From contig SVEI01000002.1 of the NCBI GenBank assembly GCA_015057445.1, positions 40,905 to 104,904 on the forward strand: a stretch of DNA of 64,000 nucleotides. The letters are read 5' to 3'. This document shows positions 1-64,000 of the stretch, in pieces. The first letter of the stretch is position 1; every line of letters begins with the position of its first letter. The notes below the pieces were generated by a model that was given only the letters and a program-made list of their open reading frames with translations, had not been told where the DNA came from and made no database searches. The translations under genes and the position numbers were made by a program. This DNA is from Lachnospiraceae bacterium. Its GTDB lineage: Bacteria > Bacillota > Clostridia > Lachnospirales > Lachnospiraceae.

Positions 1-2
1 AC

Positions 3-338
3 ACTAAGGAAATGGTTGACAAATACGTAGACAAGTTAGTAAAACTTAGAATATTTGCCGATTCCGAAGGCAAGACAAATCTAAGTGTACAGGATGTGAA
101 TGGTGAGATACTTGTGGTGTCTCAGTTCACATTGTATGCGGATTGTAAAAAGGGTAATAGACCAAGCTTTGTAAATGCGGGCTCGCCTCAGCTTGGCAAT
201 GAGTTGTATGAGTACTTTTGCCAGAAAGTTCAGGAAAAAATGGGATCAGTGCAGGTGGGAGAGTTTGGAGCAGATATGAAGGTAAGTCTTATTAATGATG
301 GACCGTTTACCATAGTGTGGGATAGTAGAGACTGGTAA
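3..338 (+). CDS. dtd: D-aminoacyl-tRNA deacylase (Dtd), 5' truncated by window edge
   Basis: [19 protein letters not shown] and [17 protein letters not shown] motifs; frame stays open upstream to the window start. Confidence 0.9.
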
Positions 339-415
339 GAAATATTGGTATTATGTAAACCAGTCCCGTATTGTATTCATACACAATTTCGGTATAGAAG
401 TTATAGGAGGAAATT

Positions 416-1378
416 ATGGAGATTAAGAATATTAAGGATGTAGCTGATAAAATAAGAGAAAATGTATCTCGTGTCATAGTGGGAAGGGAAGAAATTATCA
501 ATCTTATGTTAACCTCTATATTGGCAAGAGGTCATATTCTTCTAGAGGATAATCCTGGAACGGGTAAGACAATGCTGGCTAAATCTATAGCAAAGAGTAT
601 TGAGGGAGATTTTAAGAGAGTACAGTTTACACCGGATCTTATGCCATCAGATGTTACAGGCCTTAATGTTTACAGTCAGAAGTCGGGAGAGTTTTCTCTA
701 GTAAAGGGACCTGTGTTTACAAATATTCTTCTTGCAGATGAGATTAACAGAGGTACACCTAGAACTCAGAGTAGCTTGCTTGAGGCTATGGAGGAAAGAC
801 AGGTAACTATTGATGGTGAGACTTATGTGCTTGAGAAGCCATTTATGGTTATAGCTACTCAAAATCCTATAGAGACTACAGGTACATATCCGCTACCTGA
901 AGCTCAGTTAGACAGATTTGCCATGAAGCTTTCTATGGGACAGTCTAAAAAGGAACAAGAACTTGATATTATAGGTAGGTTTATAGACGCAAATCCGCTG
1001 GAAGATATAGGTGCTGTGTGTACTACAGAGGATATAATTGCCGCTAGTCAGGCGGTAAAAAATGTATTTGTACACGAGTGCGTTAGAGAGTACATAGTTA
1101 ACATAATATTGGAAACAAGGCAGGTAGGCAAAACTCCAAATGGTTATGGCGCCGGAGTTAGTACCAGAGGAACCTTGAGTTTAGTTAGGTGTGCGCAAGC
1201 TTATGCTGCTATAAATGGTTCCGAATTTGTGGAGCCGGATCATGTAAAGGCGGTTGCTCCTTGGGTGTTAGGACATAGAATTCCTAGCTTTGGAGGAAAG
1301 CATCTTAAAAAGGGAAAAGAATTAATTCACGAAGTTTTAAATAGAATTGATGTACCAGTGGAGAATTGGGAGAAATAA
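416..1378 (+). CDS. MoxR-family AAA+ ATPase
   Basis: GNPGTGKT-like Walker A (EDNPGTGKT), LLADEINR, ATQNPIE motifs. Confidence 0.93.
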   Translation: MEIKNIKDVADKIRENVSRVIVGREEIINLMLTSILARGHILLEDNPGTGKTMLAKSIAKSIEGDFKRVQFTPDLMPSDVTGLNVYSQKSGEFSLVKGPVFTNILLADEINRGTPRTQSSLLEAMEERQVTIDGETYVLEKPFMVIATQNPIETTGTYPLPEAQLDRFAMKLSMGQSKKEQELDIIGRFIDANPLEDIGAVCTTEDIIAASQAVKNVFVHECVREYIVNIILETRQVGKTPNGYGAGVSTRGTLSLVRCAQAYAAINGSEFVEPDHVKAVAPWVLGHRIPSFGGKHLKKGKELIHEVLNRIDVPVENWEK

Positions 1379-2500
1379 ATGCAGCTAATAATTGCAATTA
1401 CTGTTGCCATTTTTATATTTATCTGGCAAAAAAACTTATACAATAGAATGTGGGATGAAGGGTTAAGAGTAGATATACGTTTTAAGGATTCCTATATTAA
1501 TGCAGGTGAAGGTTCGTCTTTGGTCGAAGTTATCAATAACAACAAGCTTCTTCCCCTGCCGGTTTTGCATGTAAAGTTTTCCGTAGATAAAAGCTTTGTA
1601 TTTGATAATCAAGATAATGTTTCGGTTACGGATTGTTACCATAGAAATGATGCATTTTCTATTATGGGCAATCAAAAGATTACAAGAAAGCTGGATTTTG
1701 TATCAACAAAAAGAGGGGTGTTTGCAGTAAGTGGTGTTACCATAACCGCTAAGGATTTTTTTATGACAAAAACTTTTGCAAAGGTAATGGAAAGTGATAG
1801 CAGACTTTATGTTTTCCCAAGAAAGATGGATACTCCTGATTTTGAAACCTATTTTAATACTGTTATGGGAGAGATAGAGGCTAGGAGAGGCTTGCTTGAA
1901 GACCCATATACATTTAGGGGTATTAGAGATTATGACATAAGTGATAATATGAGCAAAATAAACTGGAAAGCCACTGCGAAAAGTGGTCAGCTTATGGTGA
2001 ATCAATATGGTTATTCTTGGGAACCTAGAATCAAGATACTTTTGAACTTGGACACCAATCAGATGATAAGGTCAGATTATATTACAGAGCTATCCATTGA
2101 ATTGGCTAGCTCTATTGCTATGGAATTCCTTAATAATCGAATATCGGTTGCTATTGATTCAAATGCATTGGATAGTAAGAATCAGCCACTTGGAGAGGTA
2201 AATAGTGGAACTACTGTAGAGCATATGATAACTATAGATAGGTATTTGGCGTCTATAGTTGGAAACAGTGAGATTAATGGTTTCTTAGATATTGTAGACG
2301 GACTAATTGATTCCTACGATAGGGAAAGTACATACATAATTATATCACCATATCACAGAGAAGATCTTTTGATTAAGCTAGATTATCTTAATGAAATGGG
2401 CATGGATTTTCATATGGTAGTTCCTTACTTTGATATGCAGGGTCTTATGGACCAGAGAGAATACATATATGGTTGGGAGGTGGAGCTGGATGAAATCTAG
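1379..2500 (+). CDS. DUF58 domain protein
   Basis: RGLLEDPYTFRGIRDYDISDNMSKINWKATAKSGQLMVNQY is the DUF58 core; directly follows moxR. Confidence 0.9.
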   Translation: MQLIIAITVAIFIFIWQKNLYNRMWDEGLRVDIRFKDSYINAGEGSSLVEVINNNKLLPLPVLHVKFSVDKSFVFDNQDNVSVTDCYHRNDAFSIMGNQKITRKLDFVSTKRGVFAVSGVTITAKDFFMTKTFAKVMESDSRLYVFPRKMDTPDFETYFNTVMGEIEARRGLLEDPYTFRGIRDYDISDNMSKINWKATAKSGQLMVNQYGYSWEPRIKILLNLDTNQMIRSDYITELSIELASSIAMEFLNNRISVAIDSNALDSKNQPLGEVNSGTTVEHMITIDRYLASIVGNSEINGFLDIVDGLIDSYDRESTYIIISPYHREDLLIKLDYLNEMGMDFHMVVPYFDMQGLMDQREYIYGWEVELDEI

Positions 2501-3707
2501 AATAGAATTATTCGGAAAGCTGAGTAGAATAATATTTGAGATGCTTTTCGTTATGCTACTGACCATCTTCTTTGAAAATGTTTTATTAAAGCATGAGCCT
2601 GGTATAGTTAATAGAATTATTTTGGTTTTGGTATATATACTATCTTTTGTTGTGAGAAATTTGGCTAGGATGAGAATAATTGCATTGGTAGCTCACGTAG
2701 CACTTGGTGGTGCAATGTTTGTCCTTCCTATAAGCAATGTTAGTAGGTGGATGTTTGTAGTAATTATTTTCTACTTGATGTGTTCATCTATGGAGTATAT
2801 AGGACTTAGAAATAAGTTAAAACCATTGGAGGACCCTCCTTGGCCATCTTTTTTTATCATTGTGATTATGTATTTGTTTGGAATTTATACCAAGAGTTAT
2901 ACATTTGTCAATTCAACCTATATTTTTGCTTTGCTTATGATGGTTACATACTATCTTATGACATATTTGGACGGACTTAAAAAATATATAAACTCTACCA
3001 AGGAGGTAGAGGAAACACATCTTAAGAAGGTAATATCTAGGAACAATGTAATAGTGTTTTGGATTACAGTATTGCTTATAGCTGGTATGGTGGTGGGCTG
3101 CCTTTTAGACTATAGTGCTATAGAAAATGTGCTTAAAATGATAGGCACAAAAGTTCTAAAGTTGCTTGCGTCAGTGTTTATGATTTTTGCCCTACTGTTT
3201 GATAATGTTATCAAGGAGAGCTCTAACGGGGCTAATGCATTTGATATTGAAGCTGTAAATAGTCTGAAGGGACATGCAAAAACCGCCCTTGATTCCTCTG
3301 TAATATTCTTGTATATAGCTTGTGCCTTGATTGCAATTATTGTGTTGAAAAAACTTTTAAAATATGCTATAAAGCTTCTGTTTGCAAGGAATAAATCGGT
3401 GGGGGATATAGTGGAGATAGCTGACGATATTAGCTATACTGTGGAGGAAGTTCCTAAAAAGAAAATATTCAAAAGACTTACAGATGAGGAAAAATTCAGG
3501 AAAAATTACAAGACATATATAGAAGGCTATAAGTATGATATTAGATTGTCAAATTCTAGAACCTGTAGAGATATAGCAGAGGAGATAAAAAATAGTGGTC
3601 TCGGTGAGCCAGAGGAGATAACTCAGTTGTACGCCTATGCTAGATACGGAAATACTACTGTTGATAAAGCTATGATGAGAAGAATGAAGGCTTTATCAAG
3701 AAAGTAA
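2490..3707 (+). CDS. Multi-pass membrane protein, DUF4129-like C-terminus (MoxR/DUF58 operon partner)
   Basis: Several hydrophobic segments; charged C-terminal helical domain; start chosen at ATG 2490 after GGAG; overlaps the DUF58 end. Confidence 0.6.
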   Translation: MKSRIELFGKLSRIIFEMLFVMLLTIFFENVLLKHEPGIVNRIILVLVYILSFVVRNLARMRIIALVAHVALGGAMFVLPISNVSRWMFVVIIFYLMCSSMEYIGLRNKLKPLEDPPWPSFFIIVIMYLFGIYTKSYTFVNSTYIFALLMMVTYYLMTYLDGLKKYINSTKEVEETHLKKVISRNNVIVFWITVLLIAGMVVGCLLDYSAIENVLKMIGTKVLKLLASVFMIFALLFDNVIKESSNGANAFDIEAVNSLKGHAKTALDSSVIFLYIACALIAIIVLKKLLKYAIKLLFARNKSVGDIVEIADDISYTVEEVPKKKIFKRLTDEEKFRKNYKTYIEGYKYDIRLSNSRTCRDIAEEIKNSGLGEPEEITQLYAYARYGNTTVDKAMMRRMKALSRK

Positions 3708-3713
3708 ATCCCG

Positions 3714-3742
3714 TTGAATATTAAAAGACTTTGTGGTAAAAT
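3714..3742 (+). promoter_or_regulatory. Sigma-A-like promoter upstream of glgA
   Basis: TTGAAT-17 nt-TAAAAT. Confidence 0.6.
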
Positions 3743-3774
3743 ATATGTAATTATCTGGTCAGGAGGACAAAATC

Positions 3775-5211
3775 ATGAAGAAGGTCGCATATATTGCATC
3801 AGAGTGTGTTCCATTTATTAAGACAGGCGGATTGGCAGACGTTGTAGGAACATTGCCAAGAATATTTGATAAGAAGGAGTATGACGTAAGAGTCATAATC
3901 CCTAATTATATGTGTTTACCAGCTAAGTTTAAGGAAAAGATGAGATATATTACTCATTTTCATATGGATATAGGCTGGAAGCAGCAGTACGTAGGCGTTA
4001 TGTACCTTGAGTATGAAGGAGTACCTGTGTACTTCATTGATAACGAGTATTATTTTAATGGCTTTAATATATATGGTGATGTGAAGTGGGATATAGAGAA
4101 GTTCTGTTACTTTAGTAAGGCAGCACTTGCAATTCTTCCAAGCATTGGATTTCAGCCAGATATAGTTCATTGCCATGACTGGCAGGCAGGACTTGTACCT
4201 GTATATCTTAAGACTTTATTTGCAGGTAATCCATTCTATAGTGGTATGAAGTCTATTATGACTATTCATAATCTTCAGTTCCAGGGGAGATGGGATATTA
4301 AGACTATTCAGGAATATTCAGGACTTCCTGATTACCTCTTCACTCCAGATAAGCTAGAGATGCACAAGGATGCGGCTATGCTTAAGGGTGGACTTGTATA
4401 TGCGGATAAGATTACTACAGTATCTAATACTTACGCATGGGAGATTCAGACACCACAGTACGGTGAGGGACTAGATGGTCTCTTAAGTGCTAGAAACCAG
4501 AGTTTGTGGGGTATTGTAAATGGTATAGATTACAATGATTACAATGCTGCCACTGATAAGAAGATATACAAGAATTACACTATTAAGAACTTCCGTAAGA
4601 ACAAGGTTATGAATAAGACTGCTCTTCAGAGACAGCTTGGACTTCCTGAAGATCCTAATGCATACATGATCGGTATTATTTCAAGACTTACTGACCAGAA
4701 GGGTCTTGATTTAGTAGATAGAATTATGAACAATATCTGTACTGATGGTACACAGTTTGTAGTGCTTGGTACAGGCGATAGAAGATACGAGGATATGTTT
4801 AAGTATTATCAGGGAATACATCCAGCCAAGGTATCTGCTAATATTTACTATTCAGATGACTTATCACACAAGATGTATGCGGCCTGTGATGCTATGCTTG
4901 TTCCATCTCGTTTTGAGCCATGTGGACTTACACAGCTTATGGCACTTCGTTACGGAACACTTCCTATTGTTAGAGAGACAGGTGGACTTAAGGATACTGT
5001 TCAGCCTTACAATGAATTTGAGGGTACAGGAACAGGCTTCTCATTCGCAAACTATAGCGCACAGGAGCTCCTTAATACAATTAACTATTCCAAGAAGATA
5101 TTCTTTGATTATAAGGAAAACTGGGAAGCTATGCAGGAGAGAGCAATGCAGCAGAATTATAGCTGGGCAGCTTCAGCAGAGATTTACCAGAGATTGTATG
5201 AGCAGGTATAA
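3775..5211 (+). CDS. glgA: Glycogen synthase (ADP-glucose)
   Basis: N-terminal KTGGLADVVGTLP, HCHDWQ, RFEPCGLTQL motifs. Confidence 0.96.
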   Translation: MKKVAYIASECVPFIKTGGLADVVGTLPRIFDKKEYDVRVIIPNYMCLPAKFKEKMRYITHFHMDIGWKQQYVGVMYLEYEGVPVYFIDNEYYFNGFNIYGDVKWDIEKFCYFSKAALAILPSIGFQPDIVHCHDWQAGLVPVYLKTLFAGNPFYSGMKSIMTIHNLQFQGRWDIKTIQEYSGLPDYLFTPDKLEMHKDAAMLKGGLVYADKITTVSNTYAWEIQTPQYGEGLDGLLSARNQSLWGIVNGIDYNDYNAATDKKIYKNYTIKNFRKNKVMNKTALQRQLGLPEDPNAYMIGIISRLTDQKGLDLVDRIMNNICTDGTQFVVLGTGDRRYEDMFKYYQGIHPAKVSANIYYSDDLSHKMYAACDAMLVPSRFEPCGLTQLMALRYGTLPIVRETGGLKDTVQPYNEFEGTGTGFSFANYSAQELLNTINYSKKIFFDYKENWEAMQERAMQQNYSWAASAEIYQRLYEQV

Positions 5212-5288
5212 GGCTAGTGGTGCCTAGTGGGTTACCATAGCTGTTATTTATAGCATATCCCGAAGGGGTTATGAGGAAAACTATGGAG

Positions 5289-5328
5289 AAAGTGGTATAT
5301 CTAATTTTGAGGTATACCACTTTTCTTT
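5289..5328 (+). terminator. Rho-independent terminator after glgA
   Basis: AAAGTGGTATA / TATACCACTTT stem followed by TCTTTT. Confidence 0.75.
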
Positions 5329-5331
5329 TGC

Positions 5332-5360
5332 TTGTTAGTTGGATAAATTTAGTGTATATT
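5332..5360 (+). promoter_or_regulatory. Sigma-A-like promoter upstream of rqcH
   Basis: TTGTTA-17 nt-TATATT. Confidence 0.5.
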
Positions 5361-5513
5361 ATACGTATTCTTTTGGTTTGCGATTTCTATAGCTGGTATG
5401 GGTCTGTGGGAGAAAAACGTGATTGTCAGACCCGTAGAAGATAATAAAGCAAGTATAGTTGGGACAGAGGGTGATGATACACTCACTAGCCTATGGCATA
5501 AGGGAGAAAGAAA

Positions 5514-7358
5514 ATGGCATTTGATGGAATATTTGTCTCTGCACTGGTTGCAGAGCTTTCAGATAAGTTAATTGGTGGAAGGATATATAAGATATATCAG
5601 CCAGAGGTGGATGAAATTTGTCTGGTGGTTAAGAATAGAAGTGAAGAGGGGAATACTACCCATCGCTTGGTTATATCTGCAGATGCAGGAATACCACTTA
5701 TATATCTTACAGAGAAGGTTAAGGAGAATCCTATGGTAGCTCCTAATTTTTGTATGCTGTTAAGAAAGCATATCGGCAATGGAAGAATCACGGATATAAG
5801 ACAACATGGCTTTGATCGTATAGTGGAGATAAGCTTAGAGCATTTGGATGATATGGGAGACTTGTGTACCAAGAAAATTATAGTAGAGATAATGGGTAAA
5901 CACAGTAATATAATCTTCGTAGATTCGGATGGTGTGATTATAGATAGTATAAAGCACATATCACATATGGTAAGCTCCGTTAGAGAGGTGCTACCGGGAA
6001 GGGATTATGTGTATCCAGTGTCAGGAGATAAGGTAAATCCCTTAGATGTAGATGTGAATTATTTTATGAATCATATTATGACTAAGCCGGAATCTGTGGC
6101 AAAAGCAATATATACATCCATGGTGGGAATATCTCCTGTTGCTGCAAATGAAATCTGCCATAGAGCAGGTATTGATGGTGGTATGAGCACTGCTGGAATA
6201 GGTAATGTCAGCATGAGTACTGGAATTGACCATAATCCCAACACTATAGCTATTTCTATGTCCCAGAAGGAGGATTTATTTAGAGAATTTGATAGAATAA
6301 GACTGGATATAGAAGATAAGGTTTATGTCAGTTGTATAGCCTATAATAGCTATGAGCCTAAAGAATTCGGTGCCATAGCACTTACATCATATGGTAACGC
6401 CGTAGATGGTGATATGCCACAGCCAGGTGTGAATGGATTAAAAATCTTTGATAGTCCGTCGGCTGTTATAGAGGAGTACTATAGCAAGAAAACTGTGGTA
6501 AATAGAATCAAGCAGCGCTCCATAGACTTAAGAAAGATTGTGGCAAATGCTATAGATAGAACTGCAAAGAAGTACGACCTTCAGTTACGACAGCTTAAGG
6601 ACACTGAAAAACGTGACAAATACAAGATTTATGGTGAGCTGATAACTGCCTATGGTTATGGTGTAAAGCAAGGAGACAAGGAACTTGTCTGTGAGAATTA
6701 TTACACAAATCAAGAGATTACAATTCCGTTAGATCCAGATATTTCTCCTATGGATAATAGCAAAAAGTATTTTGCGAAATATAATAAATTAAAGAGAACC
6801 TATGAAGCCCTTACAGAGCTTACGGTGGAATCAAAATCAGAGCTTGATTATCTAATGAGCGTGCAGAACTCTTTAGAGATAGCAGATTCTTTAGATGACC
6901 TAGCACAGATAAAAACAGAGCTTATAGAAAGTGGATATGTTCGTGGAAAGAAAGATAAAGGAAAGGGTAAGAAACAGGAGAAATCCAAGCCACTTCACTA
7001 CATATCTTCTGATGGATACCATATATTTGTTGGGAAGAATAATTATCAGAATGAGGAACTTACATTTAAGGTGGCAGCAGGAGACGATATGTGGTTTCAT
7101 GCCAAAAACATGCCTGGCTCTCATGTTATAGTTAAAACAGAAGGTGAAATAGAACTTCCTGATAAAACATATGAGGAGGCTGCAAGATTAGCCGCATATT
7201 ACTCTGCCGGTAAAGGAAGCCCAAAGGTTGAGATAGACTATACCCTTAGGAGAAATCTAAAGAAGCCACCTAAGGCAAAGCCAGGATTTGTAATATACCA
7301 CACTAATTATTCTATGAATATAGATCCGGATATTTATGGTATTAGAGAATACGAATAA
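5514..7358 (+). CDS. rqcH: NFACT-family protein, Rqc2 homolog RqcH
   Basis: MAFDGIFVSALVAELSD N-terminus; VGKNNYQNEELTFKVAAGDDMWFHAKNMPGSHVIVK NFACT-R domain. Confidence 0.92.
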   Translation: MAFDGIFVSALVAELSDKLIGGRIYKIYQPEVDEICLVVKNRSEEGNTTHRLVISADAGIPLIYLTEKVKENPMVAPNFCMLLRKHIGNGRITDIRQHGFDRIVEISLEHLDDMGDLCTKKIIVEIMGKHSNIIFVDSDGVIIDSIKHISHMVSSVREVLPGRDYVYPVSGDKVNPLDVDVNYFMNHIMTKPESVAKAIYTSMVGISPVAANEICHRAGIDGGMSTAGIGNVSMSTGIDHNPNTIAISMSQKEDLFREFDRIRLDIEDKVYVSCIAYNSYEPKEFGAIALTSYGNAVDGDMPQPGVNGLKIFDSPSAVIEEYYSKKTVVNRIKQRSIDLRKIVANAIDRTAKKYDLQLRQLKDTEKRDKYKIYGELITAYGYGVKQGDKELVCENYYTNQEITIPLDPDISPMDNSKKYFAKYNKLKRTYEALTELTVESKSELDYLMSVQNSLEIADSLDDLAQIKTELIESGYVRGKKDKGKGKKQEKSKPLHYISSDGYHIFVGKNNYQNEELTFKVAAGDDMWFHAKNMPGSHVIVKTEGEIELPDKTYEEAARLAAYYSAGKGSPKVEIDYTLRRNLKKPPKAKPGFVIYHTNYSMNIDPDIYGIREYE

Positions 7359-7430
7359 TATTGTCAAAAAGAATGTTACAAAAGATATTATAGAACTAAT
7401 TTAGAATATGAATAAATATAGCAATTCTGT

Positions 7431-7459
7431 TTGCATTTTCCAAGTTAATATACTATAAT
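7431..7459 (+). promoter_or_regulatory. Sigma-A-like promoter upstream of yicC family gene
   Basis: TTGCAT-17 nt-TATAAT. Confidence 0.65.
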
Positions 7460-7509
7460 GTATTAGTTAAAGATTATATTTTAACAATATATATTTCAAG
7501 GTGATTAAA

Positions 7510-8391
7510 TTGATAAAGAGTATGACAGGCTTCGGAAGAAGCGAGAGTGTAACTGAAGAACGCAAGATAGTAGTAGAGATTAAGGCGGTTAATCACAGAT
7601 ACTGTGATATGAATGTTAAGCTTCCTAAGAAGTTTAATTATTTTGAGACCAGCATTAGAACCTTTCTTAAGGACTACATTCAAAGAGGTAAGGTAGATGT
7701 ATTTATAACCTACGAGGATTATGCAGAGGGAAGAGTTTCTCTTAAGTATAACAGAGAACTTGCGGCGGAATATATTAAGAATTTAAACAATATGGCAGAG
7801 GAGTTTTCTCTTCCTACAACTGATATAACACCAACTATAGTGGGAAGATTTCCAGATGTTTTTTCATTAGAGGAGCAAAGTGTTGACCAAGATGAAATCT
7901 GGGAGCATTTAAAGGGTGTAATTGCAGATGCGGCAACTAAGTTTGTGGAATCTAGAATTTCTGAAGGAGAGAATCTTAAGACTGACCTTATAGCCAAGCT
8001 TGATGAGATGCTTAAGATCGTTGCTTTTATCGAGGAGAAGTCTCCAGAGATTATTGTTGATTACAAGGCAAGACTTATCGAAAGAGTTAACGAGCTTGCT
8101 GCAAATGCACAGATTGATGAACAAAGAATTGCTACTGAGGTGACTTTATTTGCAGATAAGGTATGTGTCGATGAGGAGATAGTTAGACTTAAGAGTCACA
8201 TAGAGAGTACAAAAACTATTCTTATTGAGGGTGGTTCAGTTGGACGTAAGCTAGACTTTATTGCCCAGGAGATGAACAGAGAAGCTAATACTATACTTAG
8301 CAAGGCTAATTCTCTTATTATCTCAGATATGGGTATTAATCTTAAAACCGAGATAGAGAAGGTAAGAGAGCAGATACAGAATATCGAATAG
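7510..8391 (+). CDS. YicC family endoribonuclease/stress protein
   Basis: IKSMTGFGRSE N-terminus, VNHRYCDMNVKLP, RKLDFIAQEMNREANTILSK motifs; exact start uncertain. Confidence 0.92.
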   Translation: MIKSMTGFGRSESVTEERKIVVEIKAVNHRYCDMNVKLPKKFNYFETSIRTFLKDYIQRGKVDVFITYEDYAEGRVSLKYNRELAAEYIKNLNNMAEEFSLPTTDITPTIVGRFPDVFSLEEQSVDQDEIWEHLKGVIADAATKFVESRISEGENLKTDLIAKLDEMLKIVAFIEEKSPEIIVDYKARLIERVNELAANAQIDEQRIATEVTLFADKVCVDEEIVRLKSHIESTKTILIEGGSVGRKLDFIAQEMNREANTILSKANSLIISDMGINLKTEIEKVREQIQNIE

Positions 8392-8429
8392 TATTGAATT
8401 GACAAAATATATTTAAAGAAGGTGACTAT

Positions 8430-9047
8430 ATGGAGAAGAAAGGTAATTTGATAGTAATTTCAGGCTTTTCCGGAGCAGGAAAAGGTACTGTTGTTAAGAA
8501 GTTAGTTGAAAAGTATGGTTACAGCTTATCTGTATCAGCTACTACTAGAGAGCCTAGAGAAGGTGAGGTAGATGGTAAAGATTACTATTTTAAGTCTGTA
8601 GCAGATTTTCAGAATTTAATAGATTATAATGGATTTATAGAGTGGGCTATGTATGTTGAAAATTATTATGGAACACCTAGAAAATTCGTGGAAGATGAGA
8701 TGGCAAAGGGTAATGATGTGATTCTTGAGATAGAGGTTCAGGGAGCTATGAATATAAAGAACCAGTATCCAGATGCTATTCTTATATTTATAACTGCTCC
8801 AAATATAGCTACTTTGAGGGAGAGACTTACAGGAAGAGGTACAGAAAGTGATGAAGTAATCCTTAAGAGATTGAAGCGTGCAAAGGAAGAGTCACAGGAT
8901 ATCAATGAGTATGAGTATGTAGTAGTTAATGATGATCTTGATACCTGTGTGGACAGTGTGAATTCTATTATCGTTCGCAAAAAGTGCTTACGAGAGAATA
9001 ATATAGAGCTTATTGAAGAGCTTCAGAAAGAATTAAGTGTGTATTAA
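8430..9047 (+). CDS. gmk: Guanylate kinase
   Basis: GFSGAGKGTV P-loop, SVSATTREPREGEVDGKDYYF. Confidence 0.96.
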   Translation: MEKKGNLIVISGFSGAGKGTVVKKLVEKYGYSLSVSATTREPREGEVDGKDYYFKSVADFQNLIDYNGFIEWAMYVENYYGTPRKFVEDEMAKGNDVILEIEVQGAMNIKNQYPDAILIFITAPNIATLRERLTGRGTESDEVILKRLKRAKEESQDINEYEYVVVNDDLDTCVDSVNSIIVRKKCLRENNIELIEELQKELSVY

Positions 9048-9064
9048 AGAAGGGAGATAAATAC

Positions 9065-9358
9065 ATGTTACATCCATCATATTCAGATTTAATGGCAGTT
9101 GTTAATAGTGAGGTAGAGCCAGGTGAGCAGCCAGTAGTTCAGAGTAGATACTCTATTGTTATGGCTACATCTAAGAGAGCTAGACAGATTATCTCAACTA
9201 TGTCAGTTATTAACTCAAAGAACAAGAAGGAGCCTAAGAAGCCTTTGACTGATAAGGAAGAGCAGTTCGCAAAGTATTGTGATAAGAGAAAGCCACTTTC
9301 AATAGCAGTAACAGAGCTTCACGAGGGTAAGGTTAAAATCGTAGGTGATGACGAATAA
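9065..9358 (+). CDS. rpoZ: RNA polymerase omega subunit
   Basis: SRYSIVMATSKRARQI motif; follows gmk. Confidence 0.88.
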   Translation: MLHPSYSDLMAVVNSEVEPGEQPVVQSRYSIVMATSKRARQIISTMSVINSKNKKEPKKPLTDKEEQFAKYCDKRKPLSIAVTELHEGKVKIVGDDE

Positions 9359-9363
9359 TACAT

Positions 9364-9390
9364 AAGGGACTGTGTAACAGTCCCTTTGTT
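9364..9390 (+). terminator. Rho-independent terminator after rpoZ
   Basis: AAGGGACTGT GTA ACAGTCCCTT 10-bp stem then TGTT. Confidence 0.7.
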
Positions 9391-9431
9391 GGTATTTACA
9401 TCAAAAAATAATGCAACTTTGGAGGTGTGTT

Positions 9432-10931
9432 ATGAAATTATTACAGTTGATTGAAGGTCTTACGTATGAGGTACTTCAAGGAAATCTAGATATAGAAATT
9501 AATAACATTCACAACGACTCTAGAAATGTTGGTACGGGAGATTTGTTTTTCTGTATAACAGGTGCGGTGTCGGATGGTCACAGCTATGCCATAGATGTTG
9601 CTAACAAGGGAGCAAAGGTTCTTGTTGTAGAAAAGGAAGTAATTGTTGATGAAAAAGTAACAGTTATTAAGGTGCCAAGCACAAGATATGCTATGGGAAT
9701 TATCAGTTCAAGATTTTATGGAGAACCATCAAAGAAGCTTACTGTTATTGGAATTACAGGAACTAAAGGAAAAACTACAACCACATATATGATTAAGGAG
9801 ATGCTTGCGTCGGCAGGCATAGAAACTGGTCTTATAGGAACCATTGAGATAATTGATGGCAAAAATGTAATTCCAGCCAAGAATACAACTCCAGAATCCA
9901 TAATTTTACACAGACATTTAAAGGATATGGTTGACAATGGAATGAAAGCTGTTGTGATGGAGGTTTCGTCTCAGGGACTAATGCTTGACAGAGTTGCAGG
10001 AGTGGATTTTGATTATGGTATATTTACCAATTTATCCAACGACCACATTGGACCTAATGAGCATTCCAGCTTCGAAGAATACATGATGTGGAAGGCAAAG
10101 CTTTTTACAATGTGCAAGGTTGGAATATTTAACATAGACGATAAACATGCTGTAGATATGCAGGAGAAATGTAACTGCAAAGTAGTTACCTACTCTTTAG
10201 ATAAGGCAGCGGACTACAAAGCTTCTGGTCTTAAACTATATAGTCAGGATGGAGTACTTGGAATAGAGTATCAACTTTCAGGAAAAATTCAGGATAACAT
10301 AGTGGTTGATATGCCAGGGGAGTTTACAGTTCATAATTCCCTAGCTGCCATAGCGGTGGCTGATCTTATGGGAGTTCCTGTGGATAGAATTAAGAACATA
10401 TTAGAAAGCATAAAAGTTAGAGGTCGAGTTGAACTAATACCTATATCAGATAAGTTTACAATCCTTATTGATTATGCTCACAATGCTATGGCCCTAGAAA
10501 GCCTTCTAACTGCTATAAAAGCATATAAACCCAAAAGATTAGTTTCACTATTTGGTTGTGGTGGAAACAGATCTAAGGATAGACGTTATGAGATGGGAGA
10601 AGTATCTGGTAATATGGCTGATTTTACTATTATAACCAGCGATAATCCTAGATTCGAGGAACCGTTAGATATTATGGAAGATATAAAAATTGGAATTGGA
10701 AAGACTGAAGGCCAGTATATTTCCATAGTTGATAGAAAAGAAGCTATACGTTACAGTATAATGCATGCAGAGGAAGAAGATGTAATTGTATTAGCTGGAA
10801 AAGGACATGAGGATTATCAGGAAATATGTGGTGTTAAGCACCACATGGATGAAAGAGATTTGATTAGAGAGATTTTGGAGGAAGAGGATGTCACAAAAAT
10901 ATGCGGATATAATAATAGATATTTCGCATGA
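9432..10931 (+). CDS. murE: UDP-N-acetylmuramoyl-tripeptide synthetase MurE
   Basis: ITGTKGKTTTTYMI, NLSNDHIGPNEHSS, DNPRFEEP motifs; start chosen at MKLLQLIEGL. Confidence 0.95.
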   Translation: MKLLQLIEGLTYEVLQGNLDIEINNIHNDSRNVGTGDLFFCITGAVSDGHSYAIDVANKGAKVLVVEKEVIVDEKVTVIKVPSTRYAMGIISSRFYGEPSKKLTVIGITGTKGKTTTTYMIKEMLASAGIETGLIGTIEIIDGKNVIPAKNTTPESIILHRHLKDMVDNGMKAVVMEVSSQGLMLDRVAGVDFDYGIFTNLSNDHIGPNEHSSFEEYMMWKAKLFTMCKVGIFNIDDKHAVDMQEKCNCKVVTYSLDKAADYKASGLKLYSQDGVLGIEYQLSGKIQDNIVVDMPGEFTVHNSLAAIAVADLMGVPVDRIKNILESIKVRGRVELIPISDKFTILIDYAHNAMALESLLTAIKAYKPKRLVSLFGCGGNRSKDRRYEMGEVSGNMADFTIITSDNPRFEEPLDIMEDIKIGIGKTEGQYISIVDRKEAIRYSIMHAEEEDVIVLAGKGHEDYQEICGVKHHMDERDLIREILEEEDVTKICGYNNRYFA

Positions 10932-12897
10932 AGCTGTAGATAGAACCTTTCAGTATATTATTCCCGAAGAGCTTCAGGGTAGTATTGAGATAGGACAGCA
11001 AGTTTTGGTACCATTTGGAAATGGCAAGACAGAGCGAAAGGGATATGTGATAAATATTACAGATAAGCCTTCTTATGATGTTGATAAATTAAAATCCATA
11101 GGATGTATTCCCGATAAAAGTCTTGCTCTAGAGGGGAAAATGATTAAGCTTGCTGCTTGGATGAAGGAAAAGTATGGTTCTACTATGATTAATGCTCTTA
11201 AGACTGTTATGCCTGTCAAAGAAAAGGTCAGACAGGTGGCAATTAAAAGTCAGGAAGTGGAGTATGTTATAGAGAAGGGACCTGTGGAAGAGTTAAGCTA
11301 TGAACAGAAAAGCTTGGTAGATGAATTTGTCAAGGATTATAATACTGGGATATTAAGGACCTATTTACTTAGAGGGATTACTGGAAGTGGCAAGACAGAA
11401 GTATATATAGAGTGTATAAAAAATGTTATTAGTCAGGGGAAACAGGCAATTGTTTTAGTTCCTGAGATTGCACTCACATATCAAAATGTAGCAAGGTTTA
11501 AACAACATTTTGGAGAACGGGTGGCAATTATTAATTCCAAGCAAAGTAAGGGTGAAAAATATAGAGAGTTTATGCGTGCCAATCAACAGTCAGTGGACGT
11601 TGTCATAGGACCTAGATCTGCACTATTTGCACCTTGTAAGAACCTAGGATTGATAGTTATAGATGAAGAGCATGATAATGCGTATAAAAGTGAGCAAACT
11701 CCGTGTTATCATGCCAGAGAGACTGCTATAGAAAGAGGAAGGCTAGAGGGAGCTAGTGTTATACTTGGTTCGGCTACACCAACCATAGAAAGCTACTGTA
11801 TGGCAAAGCTTGGAACGTACCGATTGTGGGAACTTAAAGAAAGACCTAAGGGTGCAGAACTATCGAAAGTTTCTGTGGTGGATATGCGTCAGGAACTAAG
11901 ATTAGGGAATCGTAGTATAATCAGTAAAGAGCTTCATGATTTAATTGAGGATAGATTAAGTAAGAAAGAACAGATAATGCTGTTTTTGAATAGACGAGGA
12001 TATAACACTTTTGTTTCTTGTCGAGAGTGTGGAGAAGTAATTAAGTGCCCCAAATGTGATGTATCATTATCACTTCACAATAATGGATTTATGATGTGCC
12101 ACTATTGTGGATATATAGAAAGACATCCCAAGGAGTGTCCTAAATGCAAGTCTAAGCTTATTGGAGGATTTGGAACAGGAACTGAAAAGGTGGAGGAAGA
12201 AATTAACAAATTATTTCCTGCGGCAAAAACCCTTAGGATGGATAAAGATACAACTACAAAGAAGGGGGCTTATAGCAAGATTTTGACTGATTTCTTGAAT
12301 CATAAGGCAGATATTCTTGTAGGTACCCAGATGATAGTCAAAGGTCACGACTTTTCTAATGTGACCTTGGTTGGTGTTATTCTTGCAGATATGTCCTTGT
12401 TTGCAAATGATTATCGCTCAGGTGAGATAACATTTGATCTTCTTACCCAGGCTGCCGGAAGAGCAGGTAGAAGCGAAAAATCAGGTCAAGTGCTTATCCA
12501 GACCTACCAGCCGGAGCATTATGCTATAATGTCTGCGGCCAAGCAGGATTATGAGGGATTTTATGATATGGAGATGTCATATAGACGATTACTTAGATAT
12601 CCACCAGTGTATAACATGATGGTAATTCTGATGGAATCAGAAAATGAAAACAAGCTAATTGCAGCATCAAAGGGGATATTTAAAGAACTATCTGAACTGG
12701 CTAAAGGCATGGATAATACTAGAGCCATAGGACCAAGCGATGCTACCATCTCTAAGATTAATAATGTATATAGAAAACTTATATATATTAAATCATCTGA
12801 TGAATATGAGCTAAAAAAAATGATGGATAAAATAGAAGAATACAATATAGAGAATATAAATATAACATTGGATGTTAATCCAGTTAAGATGTATTAA
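10888..12897 (+). CDS. priA: Primosomal protein N' (replication restart helicase)
   Basis: GITGSGKTEVY, DEEHDNAYKSEQTPCYHARE, zinc-binding Cys pairs CRECGEVIKCPKCDVSL...CHYCGY. Confidence 0.96.
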   Translation: MSQKYADIIIDISHEAVDRTFQYIIPEELQGSIEIGQQVLVPFGNGKTERKGYVINITDKPSYDVDKLKSIGCIPDKSLALEGKMIKLAAWMKEKYGSTMINALKTVMPVKEKVRQVAIKSQEVEYVIEKGPVEELSYEQKSLVDEFVKDYNTGILRTYLLRGITGSGKTEVYIECIKNVISQGKQAIVLVPEIALTYQNVARFKQHFGERVAIINSKQSKGEKYREFMRANQQSVDVVIGPRSALFAPCKNLGLIVIDEEHDNAYKSEQTPCYHARETAIERGRLEGASVILGSATPTIESYCMAKLGTYRLWELKERPKGAELSKVSVVDMRQELRLGNRSIISKELHDLIEDRLSKKEQIMLFLNRRGYNTFVSCRECGEVIKCPKCDVSLSLHNNGFMMCHYCGYIERHPKECPKCKSKLIGGFGTGTEKVEEEINKLFPAAKTLRMDKDTTTKKGAYSKILTDFLNHKADILVGTQMIVKGHDFSNVTLVGVILADMSLFANDYRSGEITFDLLTQAAGRAGRSEKSGQVLIQTYQPEHYAIMSAAKQDYEGFYDMEMSYRRLLRYPPVYNMMVILMESENENKLIAASKGIFKELSELAKGMDNTRAIGPSDATISKINNVYRKLIYIKSSDEYELKKMMDKIEEYNIENINITLDVNPVKMY

Positions 12898-12916
12898 GAG
12901 AAAGGCGGTAACAATT

Positions 12917-13393
12917 ATGGCAATTAGAAATATTAGAGTTGATGGAGATGATATATTAAGAAAAACCTGTAAGCCTGTTACAGAGATGACTCCAAGAATC
13001 CAAACACTAATAGAAGATATGTATGACACTATGTATGAGGCAAATGGTGTAGGACTTGCAGCACCACAGGTTGGAATTCTTAAAAGAATCGTAGTAATAG
13101 ATGTATGTGATGGAGATAGCTACACTCTAATCAATCCTGAAATTATAGAAGAAAGTGGAGTTCAGGAAGGGGATGAAGGATGCCTTAGTCTTCCTGGCTT
13201 AGTAGGAACAGTTGTAAGACCTGATAGAGTTGTATGTAAGGCCCTTGATGAGAATATGAATGAAATTACAGTTGTTGGAGAAGGATTACTTGCAAGAGCT
13301 ATCTGTCATGAGTTGGATCATCTAGATGGTGTTTTGTATAAGGATAGAGTAGTAGATGGTCTTTATGCAGTAGATGCGCCTAAGGAAGACTAA
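12917..13393 (+). CDS. def: Peptide deformylase
   Basis: GVGLAAPQVG, EGCLSLPG, ICHELDHLDGVLY motifs (last is HELDH metal site). Confidence 0.96.
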   Translation: MAIRNIRVDGDDILRKTCKPVTEMTPRIQTLIEDMYDTMYEANGVGLAAPQVGILKRIVVIDVCDGDSYTLINPEIIEESGVQEGDEGCLSLPGLVGTVVRPDRVVCKALDENMNEITVVGEGLLARAICHELDHLDGVLYKDRVVDGLYAVDAPKED

Positions 13394-13405
13394 AGAGGTG
13401 ATTAA

Positions 13406-14338
13406 ATGAAGGTAGTATATATGGGAACACCGGATTTTGCGGTGTATGCTTTAGAATCAATAATAAAAGCAGGACATGACGTGCAGGCAGTAATTACTCA
13501 GCCTGATAAGGCAAAAGGGAGAAGTAAGGCTTTGATACCTACGCCAGTTAAAGCTAAAGCTATGGAATATGATATTCCGGTGTATCAGCCAGAGAAGCTT
13601 AGAGAGGAAGAAAATGTAAAGCTTCTCACAGACATTAATCCAGATATAATTGTGGTTGCAGCCTATGGTCAAATTCTGCCAGAAAGTATTCTTAATATAC
13701 CTAAGTACGGATGTATTAATATTCACGCATCACTACTTCCAAAGTACAGAGGGGCTGCTCCAATAGAGTGGTCTATTATAGATGGGGAAGAGGTAACTGG
13801 AGTAACTACTATGTACATGGAAAAAGGACTTGATACAGGTGATATGATAGAAAAGGTTCAAGTTGCTATAGAGTCAGATGATACAGGAATAACATTACAT
13901 GATAAGTTAGCGGAGGCCGGAGCTAAGCTGATACTATCAACATTAGATAAACTTGAAGCAGGTACAGCAGTGAGAACTAAGCAAAATAATGATGAAAGCT
14001 GTTATGCTTCTATGCTTAGCAAAGAGATGGGCAATATCGATTTTACAAAGTCGGCTGATGAGATTGAGAGATTGATCCGTGGACTTAATCCGTGGCCATG
14101 CGCTTACACAAGAATTGATGGCAAAGGAGTTAAAATATTCAAGGCTCAGGTGTGTCAAGTGGCGGATGGTGCTACTCCGGGAGAGATAGTTGAAGTTACT
14201 AAGAAAACATTTACTATAGCTTGTGGCAAGGATGGACTTATTATAAAGAATCTTCAGCCAGAAGGAAAAAAGCCTATGGATACAGTATCCTACCTTAATG
14301 GAAATAAACTTAATGTGGGAATGATTGCAGGAGAATAA
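13406..14338 (+). CDS. fmt: Methionyl-tRNA formyltransferase
   Basis: NIHASLLPKYRGAAPIEWSII motif; def-fmt order. Confidence 0.97.
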   Translation: MKVVYMGTPDFAVYALESIIKAGHDVQAVITQPDKAKGRSKALIPTPVKAKAMEYDIPVYQPEKLREEENVKLLTDINPDIIVVAAYGQILPESILNIPKYGCINIHASLLPKYRGAAPIEWSIIDGEEVTGVTTMYMEKGLDTGDMIEKVQVAIESDDTGITLHDKLAEAGAKLILSTLDKLEAGTAVRTKQNNDESCYASMLSKEMGNIDFTKSADEIERLIRGLNPWPCAYTRIDGKGVKIFKAQVCQVADGATPGEIVEVTKKTFTIACGKDGLIIKNLQPEGKKPMDTVSYLNGNKLNVGMIAGE

Positions 14339-14339
14339 A

Positions 14340-15626
14340 ATGATTAATACCAGAGACATAGTACTTAATATATTGATGGATATAGAGACTAATAAGACCT
14401 TTTCTAATCAGGCCATATCCAAAGCTTTATCTAAGAACCAGTTTGAAGATAAGCGCGATAGAGCATTTATAACAAGGTTGGCAGAAGGTGTTATGGAGCA
14501 GCTTATTTCCTTGGATTTTATTATCAATCAGTTTTCTAAGACGAAAGTAAAAAAATGCAAGCCTTTGATTAGATGTGTTCTTAGAATGGGAGCGTATCAG
14601 ATTCTTTACATGGAATCAGTACCAGACAGTGCGGCATGTAATGAATCTGTAAAACTTGTTAAAAATCATGGATTTGGAAGCCTATCAGGCTTTGTTAATG
14701 GAGTGCTTAGAAATATTGCTAGGAATAAGGATAATATAGCAGAACCATCAGGAGATAAGAATTCTCCAGAGTATTTGTCGGTAAAGTATTCTATGCCACA
14801 ATGGCTTGTGGAGAAGTTAAGAACAGATTACCCCAAACAGTATATTAAAATAATTGAAGGATGTTTCTGGGATAGAGATACTTCTATAAGAGTAAATACT
14901 ACAAAGATATCTAGAGAACAACTTAAGGATATGCTTCTTGAGTGTGGTATAACAGTAGAGTATGGTAATTATGATGATAAGGCACTTTTGATTAGTGACT
15001 ATGATTTTATCAAGAAAGTACCTGGATACAAGAAAGGGTATTTTACAGTTCAGGATGAAAGCTCAATGTGTGCAATAAGAGCTGCAGGTATAAAACCTGG
15101 AGATTATGTTGTGGATTTGTGTGCGGCTCCTGGCGGGAAAACTACCTGTGCAGCTGAGTATTTAGAGGGACAAGGCCATATTAGTTCTATGGATATATCA
15201 GAAGATAAGTTAGAGCTTATTGAAGAAAATGTGTCAAGGCTGGGTTTTGATAATGTTTCCATAAGTTGCCATGATGCAACACAGACTATAGCGAATTTGA
15301 AAGCAGATGTGGTGATTGCTGACTTGCCATGTTCAGGTCTTGGTATAATTGGTAGAAAAAATGATATAAAATATAGATTAGAACAAAATCAACTAAATGA
15401 CTTGGTGGTGTTACAGCGGCAGATATTAGATAATGCAAAGAATTATGTTAAAGCTGGAGGAACATTACTATATAGTACATGTACAATTAATCCAGATGAG
15501 AATCAAGACAATGTAAAATGGTTCTTGGAAAAATATGGAGAATTCGAACTGATGGAAGAAAAGCTTTTTTTGCAAGGTGTAGATTTGTGTGATGGCTTCT
15601 ACTACGCGGTTCTTAAGAAGAGGTAA
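14340..15626 (+). CDS. rsmB: 16S rRNA (cytosine-C5) methyltransferase RsmB
   Basis: VVDLCAAPGGKTT, ADLPCSGLGI, YSTCTINPDEN motifs. Confidence 0.95.
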   Translation: MINTRDIVLNILMDIETNKTFSNQAISKALSKNQFEDKRDRAFITRLAEGVMEQLISLDFIINQFSKTKVKKCKPLIRCVLRMGAYQILYMESVPDSAACNESVKLVKNHGFGSLSGFVNGVLRNIARNKDNIAEPSGDKNSPEYLSVKYSMPQWLVEKLRTDYPKQYIKIIEGCFWDRDTSIRVNTTKISREQLKDMLLECGITVEYGNYDDKALLISDYDFIKKVPGYKKGYFTVQDESSMCAIRAAGIKPGDYVVDLCAAPGGKTTCAAEYLEGQGHISSMDISEDKLELIEENVSRLGFDNVSISCHDATQTIANLKADVVIADLPCSGLGIIGRKNDIKYRLEQNQLNDLVVLQRQILDNAKNYVKAGGTLLYSTCTINPDENQDNVKWFLEKYGEFELMEEKLFLQGVDLCDGFYYAVLKKR

Positions 15627-15627
15627 G

Positions 15628-16695
15628 ATGAATATTATGGATATTAAGTCAATGTATTTAACTGAATTAGAGGCTTTTTTGAAGGAAAAGGGGTACCCTG
15701 CCTTTAGAGCGAAACAACTGTATCAGTGGCTACACGAAAAGCACGTGGCATCTCTTGATGATATGACTAATATCCCTAAGAATCTTAAAGAAGACATCAA
15801 AGAGGCAGGATTTGTTACTATTGAGGAAGAGACCAGACAGGAATCTGCAAAGGATGGAACTATCAAATTCTTATATAGAATGCAAGATGGACAGATGATA
15901 GAAACTGTATTTATGAAGTATAGCTATGGTAACTCTATTTGTATCTCATCTCAGGCTGGATGTAGAATGGGGTGCAAGTTCTGTGCATCAACTATAGGCG
16001 GTTTAATTAGAAATCTTACTGTGTCTGAGATGTTAGAACAAATTTATATGACTATGCGTCTTACGGGAGAAAGGATTTCTAATATTGTTGTTATGGGAAC
16101 TGGAGAACCGCTAGATAACTATGACAACCTAATTAGATTTATAAGAATAATATCTGATGAGAAGGGCTACAACATAAGTCAGAGAAATATTACAGTGTCT
16201 AGTTGCGGAATAGTACCAAACATTAAGAAGCTTGCAGATGAGGATTTGACCATAACATTTGCACTGTCGTTACATGGAACAACAGATGATGAGAGAAAAG
16301 AACTTATGCCTATAGCCCATCAATATTCCCTTAAGGAAACTATAGATTGTTGTAAGGAGTATTTTCATAAGACTGGTAGAAGACTTACTTTCGAATATAG
16401 CTTGGTTAAAGGTAAGAATGATACACCGGAACATGCTCTAAGACTAGCAAAACTTTTGAAAGGTATTAATTGCCATGTCAATTTAATACCCGTAAACCCT
16501 ATAAGTGAACGTGATTTTAGGCCAGGAGACAAGGCTTCTATTGAAAAATTCAAATTAATACTTGAAAAAAATTCAATTAATGGTACTATTAGAAGGAGTG
16601 TGGGTAGCGATATAGACGCAGCCTGCGGACAGTTAAGAAGGAAACATAGGATTAACAGTCAGGAGGAAACTGATGCAGTCGAGTGGAATAACTGA
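15628..16695 (+). CDS. rlmN: 23S rRNA/tRNA adenine-C2 methyltransferase RlmN (radical SAM)
   Basis: GCRMGCKFCAST radical SAM CxxxCxxC, VVMGTGEPLDNYDN. Confidence 0.96.
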   Translation: MNIMDIKSMYLTELEAFLKEKGYPAFRAKQLYQWLHEKHVASLDDMTNIPKNLKEDIKEAGFVTIEEETRQESAKDGTIKFLYRMQDGQMIETVFMKYSYGNSICISSQAGCRMGCKFCASTIGGLIRNLTVSEMLEQIYMTMRLTGERISNIVVMGTGEPLDNYDNLIRFIRIISDEKGYNISQRNITVSSCGIVPNIKKLADEDLTITFALSLHGTTDDERKELMPIAHQYSLKETIDCCKEYFHKTGRRLTFEYSLVKGKNDTPEHALRLAKLLKGINCHVNLIPVNPISERDFRPGDKASIEKFKLILEKNSINGTIRRSVGSDIDAACGQLRRKHRINSQEETDAVEWNN

Positions 16696-17392
16696 TACTG
16701 GTTCTAAACGTAAGAATAACCAGGATAGTATATTTTTCAGTGATGAGCCAGTGGGAAGTCTTCCTAATTTGTACATTGTTGCAGATGGTATGGGAGGGCA
16801 TAGAGCAGGAGATAAGGCATCGAGAATGGCCATTGATATAACTGTGGAATTTATTAAGAAGTCAACTTTGGAGAATCCCATAGCTATACTGAAACGTGCT
16901 ATGATATATGCGAACAATGAAATATATAAGTCTGCTAATAAGGATCCAGACCTAAGTGGAATGGGAACTACTATGGTGGCAGCAGTTGCTCTTGAAGATA
17001 AGTTATACGTTGCTAATGTTGGCGACAGTAGACTTTACGTAGTTAATAATGACATCAGACAGATTACTATGGATCATTCCCTTGTGGAGGAGATGATTCG
17101 TAGTGGTGAGCTAGAGCGAAAGAAAGGAAGGAACCATCCCGAGAAGAATATCATAACTAAGGCTATGGGTTCAAAGGATGAGGTTGTGCCAGACTTTTTT
17201 GAGATAGATATGGATCCGGATGACAAGTACATACTATGTTCAGATGGATTATCCAACATGGTGGAAGACGATGAGATAAGAGATATAGTAGTGGATTACA
17301 AAGATATAAAAGATGCTACTAGAGCATTGGTGGATAGAGCCAATTATTATGGTGGTTCTGACAATATATCAGTAGTAATAGTTTCCAGATAA
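16673..17392 (+). CDS. stp: PP2C-family serine/threonine phosphatase
   Basis: DTGSKRKNNQDS, VADGMGGH, GDSRLYV, CSDGLSNM motifs; adjacent to PASTA kinase. Confidence 0.94.
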   Translation: MQSSGITDTGSKRKNNQDSIFFSDEPVGSLPNLYIVADGMGGHRAGDKASRMAIDITVEFIKKSTLENPIAILKRAMIYANNEIYKSANKDPDLSGMGTTMVAAVALEDKLYVANVGDSRLYVVNNDIRQITMDHSLVEEMIRSGELERKKGRNHPEKNIITKAMGSKDEVVPDFFEIDMDPDDKYILCSDGLSNMVEDDEIRDIVVDYKDIKDATRALVDRANYYGGSDNISVVIVSR

Positions 17393-17444
17393 AATACTTT
17401 TCCGATAAGTTTTGTCGGTGTATATAACAGAAAGGGTTGAAGTT

Positions 17445-19763
17445 ATGTTAAAACCAGGAATGATACTTTGCGATAGATATGAGATACTGGAAGTAGTTGG
17501 CGCTGGTGGTATGTCTATTGTGTATAAGGCAAGATGTCATAGACTTAATAGAAATGTTGCAATTAAGGTACTTAAGCCTGAATTCAGCAGAGACCAGAAT
17601 TTTGTTACCAAGTTCAGAGTAGAAGCACAAGCTTCTGCAGGACTTGCACATCCTAATATTGTAAATGTATATGATGTATACGATGATGAGGGCGTATATT
17701 TTATTGTTATGGAGTTGGTTGAGGGTATTACCTTAAAGGATTACATTGCAGAGAATGGACGTCTTACTATGGATAGAGCCATAGATTTTGCTATCCAGAT
17801 AGCATCTGGTCTTGAGGCAGCTCATGAGAGCCATGTAATTCACAGAGATATTAAACCACAGAATATTATTGTTTCGAAGAATGGTAATCTTAAGGTTACT
17901 GACTTTGGTATTGCAAAAGCAGCATCATCTAACACACTCACTTCTGGAGCCATGGGATCAGTACATTATATTTCCCCAGAACAGGCTCGTGGTGGGTATA
18001 GTGATGAGAGAAGTGATATCTATTCTCTTGGTATAACTATGTATGAAATGGTTACAGGCAGAGTGCCTTTCGAGGGTGATAATAATGTGTCTGTTGCACT
18101 TATGCATATTCAGAGTGATATGATACCACCAAGACAGTATTATCCTGATATATATTCAAGTTTTGAGAAGGTTATTCTTAAGGCAACTCAGAAGAAACCA
18201 GAGAGAAGATACCTTACTGCAAGTGCCCTTATTGCAGATTTAAAGAGAGTACAGAATAATCCGAATATAGATATAGTGGTAGCACCAACCTCTATTACAA
18301 ACAGCCCTACACAAGAGTGGAGTAAAGAAGATGTTCAAGCTATAAGGGCTGGTGTTAATGGTTCGACACAGGGGGCTATGAATGGTGTAGTGAATGGTGC
18401 TATGGCAGGTGCTGCCTATGGTGCAATGAATGGTTATGCTAATCAGTATGGTAATGGTCAGTTAGACACATTCAACCAACCATTCCAAAATGAAATGGGA
18501 GAGATGCAACCAATTGGTGGGATTACTCCTATTACTGCGGATCATGGAAGAATTAATCAGATTATGAATGATAATTCTATGGAAGAGGCTTATGAGCTTA
18601 CGGAGGAAGAAAAAGCTCCTATAATCCAAAATATCAAGAAAATTCAGGATTATGAGGATGAAATAGAAGATGATGATGACGATGATGATGGATTGCAGAA
18701 GGCGGTTGTAATAGGTGGTGTCCTTGCAGCTGTTGTTGTAGCTATTATTGTTATGATATTTGTTGGTAATTTCTTAGGATGGTTTAATTTTGGTGATAAG
18801 GGTAAGAAAACTACAGAAGATCCAAAAGCTTCTACTGAGGAGAAAGTAGAAGATATTGTAATGATTGATGTTACTGGTGTTACTCAGGAGGCAGCTATAA
18901 AGATGCTTAAGAATGAGGGCTTCAAGGAAGAGAATATCCTAATTGAGATGGTAACTGATGATGAGGCCCAGGAAGGATATGTAGTAGAGCAAAGCTTTAA
19001 AGAAGGAACTCCAGTACCTTCTAACGCAAAGATTACCCTTAGAGTAAGCGCAGGTGCTGAGGAAGCTATAGTTCCTGATGTAACAGGATATACAGATGCA
19101 CAGGCTTGTACAGTTATTACAGAGGCAGGATTTGAGTATGCGCATGCTTATGAGTATAGTGATGAAGTAGAGAAGGATTATGTTATCTCTACAACTCCAG
19201 CTGCTAATTCAACTGCTCCTAAGGGATCAAAGGTTGTTATAACAGTAAGTAATGGTTCAGAAAAGAAAGAAACAGTAGTTCCTAATATTTACGGACTTTC
19301 TAAAGAAGATGCGATGACATCTATAGAGGCAGCAAAGCTTAAAGTGGGAAATGTAACTGAGGAACATCATGAGACAATTCCTGCAGGTCAGGTAATAAGC
19401 CAAAGTCCAGCAGCAAACAGCCCTATCGAGGAGGGTCAGTCAGTTGATTTTGTTGTAAGTAAGGGTCCAGAGGAGAAAAAGGTGACTTATACTGCAAATA
19501 TTGCAGGTACAATAACTTGTAATGATCCTGCATTAGATGGAACAGCAGTAACAGTTCAGGTTCTCTTTAATGGATCACCGGTTTTCTCTCAGGATGTAAC
19601 AGTTACCTCAGGTAACACATATAATATTAGCGCTACAGTTCCTGGTCTTGAAGCAGAGGGTGGTTCAGCAGATTTTGCAATGGTTGATGGTACAGGTGCT
19701 AGTGTGACAGGCTCTTTCACCAAGGGTGCGATAAATATTTCATACACAAAGGTTGAAGAGTAG
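17445..19763 (+). CDS. prkC: PASTA-domain Ser/Thr kinase (PrkC/Stk1 family)
   Basis: HRDIKPQNIIV, DFGIAKA kinase motifs; TM after poly-Asp tract; three PASTA-like repeats (VPDVTG.., VPNIYG..). Confidence 0.95.
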   Translation: MLKPGMILCDRYEILEVVGAGGMSIVYKARCHRLNRNVAIKVLKPEFSRDQNFVTKFRVEAQASAGLAHPNIVNVYDVYDDEGVYFIVMELVEGITLKDYIAENGRLTMDRAIDFAIQIASGLEAAHESHVIHRDIKPQNIIVSKNGNLKVTDFGIAKAASSNTLTSGAMGSVHYISPEQARGGYSDERSDIYSLGITMYEMVTGRVPFEGDNNVSVALMHIQSDMIPPRQYYPDIYSSFEKVILKATQKKPERRYLTASALIADLKRVQNNPNIDIVVAPTSITNSPTQEWSKEDVQAIRAGVNGSTQGAMNGVVNGAMAGAAYGAMNGYANQYGNGQLDTFNQPFQNEMGEMQPIGGITPITADHGRINQIMNDNSMEEAYELTEEEKAPIIQNIKKIQDYEDEIEDDDDDDDGLQKAVVIGGVLAAVVVAIIVMIFVGNFLGWFNFGDKGKKTTEDPKASTEEKVEDIVMIDVTGVTQEAAIKMLKNEGFKEENILIEMVTDDEAQEGYVVEQSFKEGTPVPSNAKITLRVSAGAEEAIVPDVTGYTDAQACTVITEAGFEYAHAYEYSDEVEKDYVISTTPAANSTAPKGSKVVITVSNGSEKKETVVPNIYGLSKEDAMTSIEAAKLKVGNVTEEHHETIPAGQVISQSPAANSPIEEGQSVDFVVSKGPEEKKVTYTANIAGTITCNDPALDGTAVTVQVLFNGSPVFSQDVTVTSGNTYNISATVPGLEAEGGSADFAMVDGTGASVTGSFTKGAINISYTKVEE

Positions 19764-19766
19764 TTT

Positions 19767-20666
19767 ATGCAGGGGAAGATAATAAAAGGGGTAGGTGGAT
19801 TTTACTATATCCACCTACCTGATAATAGAATATTTGAATGCAAGGCTAAGGGAGTATTTCGTAATCAAAATATTAAACCTACGGTAGGTGATAATGTTTT
19901 GATGGATATCATCGATGAACAGGCGCTTACAGGTAATATAAGTGATATATTGCCTAGAGAGAATTCTCTTATTAGACCTATGGTCAGTAATGTTGACCAG
20001 GCCGTAATAATATTTGCACTGTCAGACCCGAAGCCTAATTTTAATTTATTGGACAGATTTCTCATTATGATGGATAGACAGGATGTCAAGACAATAATAT
20101 GTTTCAATAAGGCTGATTTGGTATCTGATGAGGAAGCAGATAAACTTAAGAGTATTTATGAGGCTTGTGGTTATGATGTTATCATAACCTCAACTTATTA
20201 TAGGGATGAGATTTCAGTACAAGAAGATGGAGTGGAAAAACTTAAAGGTTTAATAAAAGGAAAAACTACTGTTTTTGCAGGTCCATCTGGAGTTGGAAAG
20301 TCGTCACTTCTTAATGTGATTAATCCAAATGCTAAGGCACAGACAGGAAGTATTAGCGAAAAGATAAAACGAGGAAAACACACCACCAGACATTCAGAAC
20401 TTATATGGGTGGGTGATGATACCTATATCATGGATACTCCTGGATTTTCCTCTCTTTTTGTAGAAGATATGGAGTGCGAAGATTTAAAGGAATTCTATGG
20501 TGAATTCTTAAAGTACCAGAGTGATTGTAAGTTTATAGGATGCGTTCATATTAAGGAGCCTGTGTGTGGTGTGAAAAAAGCCCTATCAGAAGGAAAGATA
20601 AGTCAGCTTAGATATGACAACTATAGGCAACTATACGAGGAACTTAAAACTAAGAAAAAATGGTAA
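19767..20666 (+). CDS. rsgA: Ribosome small subunit-dependent GTPase RsgA
   Basis: GPSGVGKSSLLN, DTPGFSS, circularly permuted GTPase order; zinc site region CKFIGCVHIKEPVCGV. Confidence 0.95.
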   Translation: MQGKIIKGVGGFYYIHLPDNRIFECKAKGVFRNQNIKPTVGDNVLMDIIDEQALTGNISDILPRENSLIRPMVSNVDQAVIIFALSDPKPNFNLLDRFLIMMDRQDVKTIICFNKADLVSDEEADKLKSIYEACGYDVIITSTYYRDEISVQEDGVEKLKGLIKGKTTVFAGPSGVGKSSLLNVINPNAKAQTGSISEKIKRGKHTTRHSELIWVGDDTYIMDTPGFSSLFVEDMECEDLKEFYGEFLKYQSDCKFIGCVHIKEPVCGVKKALSEGKISQLRYDNYRQLYEELKTKKKW

Positions 20667-20719
20667 TATTATGATCAAAATTGTGTGATAATAGTTACAC
20701 GTATGTGGAGGAGAAAAAT

Positions 20720-21376
20720 ATGAATAAGATACTTTCACCATCACTTTTGTCAGTGGATTTTAATAATATTGAAAGAGACTCTAAAATTATAGATGAGGCA
20801 GGTGCTCAGTGGTTTCACTTAGATGTTATGGATGGTACATTTGTTCCAAATATATCATTTGGTCCGCCAGTCATAGAGTGTATACGTAAGATAACAGACA
20901 GATTTTTTGATGTTCACCTTATGATAGTTGAACCCGTTAGATATGTAGATGTATTTAAGCGTGCTGGTGCTGATATGATTACGGTACATTATGAGGCTTG
21001 CGAGGATCTTATGGCTACCATTAAAGCTATAAAGGATGCGGGGGTAAAGTGTGGTGTATCCATTAAACCTGATACTGATGTAAGTGTATTAGAGGAATAT
21101 ATTCCGTATGTGGATATGGTTCTCATTATGAGTGTGGAACCAGGATTTGGCGGACAAAAGTTTATGCCTAAGGCTCTTGATAAGATTGCTGAAACTAAGG
21201 CAATGGCAGATAAGCTAGGTTGTGATATTGATATAGAGGTTGATGGTGGAATAACTCTTGATAATGTTAAATCAGTTGTTGACGCAGGAGCTAATATTAT
21301 AGTAGCTGGTTCAGCAGTATTTAAGGGTGATAAGGCCGATAATGTTAAGAAATTTTTAGAGGTTATGAACTCTTAA
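20720..21376 (+). CDS. rpe: Ribulose-phosphate 3-epimerase
   Basis: SPSLLSVDF, HLDVMDGTFVPNISFGP, VEPGFGGQKF. Confidence 0.96.
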   Translation: MNKILSPSLLSVDFNNIERDSKIIDEAGAQWFHLDVMDGTFVPNISFGPPVIECIRKITDRFFDVHLMIVEPVRYVDVFKRAGADMITVHYEACEDLMATIKAIKDAGVKCGVSIKPDTDVSVLEEYIPYVDMVLIMSVEPGFGGQKFMPKALDKIAETKAMADKLGCDIDIEVDGGITLDNVKSVVDAGANIIVAGSAVFKGDKADNVKKFLEVMNS

Positions 21377-21418
21377 ACTAACTATGTAGATACAATTTAC
21401 TGGCGTAGAGATATTATT

Positions 21419-22069
21419 ATGAGTAAAAAAAATGTTATTATGGTTGTAGGTGGGGAAACCTGTGACGAAACAATTATAAATACTATAAATAGCAACCCTG
21501 ACTGTTATATTATGGGAGTTGATAGGGGAGCGGAAGTTATAGACAGGCTTGGTATAGAAGCTGATATGGTAATCGGAGATTTTGATTCTGCAGATTCTTT
21601 TATACGTGACAAATATCAGGGGAAGTCTAATGCAATATTTCTCAACCCCGTTAAGGATGCAACAGATACCCATATGGCAGTGTTAGAGGCTATAAAACTC
21701 AAACCTAATTGCATAACCATTCTTGGAGCTACTGGTGGGAGACTTGATCATATGATGGGTAATTTTGCTCTGTTAAAGTTATGTGTTGATCAAGGTGTTA
21801 GTGCAACCATAATAGATGAACATAATAAAATTACAATGATAGATAAGCAAATGAAAATTAGTAAGCAAGAACAGTACGGGAAATATGTATCTTTGATACC
21901 TTTTTCCGATGTGGTAACAGGAGTTTCTCTTACCGGATTTGCTTACGGACTTTCAAATGCTACTATGATAAAGGCTGATACCATAGGTATTAGCAATGAA
22001 ATAAGAGAGGAGGAAGGCTTCATTTCCATTAAGACAGGGTATCTTATGGTGATGGAGACCAAAGACTAA
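21419..22069 (+). CDS. thiN: Thiamine pyrophosphokinase
   Basis: GVDRGAEVI, GDFDS, DATDTHMAVLEA, GATGGRLDHMMGN. Confidence 0.92.
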   Translation: MSKKNVIMVVGGETCDETIINTINSNPDCYIMGVDRGAEVIDRLGIEADMVIGDFDSADSFIRDKYQGKSNAIFLNPVKDATDTHMAVLEAIKLKPNCITILGATGGRLDHMMGNFALLKLCVDQGVSATIIDEHNKITMIDKQMKISKQEQYGKYVSLIPFSDVVTGVSLTGFAYGLSNATMIKADTIGISNEIREEEGFISIKTGYLMVMETKD

Positions 22070-23613
22070 TGACAACTTGGTTAATTGTTGCTCTTGGTAT
22101 CTATATGGCTATTATGCTTTTTATAGGTATAACAAGTGCTAAAAAGAACAAAAATGCAGACGATTACTTCCTTGGAGGACGTAATCTTAATGGATGGGTG
22201 GCAGCCCTTTCTGCACAGGCATCTGATATGAGTGGATGGCTTCTTATGGGACTTCCAGGCTGTATCTATGCATTTGGTACAAATCAGGCTTGGATTGCTA
22301 TCGGACTTTTTATAGGTACAGTTCTTAACTGGATATTTGTATCAGGAAGACTGAGAAGATACACTATTAGATCCGGCAATGCTATGACTATTCCGGAGTA
22401 TTTAAGCAACAGATTTAAAGATGAGAAGAAAATTCTTATGGCTATATCAGCTATAGTAATGGTTGTATTTTTCTTAGTTTATACAGCATCTTCTTTTGCA
22501 GCAGGTGGTAAGCTTTTTGTATCTATTACTGGTATGGATTACCATGTAGCCCTTATGGTTGGTGCAGGTGTAATTCTTCTGTACACACTTTTTGGAGGAT
22601 TCCTTGCAGTGTGTGAGACAGACTTTATTCAGGGTCTTATGATGCTTGTTGCAATTCTTGCTGTGCCTATAATTGCAGTAGTGCTTATGGGAACAGGCAA
22701 CATCGTACCAAATCTTAGAGAAAGTGGACTTGATGTTAGTGTAAGTGAGTTCCTTAATTTATTTAATGAGGGTGGAGAGCCTATCTCTGCTGTAAGTGTA
22801 CTTTCGCAGCTTGCTTGGGGACTTGGATATTGTGGTATGCCACATATTCTTGTGAGATTCATGGCTATTAAGGATGAGAAGGAGCTAGGTAAGTCAAAGA
22901 AGGTTGCTATCGTTTGGGTACTTCTTTCTCTTGCTGTTGCATGTGTTATAGGTGTTGTTGGTAGAGCGTATCTCTTCCCACAGATTCTTGGAACTGATAA
23001 TGCAGAGTATGAGAATGTATTTATAGAGATGATTAAGAAGATGTTTATGGATGATATCAGAATACCATTTATCGGTGGTATCTTCCTCTGTGGTATTCTT
23101 GCTGCTATTATGTCTACAGCAGACTCACAGCTTTTAGTTTCATCATCATCTGTAGCTAAGGATTTGTTTAACGGTGTATTCTTTAAGAAGATGGACGAGA
23201 AGAAGGTTATGGTTATCAGTAGATTAACAGTTGTGGTAGTAGCTGTGATTGCTTTTGCTATAGCATGGAATCCTAATTCGAGTATTATGGGGCTTGTGTC
23301 AAATGCATGGGCAGGTCTTGGTGCAGCATTTGGACCAACTATACTCTTGTCGTTATATTGGAAGAGAACAAACCTATATGGCACTATGGCTGGTATGCTT
23401 AGTGGAGGCCTTACAGTAATTATTTGGGATTATATTAAGTTAATTGATGTTGATGGTGTTAAGCAAACTTTGGGAGCATATACAGGCGTATATTCACTTC
23501 TTGTAGGTTTCTTTGTAAGTTTAGCATTTATCATTATTGTAAGTCTTATTACTCCAAAGGTTAGTGATGAGATTATTCAAGAGTTTGAAGATGTAAAGAA
23601 TGGTAACATTTAA
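22069..23613 (+). CDS. putP: Sodium/proline symporter (SSS family)
   Basis: DYFLGGRNLNGWVAALSAQASDMSGWLLMGLPG; 12-13 hydrophobic segments. Confidence 0.92.
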   Translation: MTTWLIVALGIYMAIMLFIGITSAKKNKNADDYFLGGRNLNGWVAALSAQASDMSGWLLMGLPGCIYAFGTNQAWIAIGLFIGTVLNWIFVSGRLRRYTIRSGNAMTIPEYLSNRFKDEKKILMAISAIVMVVFFLVYTASSFAAGGKLFVSITGMDYHVALMVGAGVILLYTLFGGFLAVCETDFIQGLMMLVAILAVPIIAVVLMGTGNIVPNLRESGLDVSVSEFLNLFNEGGEPISAVSVLSQLAWGLGYCGMPHILVRFMAIKDEKELGKSKKVAIVWVLLSLAVACVIGVVGRAYLFPQILGTDNAEYENVFIEMIKKMFMDDIRIPFIGGIFLCGILAAIMSTADSQLLVSSSSVAKDLFNGVFFKKMDEKKVMVISRLTVVVVAVIAFAIAWNPNSSIMGLVSNAWAGLGAAFGPTILLSLYWKRTNLYGTMAGMLSGGLTVIIWDYIKLIDVDGVKQTLGAYTGVYSLLVGFFVSLAFIIIVSLITPKVSDEIIQEFEDVKNGNI

Positions 23614-23625
23614 TACATAAAAATA

Positions 23626-23668
23626 AACATTGAAAAACCCGGTTAGGTAAACCGGGTTTTTCAATGTT
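23626..23668 (+). terminator. Long perfect hairpin terminator after putP
   Basis: 19-bp perfect stem AACATTGAAAAACCCGGTT/AACCGGGTTTTTCAATGTT with 5-nt loop; internal A and T tracts. Confidence 0.8.
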
Positions 23669-23779
23669 ATAATTTAAAGAGAGGATTTATGAAAAAAACT
23701 ATACTTTGATTATATACATCAATTATGAACAAAGTTTAAACAAGATTAAAAGTTTCGGTAAATTATCTGGAGAAAAATT

Positions 23780-24238
23780 ATGAATTTCAATATAAAACTA
23801 GTGGTTGTAGGTAAAGTTAAAGAAGATTTTTACAGAAAAAAGCTTGAAGAGTATTACAAATCAATAAGTAAAAAGAACAATTTTCAGGTAGTGGAATTAT
23901 CTGATGAAAGTATTCCGTCTAATCCCAGCCAGGCAGTTATAGACAAGATAAAGATAAAAGAAGGAGATAAAATTTTACAACAAATAAAAGGGAATGATTA
24001 TGTTATTGCCCTTTGTATTGATGGCAAAAGTACGGATTTATCCCTTATGAAAAAACAAATTGAAAAGGCAAGAAGTGCTCAGTGTGAAAATGTAGTATTC
24101 ATAATTGGCGGATCCTTAGGATTAGATGAAAAAGTGGTTAATAGGGCGAATTATAAGATGAGTTTTTCTAATATGACATTTCCGCATCAGCTTATGCGAG
24201 TAATGCTTAGTGAACAAATAGAGAAGGCAGTTTCTTAA
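23780..24238 (+). CDS. rlmH: RlmH-family SPOUT methyltransferase (23S rRNA pseudouridine-1915 N3), lacking conserved C-terminal tail
   Basis: IKLVVVGKVKE, FIIGGSLGLDEKVVNRANYKMSFSNMTFPHQLMRVMLSEQI; then ends EKAVS instead of YRAY...YHK. Confidence 0.85.
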   Translation: MNFNIKLVVVGKVKEDFYRKKLEEYYKSISKKNNFQVVELSDESIPSNPSQAVIDKIKIKEGDKILQQIKGNDYVIALCIDGKSTDLSLMKKQIEKARSAQCENVVFIIGGSLGLDEKVVNRANYKMSFSNMTFPHQLMRVMLSEQIEKAVS

Positions 24239-24258
24239 AAACTGCCTTCTCTATTTGT
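24214..24258. terminator. Perfect 20-bp inverted repeat shared by 3' ends of the two convergent RlmH-like genes (putative bidirectional terminator)
   Basis: ACAAATAGAGAAGGCAGTTT / AAACTGCCTTCTCTATTTGT with 5-nt loop CTTAA. Confidence 0.75.
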
Positions 24259-24676
24259 GATAAGTAATATTGTTGAGTATAGTGTATGCTCGGTATATTT
24301 GTTCTGTAAGAACCGTTATTGTAATATCTGCACTCATTGAAAAAGATGACAAATTAAATTGGTCTATGTTTGCATAGTTAATGCTTTGGTGTAAAGCAGA
24401 GGTTGATTCGGGATTGGTAATAACAAATTCAATACAAGATATACCTTTTAGATTGTGATTTTTTATTATTTCAGCCAGCTCGGTTGATGTAGGAGAGTTG
24501 ATGCCAGGTAGAATGATATATACTTTTGAGTTAGTCTTGAAAGATATTTTTCCTAAAACCTTGTAAGTACGTATAATCACCTTGCAAAAAGGAGAAGTTC
24601 TTTTAATGTATTCATCTATGGCTGACTGTAAATTTTTATCAATTTTTTTTGATTCTACGTGAATAATAATTTCCAT
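24251..24676 (-). CDS. Divergent RlmH-like protein, SAM-binding loop degenerate, canonical C-terminal tail retained
   Basis: Colinear with RlmH: MEIIIHVESKKI...AIDEYIKRTSPFCKVII, ...SPTSTELAEIIKN, FVITNPES in place of FVIGGSLG, ends LTEQIYRAYTILNNITYHK; GGTGA upstream of the start. Confidence 0.65.
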   Translation of the reverse strand: MEIIIHVESKKIDKNLQSAIDEYIKRTSPFCKVIIRTYKVLGKISFKTNSKVYIILPGINSPTSTELAEIIKNHNLKGISCIEFVITNPESTSALHQSINYANIDQFNLSSFSMSADITITVLTEQIYRAYTILNNITYHK

Positions 24677-24818
24677 AAGTTCACCTTGCGTTTTGTTTAA
24701 TGTATTGATTTTTTATTGTCAAAAATCTTTAAATAATTCTAACATATATCTTCTAAAACATCAAAAAAAATGTTATTATAAAAATGATAGACTAAATTAC
24801 AGAACAAGAGGTTTTAGC

Positions 24819-25631
24819 ATGAAAAAGAATAAAAAGTTATTAGTACTTGATATAGACGGAACATTGGTAAATTCTAAGAAAGAGATTACTCCTGCAACAT
24901 TAGAACATTTACATAAAATTCAGCAGGATGGACATGTAGTGGCATTGGCTTCAGGAAGACCATATCCTGGGATGAAAGCATATTCAAATCAATTAAAGCT
25001 TCATGAATATGGTGGCTATGTGTTGTCTTTTAATGGTGGTAAGGTTATAGATTGTAAAACTGGAGAGACTGTATTCAAGAAGGCAATTCCAAATTCATAT
25101 CTCAAAACCATATATGATTATGCTATAAAGAATGGTCTTGGTATGGTCACTTATAAAGATGACGTGGTTCTTACAGGTACTGAAATAGATGAGTATATGG
25201 AGTATGAGGCAAGACTTAATTCTATGGTGATCCACAAGGTGGATGATTTTTTGAAAAAAGTTGATTTTGATATGACCAAGTGTTTGCTTACAGCTATTCC
25301 TGAAAAGGCGGAGATATTTGAGAAAGAGTTAGCCAAGCTTCTGGCACCTGATTTAAATGTATTTAGATCAGAACCGTATTTTATTGAAATAACTGTAAAG
25401 GGTGTAGATAAGGCAGAGTCTGTTGACAAGTTGGTTAATGCTTTGGGGATGAGACAAGAAGATACCATTTGTTGCGGAGACGGATTTAATGATCTGACTA
25501 TGGTGCAGTATGGTGGTATAGGTGTAGCAATGGATAATGCTCAGCAGATAGTAAAGGATAATGCAGATTATATTACAGCATCTTGTGATGATGATGGAAT
25601 AGTTCAGGTAATAAAGGAATTCATATTATAG
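24819..25631 (+). CDS. Cof-type HAD-superfamily hydrolase
   Basis: LDIDGTLVNSKKEIT, CCGDGFNDLTMVQYGGIGVAMDNA. Confidence 0.94.
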   Translation: MKKNKKLLVLDIDGTLVNSKKEITPATLEHLHKIQQDGHVVALASGRPYPGMKAYSNQLKLHEYGGYVLSFNGGKVIDCKTGETVFKKAIPNSYLKTIYDYAIKNGLGMVTYKDDVVLTGTEIDEYMEYEARLNSMVIHKVDDFLKKVDFDMTKCLLTAIPEKAEIFEKELAKLLAPDLNVFRSEPYFIEITVKGVDKAESVDKLVNALGMRQEDTICCGDGFNDLTMVQYGGIGVAMDNAQQIVKDNADYITASCDDDGIVQVIKEFIL

Positions 25632-25647
25632 TAACGAGGTTTTAAGT

Positions 25648-27954
25648 ATGAATAAAACTGATATATTGGCAGGGTTAATAGATAAGAACCTTGATGATGA
25701 CAATAGAATAAAGCTAGAGGATGTAATTGAGATAAATGCATCGGAGTTTGATTTATACAAGGAAGCTGTGTGGGGGAATATTAAGAGAACTTTTCCAGAT
25801 GGTCTTCTTATGGTGCGTAAAAATTACATAACTAGAGAAGAAGGGATATCTGCTGGTACAGGAATATTTAGTGGAATTCATGGAGTTGATGCCACAGATA
25901 AGGAACAGGTTTTTGATGCTATAAGAACTGTTGCTACAGCATGTAAAGATGACGAAGATAAAGAAGTTATTATACACAGAATGTACAATAATCTAGTTAT
26001 GTGTGGTGTGTGTTATACAAGAGATATATATTACGGAAGACCTTATTATATGGTTGTTTATAACTACATGGATGAGATGTCAGATAATGATGTCAAGGCA
26101 AAATCCAGAACAAAATGGATTGCAAATAACGTATCAAGAGAGTTTCTTGATGAGGGATTTATGAACCTTATTTTTGCAGCAAGAGATTTGGAAAAAGCGG
26201 TTGATATTCAGGAGTTTAGTGTTGAGTTTGCCATAGACTCCAACAACAAGGTTATTGTATATCAGTTAAAACCTATGGATAGATTAATTGGCAGTCATAT
26301 TCTTATGACAGATAGAGAGTTCTCAGATACAAAAGCTTTTGCAAAATGTAATTATTTGGACACTCATCACATTATGTCTCATCAGGCTTATTGGAATCCA
26401 TCTAAGATGATTGGCTCAGAGCCGAGGCCATTGGATTATTCTTTGTTTAAGGGAATACTTACATCAGGAATATGGGGAGAAACTATAAAGCAACTTGGTT
26501 ATGAGGGCGTTGATATGAGCTTGATGCATAGAGTTGGAAATAAACCGTATGTGTCAATTGATTGCTTGTTTAATGCTTTGATACCGGCAGGCATGGATAG
26601 AATACTTAGAGATAAGATTTTTAATTATTATCAACATGTGCTTACAGATAATAGAAGAAGGCACAGGAAGGTTGATAGTACTATAGTTTTTGGATCCTAT
26701 AATTTTTCAACGGCAAAAAGAATGAACAAACTGGGAAATTATGGGTTCACCCAAGAGGAAATAGATAGCTTTAGTGAAAGTCTTTTAAATCTTACTGAAA
26801 ATATAATTAATAATTACGAAGAACTCCATGATCAGGATATAGAAGCTCTTACAAAACTTATGATTACCAGACGAAGAGTTAGAGAGCTTAAGCCAATGGA
26901 AGAAACTAACAGTTTGAAATTGTATAGTTATATTGCCGAACTTATAGAGTCCATGAGAACCTATTGTTCACCTGGCTATACAAGGCAGGAAAGGTGTGAG
27001 TTTATTGCCAAGGGATTTTGTACATCTTTGGTGAAAGAAGGCTATTTAAAGAGAGATGATATAGACGCTTTTAGATTATCTTTGGATACAGTTTCGTCCT
27101 GCTTTAAGAGGGATTTTGAAGATTATACTAGTGGAAAGCTTGATTGGAATGAGTTTGATAGTAAATATGGTCATTTGAGGATTAGTATATGTGATATTAG
27201 AGCTCACAGCTATCGAAAACTATACAGTAACCTGGAAACGATAAGAGATTATGAACTTTCTAAAGGTAAAAAGATAGCCAAAGCTTTGGATAGGGATGTG
27301 ATAGCCAAAGCTTTGGAAGAATCAAATCTTAATATAGAAGTTGATAAACTGGTTGGGTTTATAAATGGAGCAAGTGAATTGGCTGATAGTTATCGATTTG
27401 AGTATGGAAAATCCATTGGACTGTTACTTGATATTATTGTTAGATTAGGTGAATTGATTGGTATAGACAAGGAGGATATGTCATATTTAGAGATTCAAGA
27501 TCTTGATAGCTATCATAGTAGAGATTCTTATGTTATGACCATTGAGGCTAGAAGAAATATGTATCATGCCTACTCATACCTTGTTTTACCCGATGTGATA
27601 ATAAATGTGGGTGACATAGATGTAATAGATATCGATGAGGAAATACCAGATTATCTTACTGATAAGTGCGTATCTGGTGAAATTGCATATTACGATGAAG
27701 GACACGACGTGGATGTGACAGGAAAGATAGTGTTGCTTTCAAAGGTTACACTAGCGTATGATTGGATATTTACCAAAGATATTAAAGGTATAATAACCAA
27801 GAAAGATACAAAGGATTCAAGAATAGCGAAAAGATGTAAGGAGTTGAACATTCCAGCGGCTTTGGGATGTGGTGAAAAATTATTCAACTCAGTGCTAATG
27901 ATGAAGAGAATTCAGCTTGATTGTGGCAATAACAAAATAAGTGAAATAAAGTAA
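25648..27954 (+). CDS. PEP synthase / pyruvate-phosphate dikinase-like protein (ATP-grasp N-domain + degenerate phosphohistidine domain)
   Basis: MVRKNYITREEGISAGTGIFSG (cf. VRSSA..ED..SxAG), WNPSKMIGSEPRPLDYSLF...IPAGM region, C-terminal TKKDTKDSRIAKRCKELNIPAALGCG (cf. TxxGGxxSHxAIxARExxIPAVxG). Confidence 0.65.
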   Translation: MNKTDILAGLIDKNLDDDNRIKLEDVIEINASEFDLYKEAVWGNIKRTFPDGLLMVRKNYITREEGISAGTGIFSGIHGVDATDKEQVFDAIRTVATACKDDEDKEVIIHRMYNNLVMCGVCYTRDIYYGRPYYMVVYNYMDEMSDNDVKAKSRTKWIANNVSREFLDEGFMNLIFAARDLEKAVDIQEFSVEFAIDSNNKVIVYQLKPMDRLIGSHILMTDREFSDTKAFAKCNYLDTHHIMSHQAYWNPSKMIGSEPRPLDYSLFKGILTSGIWGETIKQLGYEGVDMSLMHRVGNKPYVSIDCLFNALIPAGMDRILRDKIFNYYQHVLTDNRRRHRKVDSTIVFGSYNFSTAKRMNKLGNYGFTQEEIDSFSESLLNLTENIINNYEELHDQDIEALTKLMITRRRVRELKPMEETNSLKLYSYIAELIESMRTYCSPGYTRQERCEFIAKGFCTSLVKEGYLKRDDIDAFRLSLDTVSSCFKRDFEDYTSGKLDWNEFDSKYGHLRISICDIRAHSYRKLYSNLETIRDYELSKGKKIAKALDRDVIAKALEESNLNIEVDKLVGFINGASELADSYRFEYGKSIGLLLDIIVRLGELIGIDKEDMSYLEIQDLDSYHSRDSYVMTIEARRNMYHAYSYLVLPDVIINVGDIDVIDIDEEIPDYLTDKCVSGEIAYYDEGHDVDVTGKIVLLSKVTLAYDWIFTKDIKGIITKKDTKDSRIAKRCKELNIPAALGCGEKLFNSVLMMKRIQLDCGNNKISEIK
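27274..27317 (+). repeat. In-frame tandem repeat, 27-bp period (ATAGCCAAAGCTTTGGA copies)
   Basis: ATAGCCAAAGCTTTGGA at 27274-27290 and 27301-27317, encoding IAKALD / IAKALE. Confidence 0.85.
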
Positions 27955-27966
27955 GGGGGATTTAAT

Positions 27967-28509
27967 ATGGGTCGAAAGCTAATGATAGAATTCCCTGGAA
28001 GAAACTATAGTTGTGATAGACCATTATTGTATTACTGTGGGAAAATTTTTTCGGACAGAGGTTATGATGTTATAAGGTTAGATTATAACTTCAGACTAAA
28101 AGGGGATAAAAATGACATACAGGCTTTGATTGAGGAGGCCAAAGAGATAGTTCTCAAACAATTAGATTTGGTGGATTTTTCAGCCTATGAAGATATTGTC
28201 TTTGTTTCCAAAAGTATGGGATGTGCATTGGCTGGTTATTGTGAAGAACATTATAAGATAAGAGCTAGACACATTTATTTAACTCCAGTGGATTCCAGCT
28301 TAAAATACATGCGACGAGGAAAATGTATAGTTGTAGCTGGTAAAGAAGACAAGATTTTAGAAAGCAGAAAATTGAAAATCTATTGTGTGGAACAAGATAT
28401 ACCACTAAAGCAGTTTGAGGAGGTTGGACATTCCTTAGAACATGCAGAAGATATCAATAGAACTTTCGCAATTCTTATGGTTATTATAAGGCTTTATAAG
28501 GAATTTTAA
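27967..28509 (+). CDS. Small alpha/beta-hydrolase-like protein
   Basis: VFVSKSMGCALAGY nucleophile elbow-like, GKEDKI, EEVGHSLEH; Shine-Dalgarno-like AAGGGGG upstream. Confidence 0.6.
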   Translation: MGRKLMIEFPGRNYSCDRPLLYYCGKIFSDRGYDVIRLDYNFRLKGDKNDIQALIEEAKEIVLKQLDLVDFSAYEDIVFVSKSMGCALAGYCEEHYKIRARHIYLTPVDSSLKYMRRGKCIVVAGKEDKILESRKLKIYCVEQDIPLKQFEEVGHSLEHAEDINRTFAILMVIIRLYKEF

Positions 28510-28533
28510 TGTTTGTGCTATATACGAATCGGA

Positions 28534-28562
28534 TTGAATTAATCGGTGCATTGTAGTATAAT
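28534..28562 (+). promoter_or_regulatory. Sigma-A-like promoter upstream of bactofilin gene
   Basis: TTGAAT-17 nt-TATAAT. Confidence 0.65.
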
Positions 28563-28672
28563 ATTCGGGATAGTAATGAGCCAAGTTGTTAATGGCGCTT
28601 GGTTGAGTTATAAGAAATACGGTGTTACGTAATGGAACTGTGGTTTTGAATGAGTGACTAAAGGAGGAAGTT

Positions 28673-29872
28673 ATGGGCTTTTTTAAAGATTTTAAAAGAG
28701 ATTTTGCGCAGGCTGTCAATGAGCTTATGCCAGATAAGGATGAGCTTAGTGCAGAATATGATGATGAAGATATGGTCAATACTTTTGATGATAATGATAA
28801 TATGGAAATAGCACCAGAAGATATGTTGGAGGATTTAGATGACTATACTATAGATGATAGACATATTGTTAATCCACATGTACAGGAAAAAGTGTATGAG
28901 ATGGAAAGACCTGAGTCCGACTATGGAGAAGAGGAAACTGTAAAAGAAGAAAGTGTATTTGATACAGTTCCTTCTGCTGAAATAATCTCAGATGGTAATG
29001 GAATGGATTTAGATGTGGATATGGAACAGGATTTGGCACAAGAGATGGTATCAGATTTTGTTAATCCAGAAATATTGACTGCAGAGACTGTAGCCATTGA
29101 TTTAGAGGCAGAGAAAACATCAGAAGAAGCACAGCTCGAGCAACTAGAAGATGAACTTGAAAGCCTTGAGAATCTTGATGAAGAAGATATGCTTGAGAAT
29201 ACAGAAGATGCTTTGGCTGTTGACTATAGTGAAACTAAAGAGGCTGATGCAAGCTTAGTAAATGAAGAATATATTAATGTGGACTTAAGTAAGGCGGTAG
29301 AAGCAGCTATACTTAAGAATGAAGAGGATGCAGAGACACCAGCACCTATTGATCAAGACTTGGAGGATGATGATATGGCTGATGATAACCAACGCAATGA
29401 CAAGGAACAGGATATTAATAGTATTCTAACAGATGACACCACATACATCACTAAGGGTACAACAGTTAAGGGAAACTTAGAAACTGATGGAAGTGTTGAT
29501 GTTATAGGAGTTGTTGAAGGAAATCTTAGTTGTGGAGGCAAACTTATTGTTGGTGGATTAATCAAGGGTAACGTAACTGCTGGCGAGGTGTATGCTAATG
29601 CTGCGAAGATAGAGGGAGAAGTTATCTGCGATGGAAGTGTTAAGATTGGTGTAGGAACAGTAGTTGTAGGTAATGTAAATGCAACTTCAGCTGTTATTGC
29701 AGGTGCGGTTAATGGAGATATTGATGTTCATGGACCAGTGATTGTTGATTCCACAGCAGTGATTATGGGAAATATTAAATCTCGTTCAGTGCAGATTAAC
29801 AATGGAGCAGTAATCGAAGGATTTTGTTCACAGTGTTATTCGGAGATTGATGTGAAGAGTTTTTTTGAATAA
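28673..29872 (+). CDS. Bactofilin-domain (polymer-forming) protein with long acidic N-terminal region
   Basis: C-terminal beta-repeat: ITKGTTVKGNLETDGSVDVIGVVEGNLSCGGKLIVGGLIKGNVTAGEV...; N-terminal about 250 aa highly Asp/Glu rich. Confidence 0.82.
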   Translation: MGFFKDFKRDFAQAVNELMPDKDELSAEYDDEDMVNTFDDNDNMEIAPEDMLEDLDDYTIDDRHIVNPHVQEKVYEMERPESDYGEEETVKEESVFDTVPSAEIISDGNGMDLDVDMEQDLAQEMVSDFVNPEILTAETVAIDLEAEKTSEEAQLEQLEDELESLENLDEEDMLENTEDALAVDYSETKEADASLVNEEYINVDLSKAVEAAILKNEEDAETPAPIDQDLEDDDMADDNQRNDKEQDINSILTDDTTYITKGTTVKGNLETDGSVDVIGVVEGNLSCGGKLIVGGLIKGNVTAGEVYANAAKIEGEVICDGSVKIGVGTVVVGNVNATSAVIAGAVNGDIDVHGPVIVDSTAVIMGNIKSRSVQINNGAVIEGFCSQCYSEIDVKSFFE

Positions 29873-29896
29873 GAACATTATAGGAGAATTGCTGAT

Positions 29897-30601
29897 ATGG
29901 ACATGAATAGAATACTTTTAAAGTTAAGTGGAGAAGCCTTGGCAGGAGATAAGAAAACAGGCTTTGACGAAGATACTGTAAGAGAAGTTGCAAGACAGGT
30001 CAAGCAGATTGTAGATAATGGAACACAAGTGAGTGTGGTGATTGGTGGAGGTAACTTCTGGAGAGGAAGAACTTCTGGTGATATGGATAGGGTTAAAGCA
30101 GACCAAATTGGTATGCTTGCCACAGTTATGAATTGTGTTTATACAGCAGATATGTTTAGACAGGCCGGACTTAAGACTCATGTAATGACTCCGTTTTTAT
30201 GTGGAAATGTAACAGAGCTATTTTCTAAAGATAAGGCGGTTGAGTATCTTGAAAAGGGAGAGGTTGTATTTTTTGCTGGTGGAACAGGTCACCCATATTT
30301 TTCTACAGATACAGCCACAGTGTTAATGGCTATAGAAGTTGAATGTGATGTAATACTTATGGCAAAGGCCATAGATGGTGTTTACGATAGCGACCCAAAA
30401 GTAAATCCTGATGCTAAAAAGTATGATGTTATGGATATCAATGAAATTGTTGACAAAAAGTTGGGTGTTATAGATTTGGCTTCTGCGGTTCTTGCAATGG
30501 AAAATAAGATGCCTATGATGCTGTTTGGGTTAAACAGTCAGGATAGTATAATCAAAACAGTAACTGGTAACTTTACAGGGACAACAATAAAATGTAGCTA
30601 G
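29897..30601 (+). CDS. pyrH: UMP kinase
   Basis: ILLKLSGEALAGDK, VIGGGNFWRGR, DGVYDSDPK. Confidence 0.96.
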   Translation: MDMNRILLKLSGEALAGDKKTGFDEDTVREVARQVKQIVDNGTQVSVVIGGGNFWRGRTSGDMDRVKADQIGMLATVMNCVYTADMFRQAGLKTHVMTPFLCGNVTELFSKDKAVEYLEKGEVVFFAGGTGHPYFSTDTATVLMAIEVECDVILMAKAIDGVYDSDPKVNPDAKKYDVMDINEIVDKKLGVIDLASAVLAMENKMPMMLFGLNSQDSIIKTVTGNFTGTTIKCS

Positions 30602-30644
30602 ATAAGAATACAATTATTATTACGAAGAAATAGGAGGAATAAAT

Positions 30645-31190
30645 ATGTTATCACAGTATGAAAACAAGATGGAGAAGACTTTAGACAATTTGAATTCAGA
30701 ATATGCAGGAATTAGAGCAGGTAGAGCTAACCCACATATTCTTGATAAGCTTAAGGTAGATTATTATGGAGTACCAACTCCTATTCAGCAGGCTGCAAAT
30801 ATTACAGTTCCAGAGGCTAGAACTCTTATGATTCAGCCTTGGGAGTCAAGCTTGATTAAAGAGATTGAGAAAGCAATTCTTTCCTCTGATTTGGGAGTTA
30901 CACCTAATAACGATGGAAAGTGTGTTATTCTTAACTTCCCAGAGCTTACAGAGGAAAGACGTAAAGAACTGGCTAAAGATATTAAGAAAAAAGGCGAGGC
31001 TGCTAAGGTAGCCATAAGAAATATTAGAAGAGATGCCAATGATGCTCTTAAGAAGATGAACAAGGCTAACGAGATATCAGAAGATGAACTTAAGACCAAT
31101 GAAGAAAAAGTTCAGAAGATTACTGATAAGTACGTAGAGAAGATAGACAAGGCTATAGATGAAAAGTCTAAGGAAATCCTTACTGTATAA
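30645..31190 (+). CDS. frr: Ribosome recycling factor
   Basis: AGRANPHILDKLKVDYYGVPTPIQQ, RKELAKDIKKKGEAAKVAIRNIRRDA. Confidence 0.97.
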   Translation: MLSQYENKMEKTLDNLNSEYAGIRAGRANPHILDKLKVDYYGVPTPIQQAANITVPEARTLMIQPWESSLIKEIEKAILSSDLGVTPNNDGKCVILNFPELTEERRKELAKDIKKKGEAAKVAIRNIRRDANDALKKMNKANEISEDELKTNEEKVQKITDKYVEKIDKAIDEKSKEILTV

Positions 31191-31201
31191 GGAGACTCAA
31201 A

Positions 31202-31930
31202 GTGGAAAAGATAATTGATGGAGAAAAGCTAAATATTCCAGAACATGTGGCAATAATTATGGATGGTAATGGAAGATGGGCTAAGAAGAGACTTATGCCT
31301 AGGAATTTTGGTCACAAAGCAGGAGCAAAGGTTGTGGAACAAATCTGCGAGGATGCCCACAGCCTGGGGATAAAATATCTTACAGTTTATGCATTTTCTA
31401 CAGAAAATTGGAAACGTTCTGTGGAAGAGGTTTCTGGAATTATGAATCTTCTTAGAAACTATCTTGTTGATAGTATTGAAAGGGCGTCTAAAAATAATAT
31501 GCGTGTTCGTGTTATTGGAGATAGAACAGCCTTAGATAAAGATATAGTAGAGAAGATTGAAGAACTAGAATCAAAAACGTCTCAGTACGACGGGCTTACT
31601 TTTACCATTGCTCTTAATTATGGTGGACGAGATGAAATAAGACGAAGTATACAGAATATAGCTTTGGATGTAAAATCCGGGAAGGTTTCTGTCAATGACA
31701 TAGATGAGACCCTCATATCGTCTTATTTGGATACTAGGGATATACCAGATCCGGATCTTATGATAAGGACTAGTGGTGAAGTAAGATTATCAAATTATCT
31801 TATATGGCAGCTTGCCTATGCGGAATTTTGTTTTACGGATGTTCTATGGCCTGATTTCACTATAGAAGATTTAAAAGATGCAATTAGATACTACAATGGA
31901 AAAGAAAGACGCTTCGGTGGGGTAAAGTAA
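31202..31930 (+). CDS. uppS: Isoprenyl transferase (undecaprenyl diphosphate synthase)
   Basis: HVAIIMDGNGRWAKKR, TVYAFSTENWKR, DLMIRTSGEVRLSNYLIWQLAYAEF. Confidence 0.96.
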   Translation: MEKIIDGEKLNIPEHVAIIMDGNGRWAKKRLMPRNFGHKAGAKVVEQICEDAHSLGIKYLTVYAFSTENWKRSVEEVSGIMNLLRNYLVDSIERASKNNMRVRVIGDRTALDKDIVEKIEELESKTSQYDGLTFTIALNYGGRDEIRRSIQNIALDVKSGKVSVNDIDETLISSYLDTRDIPDPDLMIRTSGEVRLSNYLIWQLAYAEFCFTDVLWPDFTIEDLKDAIRYYNGKERRFGGVK

Positions 31931-32731
31931 ATGTTTAAGACAAGGTTGTTAAGTGGAATAGTGTTGGTTGTGCTTGTGGTGGCAGTGTTATATTTTGGTG
32001 GTTATGTGACTGCTATTTCTATGCTGCTGCTGTCCTTGGGCGGCGTATTTGAATTGCTTAGAATATATAAGTTGCATAAGTCAGCCATAGGAGTTGTGAC
32101 TTATGTGGCAACCGTTGCCTACTATGCATTGTTGATGATGGATAAAAGTCAGTTTACTATGCCACTTATCATATTGTTTGTACTCACCATTCTTGGTGTA
32201 TATGTTACAACCTATCCAAAGTTTACAGATAAGGACGGAATGGCTGCTATATTGTCGTTTGTGTATGTTACAGTAATGCTTTCATATATGTATTTAATAA
32301 GAGATCTTGAACATGGTGGAGCTCTTGTGGTAATGGTGTTTGTTTGCTCTTGGGTTAATGATACCTGTGCATATTGTGTTGGTGTAACGTTAGGAAAGCA
32401 TAAGATGACACCAAAACTAAGTCCGAAAAAAAGTGTTGAAGGACTTGTGGGAGGCATTGCCGGAAGTGCTGTAGTTGGTGCTTTGTATGGCATGTTTTTT
32501 GACAAAAATGTAACTGCTCTTGAGAATGCGCCAGTTATATTTGCCGTGATAGGAGCCTTAGGAGCTATTGTTGCCGTTATAGGTGATTTGGCCGCTTCGG
32601 CTATTAAGAGAAATAATGACATTAAAGATTATGGAAAGCTTATACCTGGACATGGAGGTATAATGGATAGGTTCGACAGTATTATATTTACAGCGCCTAT
32701 AATATACTATGGGTTTGCATATATGATATAA
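31931..32731 (+). CDS. cdsA: Phosphatidate cytidylyltransferase
   Basis: Multi-TM; KMTPKLSPKKSVEGLVGG and C-terminal KDYGKLIPGHGGIMDRFDS signature. Confidence 0.95.
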   Translation: MFKTRLLSGIVLVVLVVAVLYFGGYVTAISMLLLSLGGVFELLRIYKLHKSAIGVVTYVATVAYYALLMMDKSQFTMPLIILFVLTILGVYVTTYPKFTDKDGMAAILSFVYVTVMLSYMYLIRDLEHGGALVVMVFVCSWVNDTCAYCVGVTLGKHKMTPKLSPKKSVEGLVGGIAGSAVVGALYGMFFDKNVTALENAPVIFAVIGALGAIVAVIGDLAASAIKRNNDIKDYGKLIPGHGGIMDRFDSIIFTAPIIYYGFAYMI

Positions 32732-32758
32732 AAAGTGGCGGTTTTGGAGGTTGGATTA

Positions 32759-33904
32759 GTGAAAAATATTGCCATAATTGGTTCTACGGGTTCCATAGGA
32801 ACTCAAACATTAGATATAGTTAGAAAAAATGAAGATTTAAATGTTGTTGCTCTATCAGCGGGCAGTAATGTTGAACTTTTGGAAAAACAGGCTAGAGAAT
32901 TTATGCCTGAAATAGTTGGAATATGGGAAGAAGACAAGGCTAAGCAATTACGCATAGCCTTGTCTGATGTTAATATAAGGGTTGTATCAGGAATGGAAGG
33001 ACTTGTTGAAATAGCCACTATTGACAGTTCAGAGATTTTGGTTACTGCTATAGTTGGTATGATAGGAATAAGACCTACCATAGAAGCGATAAATGCAGGA
33101 AAAGATATAGCCTTGGCTAATAAGGAAACTTTAGTTACTGCAGGCCATATTATTATGCCACTAGCGAAAAAACAAGGTGTACGAATTCTTCCTGTAGACA
33201 GTGAACATTCTGCTATTTTTCAATGTATTCATGGAGAGACGGATAACAAAATAAGTAGATTGCTTATTACTGCATCTGGTGGACCGTTTAGAGGAAAGAA
33301 GAAACATGAACTTACGGATGTGAGTGTGGAAGATGCTTTGAAACATCCTAATTGGGCTATGGGAAGAAAAATAACCATAGATTCTGCTACACTGGTAAAT
33401 AAGGGATTAGAAGTAATTGAAGCAAAGTGGCTTTTTGGTATTGAACCAGATAATATACAGGTAGTAGTGCAACCACAGAGCATAATTCACTCTATGGTTG
33501 AGTTTGAGGATGGGAGTGTAAAGGCTCAGCTTGGCACTCCTGACATGAAGCTGCCTATACAATATGCGCTTTATTACCCAGAGAGAAGATTTTTGCCTGG
33601 AGAAAGACTTGATTTTGCAAAAATGAATGGAATAATTATCGATACACCTGATAGAGAGACTTTTTTGGGACTGGATTTTGCGTATAATGCAATAAAAGCA
33701 GGTGGAAGCATGCCGACTGTATTTAATGCTGCTAATGAAAAAGCAGTTGCTTTATTTTTGGATAAGAGAATCAAATTTTTAAAGATATATGATTTGATTG
33801 ATGCTTGTATGAAGGCTCATAATCTAATAGATAATCCAAATCTTCAGCAAATTTTAGATACAGAACAATGGGTATATAATTTTATTGATGAGATGAACAT
33901 ATAA
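32759..33904 (+). CDS. dxr: 1-deoxy-D-xylulose-5-phosphate reductoisomerase
   Basis: GSTGSIGTQTLDI, ALANKETLV, PVDSEHSAIFQ, GMPxxAxNAANE-like GGSMPTVFNAANE. Confidence 0.96.
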   Translation: MKNIAIIGSTGSIGTQTLDIVRKNEDLNVVALSAGSNVELLEKQAREFMPEIVGIWEEDKAKQLRIALSDVNIRVVSGMEGLVEIATIDSSEILVTAIVGMIGIRPTIEAINAGKDIALANKETLVTAGHIIMPLAKKQGVRILPVDSEHSAIFQCIHGETDNKISRLLITASGGPFRGKKKHELTDVSVEDALKHPNWAMGRKITIDSATLVNKGLEVIEAKWLFGIEPDNIQVVVQPQSIIHSMVEFEDGSVKAQLGTPDMKLPIQYALYYPERRFLPGERLDFAKMNGIIIDTPDRETFLGLDFAYNAIKAGGSMPTVFNAANEKAVALFLDKRIKFLKIYDLIDACMKAHNLIDNPNLQQILDTEQWVYNFIDEMNI

Positions 33905-33965
33905 TAAATAAAGGGAGTCTAATCATATATTATAAATGAGACGTCCCGTGAAAAGGAGCAAAAAT

Positions 33966-35018
33966 ATGAACATAATACTTATTATATTAGTTTTTGGTAT
34001 TATAGTGTTCTTCCATGAATTTGGACATTTTATAGTAGCAAAGATAAATAAGATTAAGGTATCCGAGTTTTCCATAGGTATGGGACCTGCTATATTTTCG
34101 TTTGGAAAGGGTGATACAAAATATTTTTTAAGACTGCTGCCGTTAGGTGGATATTGTCTTATGTTAGGTGAAGACGAGGAAATTGATGATGAGAATGCGT
34201 TTTCTAATAAATCGGTGTTAACCAGATTGTTAGTTATAGCAGCAGGACCAGTATTCAACTTTATATTGGCATTTCTGTTCTCTATTATTCTAATTAATCA
34301 GACAGGATGCGATCCAGCTGTTTTATATCAGGTAGTTGATAGAGGGCCGGCTTATGAGGCTGGAATCGAACCAGGAGATAAGATAATAGAGATAGATGGA
34401 GATAAAATATATAACTATAGAGAACTTACTCTTTATATGGAACTTAATGGAAAACATAATCCTGTGACTTTAAAACTTGAAAAGCCAAGTGGAGAAGTGT
34501 ATGAAGTTACTGTTACACCAAGACTTGACACAGATGGTGTATATAGAATTGGAGTTGTTGGTGGATATATAGAGTGCAAGGGCTTTGGTAATAACATTAA
34601 ATATGCAGGATATGAGCTTAGGTACTGGGTAAAGGCAACGATAACAAGTCTCAAAATGATAGTGACTGGTGGAGTTGAAAGCGAAGATGTTATGGGACCT
34701 GTTGGTGTCGGCGGAGTTATGAACGAGGTTATTGAAGAAGTTAAGGAGGAAAGTGAAAGTACTGCCGAGGCAGTTAAGTATATTATCCTTAATATGCTTA
34801 ATTGGTGTATACTTCTTAGCGTTAATCTTGGAATAATGAATTTACTTCCTATACCAGCCTTAGATGGTGGAAGATTGGTGTTGCTTATAATTGAAGGTGT
34901 TACTAGGAAGAAGATTCCTGCGGAGAAGGAAGCAATTATTAACATAATCGGCTTCGTTTTGGTTCTTATTCTTATGTTTGTGGTATTGTTTAATGATGTG
35001 AAGAATGTATTTTTCTAA
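33966..35018 (+). CDS. rseP: RIP metalloprotease RseP/RasP (site-2 protease family) with PDZ domain
   Basis: FHEFGHF (HExxH), PDZ region GPAYEAGIEPGDKIIEIDG, NLLPIPALDGGRL. Confidence 0.95.
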   Translation: MNIILIILVFGIIVFFHEFGHFIVAKINKIKVSEFSIGMGPAIFSFGKGDTKYFLRLLPLGGYCLMLGEDEEIDDENAFSNKSVLTRLLVIAAGPVFNFILAFLFSIILINQTGCDPAVLYQVVDRGPAYEAGIEPGDKIIEIDGDKIYNYRELTLYMELNGKHNPVTLKLEKPSGEVYEVTVTPRLDTDGVYRIGVVGGYIECKGFGNNIKYAGYELRYWVKATITSLKMIVTGGVESEDVMGPVGVGGVMNEVIEEVKEESESTAEAVKYIILNMLNWCILLSVNLGIMNLLPIPALDGGRLVLLIIEGVTRKKIPAEKEAIINIIGFVLVLILMFVVLFNDVKNVFF

Positions 35019-35062
35019 AATGCATTTTAAACTGACGGTATATTTTTTGGGATAATGGAAGG

Positions 35063-36139
35063 ATGTATAATATGAGTACTCTACACAGAGATAATACTAA
35101 AGTAATTGAAATAGGAAATGTGCTTATTGGAGGCGGAAATCCCATAGCAATTCAGTCTATGACTAATACTGATACAGCTGATGTGGAAAGCACAGTTGCA
35201 CAGATTCTAAAGTTAGAAGATGCTGGTTGTCAGATTGTGAGAGCTACTGCAAATACTCTAGAAGCGGCTCAGGCCTTTTCAAAAATAAAAGAGAGAATAC
35301 ACATTCCATTAGTAGCGGATATACATTTTGATTATAAACTTGCCATAGCTGCTATGGATAACGGTGCAGATAAAATTAGAATTAATCCAGGAAATATTGG
35401 TGGTGAAGAAAAACTTAAAGCTGTAGTTGAAAGAGCAAAGCTTGACAATATTCCTATTAGAGTTGGAGTGAATTCTGGTTCTTTGGAAAAAGAATTGGTA
35501 GCAAAATATGGCGGAGTGACAGCAGAAGGTATTGTGGAAAGTGCATTGGATAAAGTGGGCATGATAGAAAAATGTGACTACGACAACATAGTGATTAGCA
35601 TTAAATCTTCTGATGTTATGATGTGTGTTAAAGCACATTCGCTTATTGCTGACAAAACTAATTATCCCCTACATGTTGGCATTACTGAATCCGGAACGTT
35701 ATACAGAGGAAATATTAAATCAGCTGTAGGTTTAGGAATGATTTTAGGTCAAGGTATAGGAGATACTATAAGGGTATCTCTCACCAGTGACCCTGTGGAT
35801 GAGATTATATCTGCAAAAACTATACTTAGAACATTAAAACTTAGAAATGATGGCATTGAGCTTGTTTCTTGCCCTACGTGTGGTAGGACGAAGATAGATT
35901 TGATTGGTTTGGCAGGTCAAGTAGAAAATCTTATACAAAGTTACGATCACCTTAACTTAAAGGTGGCTGTAATGGGATGCGTGGTAAATGGACCTGGAGA
36001 AGCCAAGGAGGCAGATCTTGGAATAGCCGGTGGAGTTGGAGAAGGACTTCTATTTAAGAAGGGTGAGATTGTTAGAAAATTACCACAGGAGGAATTGCTT
36101 AATGCCCTTAAGGTTGAGTTAGACAATTGGAGGGATTGA
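35063..36139 (+). CDS. ispG: 4-hydroxy-3-methylbut-2-enyl diphosphate synthase (IspG)
   Basis: IQSMTNTDTADV, ADIHFDYKLAIAA, SCPTCGRTKIDL, MGCVVNGPGEAKEADLGIAGG. Confidence 0.96.
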   Translation: MYNMSTLHRDNTKVIEIGNVLIGGGNPIAIQSMTNTDTADVESTVAQILKLEDAGCQIVRATANTLEAAQAFSKIKERIHIPLVADIHFDYKLAIAAMDNGADKIRINPGNIGGEEKLKAVVERAKLDNIPIRVGVNSGSLEKELVAKYGGVTAEGIVESALDKVGMIEKCDYDNIVISIKSSDVMMCVKAHSLIADKTNYPLHVGITESGTLYRGNIKSAVGLGMILGQGIGDTIRVSLTSDPVDEIISAKTILRTLKLRNDGIELVSCPTCGRTKIDLIGLAGQVENLIQSYDHLNLKVAVMGCVVNGPGEAKEADLGIAGGVGEGLLFKKGEIVRKLPQEELLNALKVELDNWRD

Positions 36140-36140
36140 T

Positions 36141-39100
36141 TTGGCAAATAATTATTTTAAAGAAGTATTCCCAGATGTGAATTTGGGTGGAAATCTTAAT
36201 GATCTAATAGGGCAGGCGACTGTAACAGGAGTGCAGATGATAGAAGAAAGTGCGGAACTTTATGTCTTTATTCGAAGTTCCAATCTGATTGCTAGAGAAG
36301 ATTTGGATAAAGTTGAAGATGAGATTGCTAGGACTATATTTCCAAACACAGATGTTAAATGTATAATTCGTGAAACTTTTGTGCTCTCTAGTCAGTACAA
36401 TACAGAAACTTTAACGGATATGTACAAAGAGAGTTTGCTTTATGAGGTAAAAAAAACTAGTTATGTTGATTACAGAATATTAAAGCGTGGAGAGTGGATT
36501 GTCCGTGATGATATGCTGACTATATTGGTAGAGGATACTATAATAGCCAGAGAACATTCAAAGAAGATGTCCGGTTTCCTCGCATTTTTGTATGAAGAAA
36601 AGTTTGGAATGAAGGTTGAAGTTACTTTTGATTATTCTGATGATAAGAAAACACAACACAGAAAGGCTAACGAAATTAGACTTAGACAAGAACTCGCAAG
36701 TATAGAAAAGCGTAATGCGACTCTGTTGTCAGATAACAAGAGTGATGAAAAGGGGGAAGATTCGCAGGATGCACCTGAGAACAATCAAGCTGTGGCAGAG
36801 GAGTCAAAAGACCATAATTTAGAGAAAGAATTAGTAAGTTCGAAAAAGCAAGAAGGAGAAGACGAAATTGCAACTAACTTAAAGTCAGCTGGAGATGTGT
36901 CAGAGCATAATGTTGCTGCTAAAGCGCATAGCGATGCCACAAAAACCGATGGAAAAGATAAGAAAGTATCGTCAAAAGATACACCTAAAAAAGAAGGTGG
37001 ATTTAAGGGACGCGGCAAAATGGTTAAGTCCCAAGACCCAGACGTTATATTTGGAAATAATGTAGAGGGTGATATTGTAAAGATATGTGATGTTACAGAA
37101 GGTGGAGGAGCTATCTGTATTTTAGGGCAGATTTTGAATGTGGAAGACAGACAGCTGAAAAGTGGAAAGTTCATAATATCTGCAACTATTACAGATTTTA
37201 CTGACACAATTGCTTTTAAAATGTTTGTATCAGAGGACGATAGAGATCCTTTGTTAGGCGATATCAAAAAAGGTAAATTCTACATAGTGAAGGGTGTTCC
37301 TATGTATGATTCTTATGCTGGAGAACTTTCACTCTCATATATAGCAGGTATAAAACCAGCAAATGACTTCAGAGAACCCCGTGTGGATAATGCAGTAGAG
37401 AAGAGAGTAGAGCTTCATTTGCACACTGTTATGAGTGAGATGGACAGTGTGGTGGATATTAAGAAAATGATTCAACGTGCAAAGGATTGGGGACATAAAG
37501 CGGTGGCAATTACGGACCATGGATGTGTTCAGGCGTTTCCTATCGCAAATCATTGTGTAAGTCCGGATGAGGACTTTAAGATTCTCTACGGTGTAGAAGG
37601 CTATTTTGTAGACGATTTGAAGGATTTGATTCTTAATGACAAAGGTCAATCTATTGATTCAGAATATGTGGTTTTTGACATAGAAACTACAGGGCTTAGT
37701 CCAAAGTTTAATAAAATAATTGAAATAGGTGCTGTTAGGATAAAAGAAGGGAAGATAGTTGACACATTCTCAAAATTTGTCAACCCTGAGGTTCCGATAC
37801 CGTATTCTATAACAAAGCTTACTTCAATAAATGATTCTATGGTGCTTTCAGCTCCAACCATAGAACAGGTTCTTCCTGAGTTTTTTGATTATATAGGTGA
37901 TGCTGTTTTAGTGGCACATAATGCAAGCTTTGATACAGGTTTTATAAAGGAGTTCGCTAAACGTCAGGGACTTGAATTTGATTTTACAATTGTTGATACC
38001 TTGAGTTTAGCTCATATTCTTGTTCCAGAACTTGGAAAATACACTTTGGACAGACTTTGTAAGCAGTTTAATGTGTCATTGGAAAATCACCACAGAGCTT
38101 GTGATGATGCTGATGCTACAGCTCGTATCTTCCTTAAGATGCTAGATATGATTAAGGAAAAGGGAGTTAAAACCATAAATGAATTAAATGTTATGGGTTC
38201 GGCATCTCCGGAAGCTATAAAGAAAGCCAAAACCTACCATGGAATAATACTAGTTAAAAATGAGATAGGTAGAGTGAATTTGTACAGACTTATATCAGAA
38301 TCTCATATTAATTACTTCAATAGAAGACCAAGAATTCCTAAGAGTTTAATTAATAAATATAGAGAAGGTCTTATTATTGGTTCGGCATGTGAGGCAGGAG
38401 AATTGTATACCGCTATGCTTTATGATAGCGGAGAGGATGAAATTACCAGATTGGCAAATTTTTATGATTATTACGAGATACAGCCAATTGGTAATAATAT
38501 GTTCATGCTGGATAAAGAAAGTGTCCCTGTAAGTTCGGTGGAAGATTTGCAAAAAATCAATCGAAGAATCTATGATTTGGGAAAACAATTTAATAAACCG
38601 GTAGTTGCAACCTGTGATGTGCATTTTTTAGATCCTGAAGATGAAATATACAGAAGAATTATTATGGCAGGAAAAGGATTTGATGACGCAGATAACCAAC
38701 CGCCATTGTTCTTTAGAACCACTGATGAGATGTTAAAGGAATTTGAGTATCTAGGAAGTGATGAGGCCAAAGAGGTTGTTATTACAAATACAAATATCAT
38801 TGCAGATATGATAGAGAAAATATCTCCGGTTAGACCAGATAAGCAGCCACCTATAATAGAGAATTCGGATGAAACCCTGACAAACATTTGCTATGACAAG
38901 GCTCACGAAATATATGGACCAGAGCTTCCGGAAATAGTTGTAAACAGACTTGAAAAAGAATTGAATTCCATTATAACCAATGGATTTGCGGTTATGTATA
39001 TTATTGCTCAGAAGTTGGTGTGGCGTTCAAACGATGACGGATATCTTGTAGGCTCAAGAGGATCGGTTGGCTCATCTTTTGTTGCTACTATGGCTGGTAT

Positions 39101-40757
39101 AACTGAGGTTAATCCGTTGCCGGCTCATTATATTTGTCCTAAGTGTTACTTTACAGATTTTGATTCAGATAAGGTTAAACCATATCAGATGCAAGGTCAG
39201 TCTGGATGTGATATGCCGGATAGAGAGTGTCCACACTGTGGGCATAAATTGACAAAAGAGGGACATGATATTCCTTTTGAAACCTTCCTTGGCTTTAAGG
39301 GCGATAAGGAACCTGATATTGATCTTAACTTCTCGGGAGAGTATCAGCCAAAGGCTCATGCTTATACAGAAGAGTTGTTTGGTAAGGGAAAAGCATTTAG
39401 AGCAGGTACAATAGGTACTATGGCTGACAAGACAGCCTTCGGTTACGTATACAACTATTACAAAGATAAGGGCGAAGAAAGCTCTAAGAGACGTTGCGAG
39501 ATGGAAAGAATTGCGGCGGGATGTACCGGAGTTAAGAGAACTACAGGACAGCATCCTGGAGGAATGATTGTTCTTCCTGCACATGAGGAAATATACTCCT
39601 TTACCCCTATACAAAAACCTGCAAATGATATGAGTACGGATATCATTACAACTCATTTTGAATATCATTCCATAGATCATAATCTATTGAAACTGGATAT
39701 ACTAGGTCATGATGATCCTACCATGATAAGAAGATTGGAAGATTTGACAGGATTGGATGCGAAGACTATTCCGTTAGATGATCAAAAGGTAATGTCACTG
39801 TTCCATAATACAGAGGCTTTGGGTATAAGTCCGGAGGATATAGGTGGAACAAAATTGGGTTCGCTGGGAGTACCTGAGTTTGGAACAGAATTTGCCATGC
39901 AGATGCTTATTGATGCCAACCCACAGAATTTTTCAGATCTTGTAAGAATAGCAGGTCTCTCTCACGGAACAGATGTGTGGCTGGGAAATGCACAAACGCT
40001 TATCCAAGAAGGTAAATGTGTTCTTGGAACCGCAATTTGTACAAGAGATGATATTATGATTTATCTTATCAACATGGGACTTGAATCAGGACTTGCATTT
40101 ACCATAATGGAGAGTGTTAGAAAAGGTAAAGGTCTAAAACCTGAATGGGAAGATGAAATGCTTAAACATGGAGTTCCGGATTGGTATATTTGGTCTTGTA
40201 AGAAGATTAAATATATGTTCCCTAAGGCTCATGCTGCAGCTTATGTTATGATGGGGTGGAGAGTAGCTTATTATAAGGTTAATTACCCCCTTGCATATTA
40301 TACTGCGTTTTTCAGTATTAGAGCATCAGCCTTTGATTACAAATTAATGTGTCAGGGTAAAGAAGCTTTGGAGATGGAATTGGCTAACCTTCAGAAAACT
40401 CCAAAGGAGAAGCAGACAGCAACTATTAAGGATACAATACGTGATATGAAGATAGTTCAGGAAATGTATGCGCGTGGATTTGAGTTTTTACCTATAGATT
40501 TATATAAAGCGGACGCACATAGATTCCAGATTATTGATGGGAAAATAATGCCAAGCTTTTCTGCTATTCCTGGTATGGGGGCTAAAGCTGCGGAAACTCT
40601 CCAGGAAGCTGCTGCTGAGGGTGAATTTATGTCTAAAGAGGATATAAGAACCAGAGGTAAAGTTTCGAAAACTATATTAGATGATATGGAAGCATTGGGA
40701 CTATTGGCGGGTCTTCCAGAGACCAATCAGTACGATTTCTTTAGTTTGCTTAATTAA
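36141..40757 (+). CDS. polC: DNA polymerase III alpha subunit, PolC type
   Basis: PHP domain (RVELHLHTVMSEMDSVV), embedded 3'-5' exonuclease (YVVFDIETTGLSP), SRGSVGSSFVATM, DLNFSGEYQ; TTG start. Confidence 0.96.
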   Translation: MANNYFKEVFPDVNLGGNLNDLIGQATVTGVQMIEESAELYVFIRSSNLIAREDLDKVEDEIARTIFPNTDVKCIIRETFVLSSQYNTETLTDMYKESLLYEVKKTSYVDYRILKRGEWIVRDDMLTILVEDTIIAREHSKKMSGFLAFLYEEKFGMKVEVTFDYSDDKKTQHRKANEIRLRQELASIEKRNATLLSDNKSDEKGEDSQDAPENNQAVAEESKDHNLEKELVSSKKQEGEDEIATNLKSAGDVSEHNVAAKAHSDATKTDGKDKKVSSKDTPKKEGGFKGRGKMVKSQDPDVIFGNNVEGDIVKICDVTEGGGAICILGQILNVEDRQLKSGKFIISATITDFTDTIAFKMFVSEDDRDPLLGDIKKGKFYIVKGVPMYDSYAGELSLSYIAGIKPANDFREPRVDNAVEKRVELHLHTVMSEMDSVVDIKKMIQRAKDWGHKAVAITDHGCVQAFPIANHCVSPDEDFKILYGVEGYFVDDLKDLILNDKGQSIDSEYVVFDIETTGLSPKFNKIIEIGAVRIKEGKIVDTFSKFVNPEVPIPYSITKLTSINDSMVLSAPTIEQVLPEFFDYIGDAVLVAHNASFDTGFIKEFAKRQGLEFDFTIVDTLSLAHILVPELGKYTLDRLCKQFNVSLENHHRACDDADATARIFLKMLDMIKEKGVKTINELNVMGSASPEAIKKAKTYHGIILVKNEIGRVNLYRLISESHINYFNRRPRIPKSLINKYREGLIIGSACEAGELYTAMLYDSGEDEITRLANFYDYYEIQPIGNNMFMLDKESVPVSSVEDLQKINRRIYDLGKQFNKPVVATCDVHFLDPEDEIYRRIIMAGKGFDDADNQPPLFFRTTDEMLKEFEYLGSDEAKEVVITNTNIIADMIEKISPVRPDKQPPIIENSDETLTNICYDKAHEIYGPELPEIVVNRLEKELNSIITNGFAVMYIIAQKLVWRSNDDGYLVGSRGSVGSSFVATMAGITEVNPLPAHYICPKCYFTDFDSDKVKPYQMQGQSGCDMPDRECPHCGHKLTKEGHDIPFETFLGFKGDKEPDIDLNFSGEYQPKAHAYTEELFGKGKAFRAGTIGTMADKTAFGYVYNYYKDKGEESSKRRCEMERIAAGCTGVKRTTGQHPGGMIVLPAHEEIYSFTPIQKPANDMSTDIITTHFEYHSIDHNLLKLDILGHDDPTMIRRLEDLTGLDAKTIPLDDQKVMSLFHNTEALGISPEDIGGTKLGSLGVPEFGTEFAMQMLIDANPQNFSDLVRIAGLSHGTDVWLGNAQTLIQEGKCVLGTAICTRDDIMIYLINMGLESGLAFTIMESVRKGKGLKPEWEDEMLKHGVPDWYIWSCKKIKYMFPKAHAAAYVMMGWRVAYYKVNYPLAYYTAFFSIRASAFDYKLMCQGKEALEMELANLQKTPKEKQTATIKDTIRDMKIVQEMYARGFEFLPIDLYKADAHRFQIIDGKIMPSFSAIPGMGAKAAETLQEAAAEGEFMSKEDIRTRGKVSKTILDDMEALGLLAGLPETNQYDFFSLLN

Positions 40758-40761
40758 AGAG

Positions 40762-40790
40762 TTGATATTTTTATATAAATATATTAAAAT
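40762..40790 (+). promoter_or_regulatory. Sigma-A-like promoter upstream of ireB
   Basis: TTGATA-17 nt-TAAAAT. Confidence 0.6.
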
Positions 40791-40819
40791 AGTCCTATAT
40801 GTTTAAAGGACGTGATGAA

Positions 40820-41077
40820 ATGACTAATCAAAACACACAAGATATAGGAATAATTAGAGAATCAACTATAGAGGTTACGGAGATATTAGCTCAGGTATAT
40901 GGTGCGCTTTCTGAGAAGGGATATAATCCTGTGAGTCAGATAGTGGGGTATGTAATGAGTGGAGATCCTACTTACATCACTAGCTACAAGAATGCTAGAA
41001 GTCTTATTATGAAGGCTGAGAGAGATGAAATTATAGAGGTTCTTCTTGAAAACTATATCGAAACAAGATTAAAATAG
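40820..41077 (+). CDS. ireB: IreB family regulatory phosphoprotein (UPF0297)
   Basis: [38 protein letters not shown]. Confidence 0.93.
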
Positions 41078-41102
41078 CAATCGTAAGATAGATTAAGAAG
41101 CA

Positions 41103-41155
41103 TAATTACGGATATAATCATATGGATAGTTTCTGTTTGGTTATATCCTTAATTA
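41103..41155. other. Long imperfect hairpin between ireB and ruvX
   Basis: TAATTA-c-GGATATAAtca ... tggTTATATCC-t-TAATTA pairing; no strong T tract. Confidence 0.55.
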
Positions 41156-41174
41156 GTGTGAAGAGGGTAAAACT

Positions 41175-41609
41175 TTGAGAGTAATAGGATTGGATTACGG
41201 AACGAAGACGGTTGGAGTTGCCATAAGTGACGAGACGAAACTTATTGCGCAACCTTTACTTACTATTGAAAGAAAACAGGCGAATAAACTTAGACAAACC
41301 TATGCTGCTATTGAGAAGATAATATCTGAACAAGATGTTGAACTTATTGTGCTTGGTCTTCCTAAGAATATGAATAATACTGAGGGCGAAAGAGTTGAAG
41401 CCACAAAAGAATTCAAAGAAGCTTTGGAGAGAAGAACTGGTCTTGAGGTAGTATTGGTTGACGAAAGGCTCACTACAGTTGAAGCTAATCGTATATTGGA
41501 AGATACGGGAGTTGCATTGAGTGCGAGAAAAGAACATATAGATAAGATGGCAGCTGCTATAATATTACAGAATTATTTAGACAGAGAACATAACAAAAAC
41601 AAAAATTAA
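41175..41609 (+). CDS. ruvX: Holliday junction resolvase-like RuvX/YqgF
   Basis: VIGLDYGTKTVGVAISDE, VLVDERLTTVEA; TTG start; ireB-ruvX order. Confidence 0.95.
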   Translation: MRVIGLDYGTKTVGVAISDETKLIAQPLLTIERKQANKLRQTYAAIEKIISEQDVELIVLGLPKNMNNTEGERVEATKEFKEALERRTGLEVVLVDERLTTVEANRILEDTGVALSARKEHIDKMAAAIILQNYLDREHNKNKN

Positions 41610-41692
41610 TGTGGCCTTTGGGATGGGGGATATGTGTTTTGAATGATTTGAAAACAAAGGTTATAATGGCAACTGGCAAGGAGGATAATAGT

Positions 41693-41959
41693 ATGGATAA
41701 CAATTATGAGAAGATAATATTCGATACAGACGATGGAGAGGTTTGTTTGTTTGTTCTTGAACAGACTATGCTTGGTGGGATAAATTATTTGTTGGTAACA
41801 GAGGATGCAGATAGTGAAGATGCAGGATTTCTTATTTTAAAAGAAACATCCGAAGATGGGGAATATGTATCCTACGATATTGTTGATGATGAAAGTGAAT
41901 TAAAATCAATAATATCAATTTTTAACGAATTAGTAGATGATTTTGATTTGGAGGTTTAG
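41693..41959 (+). CDS. DUF1292 domain protein (YrzB-like)
   Basis: Short acidic protein directly after ruvX; DTDDGEVCLFVLEQTMLGGINYLLV. Confidence 0.85.
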   Translation: MDNNYEKIIFDTDDGEVCLFVLEQTMLGGINYLLVTEDADSEDAGFLILKETSEDGEYVSYDIVDDESELKSIISIFNELVDDFDLEV

Positions 41960-41961
41960 TT

Positions 41962-43626
41962 TTGAAAGATAATGCAAAGAAGTCAGTTAAGATTATTCCT
42001 TTAGGTGGACTTGAGCAAATAGGAATGAATATAACTGCTATAGAGTATGATGATACCATAGTTGTGATTGACTGTGGTCTTGCATTTCCGGAAGATGAAA
42101 TGTTGGGTATAGATTTGGTAATTCCTGATGTGACATATCTTAAGGAAAATGCTGATAAGGTAAAGGGACTGGTTGTAACCCATGGTCACGAGGATCACAT
42201 TGGAGCAATACCTTATATAGAGAATGAGATTAATATGCCTATATATTGTACTAAGCTTACTATGGGACTTATAGAGAATAAGCTTAAAGAACATAACAAT
42301 CTTAACAATGTAAAAAGAAAGGTTGTAAAACATGGGCAAATAATTAATCTAGGTTGTCTTAGAATAGAGTTCATCAGAACGAATCATTCTATCGTGGATG
42401 CGGCAGCGTTGGCCATATATACTCCAGAAGGAATTATTATTCATACAGGAGATTTTAAAGTGGATTTCACACCTGTCTTCGGGGAAGCTATAGATTTGCC
42501 TAGATTTGGAGAATTGGGCAAAAAGGGTGTTCTTGCCCTTATGGCAGACTCCACAAATGCGGAGAGACCAGGATATACTCAGTCTGAGAAAACCGTAGGT
42601 AAGACTTTTGATAATTTATTTGCGGATAATAGAGAACATAGAATTATAATAGCTACATTTGCATCTAATGTTGATAGAGTTCAGCAGATAATTAATTCGG
42701 CGTATAAGTATGGTCGTAAAGTAGTAGTTGAAGGAAGAAGTATGGTTAATATAATTAAGACTGCTACTGAACTTGGGTATATTAGTATACCAGACAATAC
42801 TCTTATAGAAATAGAACAAATTAAGAATTACCCTGATGAACAGATAGTTCTTATTACAACGGGAAGTCAGGGTGAAAATATGGCAGCTCTATCAAGGATA
42901 GCAGCTTCTATTCATAACAGGATAACCATAAAACCGGGGGATGTAGTAATATTCTCTTCAAACCCTATACCAGGTAACGAGAAGGCTGTGTTCAAGGTTA
43001 TCAACGAACTTGAGATGAAAGGTGCTCATGTTATTTTCCAAGACACTCACGTATCAGGACATGCTTGTCAGGAAGAGTTAAAATTAATGTATGCTCTTAC
43101 AAAGCCTAAGTATGCAATACCTGTTCATGGAGAGTATCGACATTTAAAAAGACATGCGGAATTGGCCGTGGAGATGGGTGTTAAAAAGGAAAATGTGAAG
43201 ATATTATCAACTGGAGATGTTCTTGAAATTGGAGAAAATACATTTAAGGTAACAGACAAGGTTGTGGCTCAAGGTATTATGGTAGACGGATTGGGGGTTG
43301 GTGATGTTGGTAATATTGTTTTGAGAGACAGACAACATCTATCCCAAAATGGTCTTATGATTGTGGTTGTTACCTTAGAACAGGGAAGTAATCAAGTGTT
43401 AGCAGGGCCAGATATAGTATCTAGAGGTTTTGTGTATGTGAGAGAATCCGAGACACTTATGGATGAGTGTAGAGAAGTAGTACAGGCAGCAATAGAGTTT
43501 TGTCAGGACAAAGGTATTACTGATTGGGGAAAGATTAAGTCCACAATCAGAGACTCGTTAGGTGATTTCTTGTGGAAGAAGACTAAGCGAAATCCTATGA
43601 TACTACCAATCATTTCGGAAGTATAA
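41962..43626 (+). CDS. rnj: Ribonuclease J
   Basis: LGGLEQIGMN, THGHEDHIGAIPY, FIRTNHSIVDA, VHGEYRHL; TTG start. Confidence 0.95.
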   Translation: MKDNAKKSVKIIPLGGLEQIGMNITAIEYDDTIVVIDCGLAFPEDEMLGIDLVIPDVTYLKENADKVKGLVVTHGHEDHIGAIPYIENEINMPIYCTKLTMGLIENKLKEHNNLNNVKRKVVKHGQIINLGCLRIEFIRTNHSIVDAAALAIYTPEGIIIHTGDFKVDFTPVFGEAIDLPRFGELGKKGVLALMADSTNAERPGYTQSEKTVGKTFDNLFADNREHRIIIATFASNVDRVQQIINSAYKYGRKVVVEGRSMVNIIKTATELGYISIPDNTLIEIEQIKNYPDEQIVLITTGSQGENMAALSRIAASIHNRITIKPGDVVIFSSNPIPGNEKAVFKVINELEMKGAHVIFQDTHVSGHACQEELKLMYALTKPKYAIPVHGEYRHLKRHAELAVEMGVKKENVKILSTGDVLEIGENTFKVTDKVVAQGIMVDGLGVGDVGNIVLRDRQHLSQNGLMIVVVTLEQGSNQVLAGPDIVSRGFVYVRESETLMDECREVVQAAIEFCQDKGITDWGKIKSTIRDSLGDFLWKKTKRNPMILPIISEV

Positions 43627-43638
43627 AGAGGATAACAT

Positions 43639-43974
43639 ATGAAGGAAGTAATAATTGAGAGCAAACGCCTTAATGCAGAAATCAAAGCTACTACAGAATA
43701 TAAAAGATATATTGACACAAAAAAGGCTTTGTATGATAATATGGACTTATGTAATAAACTCAGAGAATTCAGAAATCGAAATTATGAGTTGCAAAATAGA
43801 CAGGGAGTGAATCCTTATGATGAAGTTTGTAATTTGGTTAGGGATTACGATGAATTATTACATAATTCAATTGTAAGTGAGTTTTTAAAGGCGGAACAAC
43901 GAATATGCAAGATGATGCAGGAAGTGTACTGTTCCATTGCAGAAGGATTGGAGTTCGATTATTTAGATGAGTAA
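43639..43974 (+). CDS. YlbF/YmcA family protein
   Basis: Short helical protein, size and composition typical of the family; AEIKATTEYKRYIDTKKAL. Confidence 0.7.
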   Translation: MKEVIIESKRLNAEIKATTEYKRYIDTKKALYDNMDLCNKLREFRNRNYELQNRQGVNPYDEVCNLVRDYDELLHNSIVSEFLKAEQRICKMMQEVYCSIAEGLEFDYLDE

Positions 43975-44464
43975 TAATAAGATTAAAACAGAAGAACAAG
44001 TGAATGCTAAGAATGTTACGAAGACAAGCAAAAAGAAATCTTTTAAGAAGAAAAAGAGTACCATGGAGCAGATACTTGCCCCTAATAACATTAGAAAAGG
44101 TTTGAAGCATTCTGCTGGATTTGCAGGAAGTTTGTTGATTAATGTACTTATTGTATTTTTTATAATTAAGATTTTTGCTTATGCATTTAATTTTACTTAT
44201 AGTGTATTTGGTAATGTTTGCAAATCTCCGGGAGATACAGAGTATGTGGTTGTTGAGATACCAGCAGATTCGTCTATATTAGAGATTGGTCAAGCTCTTG
44301 AAGATGGAGAAATTATAGATGATAAGTATGTGTTCTTTGCTAAGGTTAAAGTAAAGGGATATGGAGATAAAATCAAGACAGGAAAGTTTGGTCTTTCGGC
44401 ATCCATGAATTATGACGAAATATTGCAAATTATATGTGAGCTCGAAACAGAAGAGGAGGAGTAA
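43967..44464 (+). CDS. MltG/YceG-like membrane protein lacking the lytic transglycosylase catalytic domain
   Basis: Cytoplasmic basic N-term, one TM, then VEIPADSSILEIGQALEDGEIIDDKYVFFAKVKVKG...GKFGLSASMNYDEILQIIC like the MltG N-subdomain; ends there. Confidence 0.65.
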   Translation: MSNNKIKTEEQVNAKNVTKTSKKKSFKKKKSTMEQILAPNNIRKGLKHSAGFAGSLLINVLIVFFIIKIFAYAFNFTYSVFGNVCKSPGDTEYVVVEIPADSSILEIGQALEDGEIIDDKYVFFAKVKVKGYGDKIKTGKFGLSASMNYDEILQIICELETEEEE

Positions 44465-44469
44465 AGGCC

Positions 44470-45114
44470 TTGCAGGATATGGAAAGAATATCATCTTTTA
44501 TCAAGTCTTTTATATCAGACGACGAAGGGCTGCTTGGCGATATTTATTCTGAAGCGATAAAAAACAGGGTTCCAGTAATGCGTAAAGAAACCAGAGAGTT
44601 ACTTAAAACCCAGATTATTATGAAGAAGCCTATGCAGATTTTAGAGATAGGAACTGCAGTAGGCTATTCTTCTATTTATATGAGTAAATATATAGATGAA
44701 GGTGCTAAGATTACTACTATAGAACTTGATGAAGATAGAGTAAAAATTGCAAAAACAAATATAGAGAAGATGAACAAATCAGATACAATAATGGTGTTGC
44801 AGGGAGATGCGTATGATGTGTTAAAAACTCTTCCTGACAATTTGTATGATTTTGCTTTTGTGGATGCTGCAAAAGGACAGTATATTAATTATTATCCTGA
44901 TGTAATGAGAGTGATGAAAGCTGGTGGAGTAATAGTATCTGATAATGTGTTGCAAGATGGAGATGTGTTAGAATCGCATTTTACTGTTGATAAACGAAAT
45001 AGAACTATTCATGATAGAATGAGAGAGTATCTTTATACTATTACTCATGATGATAGATTAGACACTGCTATTTTATCTGTAGGAGATGGAGTTGCTATTT
45101 CGATAAAAAGATAA
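44470..45114 (+). CDS. trmR: O-methyltransferase, TrmR/YrrM-like
   Basis: ILEIGTAVGYSSIYMSKY, FVDAAKGQYINYYPDV, GGVIVSDNVLQDG. Confidence 0.8.
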   Translation: MQDMERISSFIKSFISDDEGLLGDIYSEAIKNRVPVMRKETRELLKTQIIMKKPMQILEIGTAVGYSSIYMSKYIDEGAKITTIELDEDRVKIAKTNIEKMNKSDTIMVLQGDAYDVLKTLPDNLYDFAFVDAAKGQYINYYPDVMRVMKAGGVIVSDNVLQDGDVLESHFTVDKRNRTIHDRMREYLYTITHDDRLDTAILSVGDGVAISIKR

Positions 45115-45128
45115 GTATAGGTGAATGA

Positions 45129-46391
45129 ATGAGAGATAAAATGAAAAAACCAGAATTATTAATACCGGCAGGAAGCTTAGAAGTACTTAAAGTTGCCATT
45201 GATTATGGCGCAGACGCGGTTTACATTGGCGGACAAAAATTTGGTCTTAGAGCAAAGGCTGGTAATTTTTCTTTGGACGAAATGGTGGAGGCGGCAGACT
45301 ATGTTCATAGTGCTGAAAAAAAACTGTATGTAACTGTTAATATATTTGCTCACAATGATGATTTAGAAGGCGTAAAAAAGTATTTTGGGGATATAAGACA
45401 GTATGGACTTCATGAAAAAATTGATGGGTTTATCATTTCGGATCCTGGTATCTTTACTTTGGCAAGACAAATGCTGCCTGAGGTAGAAATTCATATTAGT
45501 ACTCAGTCAAATAATACAAATTACCTTACTTACAATTTTTGGTATAATCAAGGTGCAACTAGGGTTGTTGCAGCCAGAGAACTTTCTCTTAAGGAGATAA
45601 GAACGATAAGAGATAATATCCCAGAAGATATGGAGATTGAGGCTTTTATGCATGGTGCTATGTGTATTTCTTATTCGGGTAGATGTCTCCTTAGTAGTTA
45701 CTTTACAGGAAGAGATGCTAATAAAGGCGCCTGTACACATCCGTGTAGATGGAAGTATTCCATAGTGGAGGAAAAACGACCAGGGGAATACTTACCTATT
45801 GAAGAGGATGACAGAGGAACATACATATTCAATTCGAAAGATTTATGTATGATAAAATATGTGCCAGAGATGATAGAAGCGGGTATTAATTCATTTAAGA
45901 TAGAAGGACGAATGAAGACCGCTCTTTATGTGGCTGTTGTTACAAGGACGTATAGGCAGGCTATTGATGATTATTTTGAATCTGAGGATTTGTATAGACA
46001 AAGACTTTCGTACTATGATGAAGAAATATCTGCATGTACTTTCAGACAGTTCACAACAGGTTTTTACTTTGGCAAAACTGATGAGACAAGTCAAATATAT
46101 GACAACAATACTTATATTAAAAATTATACCTATTTGGGTATTATAGAAGATATAACTGGGGATGGACTTATTCAAATTCATCAGAAGAATAAGTTCTTAG
46201 TGGGGGATGAAATAAATATAATGGATTTTAATGGTGACAATCACTATGTAAAGGTGGATGCAATGTATGATGAACGCATGCATCCGGTAGAATCTGCCCC
46301 GCACCCAAAACAGCTTTTATATCTTAAGGTGAGCGGTGCGCAAAAATTCAAAAAAGGAATGGTTATAAGATCAAGGCACTGCGAAGTTTAA
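45129..46391 (+). CDS. Peptidase U32 family protein (TrhP-like tRNA hydroxylation protein)
   Basis: PELLIPAGSLEVLKVAIDYGADAVYIGG, FMHGAMCISYSGRCLLSSYFTGRDANKGACTHPCRW, INSFKIEGRMK. Confidence 0.92.
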   Translation: MRDKMKKPELLIPAGSLEVLKVAIDYGADAVYIGGQKFGLRAKAGNFSLDEMVEAADYVHSAEKKLYVTVNIFAHNDDLEGVKKYFGDIRQYGLHEKIDGFIISDPGIFTLARQMLPEVEIHISTQSNNTNYLTYNFWYNQGATRVVAARELSLKEIRTIRDNIPEDMEIEAFMHGAMCISYSGRCLLSSYFTGRDANKGACTHPCRWKYSIVEEKRPGEYLPIEEDDRGTYIFNSKDLCMIKYVPEMIEAGINSFKIEGRMKTALYVAVVTRTYRQAIDDYFESEDLYRQRLSYYDEEISACTFRQFTTGFYFGKTDETSQIYDNNTYIKNYTYLGIIEDITGDGLIQIHQKNKFLVGDEINIMDFNGDNHYVKVDAMYDERMHPVESAPHPKQLLYLKVSGAQKFKKGMVIRSRHCEV

Positions 46392-46986
46392 GCAGTGCTT
46401 TTTTCTCTATACGAGATACATAGGAACGGGAGATTTTCAAAAGACTAGCAGTCTCTCTTTGGGTAAGGTCTTTGTGGCCGAATAAACCATAGCGAAGAGC
46501 AATCACTCTTTGCTCCTTAGAATCTAAAACCGATGTATATATTGCTGAGATGCGTTCTAGATTTTCGCTTGTTATTAGGTTGCTAAGCATACATTCGTCA
46601 TCGCTACTGATTATATCCAAAAGACTTATTTCATTGCCTTCTTTGTCGGTTCCAATTGGTTCGTATATGGACACTTCTCTAGATTCCTTTCGCTCTTGGC
46701 GAAGACGCATAAGAAGTTCGTTTTCAATACAACGAGAAGCGTAGGTTACCAACCGATTTCCTTTGGAGTTGTCGAAAGTGTTGATGGCTTTGATTAAGCC
46801 TATAGTTCCTATAGAAATGAGATCGTCGCTATCTCTTTCTGCAGAGTAATATTTTTTTGCTATATGGGCAACAAGACGAAGATTGTATTCCACAAGAATA
46901 TTTCTTGCGTTTAAATCTCCATGCTTAACCAGATTTAGATAGTGGTTTTCTTCCTCGTTTGAAAGAGGTTGTTTGAATGTGTTCAA
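46363..46986 (-). CDS. sigK: Sigma-70 family sporulation sigma factor, SigK-like
   Basis: NLRLVAHIAKKYYSAERDSDDLISIGTIGLIKAINTFD, region 4 GLFGHKDLTQRETASLLKISRSYVSRIEKKAL; TTG start after GGGGAGG. Confidence 0.85.
   Translation of the reverse strand: MNTFKQPLSNEEENHYLNLVKHGDLNARNILVEYNLRLVAHIAKKYYSAERDSDDLISIGTIGLIKAINTFDNSKGNRLVTYASRCIENELLMRLRQERKESREVSIYEPIGTDKEGNEISLLDIISSDDECMLSNLITSENLERISAIYTSVLDSKEQRVIALRYGLFGHKDLTQRETASLLKISRSYVSRIEKKALLKLRSALIL
46373..46406 (+). terminator. Terminator of U32 gene embedded in the sigK 3' coding end
   Basis: GGCACTGC...GCAGTGCT stem followed by TTTTTT. Confidence 0.7.
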
Positions 46987-47098
46987 AGATATAACCTCCC
47001 CGGATTGTTTATATAGTTTATGTAGTGTAGATGTAAAATGTGCTTTTCCTAATATTATTTTTAAGAACTAATAAAGTGTTTTGGAGGTGAGGCTTGGT

Positions 47099-47776
47099 AT
47101 GGATTGGAAAAAGTTAAATGTAGAAATTGTGATACCGGACAAGATAAAGAAACTGTTATTTCTTGTTGTAGGTACCTGGATTTTTACTGCCGTAGCTTCA
47201 GAAATACTTGATTATTTGTCTGTTGGTGCATATAGAGTTGGTAAAATGATTGCTCCTTTGGTTACTGCCATTCCTGCGTTGGTGGTGTTTGTAAAAGAGA
47301 AAAAAAGACTTAGAGACTTGTTTTGTCGGGGCGTTGTTAAACAACTGCTGTGTAGTATGGCTATGCTTTTTGTTCTGCTTGTGATAATTGCTTTTTTAAA
47401 TCACGGAATTGGATGGAGTGTCGAAACATCGCTTTTTGACAAGTATAACTGGTACAAAATATATAGTTTTGTGTATTATGTTTTGGTGATAGGGTTTACG
47501 GAAGAATTTATATATAGGGTTGTTGTACAAGATTGTATAGATGAATGTATAAAAAAATATAAATTTTTAGTGCCTTTTCTCAGTGCTATGGTTTTTGGTA
47601 TAGCGCATTACTGGGTAGGGGGATGTGGACAGGTAATGATGACTTTTGTTCTGGGGCTTATTTGGGGCTACTCGAAGTATTATATAAAAAATGTCACATA
47701 TTTAGCGGTGAGTATATCGCATGGTTTATATGATTTTGGAATATTGGTGATACCATTATTGGTTTCGTATCTGTAA
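47099..47776 (+). CDS. CPBP family intramembrane metalloprotease
   Basis: EEFIYRVVVQ, MVFGIAHYWVGG, VSISHGLYD motifs; multi-TM. Confidence 0.82.
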   Translation: MDWKKLNVEIVIPDKIKKLLFLVVGTWIFTAVASEILDYLSVGAYRVGKMIAPLVTAIPALVVFVKEKKRLRDLFCRGVVKQLLCSMAMLFVLLVIIAFLNHGIGWSVETSLFDKYNWYKIYSFVYYVLVIGFTEEFIYRVVVQDCIDECIKKYKFLVPFLSAMVFGIAHYWVGGCGQVMMTFVLGLIWGYSKYYIKNVTYLAVSISHGLYDFGILVIPLLVSYL

Positions 47777-47856
47777 AAGTGTTTTAATGCATTGAAACAT
47801 GTATTTTTAGTCGTGTCGTAAAGTGTAAAAAAATGCTTTCAAAATAATATCTGATA

Positions 47857-47865
47857 TGCTATAAT
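47857..47865 (+). promoter_or_regulatory. Extended -10 promoter upstream of pilB
   Basis: TGCTATAAT (TGnTATAAT); weak -35 TTTCAA at 47837-47842, 17-nt spacing. Confidence 0.55.
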
Positions 47866-47904
47866 AACATAGATTAAATATATTACTATGAGAGGTATTG
47901 TGCT

Positions 47905-49626
47905 ATGCGAATAAGTGGTGGAAGAAAAAAAATTCGTGTAGGTGATTTGCTTGTAGAAGCCGGGGCGATTACAGATGAGGAGCTTCAGGAGGCACTTGCC
48001 TACCAAAAAGAAAATGGTGGAAGAATAGGTAACGTAATATTAGAGCTTGGTTTCATTAGCCAGGATTTGCTCGTGACGGTGCTTACTACCCAGATGGGTA
48101 TAGACTATGTAGAGCTTAAAGCGTGTAGACTAGAAGAGAGCGTGCTTAAACTTGTTCCGGAAAATCTTGTTAACAAATATAAGATAATGCCGGTAGAGAT
48201 TGATCCTAATAATCCTAATGTGCTCAAAGTAGCCATGATAGATCCTATGGATCTTAATGCTATAGACGATATTAGTATATCTACTAATTTACAGGTTGAA
48301 CCATTGCTTGCTATGGAAGATGATATGAATGAAGCCATAGGAAAGTATTATGGTAATTCACAGGCTATGGAAGCCGCTGAACAGTATCGTAGAGAGATGG
48401 AGCAGGATGGTCTTACAACTGCAGAAGAAGATGCTATTAACGAGGATATTGAGAATTCGCCTGTAGTACTTCTTGTAAAGCAGATTATTGAGGGTGGTGT
48501 AAGACAGAGAGCTTCTGATATACATATTGAGCCTTTGGAGTCTAGTGTAAGAGTTAGATATCGTATAGATGGTGCTCTTAAACAGGTAATGACATATGAT
48601 TATAGTCTCTTATCAGCGATTAGTGCCCGTATCAAAATTATTGGCGGTATGGATATTGCTGAGAAGAGAAAACCACAGGATGGTCGTATAACCATCATGG
48701 TAGATAGAAGAGAGTTTGATGTCAGAGTTTCTATGCTCCCTACGGTGTATGGAGAGAAGACAGTTATGAGACTTACTTCCAAGGACGGTCTTACAAAACC
48801 TAAGAGCGCACTTGGATTTGACCCAGAGACACTTAAGGTGTTTGATGGAATTTTGAGTAATCCACATGGAATTATCCTTGTTACAGGACCTACTGGTTCA
48901 GGAAAGTCAACAACACTATATACATCTCTTAGTGAGTTGAATACTGAAGATGTTAATATCATAACAGTTGAAGATCCTGTCGAGGCTAATATTGATGGTA
49001 TCAATCAGGTTCAGGTTAATGTTAAAGCGGAGATGACATTTGCAGCGGCTCTTCGTTCTATTCTACGTCAGGACCCTGATATTATCATGATAGGAGAGAT
49101 CCGAGATGGTGAGACTGCCCAGATAGCTGTTCAGGCCGCTATTACAGGACACCTTGTTGTTTCTACACTCCATACAAACTCTGCTGCATCTACAGTAACA
49201 CGTATTATTGATATGGGTATTGAACCATACGTTGCGGGAGATGCGTTGGTAGGAGTTATTGCACAAAGACTTGTAAGAAGACTTTGTACATCATGTAAGC
49301 AACCAAGACTTGCAGAACCGGAAGAGAAAAAGATTCTTGGAATTGAAGATGAGGAAGATGACGTAATTGTATACGAGCCAGCAGGATGTACACTCTGTGG
49401 AGACACAGGATATGCAGGACGAATTGGTGTATATGAGATGATGCCAGTATCTAAGGAACTTCAGGCGGTTATTGCCAAGGGAGCTACAGCAGACCTTATT
49501 GAGAAACAAGCTTTATCAGAGGGAATGCTTACACTTAAGATGGGCGCTGCTAAACACGTATTAAATGGTATAACATCTATGATGGAGATGAAGAAGATTG
49601 TTTATACCACTGGTGACGAATATTAA
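47905..49626 (+). CDS. pilB: Type IV pilus assembly ATPase PilB/GspE
   Basis: MshEN-type N-domain, GPTGSGKSTTLYTSL, DPDIIMIGEIRDGETAQIAVQAAITGHLVVSTLHTN, CTSCKQP...CTLCGDTGYAGRIGVYE. Confidence 0.96.
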   Translation: MRISGGRKKIRVGDLLVEAGAITDEELQEALAYQKENGGRIGNVILELGFISQDLLVTVLTTQMGIDYVELKACRLEESVLKLVPENLVNKYKIMPVEIDPNNPNVLKVAMIDPMDLNAIDDISISTNLQVEPLLAMEDDMNEAIGKYYGNSQAMEAAEQYRREMEQDGLTTAEEDAINEDIENSPVVLLVKQIIEGGVRQRASDIHIEPLESSVRVRYRIDGALKQVMTYDYSLLSAISARIKIIGGMDIAEKRKPQDGRITIMVDRREFDVRVSMLPTVYGEKTVMRLTSKDGLTKPKSALGFDPETLKVFDGILSNPHGIILVTGPTGSGKSTTLYTSLSELNTEDVNIITVEDPVEANIDGINQVQVNVKAEMTFAAALRSILRQDPDIIMIGEIRDGETAQIAVQAAITGHLVVSTLHTNSAASTVTRIIDMGIEPYVAGDALVGVIAQRLVRRLCTSCKQPRLAEPEEKKILGIEDEEDDVIVYEPAGCTLCGDTGYAGRIGVYEMMPVSKELQAVIAKGATADLIEKQALSEGMLTLKMGAAKHVLNGITSMMEMKKIVYTTGDEY

Positions 49627-49650
49627 AATGAGAAGGAGATATAAAGTATT

Positions 49651-50703
49651 ATGTTAGATATGAAGGAATTGCTTGCATTTGCTGTTGAGCAGAATGCATC
49701 CGATATTCACATAGCTTGTGGTATACCACCTAAGCTTCGAATTCATGGTAAATTGACCGAAGTTGAGGTACCACCACTTGGACCACAGGATGTGGCAGAG
49801 GCTATTGGCTCTACAATGCATGAGAGACATAAAGCTATACTTAAGGAAAGAGGAGAGGTTGACTTCTCATATGCTTCGGCGGAGACTGGACGATTCCGTG
49901 TAAATGTATTCATGGATAGAGGTAATATGGCTGCTGCATACAGAAAGGTTGATACTCAGATTCCAAGACCTGATATGTTAGGTATACCTGATTCGGTAGT
50001 ACAGCTTTATAAGAAAAAGAGAGGTTTGGTACTTGTTACAGGACCTACAGGTTCAGGTAAGTCAACAACACTTGCTTCAATTATTAATAAAGCTAATGAG
50101 AATTTGACTGACCATATTATTACACTAGAAGATCCTATCGAGTACGTACATAAACATAAGAAGTCAGTTGTTAACCAGCGAGAGATAGGTATGGATACTC
50201 TTACATATGCAAATGCTCTTAGAGCAGCTCTTCGAGAGGATCCAGATATTATCCTTGTAGGAGAGATGAGAGACCTTGAGACAATCTCTACTGCCATAAC
50301 TGCAGCCGAGACTGGACACTTGGTATTCTCCACACTTCATACAATTGGTGCTGCGTCTACTATCGACCGTATCGTCGATGTATTCCCACCACATCAGCAG
50401 CAACAGACACGTATTCAGCTTTCTATGGTACTTGAAGGAGTTATTTCACAGTCACTTATACCAACAGCTGATGGAAATGGACGAGTTGCAGCGTTTGAGG
50501 TTATGCTTGCTACACCAGCTATACGAAGTCTTATAAGAGATGCCAAGACTCATCAGATTCAGTCTCATATACAGACAAGTAGAGCGCAGGGAATGGTAAC
50601 TATGGATGATTTCATCCTTGAGTTATATAGAAATGGTAGTATTACAAGAGATAATGCACTTATTTACGCGCAGGATCAGGCTGCTATGAAAAAACAGATG
50701 TAA
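49651..50703 (+). CDS. pilT: Type IV pilus twitching ATPase PilT
   Basis: GPTGSGKSTTLASI, EDPDIILVGEMRDLETISTAITAAETGHLVFSTLHTIGA, RIVDVFPPHQQQQTRIQLS. Confidence 0.96.
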   Translation: MLDMKELLAFAVEQNASDIHIACGIPPKLRIHGKLTEVEVPPLGPQDVAEAIGSTMHERHKAILKERGEVDFSYASAETGRFRVNVFMDRGNMAAAYRKVDTQIPRPDMLGIPDSVVQLYKKKRGLVLVTGPTGSGKSTTLASIINKANENLTDHIITLEDPIEYVHKHKKSVVNQREIGMDTLTYANALRAALREDPDIILVGEMRDLETISTAITAAETGHLVFSTLHTIGAASTIDRIVDVFPPHQQQQTRIQLSMVLEGVISQSLIPTADGNGRVAAFEVMLATPAIRSLIRDAKTHQIQSHIQTSRAQGMVTMDDFILELYRNGSITRDNALIYAQDQAAMKKQM

Positions 50704-50752
50704 ATATTGTTTGTACAAAATTCACAAAATTTTAAAAAATTATCTAATAATA

Positions 50753-50781
50753 TTGCAAAAAATTCTGTTATGGTGTAATAT
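50753..50781 (+). promoter_or_regulatory. Sigma-A-like promoter upstream of pilC
   Basis: TTGCAA-17 nt-TAATAT in the 140-nt pilT-pilC gap. Confidence 0.6.
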
Positions 50782-50846
50782 CGCATTAGATACAATGTTA
50801 ATATTTTGTTCATTTTTAAAAAAAATTTGGGTCGGAGGAGTATTAA

Positions 50847-52049
50847 ATGGCACAATACAATTACAGGGTTATGGACAAAGGCGGCAAAACCAAAAAGGGT
50901 GTCGTTGAGGCCGTAAACGAAGACAAAGCAAAAGAGAAGCTAAAAGCCGAGGGCTATATTGTTCAGGAGCTTAAAGAGCAGGGGGCCGGCAAGAAGGTTG
51001 GCGGCAAGAAAGTTAAGGATAAGGATTTGGCTGTGTTCTGTAAGCAGTTCGTAGCAGTTCTTAATGCAGGTGTTACCGTTATAGCAGCACTTGAGATGAT
51101 GTCAGAACAGATGGATAACAAAACATTGCAAAGAGGTTTAAGAGAAGCACAGTCATTTGTTCAAAAAGGTGGATCACTTGCAGATGCATTTAGAATCAAT
51201 CCTAAGATATTCCCAACTATCCTGGTAAACATGGTTCAGGCTGGTGAGATGTCAGGTAATCTCGAAGTTGCATTTGAGAGACTTACTACTCATTTTGAGA
51301 ACGCTAATAAGTTAAAATCTAAGGTTAAGGGAGCAATGACATATCCTTGTGTTATCCTTATCGTAGTTATAGCGGTTGTTGTTGTTTTGCTTGTTGGTGT
51401 TATTCCGCAGTTCGAAGAGATGTTTAATGACTTGGGTTCTGAGTTACCTACAGCTACACAGCTCTTGGTTAACTTCAGTAACTTCTTACAAGAAAAATGG
51501 TTTATAGTTATAGCAGTTGTAGCGGCGATTGTATTTGGTTTAATTGCTTTTGGCAAGACAGATGCAGGTTCACTTCTTTATTCAAAGATTGCTATTAAAG
51601 CACCTATCTTTGGACAGCTTACTATTAAGTCAGCAGCTGCTACATTCTCTAGAACACTTAGTACACTTCTTGCTTCAGGTATTCCGCTTATCGATGCCAT
51701 CGAGCAGGTTGCTAAGATGAATAATAATAGAATTATCAGAGAAGGCTTGCTTGATGCTAAGGTACAGGTTGCAAAGGGTGTACCACTTTCAAAGCCTATT
51801 AGAGATATGGAACTCTTCCCTACTATGTTACCACAGATGATTAAAATCGGTGAAGAGACTGGTAATATAGAGGAGATGGTTGATAAGGTTGCAGATTATT
51901 ACGAGATGGAAGTTAATGATGCAACAGATGCACTTACAGCTATGATGGAGCCACTTATCATAGTTATCATGGGTGTTGTAGTTGGTGGTATTGTCCTTGC
52001 TATCTATTCACCTATGCTTAGTATGTACGATGCAGTTGATAGTTACTAA
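50847..52049 (+). CDS. pilC: Type IV pilus inner-membrane platform protein PilC/GspF
   Basis: FCKQFVAVLNAGVTVIAALEMM, GEMSGNLEVAFERL, GEETGNIEEMVDKVADYYE. Confidence 0.96.
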   Translation: MAQYNYRVMDKGGKTKKGVVEAVNEDKAKEKLKAEGYIVQELKEQGAGKKVGGKKVKDKDLAVFCKQFVAVLNAGVTVIAALEMMSEQMDNKTLQRGLREAQSFVQKGGSLADAFRINPKIFPTILVNMVQAGEMSGNLEVAFERLTTHFENANKLKSKVKGAMTYPCVILIVVIAVVVVLLVGVIPQFEEMFNDLGSELPTATQLLVNFSNFLQEKWFIVIAVVAAIVFGLIAFGKTDAGSLLYSKIAIKAPIFGQLTIKSAAATFSRTLSTLLASGIPLIDAIEQVAKMNNNRIIREGLLDAKVQVAKGVPLSKPIRDMELFPTMLPQMIKIGEETGNIEEMVDKVADYYEMEVNDATDALTAMMEPLIIVIMGVVVGGIVLAIYSPMLSMYDAVDSY

Positions 52050-52083
52050 AATAAGAAAAACGTACATATATTTATTACATACG

Positions 52084-52118
52084 GATAACAGCTGTTGGGC
52101 GAGGACGGCAGCTTTATC
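52084..52118 (+). other. Hairpin in the pilin mRNA leader
   Basis: GATAA(c)AGCTG ... CAGCTTTATC, 10 bp with one bulge, 14-nt loop TTGGGCGAGGACGG. Confidence 0.55.
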
Positions 52119-52166
52119 ATATATAATTTAAAGAAACTATTTAAAAAAGAAAAGGAGAGAAAATTT

Positions 52167-52772
52167 ATGAAGAAAATGAACAACAAAGGTTTCTCACTCG
52201 TAGAGCTTATTATCGTTATCGCTATTATGGCGATCCTTGCAGGTGCTATCGCACCAGCACTTATCAGATACATTGATAAGTCAAGAAAGTCAAATGATGT
52301 ATCATCATGTAAGACTATTAAGACAGCTGTTGAGACAGCACTTGGTAACGAGACAGTATATGAGTACCTCACTACAGGTTCAGGTGACTACTGCTATGTA
52401 TATGTAACTCCAGGCGAGGCTACTGGTTCAGCAACTGGCGCTCAGACTTGTATCACAATCGAGGGTGCTGCTACTGAGGACATCAACGGTAAGACAGCTG
52501 CTGAGATCGAAGTAATCGCTAAGGATGAAATCGGTACTAACATCGGTGAGAAGACTCCAAAGCTTAAGTACAGAAAGAATGCTAAGGATACAGATTCAGC
52601 TAACGTTCCAACTGAGTTCGTAGCAGTTGTTTCAAAGAAGGGTACTGTATACGTATTCGTTTCTGTTGCAGGTGCTGGTACAATGACAGTTTCAGAAGAT
52701 GAGACAGTTGGTGTTACAGCTGGTGACAACGGATTCCAGATTTGTCCAAACGTTTGTGACGAGTATCAGTAA
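52167..52772 (+). CDS. pilA: Major type IV pilin (prepilin, class III/TFP signal)
   Basis: MKKMNNKG|FSLVELIIVIAIMAILAGAIAPALIRYIDKSRKSND prepilin cleavage motif. Confidence 0.93.
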   Translation: MKKMNNKGFSLVELIIVIAIMAILAGAIAPALIRYIDKSRKSNDVSSCKTIKTAVETALGNETVYEYLTTGSGDYCYVYVTPGEATGSATGAQTCITIEGAATEDINGKTAAEIEVIAKDEIGTNIGEKTPKLKYRKNAKDTDSANVPTEFVAVVSKKGTVYVFVSVAGAGTMTVSEDETVGVTAGDNGFQICPNVCDEYQ

Positions 52773-52790
52773 GATTCAAATCTAATATAG

Positions 52791-52829
52791 AGCCACAATT
52801 CCACCTACTTCGCAAGGTGGAATTTGGCT
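52791..52829 (+). terminator. Stable hairpin after pilin gene (attenuator / 3' stability element)
   Basis: AGCCA(c)AATTCCACCT ... AGGTGGAATTTGGCT, 15 bp with one bulge; no strong T tract follows. Confidence 0.65.
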
Positions 52830-52867
52830 GTATAAAAATACAATGAACATGGAAGGGTTAATGGATT

Positions 52868-53626
52868 ATGCTAGATGTAGTGTTTAGTGTTTTTTTTGGT
52901 TTATATGGAATTATAATAGGAAGTTTTGTTAATGTACTTATATTAAGGATTCCTATAAAAGAAAGCGTTGCCTTGACTAGGTCTCATTGTATGACATGTG
53001 GGCACGTATTAAGTTGGTACGAACTAGTTCCACTGTTTAGTTATTTATTTTTAGGTGGAAAGTGCAGGCATTGTAAGACACATATTTCCGCTCAGTATCC
53101 TATAGTGGAAGCGCTGAATGGAATATTGTACGTAATATTGTACCTCGCATGCGGTATTAGTATAGAGTGTATTCTATATTGCCTGTGTGCTTCTGCCTTA
53201 CTTGCGCTAAGCGTAATAGATTGGCGCACCCACGAAATCCCAATAGGGTTTAACATTTTTATATTACTTTTAGGACTGATTAGACTTGTTACTGATATAG
53301 GTAACTGGAGTCAGTATGTAATCGGTTTGTTTGCGGTCAGCGGTTTTTTATTCTTACTGTTCCTTATAACAAAAGGCAGAGGCATAGGAGGCGGCGACAT
53401 TAAACTTATGGCAGCAACCGGCTTACTATTGGGCTGGCAGCTTAATATTATAGCATTTTTGCTAGGATGTGTAATTGGTTCTATTATACATCTGTCAATA
53501 ATGGCTATAAAAAAGGCCGGCAGAGAGTTGGCGTTTGGTCCGTACTTATCAGCGGGCGTTTTTGTAGCAATGATATGGGGTGAGCAGCTCGTGAGCTGGT
53601 ACCTGAGTATGTGGGCTACCTATTAG
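52868..53626 (+). CDS. pilD: Prepilin peptidase PilD
   Basis: CMTCGHVLSWYELVPLFSYLFLGGKCRHC zinc motif; catalytic Asp regions SVIDWRTHEIP and GGGDIKLMA. Confidence 0.96.
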   Translation: MLDVVFSVFFGLYGIIIGSFVNVLILRIPIKESVALTRSHCMTCGHVLSWYELVPLFSYLFLGGKCRHCKTHISAQYPIVEALNGILYVILYLACGISIECILYCLCASALLALSVIDWRTHEIPIGFNIFILLLGLIRLVTDIGNWSQYVIGLFAVSGFLFLLFLITKGRGIGGGDIKLMAATGLLLGWQLNIIAFLLGCVIGSIIHLSIMAIKKAGRELAFGPYLSAGVFVAMIWGEQLVSWYLSMWATY

Positions 53627-53675
53627 TCCTTTAAAAAATTATTAAATCACTGATTAGCGAGGGAGGCTATAAAGA

Positions 53676-55283
53676 ATGGCAAAGAGCAATAAGGTGTTAT
53701 CTATTGATATCACAAATGAAAGTATCACAATTATCGAATTAACAGCTTCTGCTAAGAAGCAGACTAACATTCACAATGTTATTATTTTTGAAACTCCTGA
53801 AGATTCATTTGAAGATGGAACTATCAAGGAGCCAGAGAAGATTGCAGCAGCAATCAGAGAGAATCTTGCAGCAAGAGGAATTAGCAATAAGAATGCAGTA
53901 TTTGTTCTTTCTTCAGCAAAGATTGTTAACAGAGAGGTAGTTATACCTTTTGTAAAGGAGAATAAAATCAGAGGAATCATCAATTCAAACTCATCAGAGT
54001 ATTTCCCTGTAAATATAGAGGATTACGTGGTTTCTCATACTGTACTTGAGACAGTTGTAGATGAGGAGAATAACAAGCAGATTAGAGTATTAGCTGTAGC
54101 AGCTCCTTCACATATGGTTAAATCATACTATGATTTAGCAGAGATGGCAGGTCTTAATGTAATAGCGCTTGATTATATCGGTAACTCAATGCTTCAGCTT
54201 ATTAAGACACAGACTAATGCTAATGCAACAACTATGGTAATCCAGTTAGGAAGTGAGTCAACAGTACTTAATATTGTACAGGGCGACAACCTTCTTCTTC
54301 AGAGAACAGTTCCTTATGGTACTAACTCTGTAGTTAATGTAGTAATGGATGAGAAGGGTGTAGATGCAACTACAGCTATGACATTACTTCAGAATGATAG
54401 ACTTATCACAGTAGACTTCGATGATAATGAAGCTACTGGCGCATTTAGATATCTTATTAATAATATAGGAAGAGTTATGGACTTCTATGCTTCTAAGAAT
54501 CCAGATAAGCCAATTGAGGATGTATTCCTTACTGGTGATGGAGCTCTCATCAGAGGTATTGATGGTCTCTTCAAGATTCAGTTAAATGTAAGTACTAGAA
54601 TTATGGATAGCTTATACAACATTAAGTTTGATCCAAGTATTGACCTTAAGGTTTACAATCCAGTTTATCTTGTTACACCAATTGGTGCAGCATTCGACCC
54701 AATGGGATTTGATTTACCTGACGCATCAGGCAAAATTAAATCTTCAGGTGGAAGTGGAAGTATAGCTCCATTCGTAGCTGTTTTAGTGTTAGCAGCAATT
54801 GGTGCAGCTGCTATGGCTTACATATCAATTAATGCTAAGCAGGAGGCTATAGACGAAAAGGAAAGATTAGAAGCAGATATAGCAAGACTTAAGGATATAG
54901 AGGAAGTTGTTATTGCGTTAGAAGAGTCAAACAACTTAGTACTTGATGTTGACACAATGGTAGCAAGTACATATCAGCTTAATGAGAACGCAAGAGAGTT
55001 TATCACTGAGCTTGAGAACAAGATCCCAACAAGTATCGTAATTCAGGGATTTAATACAAGCAATGATGGAATTAGTATCCCAGCAGTATCAACTAGCTAT
55101 GATGCGATTGCAGATTTCATTATGCAGCTTAAGACAATTGACTGCATAAGTGATGCATATGTAGCAAGTATCAATGAAACAGAGGATAAGGAGAGTGGAG
55201 AACTCACTTATACTTTCACTGTAACAGCAACTTATGTTATGCCAGTAGTTGATACAACAGAGACTGAAGAGACAGCTGAGTAA
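53676..55283 (+). CDS. pilM: PilM-PilN fusion: actin-like PilM followed by TM and PilN-like periplasm-type domain
   Basis: Residues 1-about 350 PilM-like (IDITNESITIIEL, VIQLGSESTVLNIVQGD, VFLTGDGALIRGI); then TM FVAVLVLAAIGAAAMAYISI and PilN-like NKIPTSIVIQGFNTSNDG...TVTATYV. Confidence 0.85.
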   Translation: MAKSNKVLSIDITNESITIIELTASAKKQTNIHNVIIFETPEDSFEDGTIKEPEKIAAAIRENLAARGISNKNAVFVLSSAKIVNREVVIPFVKENKIRGIINSNSSEYFPVNIEDYVVSHTVLETVVDEENNKQIRVLAVAAPSHMVKSYYDLAEMAGLNVIALDYIGNSMLQLIKTQTNANATTMVIQLGSESTVLNIVQGDNLLLQRTVPYGTNSVVNVVMDEKGVDATTAMTLLQNDRLITVDFDDNEATGAFRYLINNIGRVMDFYASKNPDKPIEDVFLTGDGALIRGIDGLFKIQLNVSTRIMDSLYNIKFDPSIDLKVYNPVYLVTPIGAAFDPMGFDLPDASGKIKSSGGSGSIAPFVAVLVLAAIGAAAMAYISINAKQEAIDEKERLEADIARLKDIEEVVIALEESNNLVLDVDTMVASTYQLNENAREFITELENKIPTSIVIQGFNTSNDGISIPAVSTSYDAIADFIMQLKTIDCISDAYVASINETEDKESGELTYTFTVTATYVMPVVDTTETEETAE

Positions 55284-55302
55284 TTAGAGGGGGTATTAAG
55301 AT

Positions 55303-56397
55303 ATGAGTAAGAGTAATATTAAAATATTATTAGTATTAGCGACTATCGCTGTACTTGGTTTAACATATATGTATGTGTTCAAACCTAATATGGACGAGAA
55401 GAAGTCATTGGATTCAGAAATAGAGACACTTGAGAAAAAGTATGCAGATCTTAAGGCGCAGGATGCAAAGAGAGATGAGTATCTTGCACAGATTGAAGAG
55501 AACAAAGCATATTTCAATGAGCAGATAAGCAATTATCCAGCAACTCTTGATCAGGAAATTTCAGTTATGTTCATCAAGGGTGTAGAGAAGGATAAGGGAA
55601 ACCTTCAATTTGATGTTAATTCAGTTGGACTTGGACAGCCAAGCTTATTCTACACATTATCTGGTTCTACAAGTGAAGAAGAAGGTGCATCAGGATATGA
55701 GTGCTACTCAGCTAAGCTTCCTATCGTATACGAAGGTTCATACGAAGGTCTTAAGGATTTTGTAGATTATATCATGGCTTACAAGTATAGAATGAATATT
55801 TCTTCATTCAACATTTCATATAACTCTGCTGATGATATTTACTCAGGTTCTGTTGAACTTAATGCATACTGTGTAGCAGGAGCAGACAGAGTAGCAGATA
55901 CAGTATCAGTTAATGTTGATAATGGTGTTTACAACCCATTCTTAGGTGGAGAGGGTGCAGTAACTCCTACTTCATCATCACATGATTCAGATGATGGCGC
56001 ATCAATCTCAGCTGATCATGATATCTTAATTGCACTTAACAATGCTAACAATGACTCGACTGATGGAATTATTCTTTCAGCAGGTGGTAGTGATACATAT
56101 GTAACAAGCTCAGAAAACAGCGTTGTTGACGTAACAATTACAGTAGCTGAGCAGGATGGTAAGAATATGGTAACTTATGCTATCGGAGATAGTTCATATA
56201 GCATGGAGCTTGCAGACGATGAACTTACAGTATATGTAGAGTCAAATGATAGAGTTGATTCAAATGATACAAACGGAGTAAAGGTTAATGTAGAGAACTC
56301 AACTGACGTTCCAGTATATGTAAAGGTTAGTGGAGATGATACAACTTCTCCAAGATTTGAAATTGGAAGCAAGACAGGTGTTGTAAAGGTATACTAA
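55303..56397 (+). CDS. pilO: PilO-like protein with C-terminal extension
   Basis: N-terminal TM then coiled coil LDSEIETLEKKYADLKAQDAKRDEYLAQI, NISSFNISYNSADDIYSGSVELNAYCV PilO-like; follows PilMN. Confidence 0.72.
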   Translation: MSKSNIKILLVLATIAVLGLTYMYVFKPNMDEKKSLDSEIETLEKKYADLKAQDAKRDEYLAQIEENKAYFNEQISNYPATLDQEISVMFIKGVEKDKGNLQFDVNSVGLGQPSLFYTLSGSTSEEEGASGYECYSAKLPIVYEGSYEGLKDFVDYIMAYKYRMNISSFNISYNSADDIYSGSVELNAYCVAGADRVADTVSVNVDNGVYNPFLGGEGAVTPTSSSHDSDDGASISADHDILIALNNANNDSTDGIILSAGGSDTYVTSSENSVVDVTITVAEQDGKNMVTYAIGDSSYSMELADDELTVYVESNDRVDSNDTNGVKVNVENSTDVPVYVKVSGDDTTSPRFEIGSKTGVVKVY

Positions 56398-56413
56398 GAG
56401 AGGATGAGGATTT

Positions 56414-58117
56414 ATGGCAAAAAATAATAATAAGGGTTTCTCTTTAATTGAAATTGTTATAGCCATGGCCGTATTAACATTACTTTTGACACCTATCATC
56501 AAGCAGTTTGCTCAGACTATGAAGGTTAGCCGTCAGGCAAAAGAGCAACAGTATATTAATGAAGAAGCTTCGTTTTCATTAGAGGAAGGTCAAACTACTC
56601 CATATGATAAAGATGGTAATCTTAAGGAATATGAAGCGAAGTATATTCAGTTAGTTAATGATAATCCAGAGTTACAATTTACTACATCAACAAATGCAGT
56701 AAATTGTACTTTGGTAAATGAAGTTGGAATGCCTTTAAGTATTGCAGATGAATCTGGAAATCTTATGGTTGATGAACATGGTAATACAATTAATCATGTT
56801 GAGTATAAGGTAGATACATTTGAACTTAAGAATTTAGAGATTGGACCAGAAAATTCTCTTTACAACAGAGTGATGACTGTTGACAACTTGGCAACAGAAA
56901 TTAGAGGTTGTAGAGATCCATTCTCAGATGATGGATTTGCAATAAAGTATAATATACTACCAGCAGATGTTCCAACAGGTTATACATTGACTAACGAAGG
57001 CAGTGCAGTTATTCGTGATGATAATGGTAATGTTATAAGTGTTGTTGTTGAAAAGACAAAATATGTGGGAAATCCAAACAACACAAACCTTGGTAACATG
57101 CAAGATTTAGATTATGAAAAAGTAGCTATGATTAACGGAACAGCAACTAACTTTGATGATCAGGCAGAAAAAGCACTGTTCTCCATGGCAATGGATAAGC
57201 TTAAGGAAATTAACTATGAAGAGTGGGAAAATGGTATGCTTCATAGTAGTGGTGATAATATCCTTCGTCAGCATGGTTATGAACCAAATATGACAAAGCT
57301 TACTAAGATATATGTTGCTGATAATGCTGAACCAGACGGAACAACATCATATACAATTAAAGCAGATGTATTCTATTATTGTAGTTATACACTTGATGGT
57401 GAGTTTGCAGAAGCACAGTTATCATATAATGTATTCGCTCAGACTTTTAAGACTGAGAAGTGTCCAGATATTTATTTTGAGTATCAGCCATTCGTAGTGG
57501 AGATGGCAGAATCTGGATTAGGTTCATATGATGTTACTTATGCAGCAGATGACTTTATTCTAATCGATAATTATGTTGAGACAGAAGAAGATGGAGAGCC
57601 AAAGGTAAAGTTATATATTTACAAGCCACATCTAGACGCAATTAATGTTGCATCTGGAGCAACAGGTGATGATTATGAGAAAAAAGATAATTACACTTAT
57701 ACAACTATAGCGCCATCTGCTGATGATTTAGCTTCAGAGGCTGCTTATAAACAGTTTTTACTTGATAATTCGGTGGCGATTCATGTTGCGAAAGCAAATG
57801 ACTCTGTGTCAAATGTGAAGATATTTACAAATCTTAACACAGAAGATAATGGAGATAAGTCACAGTTCTTCGATGATGCAGATGCATTTGGTTCTTTCAC
57901 TTTTGTAAAATCTGATAACACAGCTTTTGCGTCATCACCTAAGGTTGATTTCGATAAGGCACTTATTAAGCCAATTAGCGAAGATACTCGTTATGATGAC
58001 AGATTAAGAACTGTAACAATTACTTTGATTCCTATTGAAACTGATGACGCTGGAAATGAAGTAGTAAGAGACGATGCAAATACAGTTATTCTTACTGGAC
58101 CAAAGGGGGAAAAATAG
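56414..58117 (+). CDS. Large pilin-like protein (minor pilin, 567 aa)
   Basis: MAKNNNKG|FSLIEIVIAMAVLTLLLTPIIKQFAQTMKVSRQAKEQQ prepilin signal with Glu at +5; very long C-terminal domain. Confidence 0.85.
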   Translation: MAKNNNKGFSLIEIVIAMAVLTLLLTPIIKQFAQTMKVSRQAKEQQYINEEASFSLEEGQTTPYDKDGNLKEYEAKYIQLVNDNPELQFTTSTNAVNCTLVNEVGMPLSIADESGNLMVDEHGNTINHVEYKVDTFELKNLEIGPENSLYNRVMTVDNLATEIRGCRDPFSDDGFAIKYNILPADVPTGYTLTNEGSAVIRDDNGNVISVVVEKTKYVGNPNNTNLGNMQDLDYEKVAMINGTATNFDDQAEKALFSMAMDKLKEINYEEWENGMLHSSGDNILRQHGYEPNMTKLTKIYVADNAEPDGTTSYTIKADVFYYCSYTLDGEFAEAQLSYNVFAQTFKTEKCPDIYFEYQPFVVEMAESGLGSYDVTYAADDFILIDNYVETEEDGEPKVKLYIYKPHLDAINVASGATGDDYEKKDNYTYTTIAPSADDLASEAAYKQFLLDNSVAIHVAKANDSVSNVKIFTNLNTEDNGDKSQFFDDADAFGSFTFVKSDNTAFASSPKVDFDKALIKPISEDTRYDDRLRTVTITLIPIETDDAGNEVVRDDANTVILTGPKGEK

Positions 58118-61100
58118 TTGAAGAAAATTAAAAAGCTATTTAAAAAATTAAATAACAATGGCTCCAGTATGGTAATGGTAATTGTTGCTTTGGCATTTAT
58201 AGGAATTATTGTAGGTGCGCTCCTTTCAGCAGTAGGTTATTCTTACAGACTTAAGCTTCAGGATTTAAATTCTAGAGATAATTTCTATTATGTTGAGCAG
58301 GCAATGAATGAAATCTATGCCGGAGTTGGTTCCGAAGTAGTAAGCGATATGCAGGACGCATATGTTTATACTGTAGAGAACATGGTTTCATATGATTTTG
58401 AAACAAAAACTTATGTAACAAAAGGAAAAGATGTTGTACAGAAAGATTTTGAAGACAGATTCATGTCCTATGTACAGAATAATGAACTTTTCAAGAATGA
58501 TAAGATTGCAGACACTCTTGAAAGTTTTATAACTAATGATTCAGTAGTGCTTGATAGAAGTAAGGTTTACGTTGAAGTTGAGAGAAATGACCCTGAAGAT
58601 ACTAGCAAAGTAACAAAGATCATTATCAGAGATGTAACCTTAACAAGAACTCAGGATTATGGTAAGAATGTAGCATCTGGTTCATATACTCAGACAATTT
58701 CAACAGATATAGAAATTGGAGAGCCAGATTTTGAAGTACTTTTCAATGCAACTAATGATGATTATGCAAATATCTTTAAGTATTCAATGGTTGCAGATAT
58801 GGGTATAGAGGTTGTGCAGCCTTCTACACCACTTACAATTGCAGGTAATATTTACGCTGCATCAGACTATTACAATAAGAAGTATAATGAGAGTACTTAT
58901 GTTGTAGATGAGGAAGGAAATTATACTGTAAGTGATAGTGACAAGAAGTTTGAAAGTGGAATAGTTTATAGTGTTTCAGGAACAGATGAGGACGGAGCTC
59001 CTACATTAGTTCAGGAATCAGCTGATAAGTACACACATGGAAGTGTTACTTCTAAATTATATAGTACTACTCCATTATTCAATATGTATTATAATCAGTA
59101 TTCAACAGCAACAGGTCCAGCCTTTGCTGGTAGTGGAGACTGGTTTGATGGTGTACTTGAAAGAAGTATGTATTCAGGATTATATGTAGATGGTTCAAAT
59201 GTTACTATAATGGCTGATATGGTAATTGTACCAGGTACTATGGCTGTTATGGATGAAGGTACACTTTCAGTATATGGTAAGAACGGTAGTCTTACTGCAG
59301 AGTCTGAGATTTGGACAGATAACATAGTGTTAGGCGGCGCAAGTGAGAAGAAGGAAGTTACCGATGCTCTTGAGACAAAAACAGAGTATTCAGGAGCTTC
59401 AGCAATATTAAAGGCTAACGCATATGTAAAAGATGATACTGAGCTTAATGCTTCGGGATCAAACTTCTCCTTAAATGGTAGCTATTTCGGATATGGTGAC
59501 AGTACTGAGAGAGATGAAAGAGTATTTGTACCAACAGTTGATGCCAAAAATTTCCAGGTAACCTATTATGAGGGCTGGGAGGAATTGACCGAAAACAGAG
59601 GACATTATAACAGTTCAGCAATTATTGTAAATGGTCAACAGTCAACTCTTGACTTGGAGCAGACAGAGACAATTTACCTTGCAGGTCGTTCATATATTGA
59701 ATTATCTAAGGATGTAACACCTGTTGAGGAGGATGTTACTGTTGGAGAGGAAACAAAGAAGACTGTTTCTGAGACATATGCATTCCTTCCGGAAACAAAT
59801 AATTTCCTAACTGCAGATGCAGATGATACAGTATCATTAAGAGATTATAAGACTGGTGAGAGTATTTCACTTAAGACTAACCAGCTTGCATATATCCCAG
59901 TTATGTATGCGGGAATGCCAGAAGCAGTATATGATAGTAATAAATCGTTCCTTTATTTTGAGGCTGAGCTACATGTAGGTCTTAGGGATAGTGCTTTGTT
60001 CGAGAAGTATTTCCCTGTAGCAGTATTTGAGGATTATAAGATTCCTTGTGTAATGCAGGAGGTATCTGGCAAAAAGTATTATTATTATGATTTTGAATCT
60101 GCACATGATATTATGTGGAGATACAATGAGGGAAGAAACACACTTGAACAATTCCGTACTACATACCCATCAGCTCAGTATTATGCAGCTGCATTCATAA
60201 AGGATTATGTGGCAGAGCTTAATGATGAGGATAGTCTTATAAGAGAATTCCTTACAGATATTGGTAATTTTGAAGAATTAGAGTTTGATGCTGGTGAGAT
60301 TATTCTTCCAGATTATGAACTCAATCCATTTGTAAGTATATATTCAAGTGGTGCAATTACTACAAAATACGATACTACATTTGAGATTATTCAGTCAGAA
60401 GATTGGAATCAGACTGCTTTAGCGTCATTGTTAACTTCAACTAATAATGACTATAATAGTGGACTTGATCTTGAAACAATGGAAAGAGTACAAGAGTCAG
60501 GATATTATTCAAGTGCATACGAGCTCTCAAATGATTTTGAAATGGAGTACAACTTAGTTAAGTGGAATTTAGGTCACTATGAAGCTACTTCAGATCAGAA
60601 TGAGGCAATGCGTAATATCAATGAGATTGCATATATTAAGGAACTTGTACAAGATGAGGATTTTGGTGAGGCTTCAATTACACCAATTAATAAATTCCTT
60701 AATATTGAGGAGATTACTAGTAGTACTAATATAGTACCTGCTATTAATGATGGAGATTCAGGATCAGGAGTTCTTGATCTTGACTCAGGATATTCAGTTT
60801 GGGTAAGTGATGAAGATGTTACTATAGAGGCAAGAACAGGGGATAATGGCGTTGTAAGAGGTGTTGTTGTTACAAAGGGAGATGTATTCTTCCATGAAGA
60901 TGTTACAAGCTTTGAGGGTCTTATCGTATCAGGTGGTAAGGTATTCATCACAGAGAATCTTTCTAAGATGTATTCAAGCCCTGCAATATGTCAGGCGGTA
61001 CTTAGAGAGTGTCAGTTACTTGGAACTGATAATGCAAAGACAGTACTCAACCTTTTCAAGGGTTATGAAGTAGGCGAAACTGAAGAGGATGGCGCAGGTA

Positions 61101-61201
61101 GTGTGGCATCACCTACAGATTCTTCAGAGGCTAAGACAATTGATAACATTGATTATTCAGATGTTTGTAGATTCAGCAACTGGATGAAGAATGTAGAATA
61201 G
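58118..61201 (+). CDS. Giant PilX/GspK-like minor pilin, 1027 aa, putative tip component
   Basis: LNNNG|SSMVMVIVALAFIGIIVGALLSAVGYSYRLKLQDLNSRDNFYYVEQAMNEIYAGV; TTG start; long extracellular domain. Confidence 0.8.
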   Translation: MKKIKKLFKKLNNNGSSMVMVIVALAFIGIIVGALLSAVGYSYRLKLQDLNSRDNFYYVEQAMNEIYAGVGSEVVSDMQDAYVYTVENMVSYDFETKTYVTKGKDVVQKDFEDRFMSYVQNNELFKNDKIADTLESFITNDSVVLDRSKVYVEVERNDPEDTSKVTKIIIRDVTLTRTQDYGKNVASGSYTQTISTDIEIGEPDFEVLFNATNDDYANIFKYSMVADMGIEVVQPSTPLTIAGNIYAASDYYNKKYNESTYVVDEEGNYTVSDSDKKFESGIVYSVSGTDEDGAPTLVQESADKYTHGSVTSKLYSTTPLFNMYYNQYSTATGPAFAGSGDWFDGVLERSMYSGLYVDGSNVTIMADMVIVPGTMAVMDEGTLSVYGKNGSLTAESEIWTDNIVLGGASEKKEVTDALETKTEYSGASAILKANAYVKDDTELNASGSNFSLNGSYFGYGDSTERDERVFVPTVDAKNFQVTYYEGWEELTENRGHYNSSAIIVNGQQSTLDLEQTETIYLAGRSYIELSKDVTPVEEDVTVGEETKKTVSETYAFLPETNNFLTADADDTVSLRDYKTGESISLKTNQLAYIPVMYAGMPEAVYDSNKSFLYFEAELHVGLRDSALFEKYFPVAVFEDYKIPCVMQEVSGKKYYYYDFESAHDIMWRYNEGRNTLEQFRTTYPSAQYYAAAFIKDYVAELNDEDSLIREFLTDIGNFEELEFDAGEIILPDYELNPFVSIYSSGAITTKYDTTFEIIQSEDWNQTALASLLTSTNNDYNSGLDLETMERVQESGYYSSAYELSNDFEMEYNLVKWNLGHYEATSDQNEAMRNINEIAYIKELVQDEDFGEASITPINKFLNIEEITSSTNIVPAINDGDSGSGVLDLDSGYSVWVSDEDVTIEARTGDNGVVRGVVVTKGDVFFHEDVTSFEGLIVSGGKVFITENLSKMYSSPAICQAVLRECQLLGTDNAKTVLNLFKGYEVGETEEDGAGSVASPTDSSEAKTIDNIDYSDVCRFSNWMKNVE

Positions 61202-61209
61202 AGGTGCCT

Positions 61210-61800
61210 ATGAAGAAGAGAAGAATGAAAAAACTAAACAATAAAGGTTATTCTTTAGTTGAGTTAATTATCGTTATTGCAATCATTGTGGTGCTTACTG
61301 CAGCCGCAATGATTACAATGACAGTTATGCACTCAGCAAAGGCTAAAGAGGCAGCCATAACATTTGATTCAGAGCTTTCTGAATTAATAAAAAATTCAAA
61401 GAGTAAAGCATGTGATGCTAATGTAGATGGCAAGATTGATGATGCAGACGAAGGATATTCTTTTGGAATCAGACTTCATAAAGATGGAAACAAGTGCTAT
61501 TTACAGGATGTATTAGTAAAAGACGGACTTTATGTCCAAGATGATACATATGAAGAAGCTAACAATGTTAACGATGGAAAAGGAATTAGCCTTTCATCAT
61601 ACGTATATGTAAAATATACTGATCTCGACGGTAATGTTATTACTATTGGCGAGAATTCAGGGGATGAGGTATTAATTGCCTACAAAAAGGATGGAACTTG
61701 TTTTTCAGGATATGGAATGTATGAGTTCATCAGAACTAGTGGTGGCGATCAGGTAGCAAGTATGACTCTCAACAAAAATGGAAGTCATAAGTCAAATTAA
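61210..61800 (+). CDS. Minor pilin, GspH/FimT- or PilE-like
   Basis: MKKLNNKG|YSLVELIIVIAIIVVLTAAAMITMTVMHSAKAKEA; start ATG 61210 (ORF could begin at GTG 61204). Confidence 0.85.
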   Translation: MKKRRMKKLNNKGYSLVELIIVIAIIVVLTAAAMITMTVMHSAKAKEAAITFDSELSELIKNSKSKACDANVDGKIDDADEGYSFGIRLHKDGNKCYLQDVLVKDGLYVQDDTYEEANNVNDGKGISLSSYVYVKYTDLDGNVITIGENSGDEVLIAYKKDGTCFSGYGMYEFIRTSGGDQVASMTLNKNGSHKSN

Positions 61801-61818
61801 TATAAGGAGGGATAAACT

Positions 61819-62742
61819 GTGAAAAGAATTAAAAATAACAATAGCGGTTTTACTCTCGTGGAGTTAATTATTGCTATGGCCGTTTTAGCTTTTCTTATGA
61901 CAGCTATTGGTTCTCTTATGGGAAGTAGTATTGCTAGTCATAAAAAACAAAAAGCAGAAATTCAGGTACATAACTCAGCACAGCAGACATATGATCAATT
62001 AACAGATTCTATTATGCAAGCTAAGGAAGTTGTAGTGATTGGCTATGAAGTAGCTACACCATATGACTTTGCCGTACCGGGAGAAGATGTTGGTGCTACA
62101 CCAACTTTGGTATGTTATGTTAAAAGTGAGGAAATGAAGGACTTTATTGCTGATAATCCTTCTGTATATTATACAGATGACGTGGCATCTATAGGTGCAA
62201 GTAATATTAGACTTTTTTCTGAATTTGACACAACAAAGACCTTTTATGTAAAACAATTGTCAATTAAAACATCAGTACCATTAGATATGACAGCTGTTCC
62301 AGCAACATTGATTAAAGCTGATACAGCAGATTATTATGATCTTCGTGATCCTATGTCTGATGGAGGCCTTGAGGTTGTACGAATTTATAAGAACACAACA
62401 GCTTCAGGATTAGATGCTTTAAGTCAAAAAGACAACTTGTTTAACACATATGTTTTTGAAGGTAATTGTATGTATTATGGAAGAGAGTACAGTTTTATGA
62501 CTACCAATAATGATTCATACATACCTTATGACAAACATAACTGGTTATACAATGATGGCTTGAGTTATGTTAAAACTACAGGAGCAGGTGCTTATGATAT
62601 TTCTGCATGTACATTAACTGTTGATGCAGAGAATGGAGCAATAGGCATTGAGCTTATGTACAATAACAGAAATATGACATACACAACTCAAGGAATGGTA
62701 AACATAAGAAATTCTTATGTATTAAAGGGAAAGGATAATTAA
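61819..62742 (+). CDS. Minor pilin, PilW/GspJ-like
   Basis: KNNNSG|FTLVELIIAMAVLAFLMTAIGSLMGSSIASHKKQKAEIQVHNSAQQTYDQL; GTG start. Confidence 0.85.
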   Translation: MKRIKNNNSGFTLVELIIAMAVLAFLMTAIGSLMGSSIASHKKQKAEIQVHNSAQQTYDQLTDSIMQAKEVVVIGYEVATPYDFAVPGEDVGATPTLVCYVKSEEMKDFIADNPSVYYTDDVASIGASNIRLFSEFDTTKTFYVKQLSIKTSVPLDMTAVPATLIKADTADYYDLRDPMSDGGLEVVRIYKNTTASGLDALSQKDNLFNTYVFEGNCMYYGREYSFMTTNNDSYIPYDKHNWLYNDGLSYVKTTGAGAYDISACTLTVDAENGAIGIELMYNNRNMTYTTQGMVNIRNSYVLKGKDN

Positions 62743-62756
62743 GGAGGTAAAGCAAA

Positions 62757-64000
62757 GTGAAAAGAAATTTAAAAGTTACAATTTCTGCTCTTGCAGTAAT
62801 GCTTGTTATGGCTTTAACTGTTACCGTTGTATCCTTCTCTCTTGCTGATAATGAGAACAAGGGTGAACTTGTGGATGAGGCAGCTTTTGTTGCTGCAGCA
62901 GTAGATACAAACACTAATATTGATAACATTATTGAGAATTCTTATATGACAGGAGAAGGTGCTGATCCTATATATAGAATTGTTGAAATTGGTTCAGGAA
63001 ATCCATCAAGCTTAAAGGCGTTGGTAGAAAATGGTGGATTTGAGAATTTTGTAATCAATGGTAATACAACGTTAGATAGTATAACAATTACTGATGCTGA
63101 GGGTCTTGAATCAGAGATTCCAGCAATTATGAATGCAGAATGTATTACATATGAGTTCTTCAAGGCATCTGACGTTGAAGATAGTAATGAGACAGCCTTA
63201 GCAGCTATTTCAAAAGCGGACTTTATATATGTAAGCAACGATTCATCTAGTCCATATAGTACTTCAAATGATATGGGTGAGGAATTATACAATATCCTTC
63301 ATACATATGCAGTTGGAGATTATAAACCATTTATAATTGATGATATTGGTGATTCAGATAGCTCTGGAAATGGTGGCGAAGGTGGTAACGTTGGAAATAC
63401 ATATAGTATGTCAGGGCTTGTTACTAATGTGTTTGATAAGACAGGTAAGCGTTATTATACATTCAAGTGGAATACTGCTACACATACTGCAGAAGAATTC
63501 TTAACTCACGTTAATGGTTCACCTTATTTGGGTATTAATGGTGATAAGAAGGCAGATAGATGGACAAAAGTTACTGCTAAAGCAAATATAACAGATGGTG
63601 TATTAGCAGAGGATGCAGTAAAATATGACATGGCTGAAGTGTTAGTTATATCTAATGGAACTCAGTCAATGGCCCCAGCTATTTTTGCAGATTTTGATGC
63701 ACCGCTTACTGATGTTGTAGATTTAACAGGAGCAGATATGACTGGAGAAATCTATGATATTAAGACTGGTGATAAGTTATTGTATCGTAATGGTTATAAT
63801 GCTAGATACGATCGTCCAGAGTATGTAAGAGTAACAGAGGTACTCATCAGTGATTTAGCGGACGTATCACTTGATAGTTATGATTTAGTAATTATCGAGC
63901 CAGATTGTAATGTTGAAATTACAGATGCTGTCTACAAGAAATTTGCGGCAGCAATGTATGGTAGTGTTAATATGATTTATCCAGCTTCACTTTCTACTGG
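62757..64000 (+). CDS. Secreted protein of unknown function, 3' truncated by window edge
   Basis: GGAGG then GTG start; hand translation VKRNLKVTISALAVMLVMALTVTVVSFSLADNENKGELVDEAAFVAAAVDTN... signal peptide; open for 414 codons to the window end; absent from the supplied ORF track. Confidence 0.85.
   Translation, partial: MKRNLKVTISALAVMLVMALTVTVVSFSLADNENKGELVDEAAFVAAAVDTNTNIDNIIENSYMTGEGADPIYRIVEIGSGNPSSLKALVENGGFENFVINGNTTLDSITITDAEGLESEIPAIMNAECITYEFFKASDVEDSNETALAAISKADFIYVSNDSSSPYSTSNDMGEELYNILHTYAVGDYKPFIIDDIGDSDSSGNGGEGGNVGNTYSMSGLVTNVFDKTGKRYYTFKWNTATHTAEEFLTHVNGSPYLGINGDKKADRWTKVTAKANITDGVLAEDAVKYDMAEVLVISNGTQSMAPAIFADFDAPLTDVVDLTGADMTGEIYDIKTGDKLLYRNGYNARYDRPEYVRVTEVLISDLADVSLDSYDLVIIEPDCNVEITDAVYKKFAAAMYGSVNMIYPASLST

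Follow-up and report, generated by a model that had tools for sequence, protein, structure and literature searches.

Complementary gene pairs of the RlmH family in clostridial genomes suggest a heterodimeric 23S rRNA methyltransferase

Results and discussion

Two RlmH-type genes with complementary features

The genome of a Lachnospiraceae bacterium (assembly GCA_015057445.1) encodes two genes of the RlmH family, rlmH-A and rlmH-B (A and B below), the products of which, judging from the residues that each has kept, very probably form an obligate heterodimeric RlmH with one composite active site that would methylate Ψ1915 of 23S rRNA. Both genes lie in a stretch of 64,000 nucleotides (contig SVEI01000002.1, positions 40,905 to 104,904), the whole of which is called the window here. 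They are convergent, as described in an earlier note on this DNA, and the open reading frames were located with the intervening repeat as follows:

23780-24238, + strand: rlmH-A, putative AdoMet-binding, tail-less RlmH subunit (152 aa; PF02590, 140.6 bits, profile positions 2-144 of 154)
24251-24676, - strand: rlmH-B, putative tail-donating RlmH subunit without AdoMet loop (141 aa; PF02590, 60.4 bits, profile positions 1-154 of 154)
24214-24258, no strand: 20-bp perfect inverted repeat (arms 24214-24233 and 24239-24258), possible shared terminator hairpin

A contains the motifs FIIGGSLGL and NMTFPHQL(MR), retains E145 (the equivalent of E138 in E. coli) and has the C-terminus LSEQIEKAVS. The lack of a canonical tail, which the earlier note had pointed out, is borne out by the sequence alignment and the structure model, in which A stops right after helix alpha5 with nothing beyond. 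B is colinear with RlmH, as had also been noted, over the whole length of the profile; the described exchanges are present (TNPES where GGSLG is expected, SMSADIT where MTFPHQL is expected), so that GGSxG and TFPHQ are gone, and EY.KR, EQIYRA and YHK are retained, the C-terminus being LTEQIYRAYTILNNITYHK. About 20 residues near E. coli positions ~41-60 are also missing from B in the alignment.

Both proteins score above the PF02590 cut-off of 27 bits; the match of B therefore identifies the minus-strand open reading frame as RlmH-related, and PF02590 is matched by all 31 B members of group A1. The RlmH equivalog models NF000985 and TIGR00246 (cut-offs 172 and 149.7) gave scores below their cut-offs for A (164 and 124.5) and for B (52.8 and 39.5), and thus neither window chain alone qualifies as RlmH. 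The AdoMet loop and the Tyr-His-(Arg/Lys) tail, which in one chain denote a complete enzyme, are combined neither in A nor in B; in the pair taken together both are present, the loop from A and the tail from B.

The inverted repeat between A and B, the 5-nt loop of which contains the stop codon of A, has a predicted folding energy of -34.3 kcal/mol (z -9.99). It is possibly a terminator hairpin shared by A and B; a terminator scan gave no flag for this repeat, and no T-run follows it in the sequence.

Partition of conserved residues

An alignment of 63 A, 63 B and 112 full-length RlmH sequences, numbered by E. coli RlmH, was examined at the 54 positions that are conserved, by residue class, in at least 90% of full-length RlmH. 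The claim that each protein lacks what the other retains holds across this alignment: A alone keeps 19 positions, B alone keeps 13 and both keep 8, none is lost from both, and the rest are intermediate. The probability of zero overlap of losses at random is p = 0.0013, or 0.0099 without the six class-defining sites, both values being rough because the sites are not independent.

The sites kept by A only include G76, G103, G104, G107, T126, H129 and R133; T126 and H129 are retained in 100% of A, and the Tyr-His-Arg/Lys tail is missing in essentially all 63 aligned A. The sites kept by B only include R25, R26, Y141, R142, Y152, H153 and R154, and the equivalents of R25, R26, R142, Y152, H153 and R154 are identical or basic in 100% of B. 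Little or no variation is seen at the AdoMet-loop glycines of A or at Y152/H153/K154 of B. E138 is retained by B and also by A (95%), and since it is found in both partners it does not discriminate the halves.

A composite active site across the RlmH dimer, mentioned in the earlier note, is documented for E. coli RlmH, in which one monomer provides the AdoMet pocket and the other provides R25, R26, R142, R154 and the catalytic tail (PMC5430550). The E. coli variants Y152F, H153F, R154A, E138A and E138Q are inactive yet still dimeric, and in the wild-type dimer the binding of one AdoMet is tight, a second requiring millimolar concentrations (PMC5430550). By alignment, A and B divide the residues between them along the same line as the half-sites of E. 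coli RlmH, with E138 as the exception.

Distribution of the pair

The search proposed in the earlier note as a check, for tail-less RlmH occurring together with GGSxG-less RlmH, found the pair in 70 genomes with 21 genus codes and 11 family codes, co-occurrence counts that are inflated by shared ancestry. In the genus of the window, 30 genomes have the pair, five have a single full-length RlmH, and two (incomplete) have none. Beyond that genus, pairs occur in seven further genera of the same family, five further families of its order and another five families of the phylum. Many clostridial gut bacteria and thermophiles are among the carriers, and those with names include Thermoanaerobacter wiegelii Rt8.B1 (NC_015958), Youngiibacter fragilis 232.1, Eubacterium sp. 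An11 and Candidatus Scybalomonas excrementigallinarum. The pair is found in 10 of 10 species of genus g524 (Thermoanaerobacter, which includes T. wiegelii, with identical coordinates in G986 and G584), and one full-length gene in 10 of 10 species of its sister genera g419 and g593 of the same family; several genomes of these three genera are closed.

In the pair genomes that were searched whole, the search detected no full-length RlmH in addition to the pair; the absence of a third RlmH gene from G302 and G417 rests on a profile search, and the host genome of the pair at locus L104 lay outside the whole-genome search. Among the genomes searched there was none with A and without B, and B without a detected A occurred in two incomplete genomes (G331 and G369).

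PF02590 matches three places in the genome that hosts the window, namely A, B and, on contig C48, another gene of the B type. The third place had been considered as a full-length RlmH and was rejected as such, and no intact full-length rlmH was found by the PF02590 search in this assembly (117 contigs, 82.4% complete), which bears on the third gene that the earlier note proposed looking for. The second B (locus L090, positions 1039-1467) adjoins a HAD gene, an IS3-type element and a Fic-like open reading frame, with no A on contig C48. Its HAD neighbor is 88% identical to the HAD gene of the window, and the second B itself is closest to B of G003 (74%), being only 64% identical to B of the window. 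This contig may have been co-binned, or it may carry a true second copy.

Gene order and linkage

In most of the genus of the window, the order rsgA-rpe-thiN-putP-A><B-HAD is conserved, the neighbors being genes that we take, from their sequences, to be those so named; the full-length rlmH of this genus sits elsewhere, not at the conserved locus of the pair. The majority of pairs are convergent, within ~150 bp of each other or with an overlap of 10, 17 or 29 bp. The remaining arrangements include pairs that are convergent and spaced (2.5 kb in G191, 13.6 kb in G045) or in tandem, with A upstream of B (G633, 13 bp overlap; G981, 13 bp apart; G242, 1.1 kb; Eubacterium An11, 7.6 kb). A and B are separated by 410 kb in the closed genome G271, are far apart in the closed genome G057, and, in Youngiibacter fragilis among others, lie on different contigs. 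Linkage is not required for the two genes to persist as a pair.

In Bacillus, rlmH neighbors a gene for an HtrA-like protease. A adjoins such a gene in T. wiegelii, which by analogy would suggest that A occupies the ancestral rlmH locus there.

Among the overlapping pairs (L101, L241, L275, L034 and others), where the overlap is 10 bp A ends in ..YL or ..HL followed by the stop codon, and its final codons appear to be antisense to the conserved Tyr-His-Lys codons of B; with the 17-bp overlap, A ends in ICDR or similar. At locus L269 (G345), A ends early, before helix alpha5 is complete, with the unrelated-looking sequence QLARVSPTCGRHGC, which may reflect a frameshift, a sequencing error or a broken pair.

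Selection, folds and phylogeny

Pairwise dN/dS, where estimable, was about 0.04-0.16 for A and about 0.07-0.28 for B. Both open reading frames are conserved, a point on which the earlier note had proposed a check, and both genes are under purifying selection. For both proteins the closest PDB entries to the AlphaFold2 model are RlmH structures. The model of A (pLDDT 94.7) has a TM score of 0.92 to S. aureus RlmH (4fak), and that of B (pLDDT 92.3) a TM score of ~0.8 to the RlmH structures 1vh0 and 1to0; both proteins are thus modelled with the RlmH-type SPOUT fold. The distance matrices of A and B are correlated (r = 0.78, with 0 of 2000 permutations as high), a correlation to which shared ancestry contributes. 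Helix 69 of the 23S rRNA has kept its target sequence in the closed pair genomes.

In phylogenetic analysis of a short alignment, which leaves the tree unresolved, all B sequences fall into one group (SH-aLRT 92) and a single A clade is not rejected (AU p 0.758). The pairs may therefore go back to one origin followed by transfer or loss, in which case the many separate origins that were also considered would not be needed.

Proposed enzyme and alternative explanations

We infer from the above a physical heterodimer, its activity, its target nucleotide and the order of events by which it arose. A would fold into the RlmH knot and bind AdoMet; B would fold into the same knot, would no longer bind AdoMet, and would pack against A like the second protomer of the E. 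coli homodimer, supplying the Tyr-His-Lys C-terminal tail, the arginine of helix alpha5 and, for helix 69, the basic EY.KR patch. The single composite site of the A-B dimer would methylate N3 of pseudouridine 1915 of 23S rRNA in the 70S ribosome, and the A2 and B2 homodimers would be inactive. A dimer with one site is plausible, and one site should suffice, because RlmH binds only one AdoMet tightly per dimer. Most likely, an ordinary rlmH gene was duplicated and the copies then underwent complementary loss of half-sites.

Alternatively, A could be the working enzyme, either as a homodimer or with another tail donor, and B a paralog that has taken on another function, for example in the regulation of A or on a different RNA, as might be expected from the greater divergence of B (mean identity 35%, compared with 43% for A) and from the free variation of its former AdoMet loop. 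This is improbable, since A lacks in essentially all cases a tail of which each residue has point mutants that are inactive in E. coli, B has kept in every case tail residues that a new role would not need, and A was never seen without B. There is even less to recommend the idea that both proteins have left methylation and become an inactive ribosome-binding or assembly factor: the AdoMet-loop glycines and T126/H129 of A, as well as the tail residues of B, have hardly changed, and the pair occurs instead of the methylating enzyme RlmH, not alongside it.

The perfect 20-bp palindrome at the A/B junction of the window could be taken to mean that the tail of A was cut off in assembly, or that one or both genes are decaying, a reading to which we give almost no credence. 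The same truncation point of A recurs in 70 assemblies, including closed single-contig genomes, and some of these pairs are in tandem or distant, on which grounds the assembly artefact was rejected. Decay of a paralog, an alternative offered by the earlier note, is contradicted by the invariant catalytic residues and by dN/dS values well under 1 for both genes. The heterodimeric enzyme with one composite site is thus preferred over these readings.

Relation to known systems

The A-B pair resembles RlmH (YbeA, OrfX; PF02590, COG1576), the 23S rRNA pseudouridine-1915 N3-methyltransferase, in fold, in profile, in its AdoMet loop (in A) and in its catalytic tail (in B), and the antiparallel dimer with a composite site that characterizes RlmH is expected of the pair too. 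In known RlmH, however, a single gene encodes both protomers of the homodimer and the two half-sites are equivalent, whereas A and B come from two genes that each keep one half, and the predicted enzyme is an obligate heterodimer having a single site. SPOUT enzymes are described as dimers in which the active site is formed on dimerisation, with the exceptions of the monomeric Trm10 and Sfm1 (PMC9508554). A heterodimer of two SPOUT methyltransferases is formed likewise by mt-LAF5 and mt-LAF6, which act in assembly of the Trypanosoma brucei mitoribosome (mentioned in PMC12123411). These are eukaryotic mitochondrial factors that touch the A-loop of large-subunit rRNA, and are neither RlmH nor bacterial. 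A yeast SPOUT heterodimer has also been suggested once, and so heterodimers have precedents among SPOUT proteins in general. A search of the open-access literature turned up no account of an RlmH that is split or heterodimeric, nor of a SPOUT heterodimer from bacteria.

Among other heterodimeric RNA-modifying enzymes, METTL3-METTL14, Tad2-Tad3 and yeast Trm6-Trm61, which one source prints as Trm6p/Trm62p, consist of duplicated subunits; in one of the two the catalytic site is degenerate and the role is in binding or structure. These are class I methyltransferases or deaminases, not knotted SPOUT proteins like A and B, and differ also in that A and B each lost a different half of one shared site. 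The pair is in all likelihood a widespread, possibly ancient bacterial heterodimeric SPOUT methyltransferase with one site, which would have replaced the ordinary single-gene RlmH in about 20 clostridial genera.

Whether one or two sites work in each RlmH dimer has so far been argued from one structure and E. coli point mutants. A and B amount to evolution's own experiment on this point, the two roles being on separate genes and separately mutable, and offer an unusually clean case of homodimer subfunctionalisation, in many species and readable residue by residue. Because the window proteins match only the general RlmH profile, below the equivalog cut-offs, such genomes may be annotated with two copies of RlmH or with none while having one split enzyme.

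Other variants of rlmH

RlmH was undetectable in several nearly complete genomes of the same family (G143, G177, G195, G225, G115 and others), which have apparently lost the modification enzyme. At five loci (L112, L155, L131, L151 and L173), a single RlmH has GAS or GSS in place of the GGS start of the loop, with the tail intact. Genome G260 has, at C1:4540042-4543633 (L209 and L238), two rlmH genes of the full-length type 3 kb apart, the second of which is broken by a TAA codon; this double rlmH is possibly an early stage of duplication.
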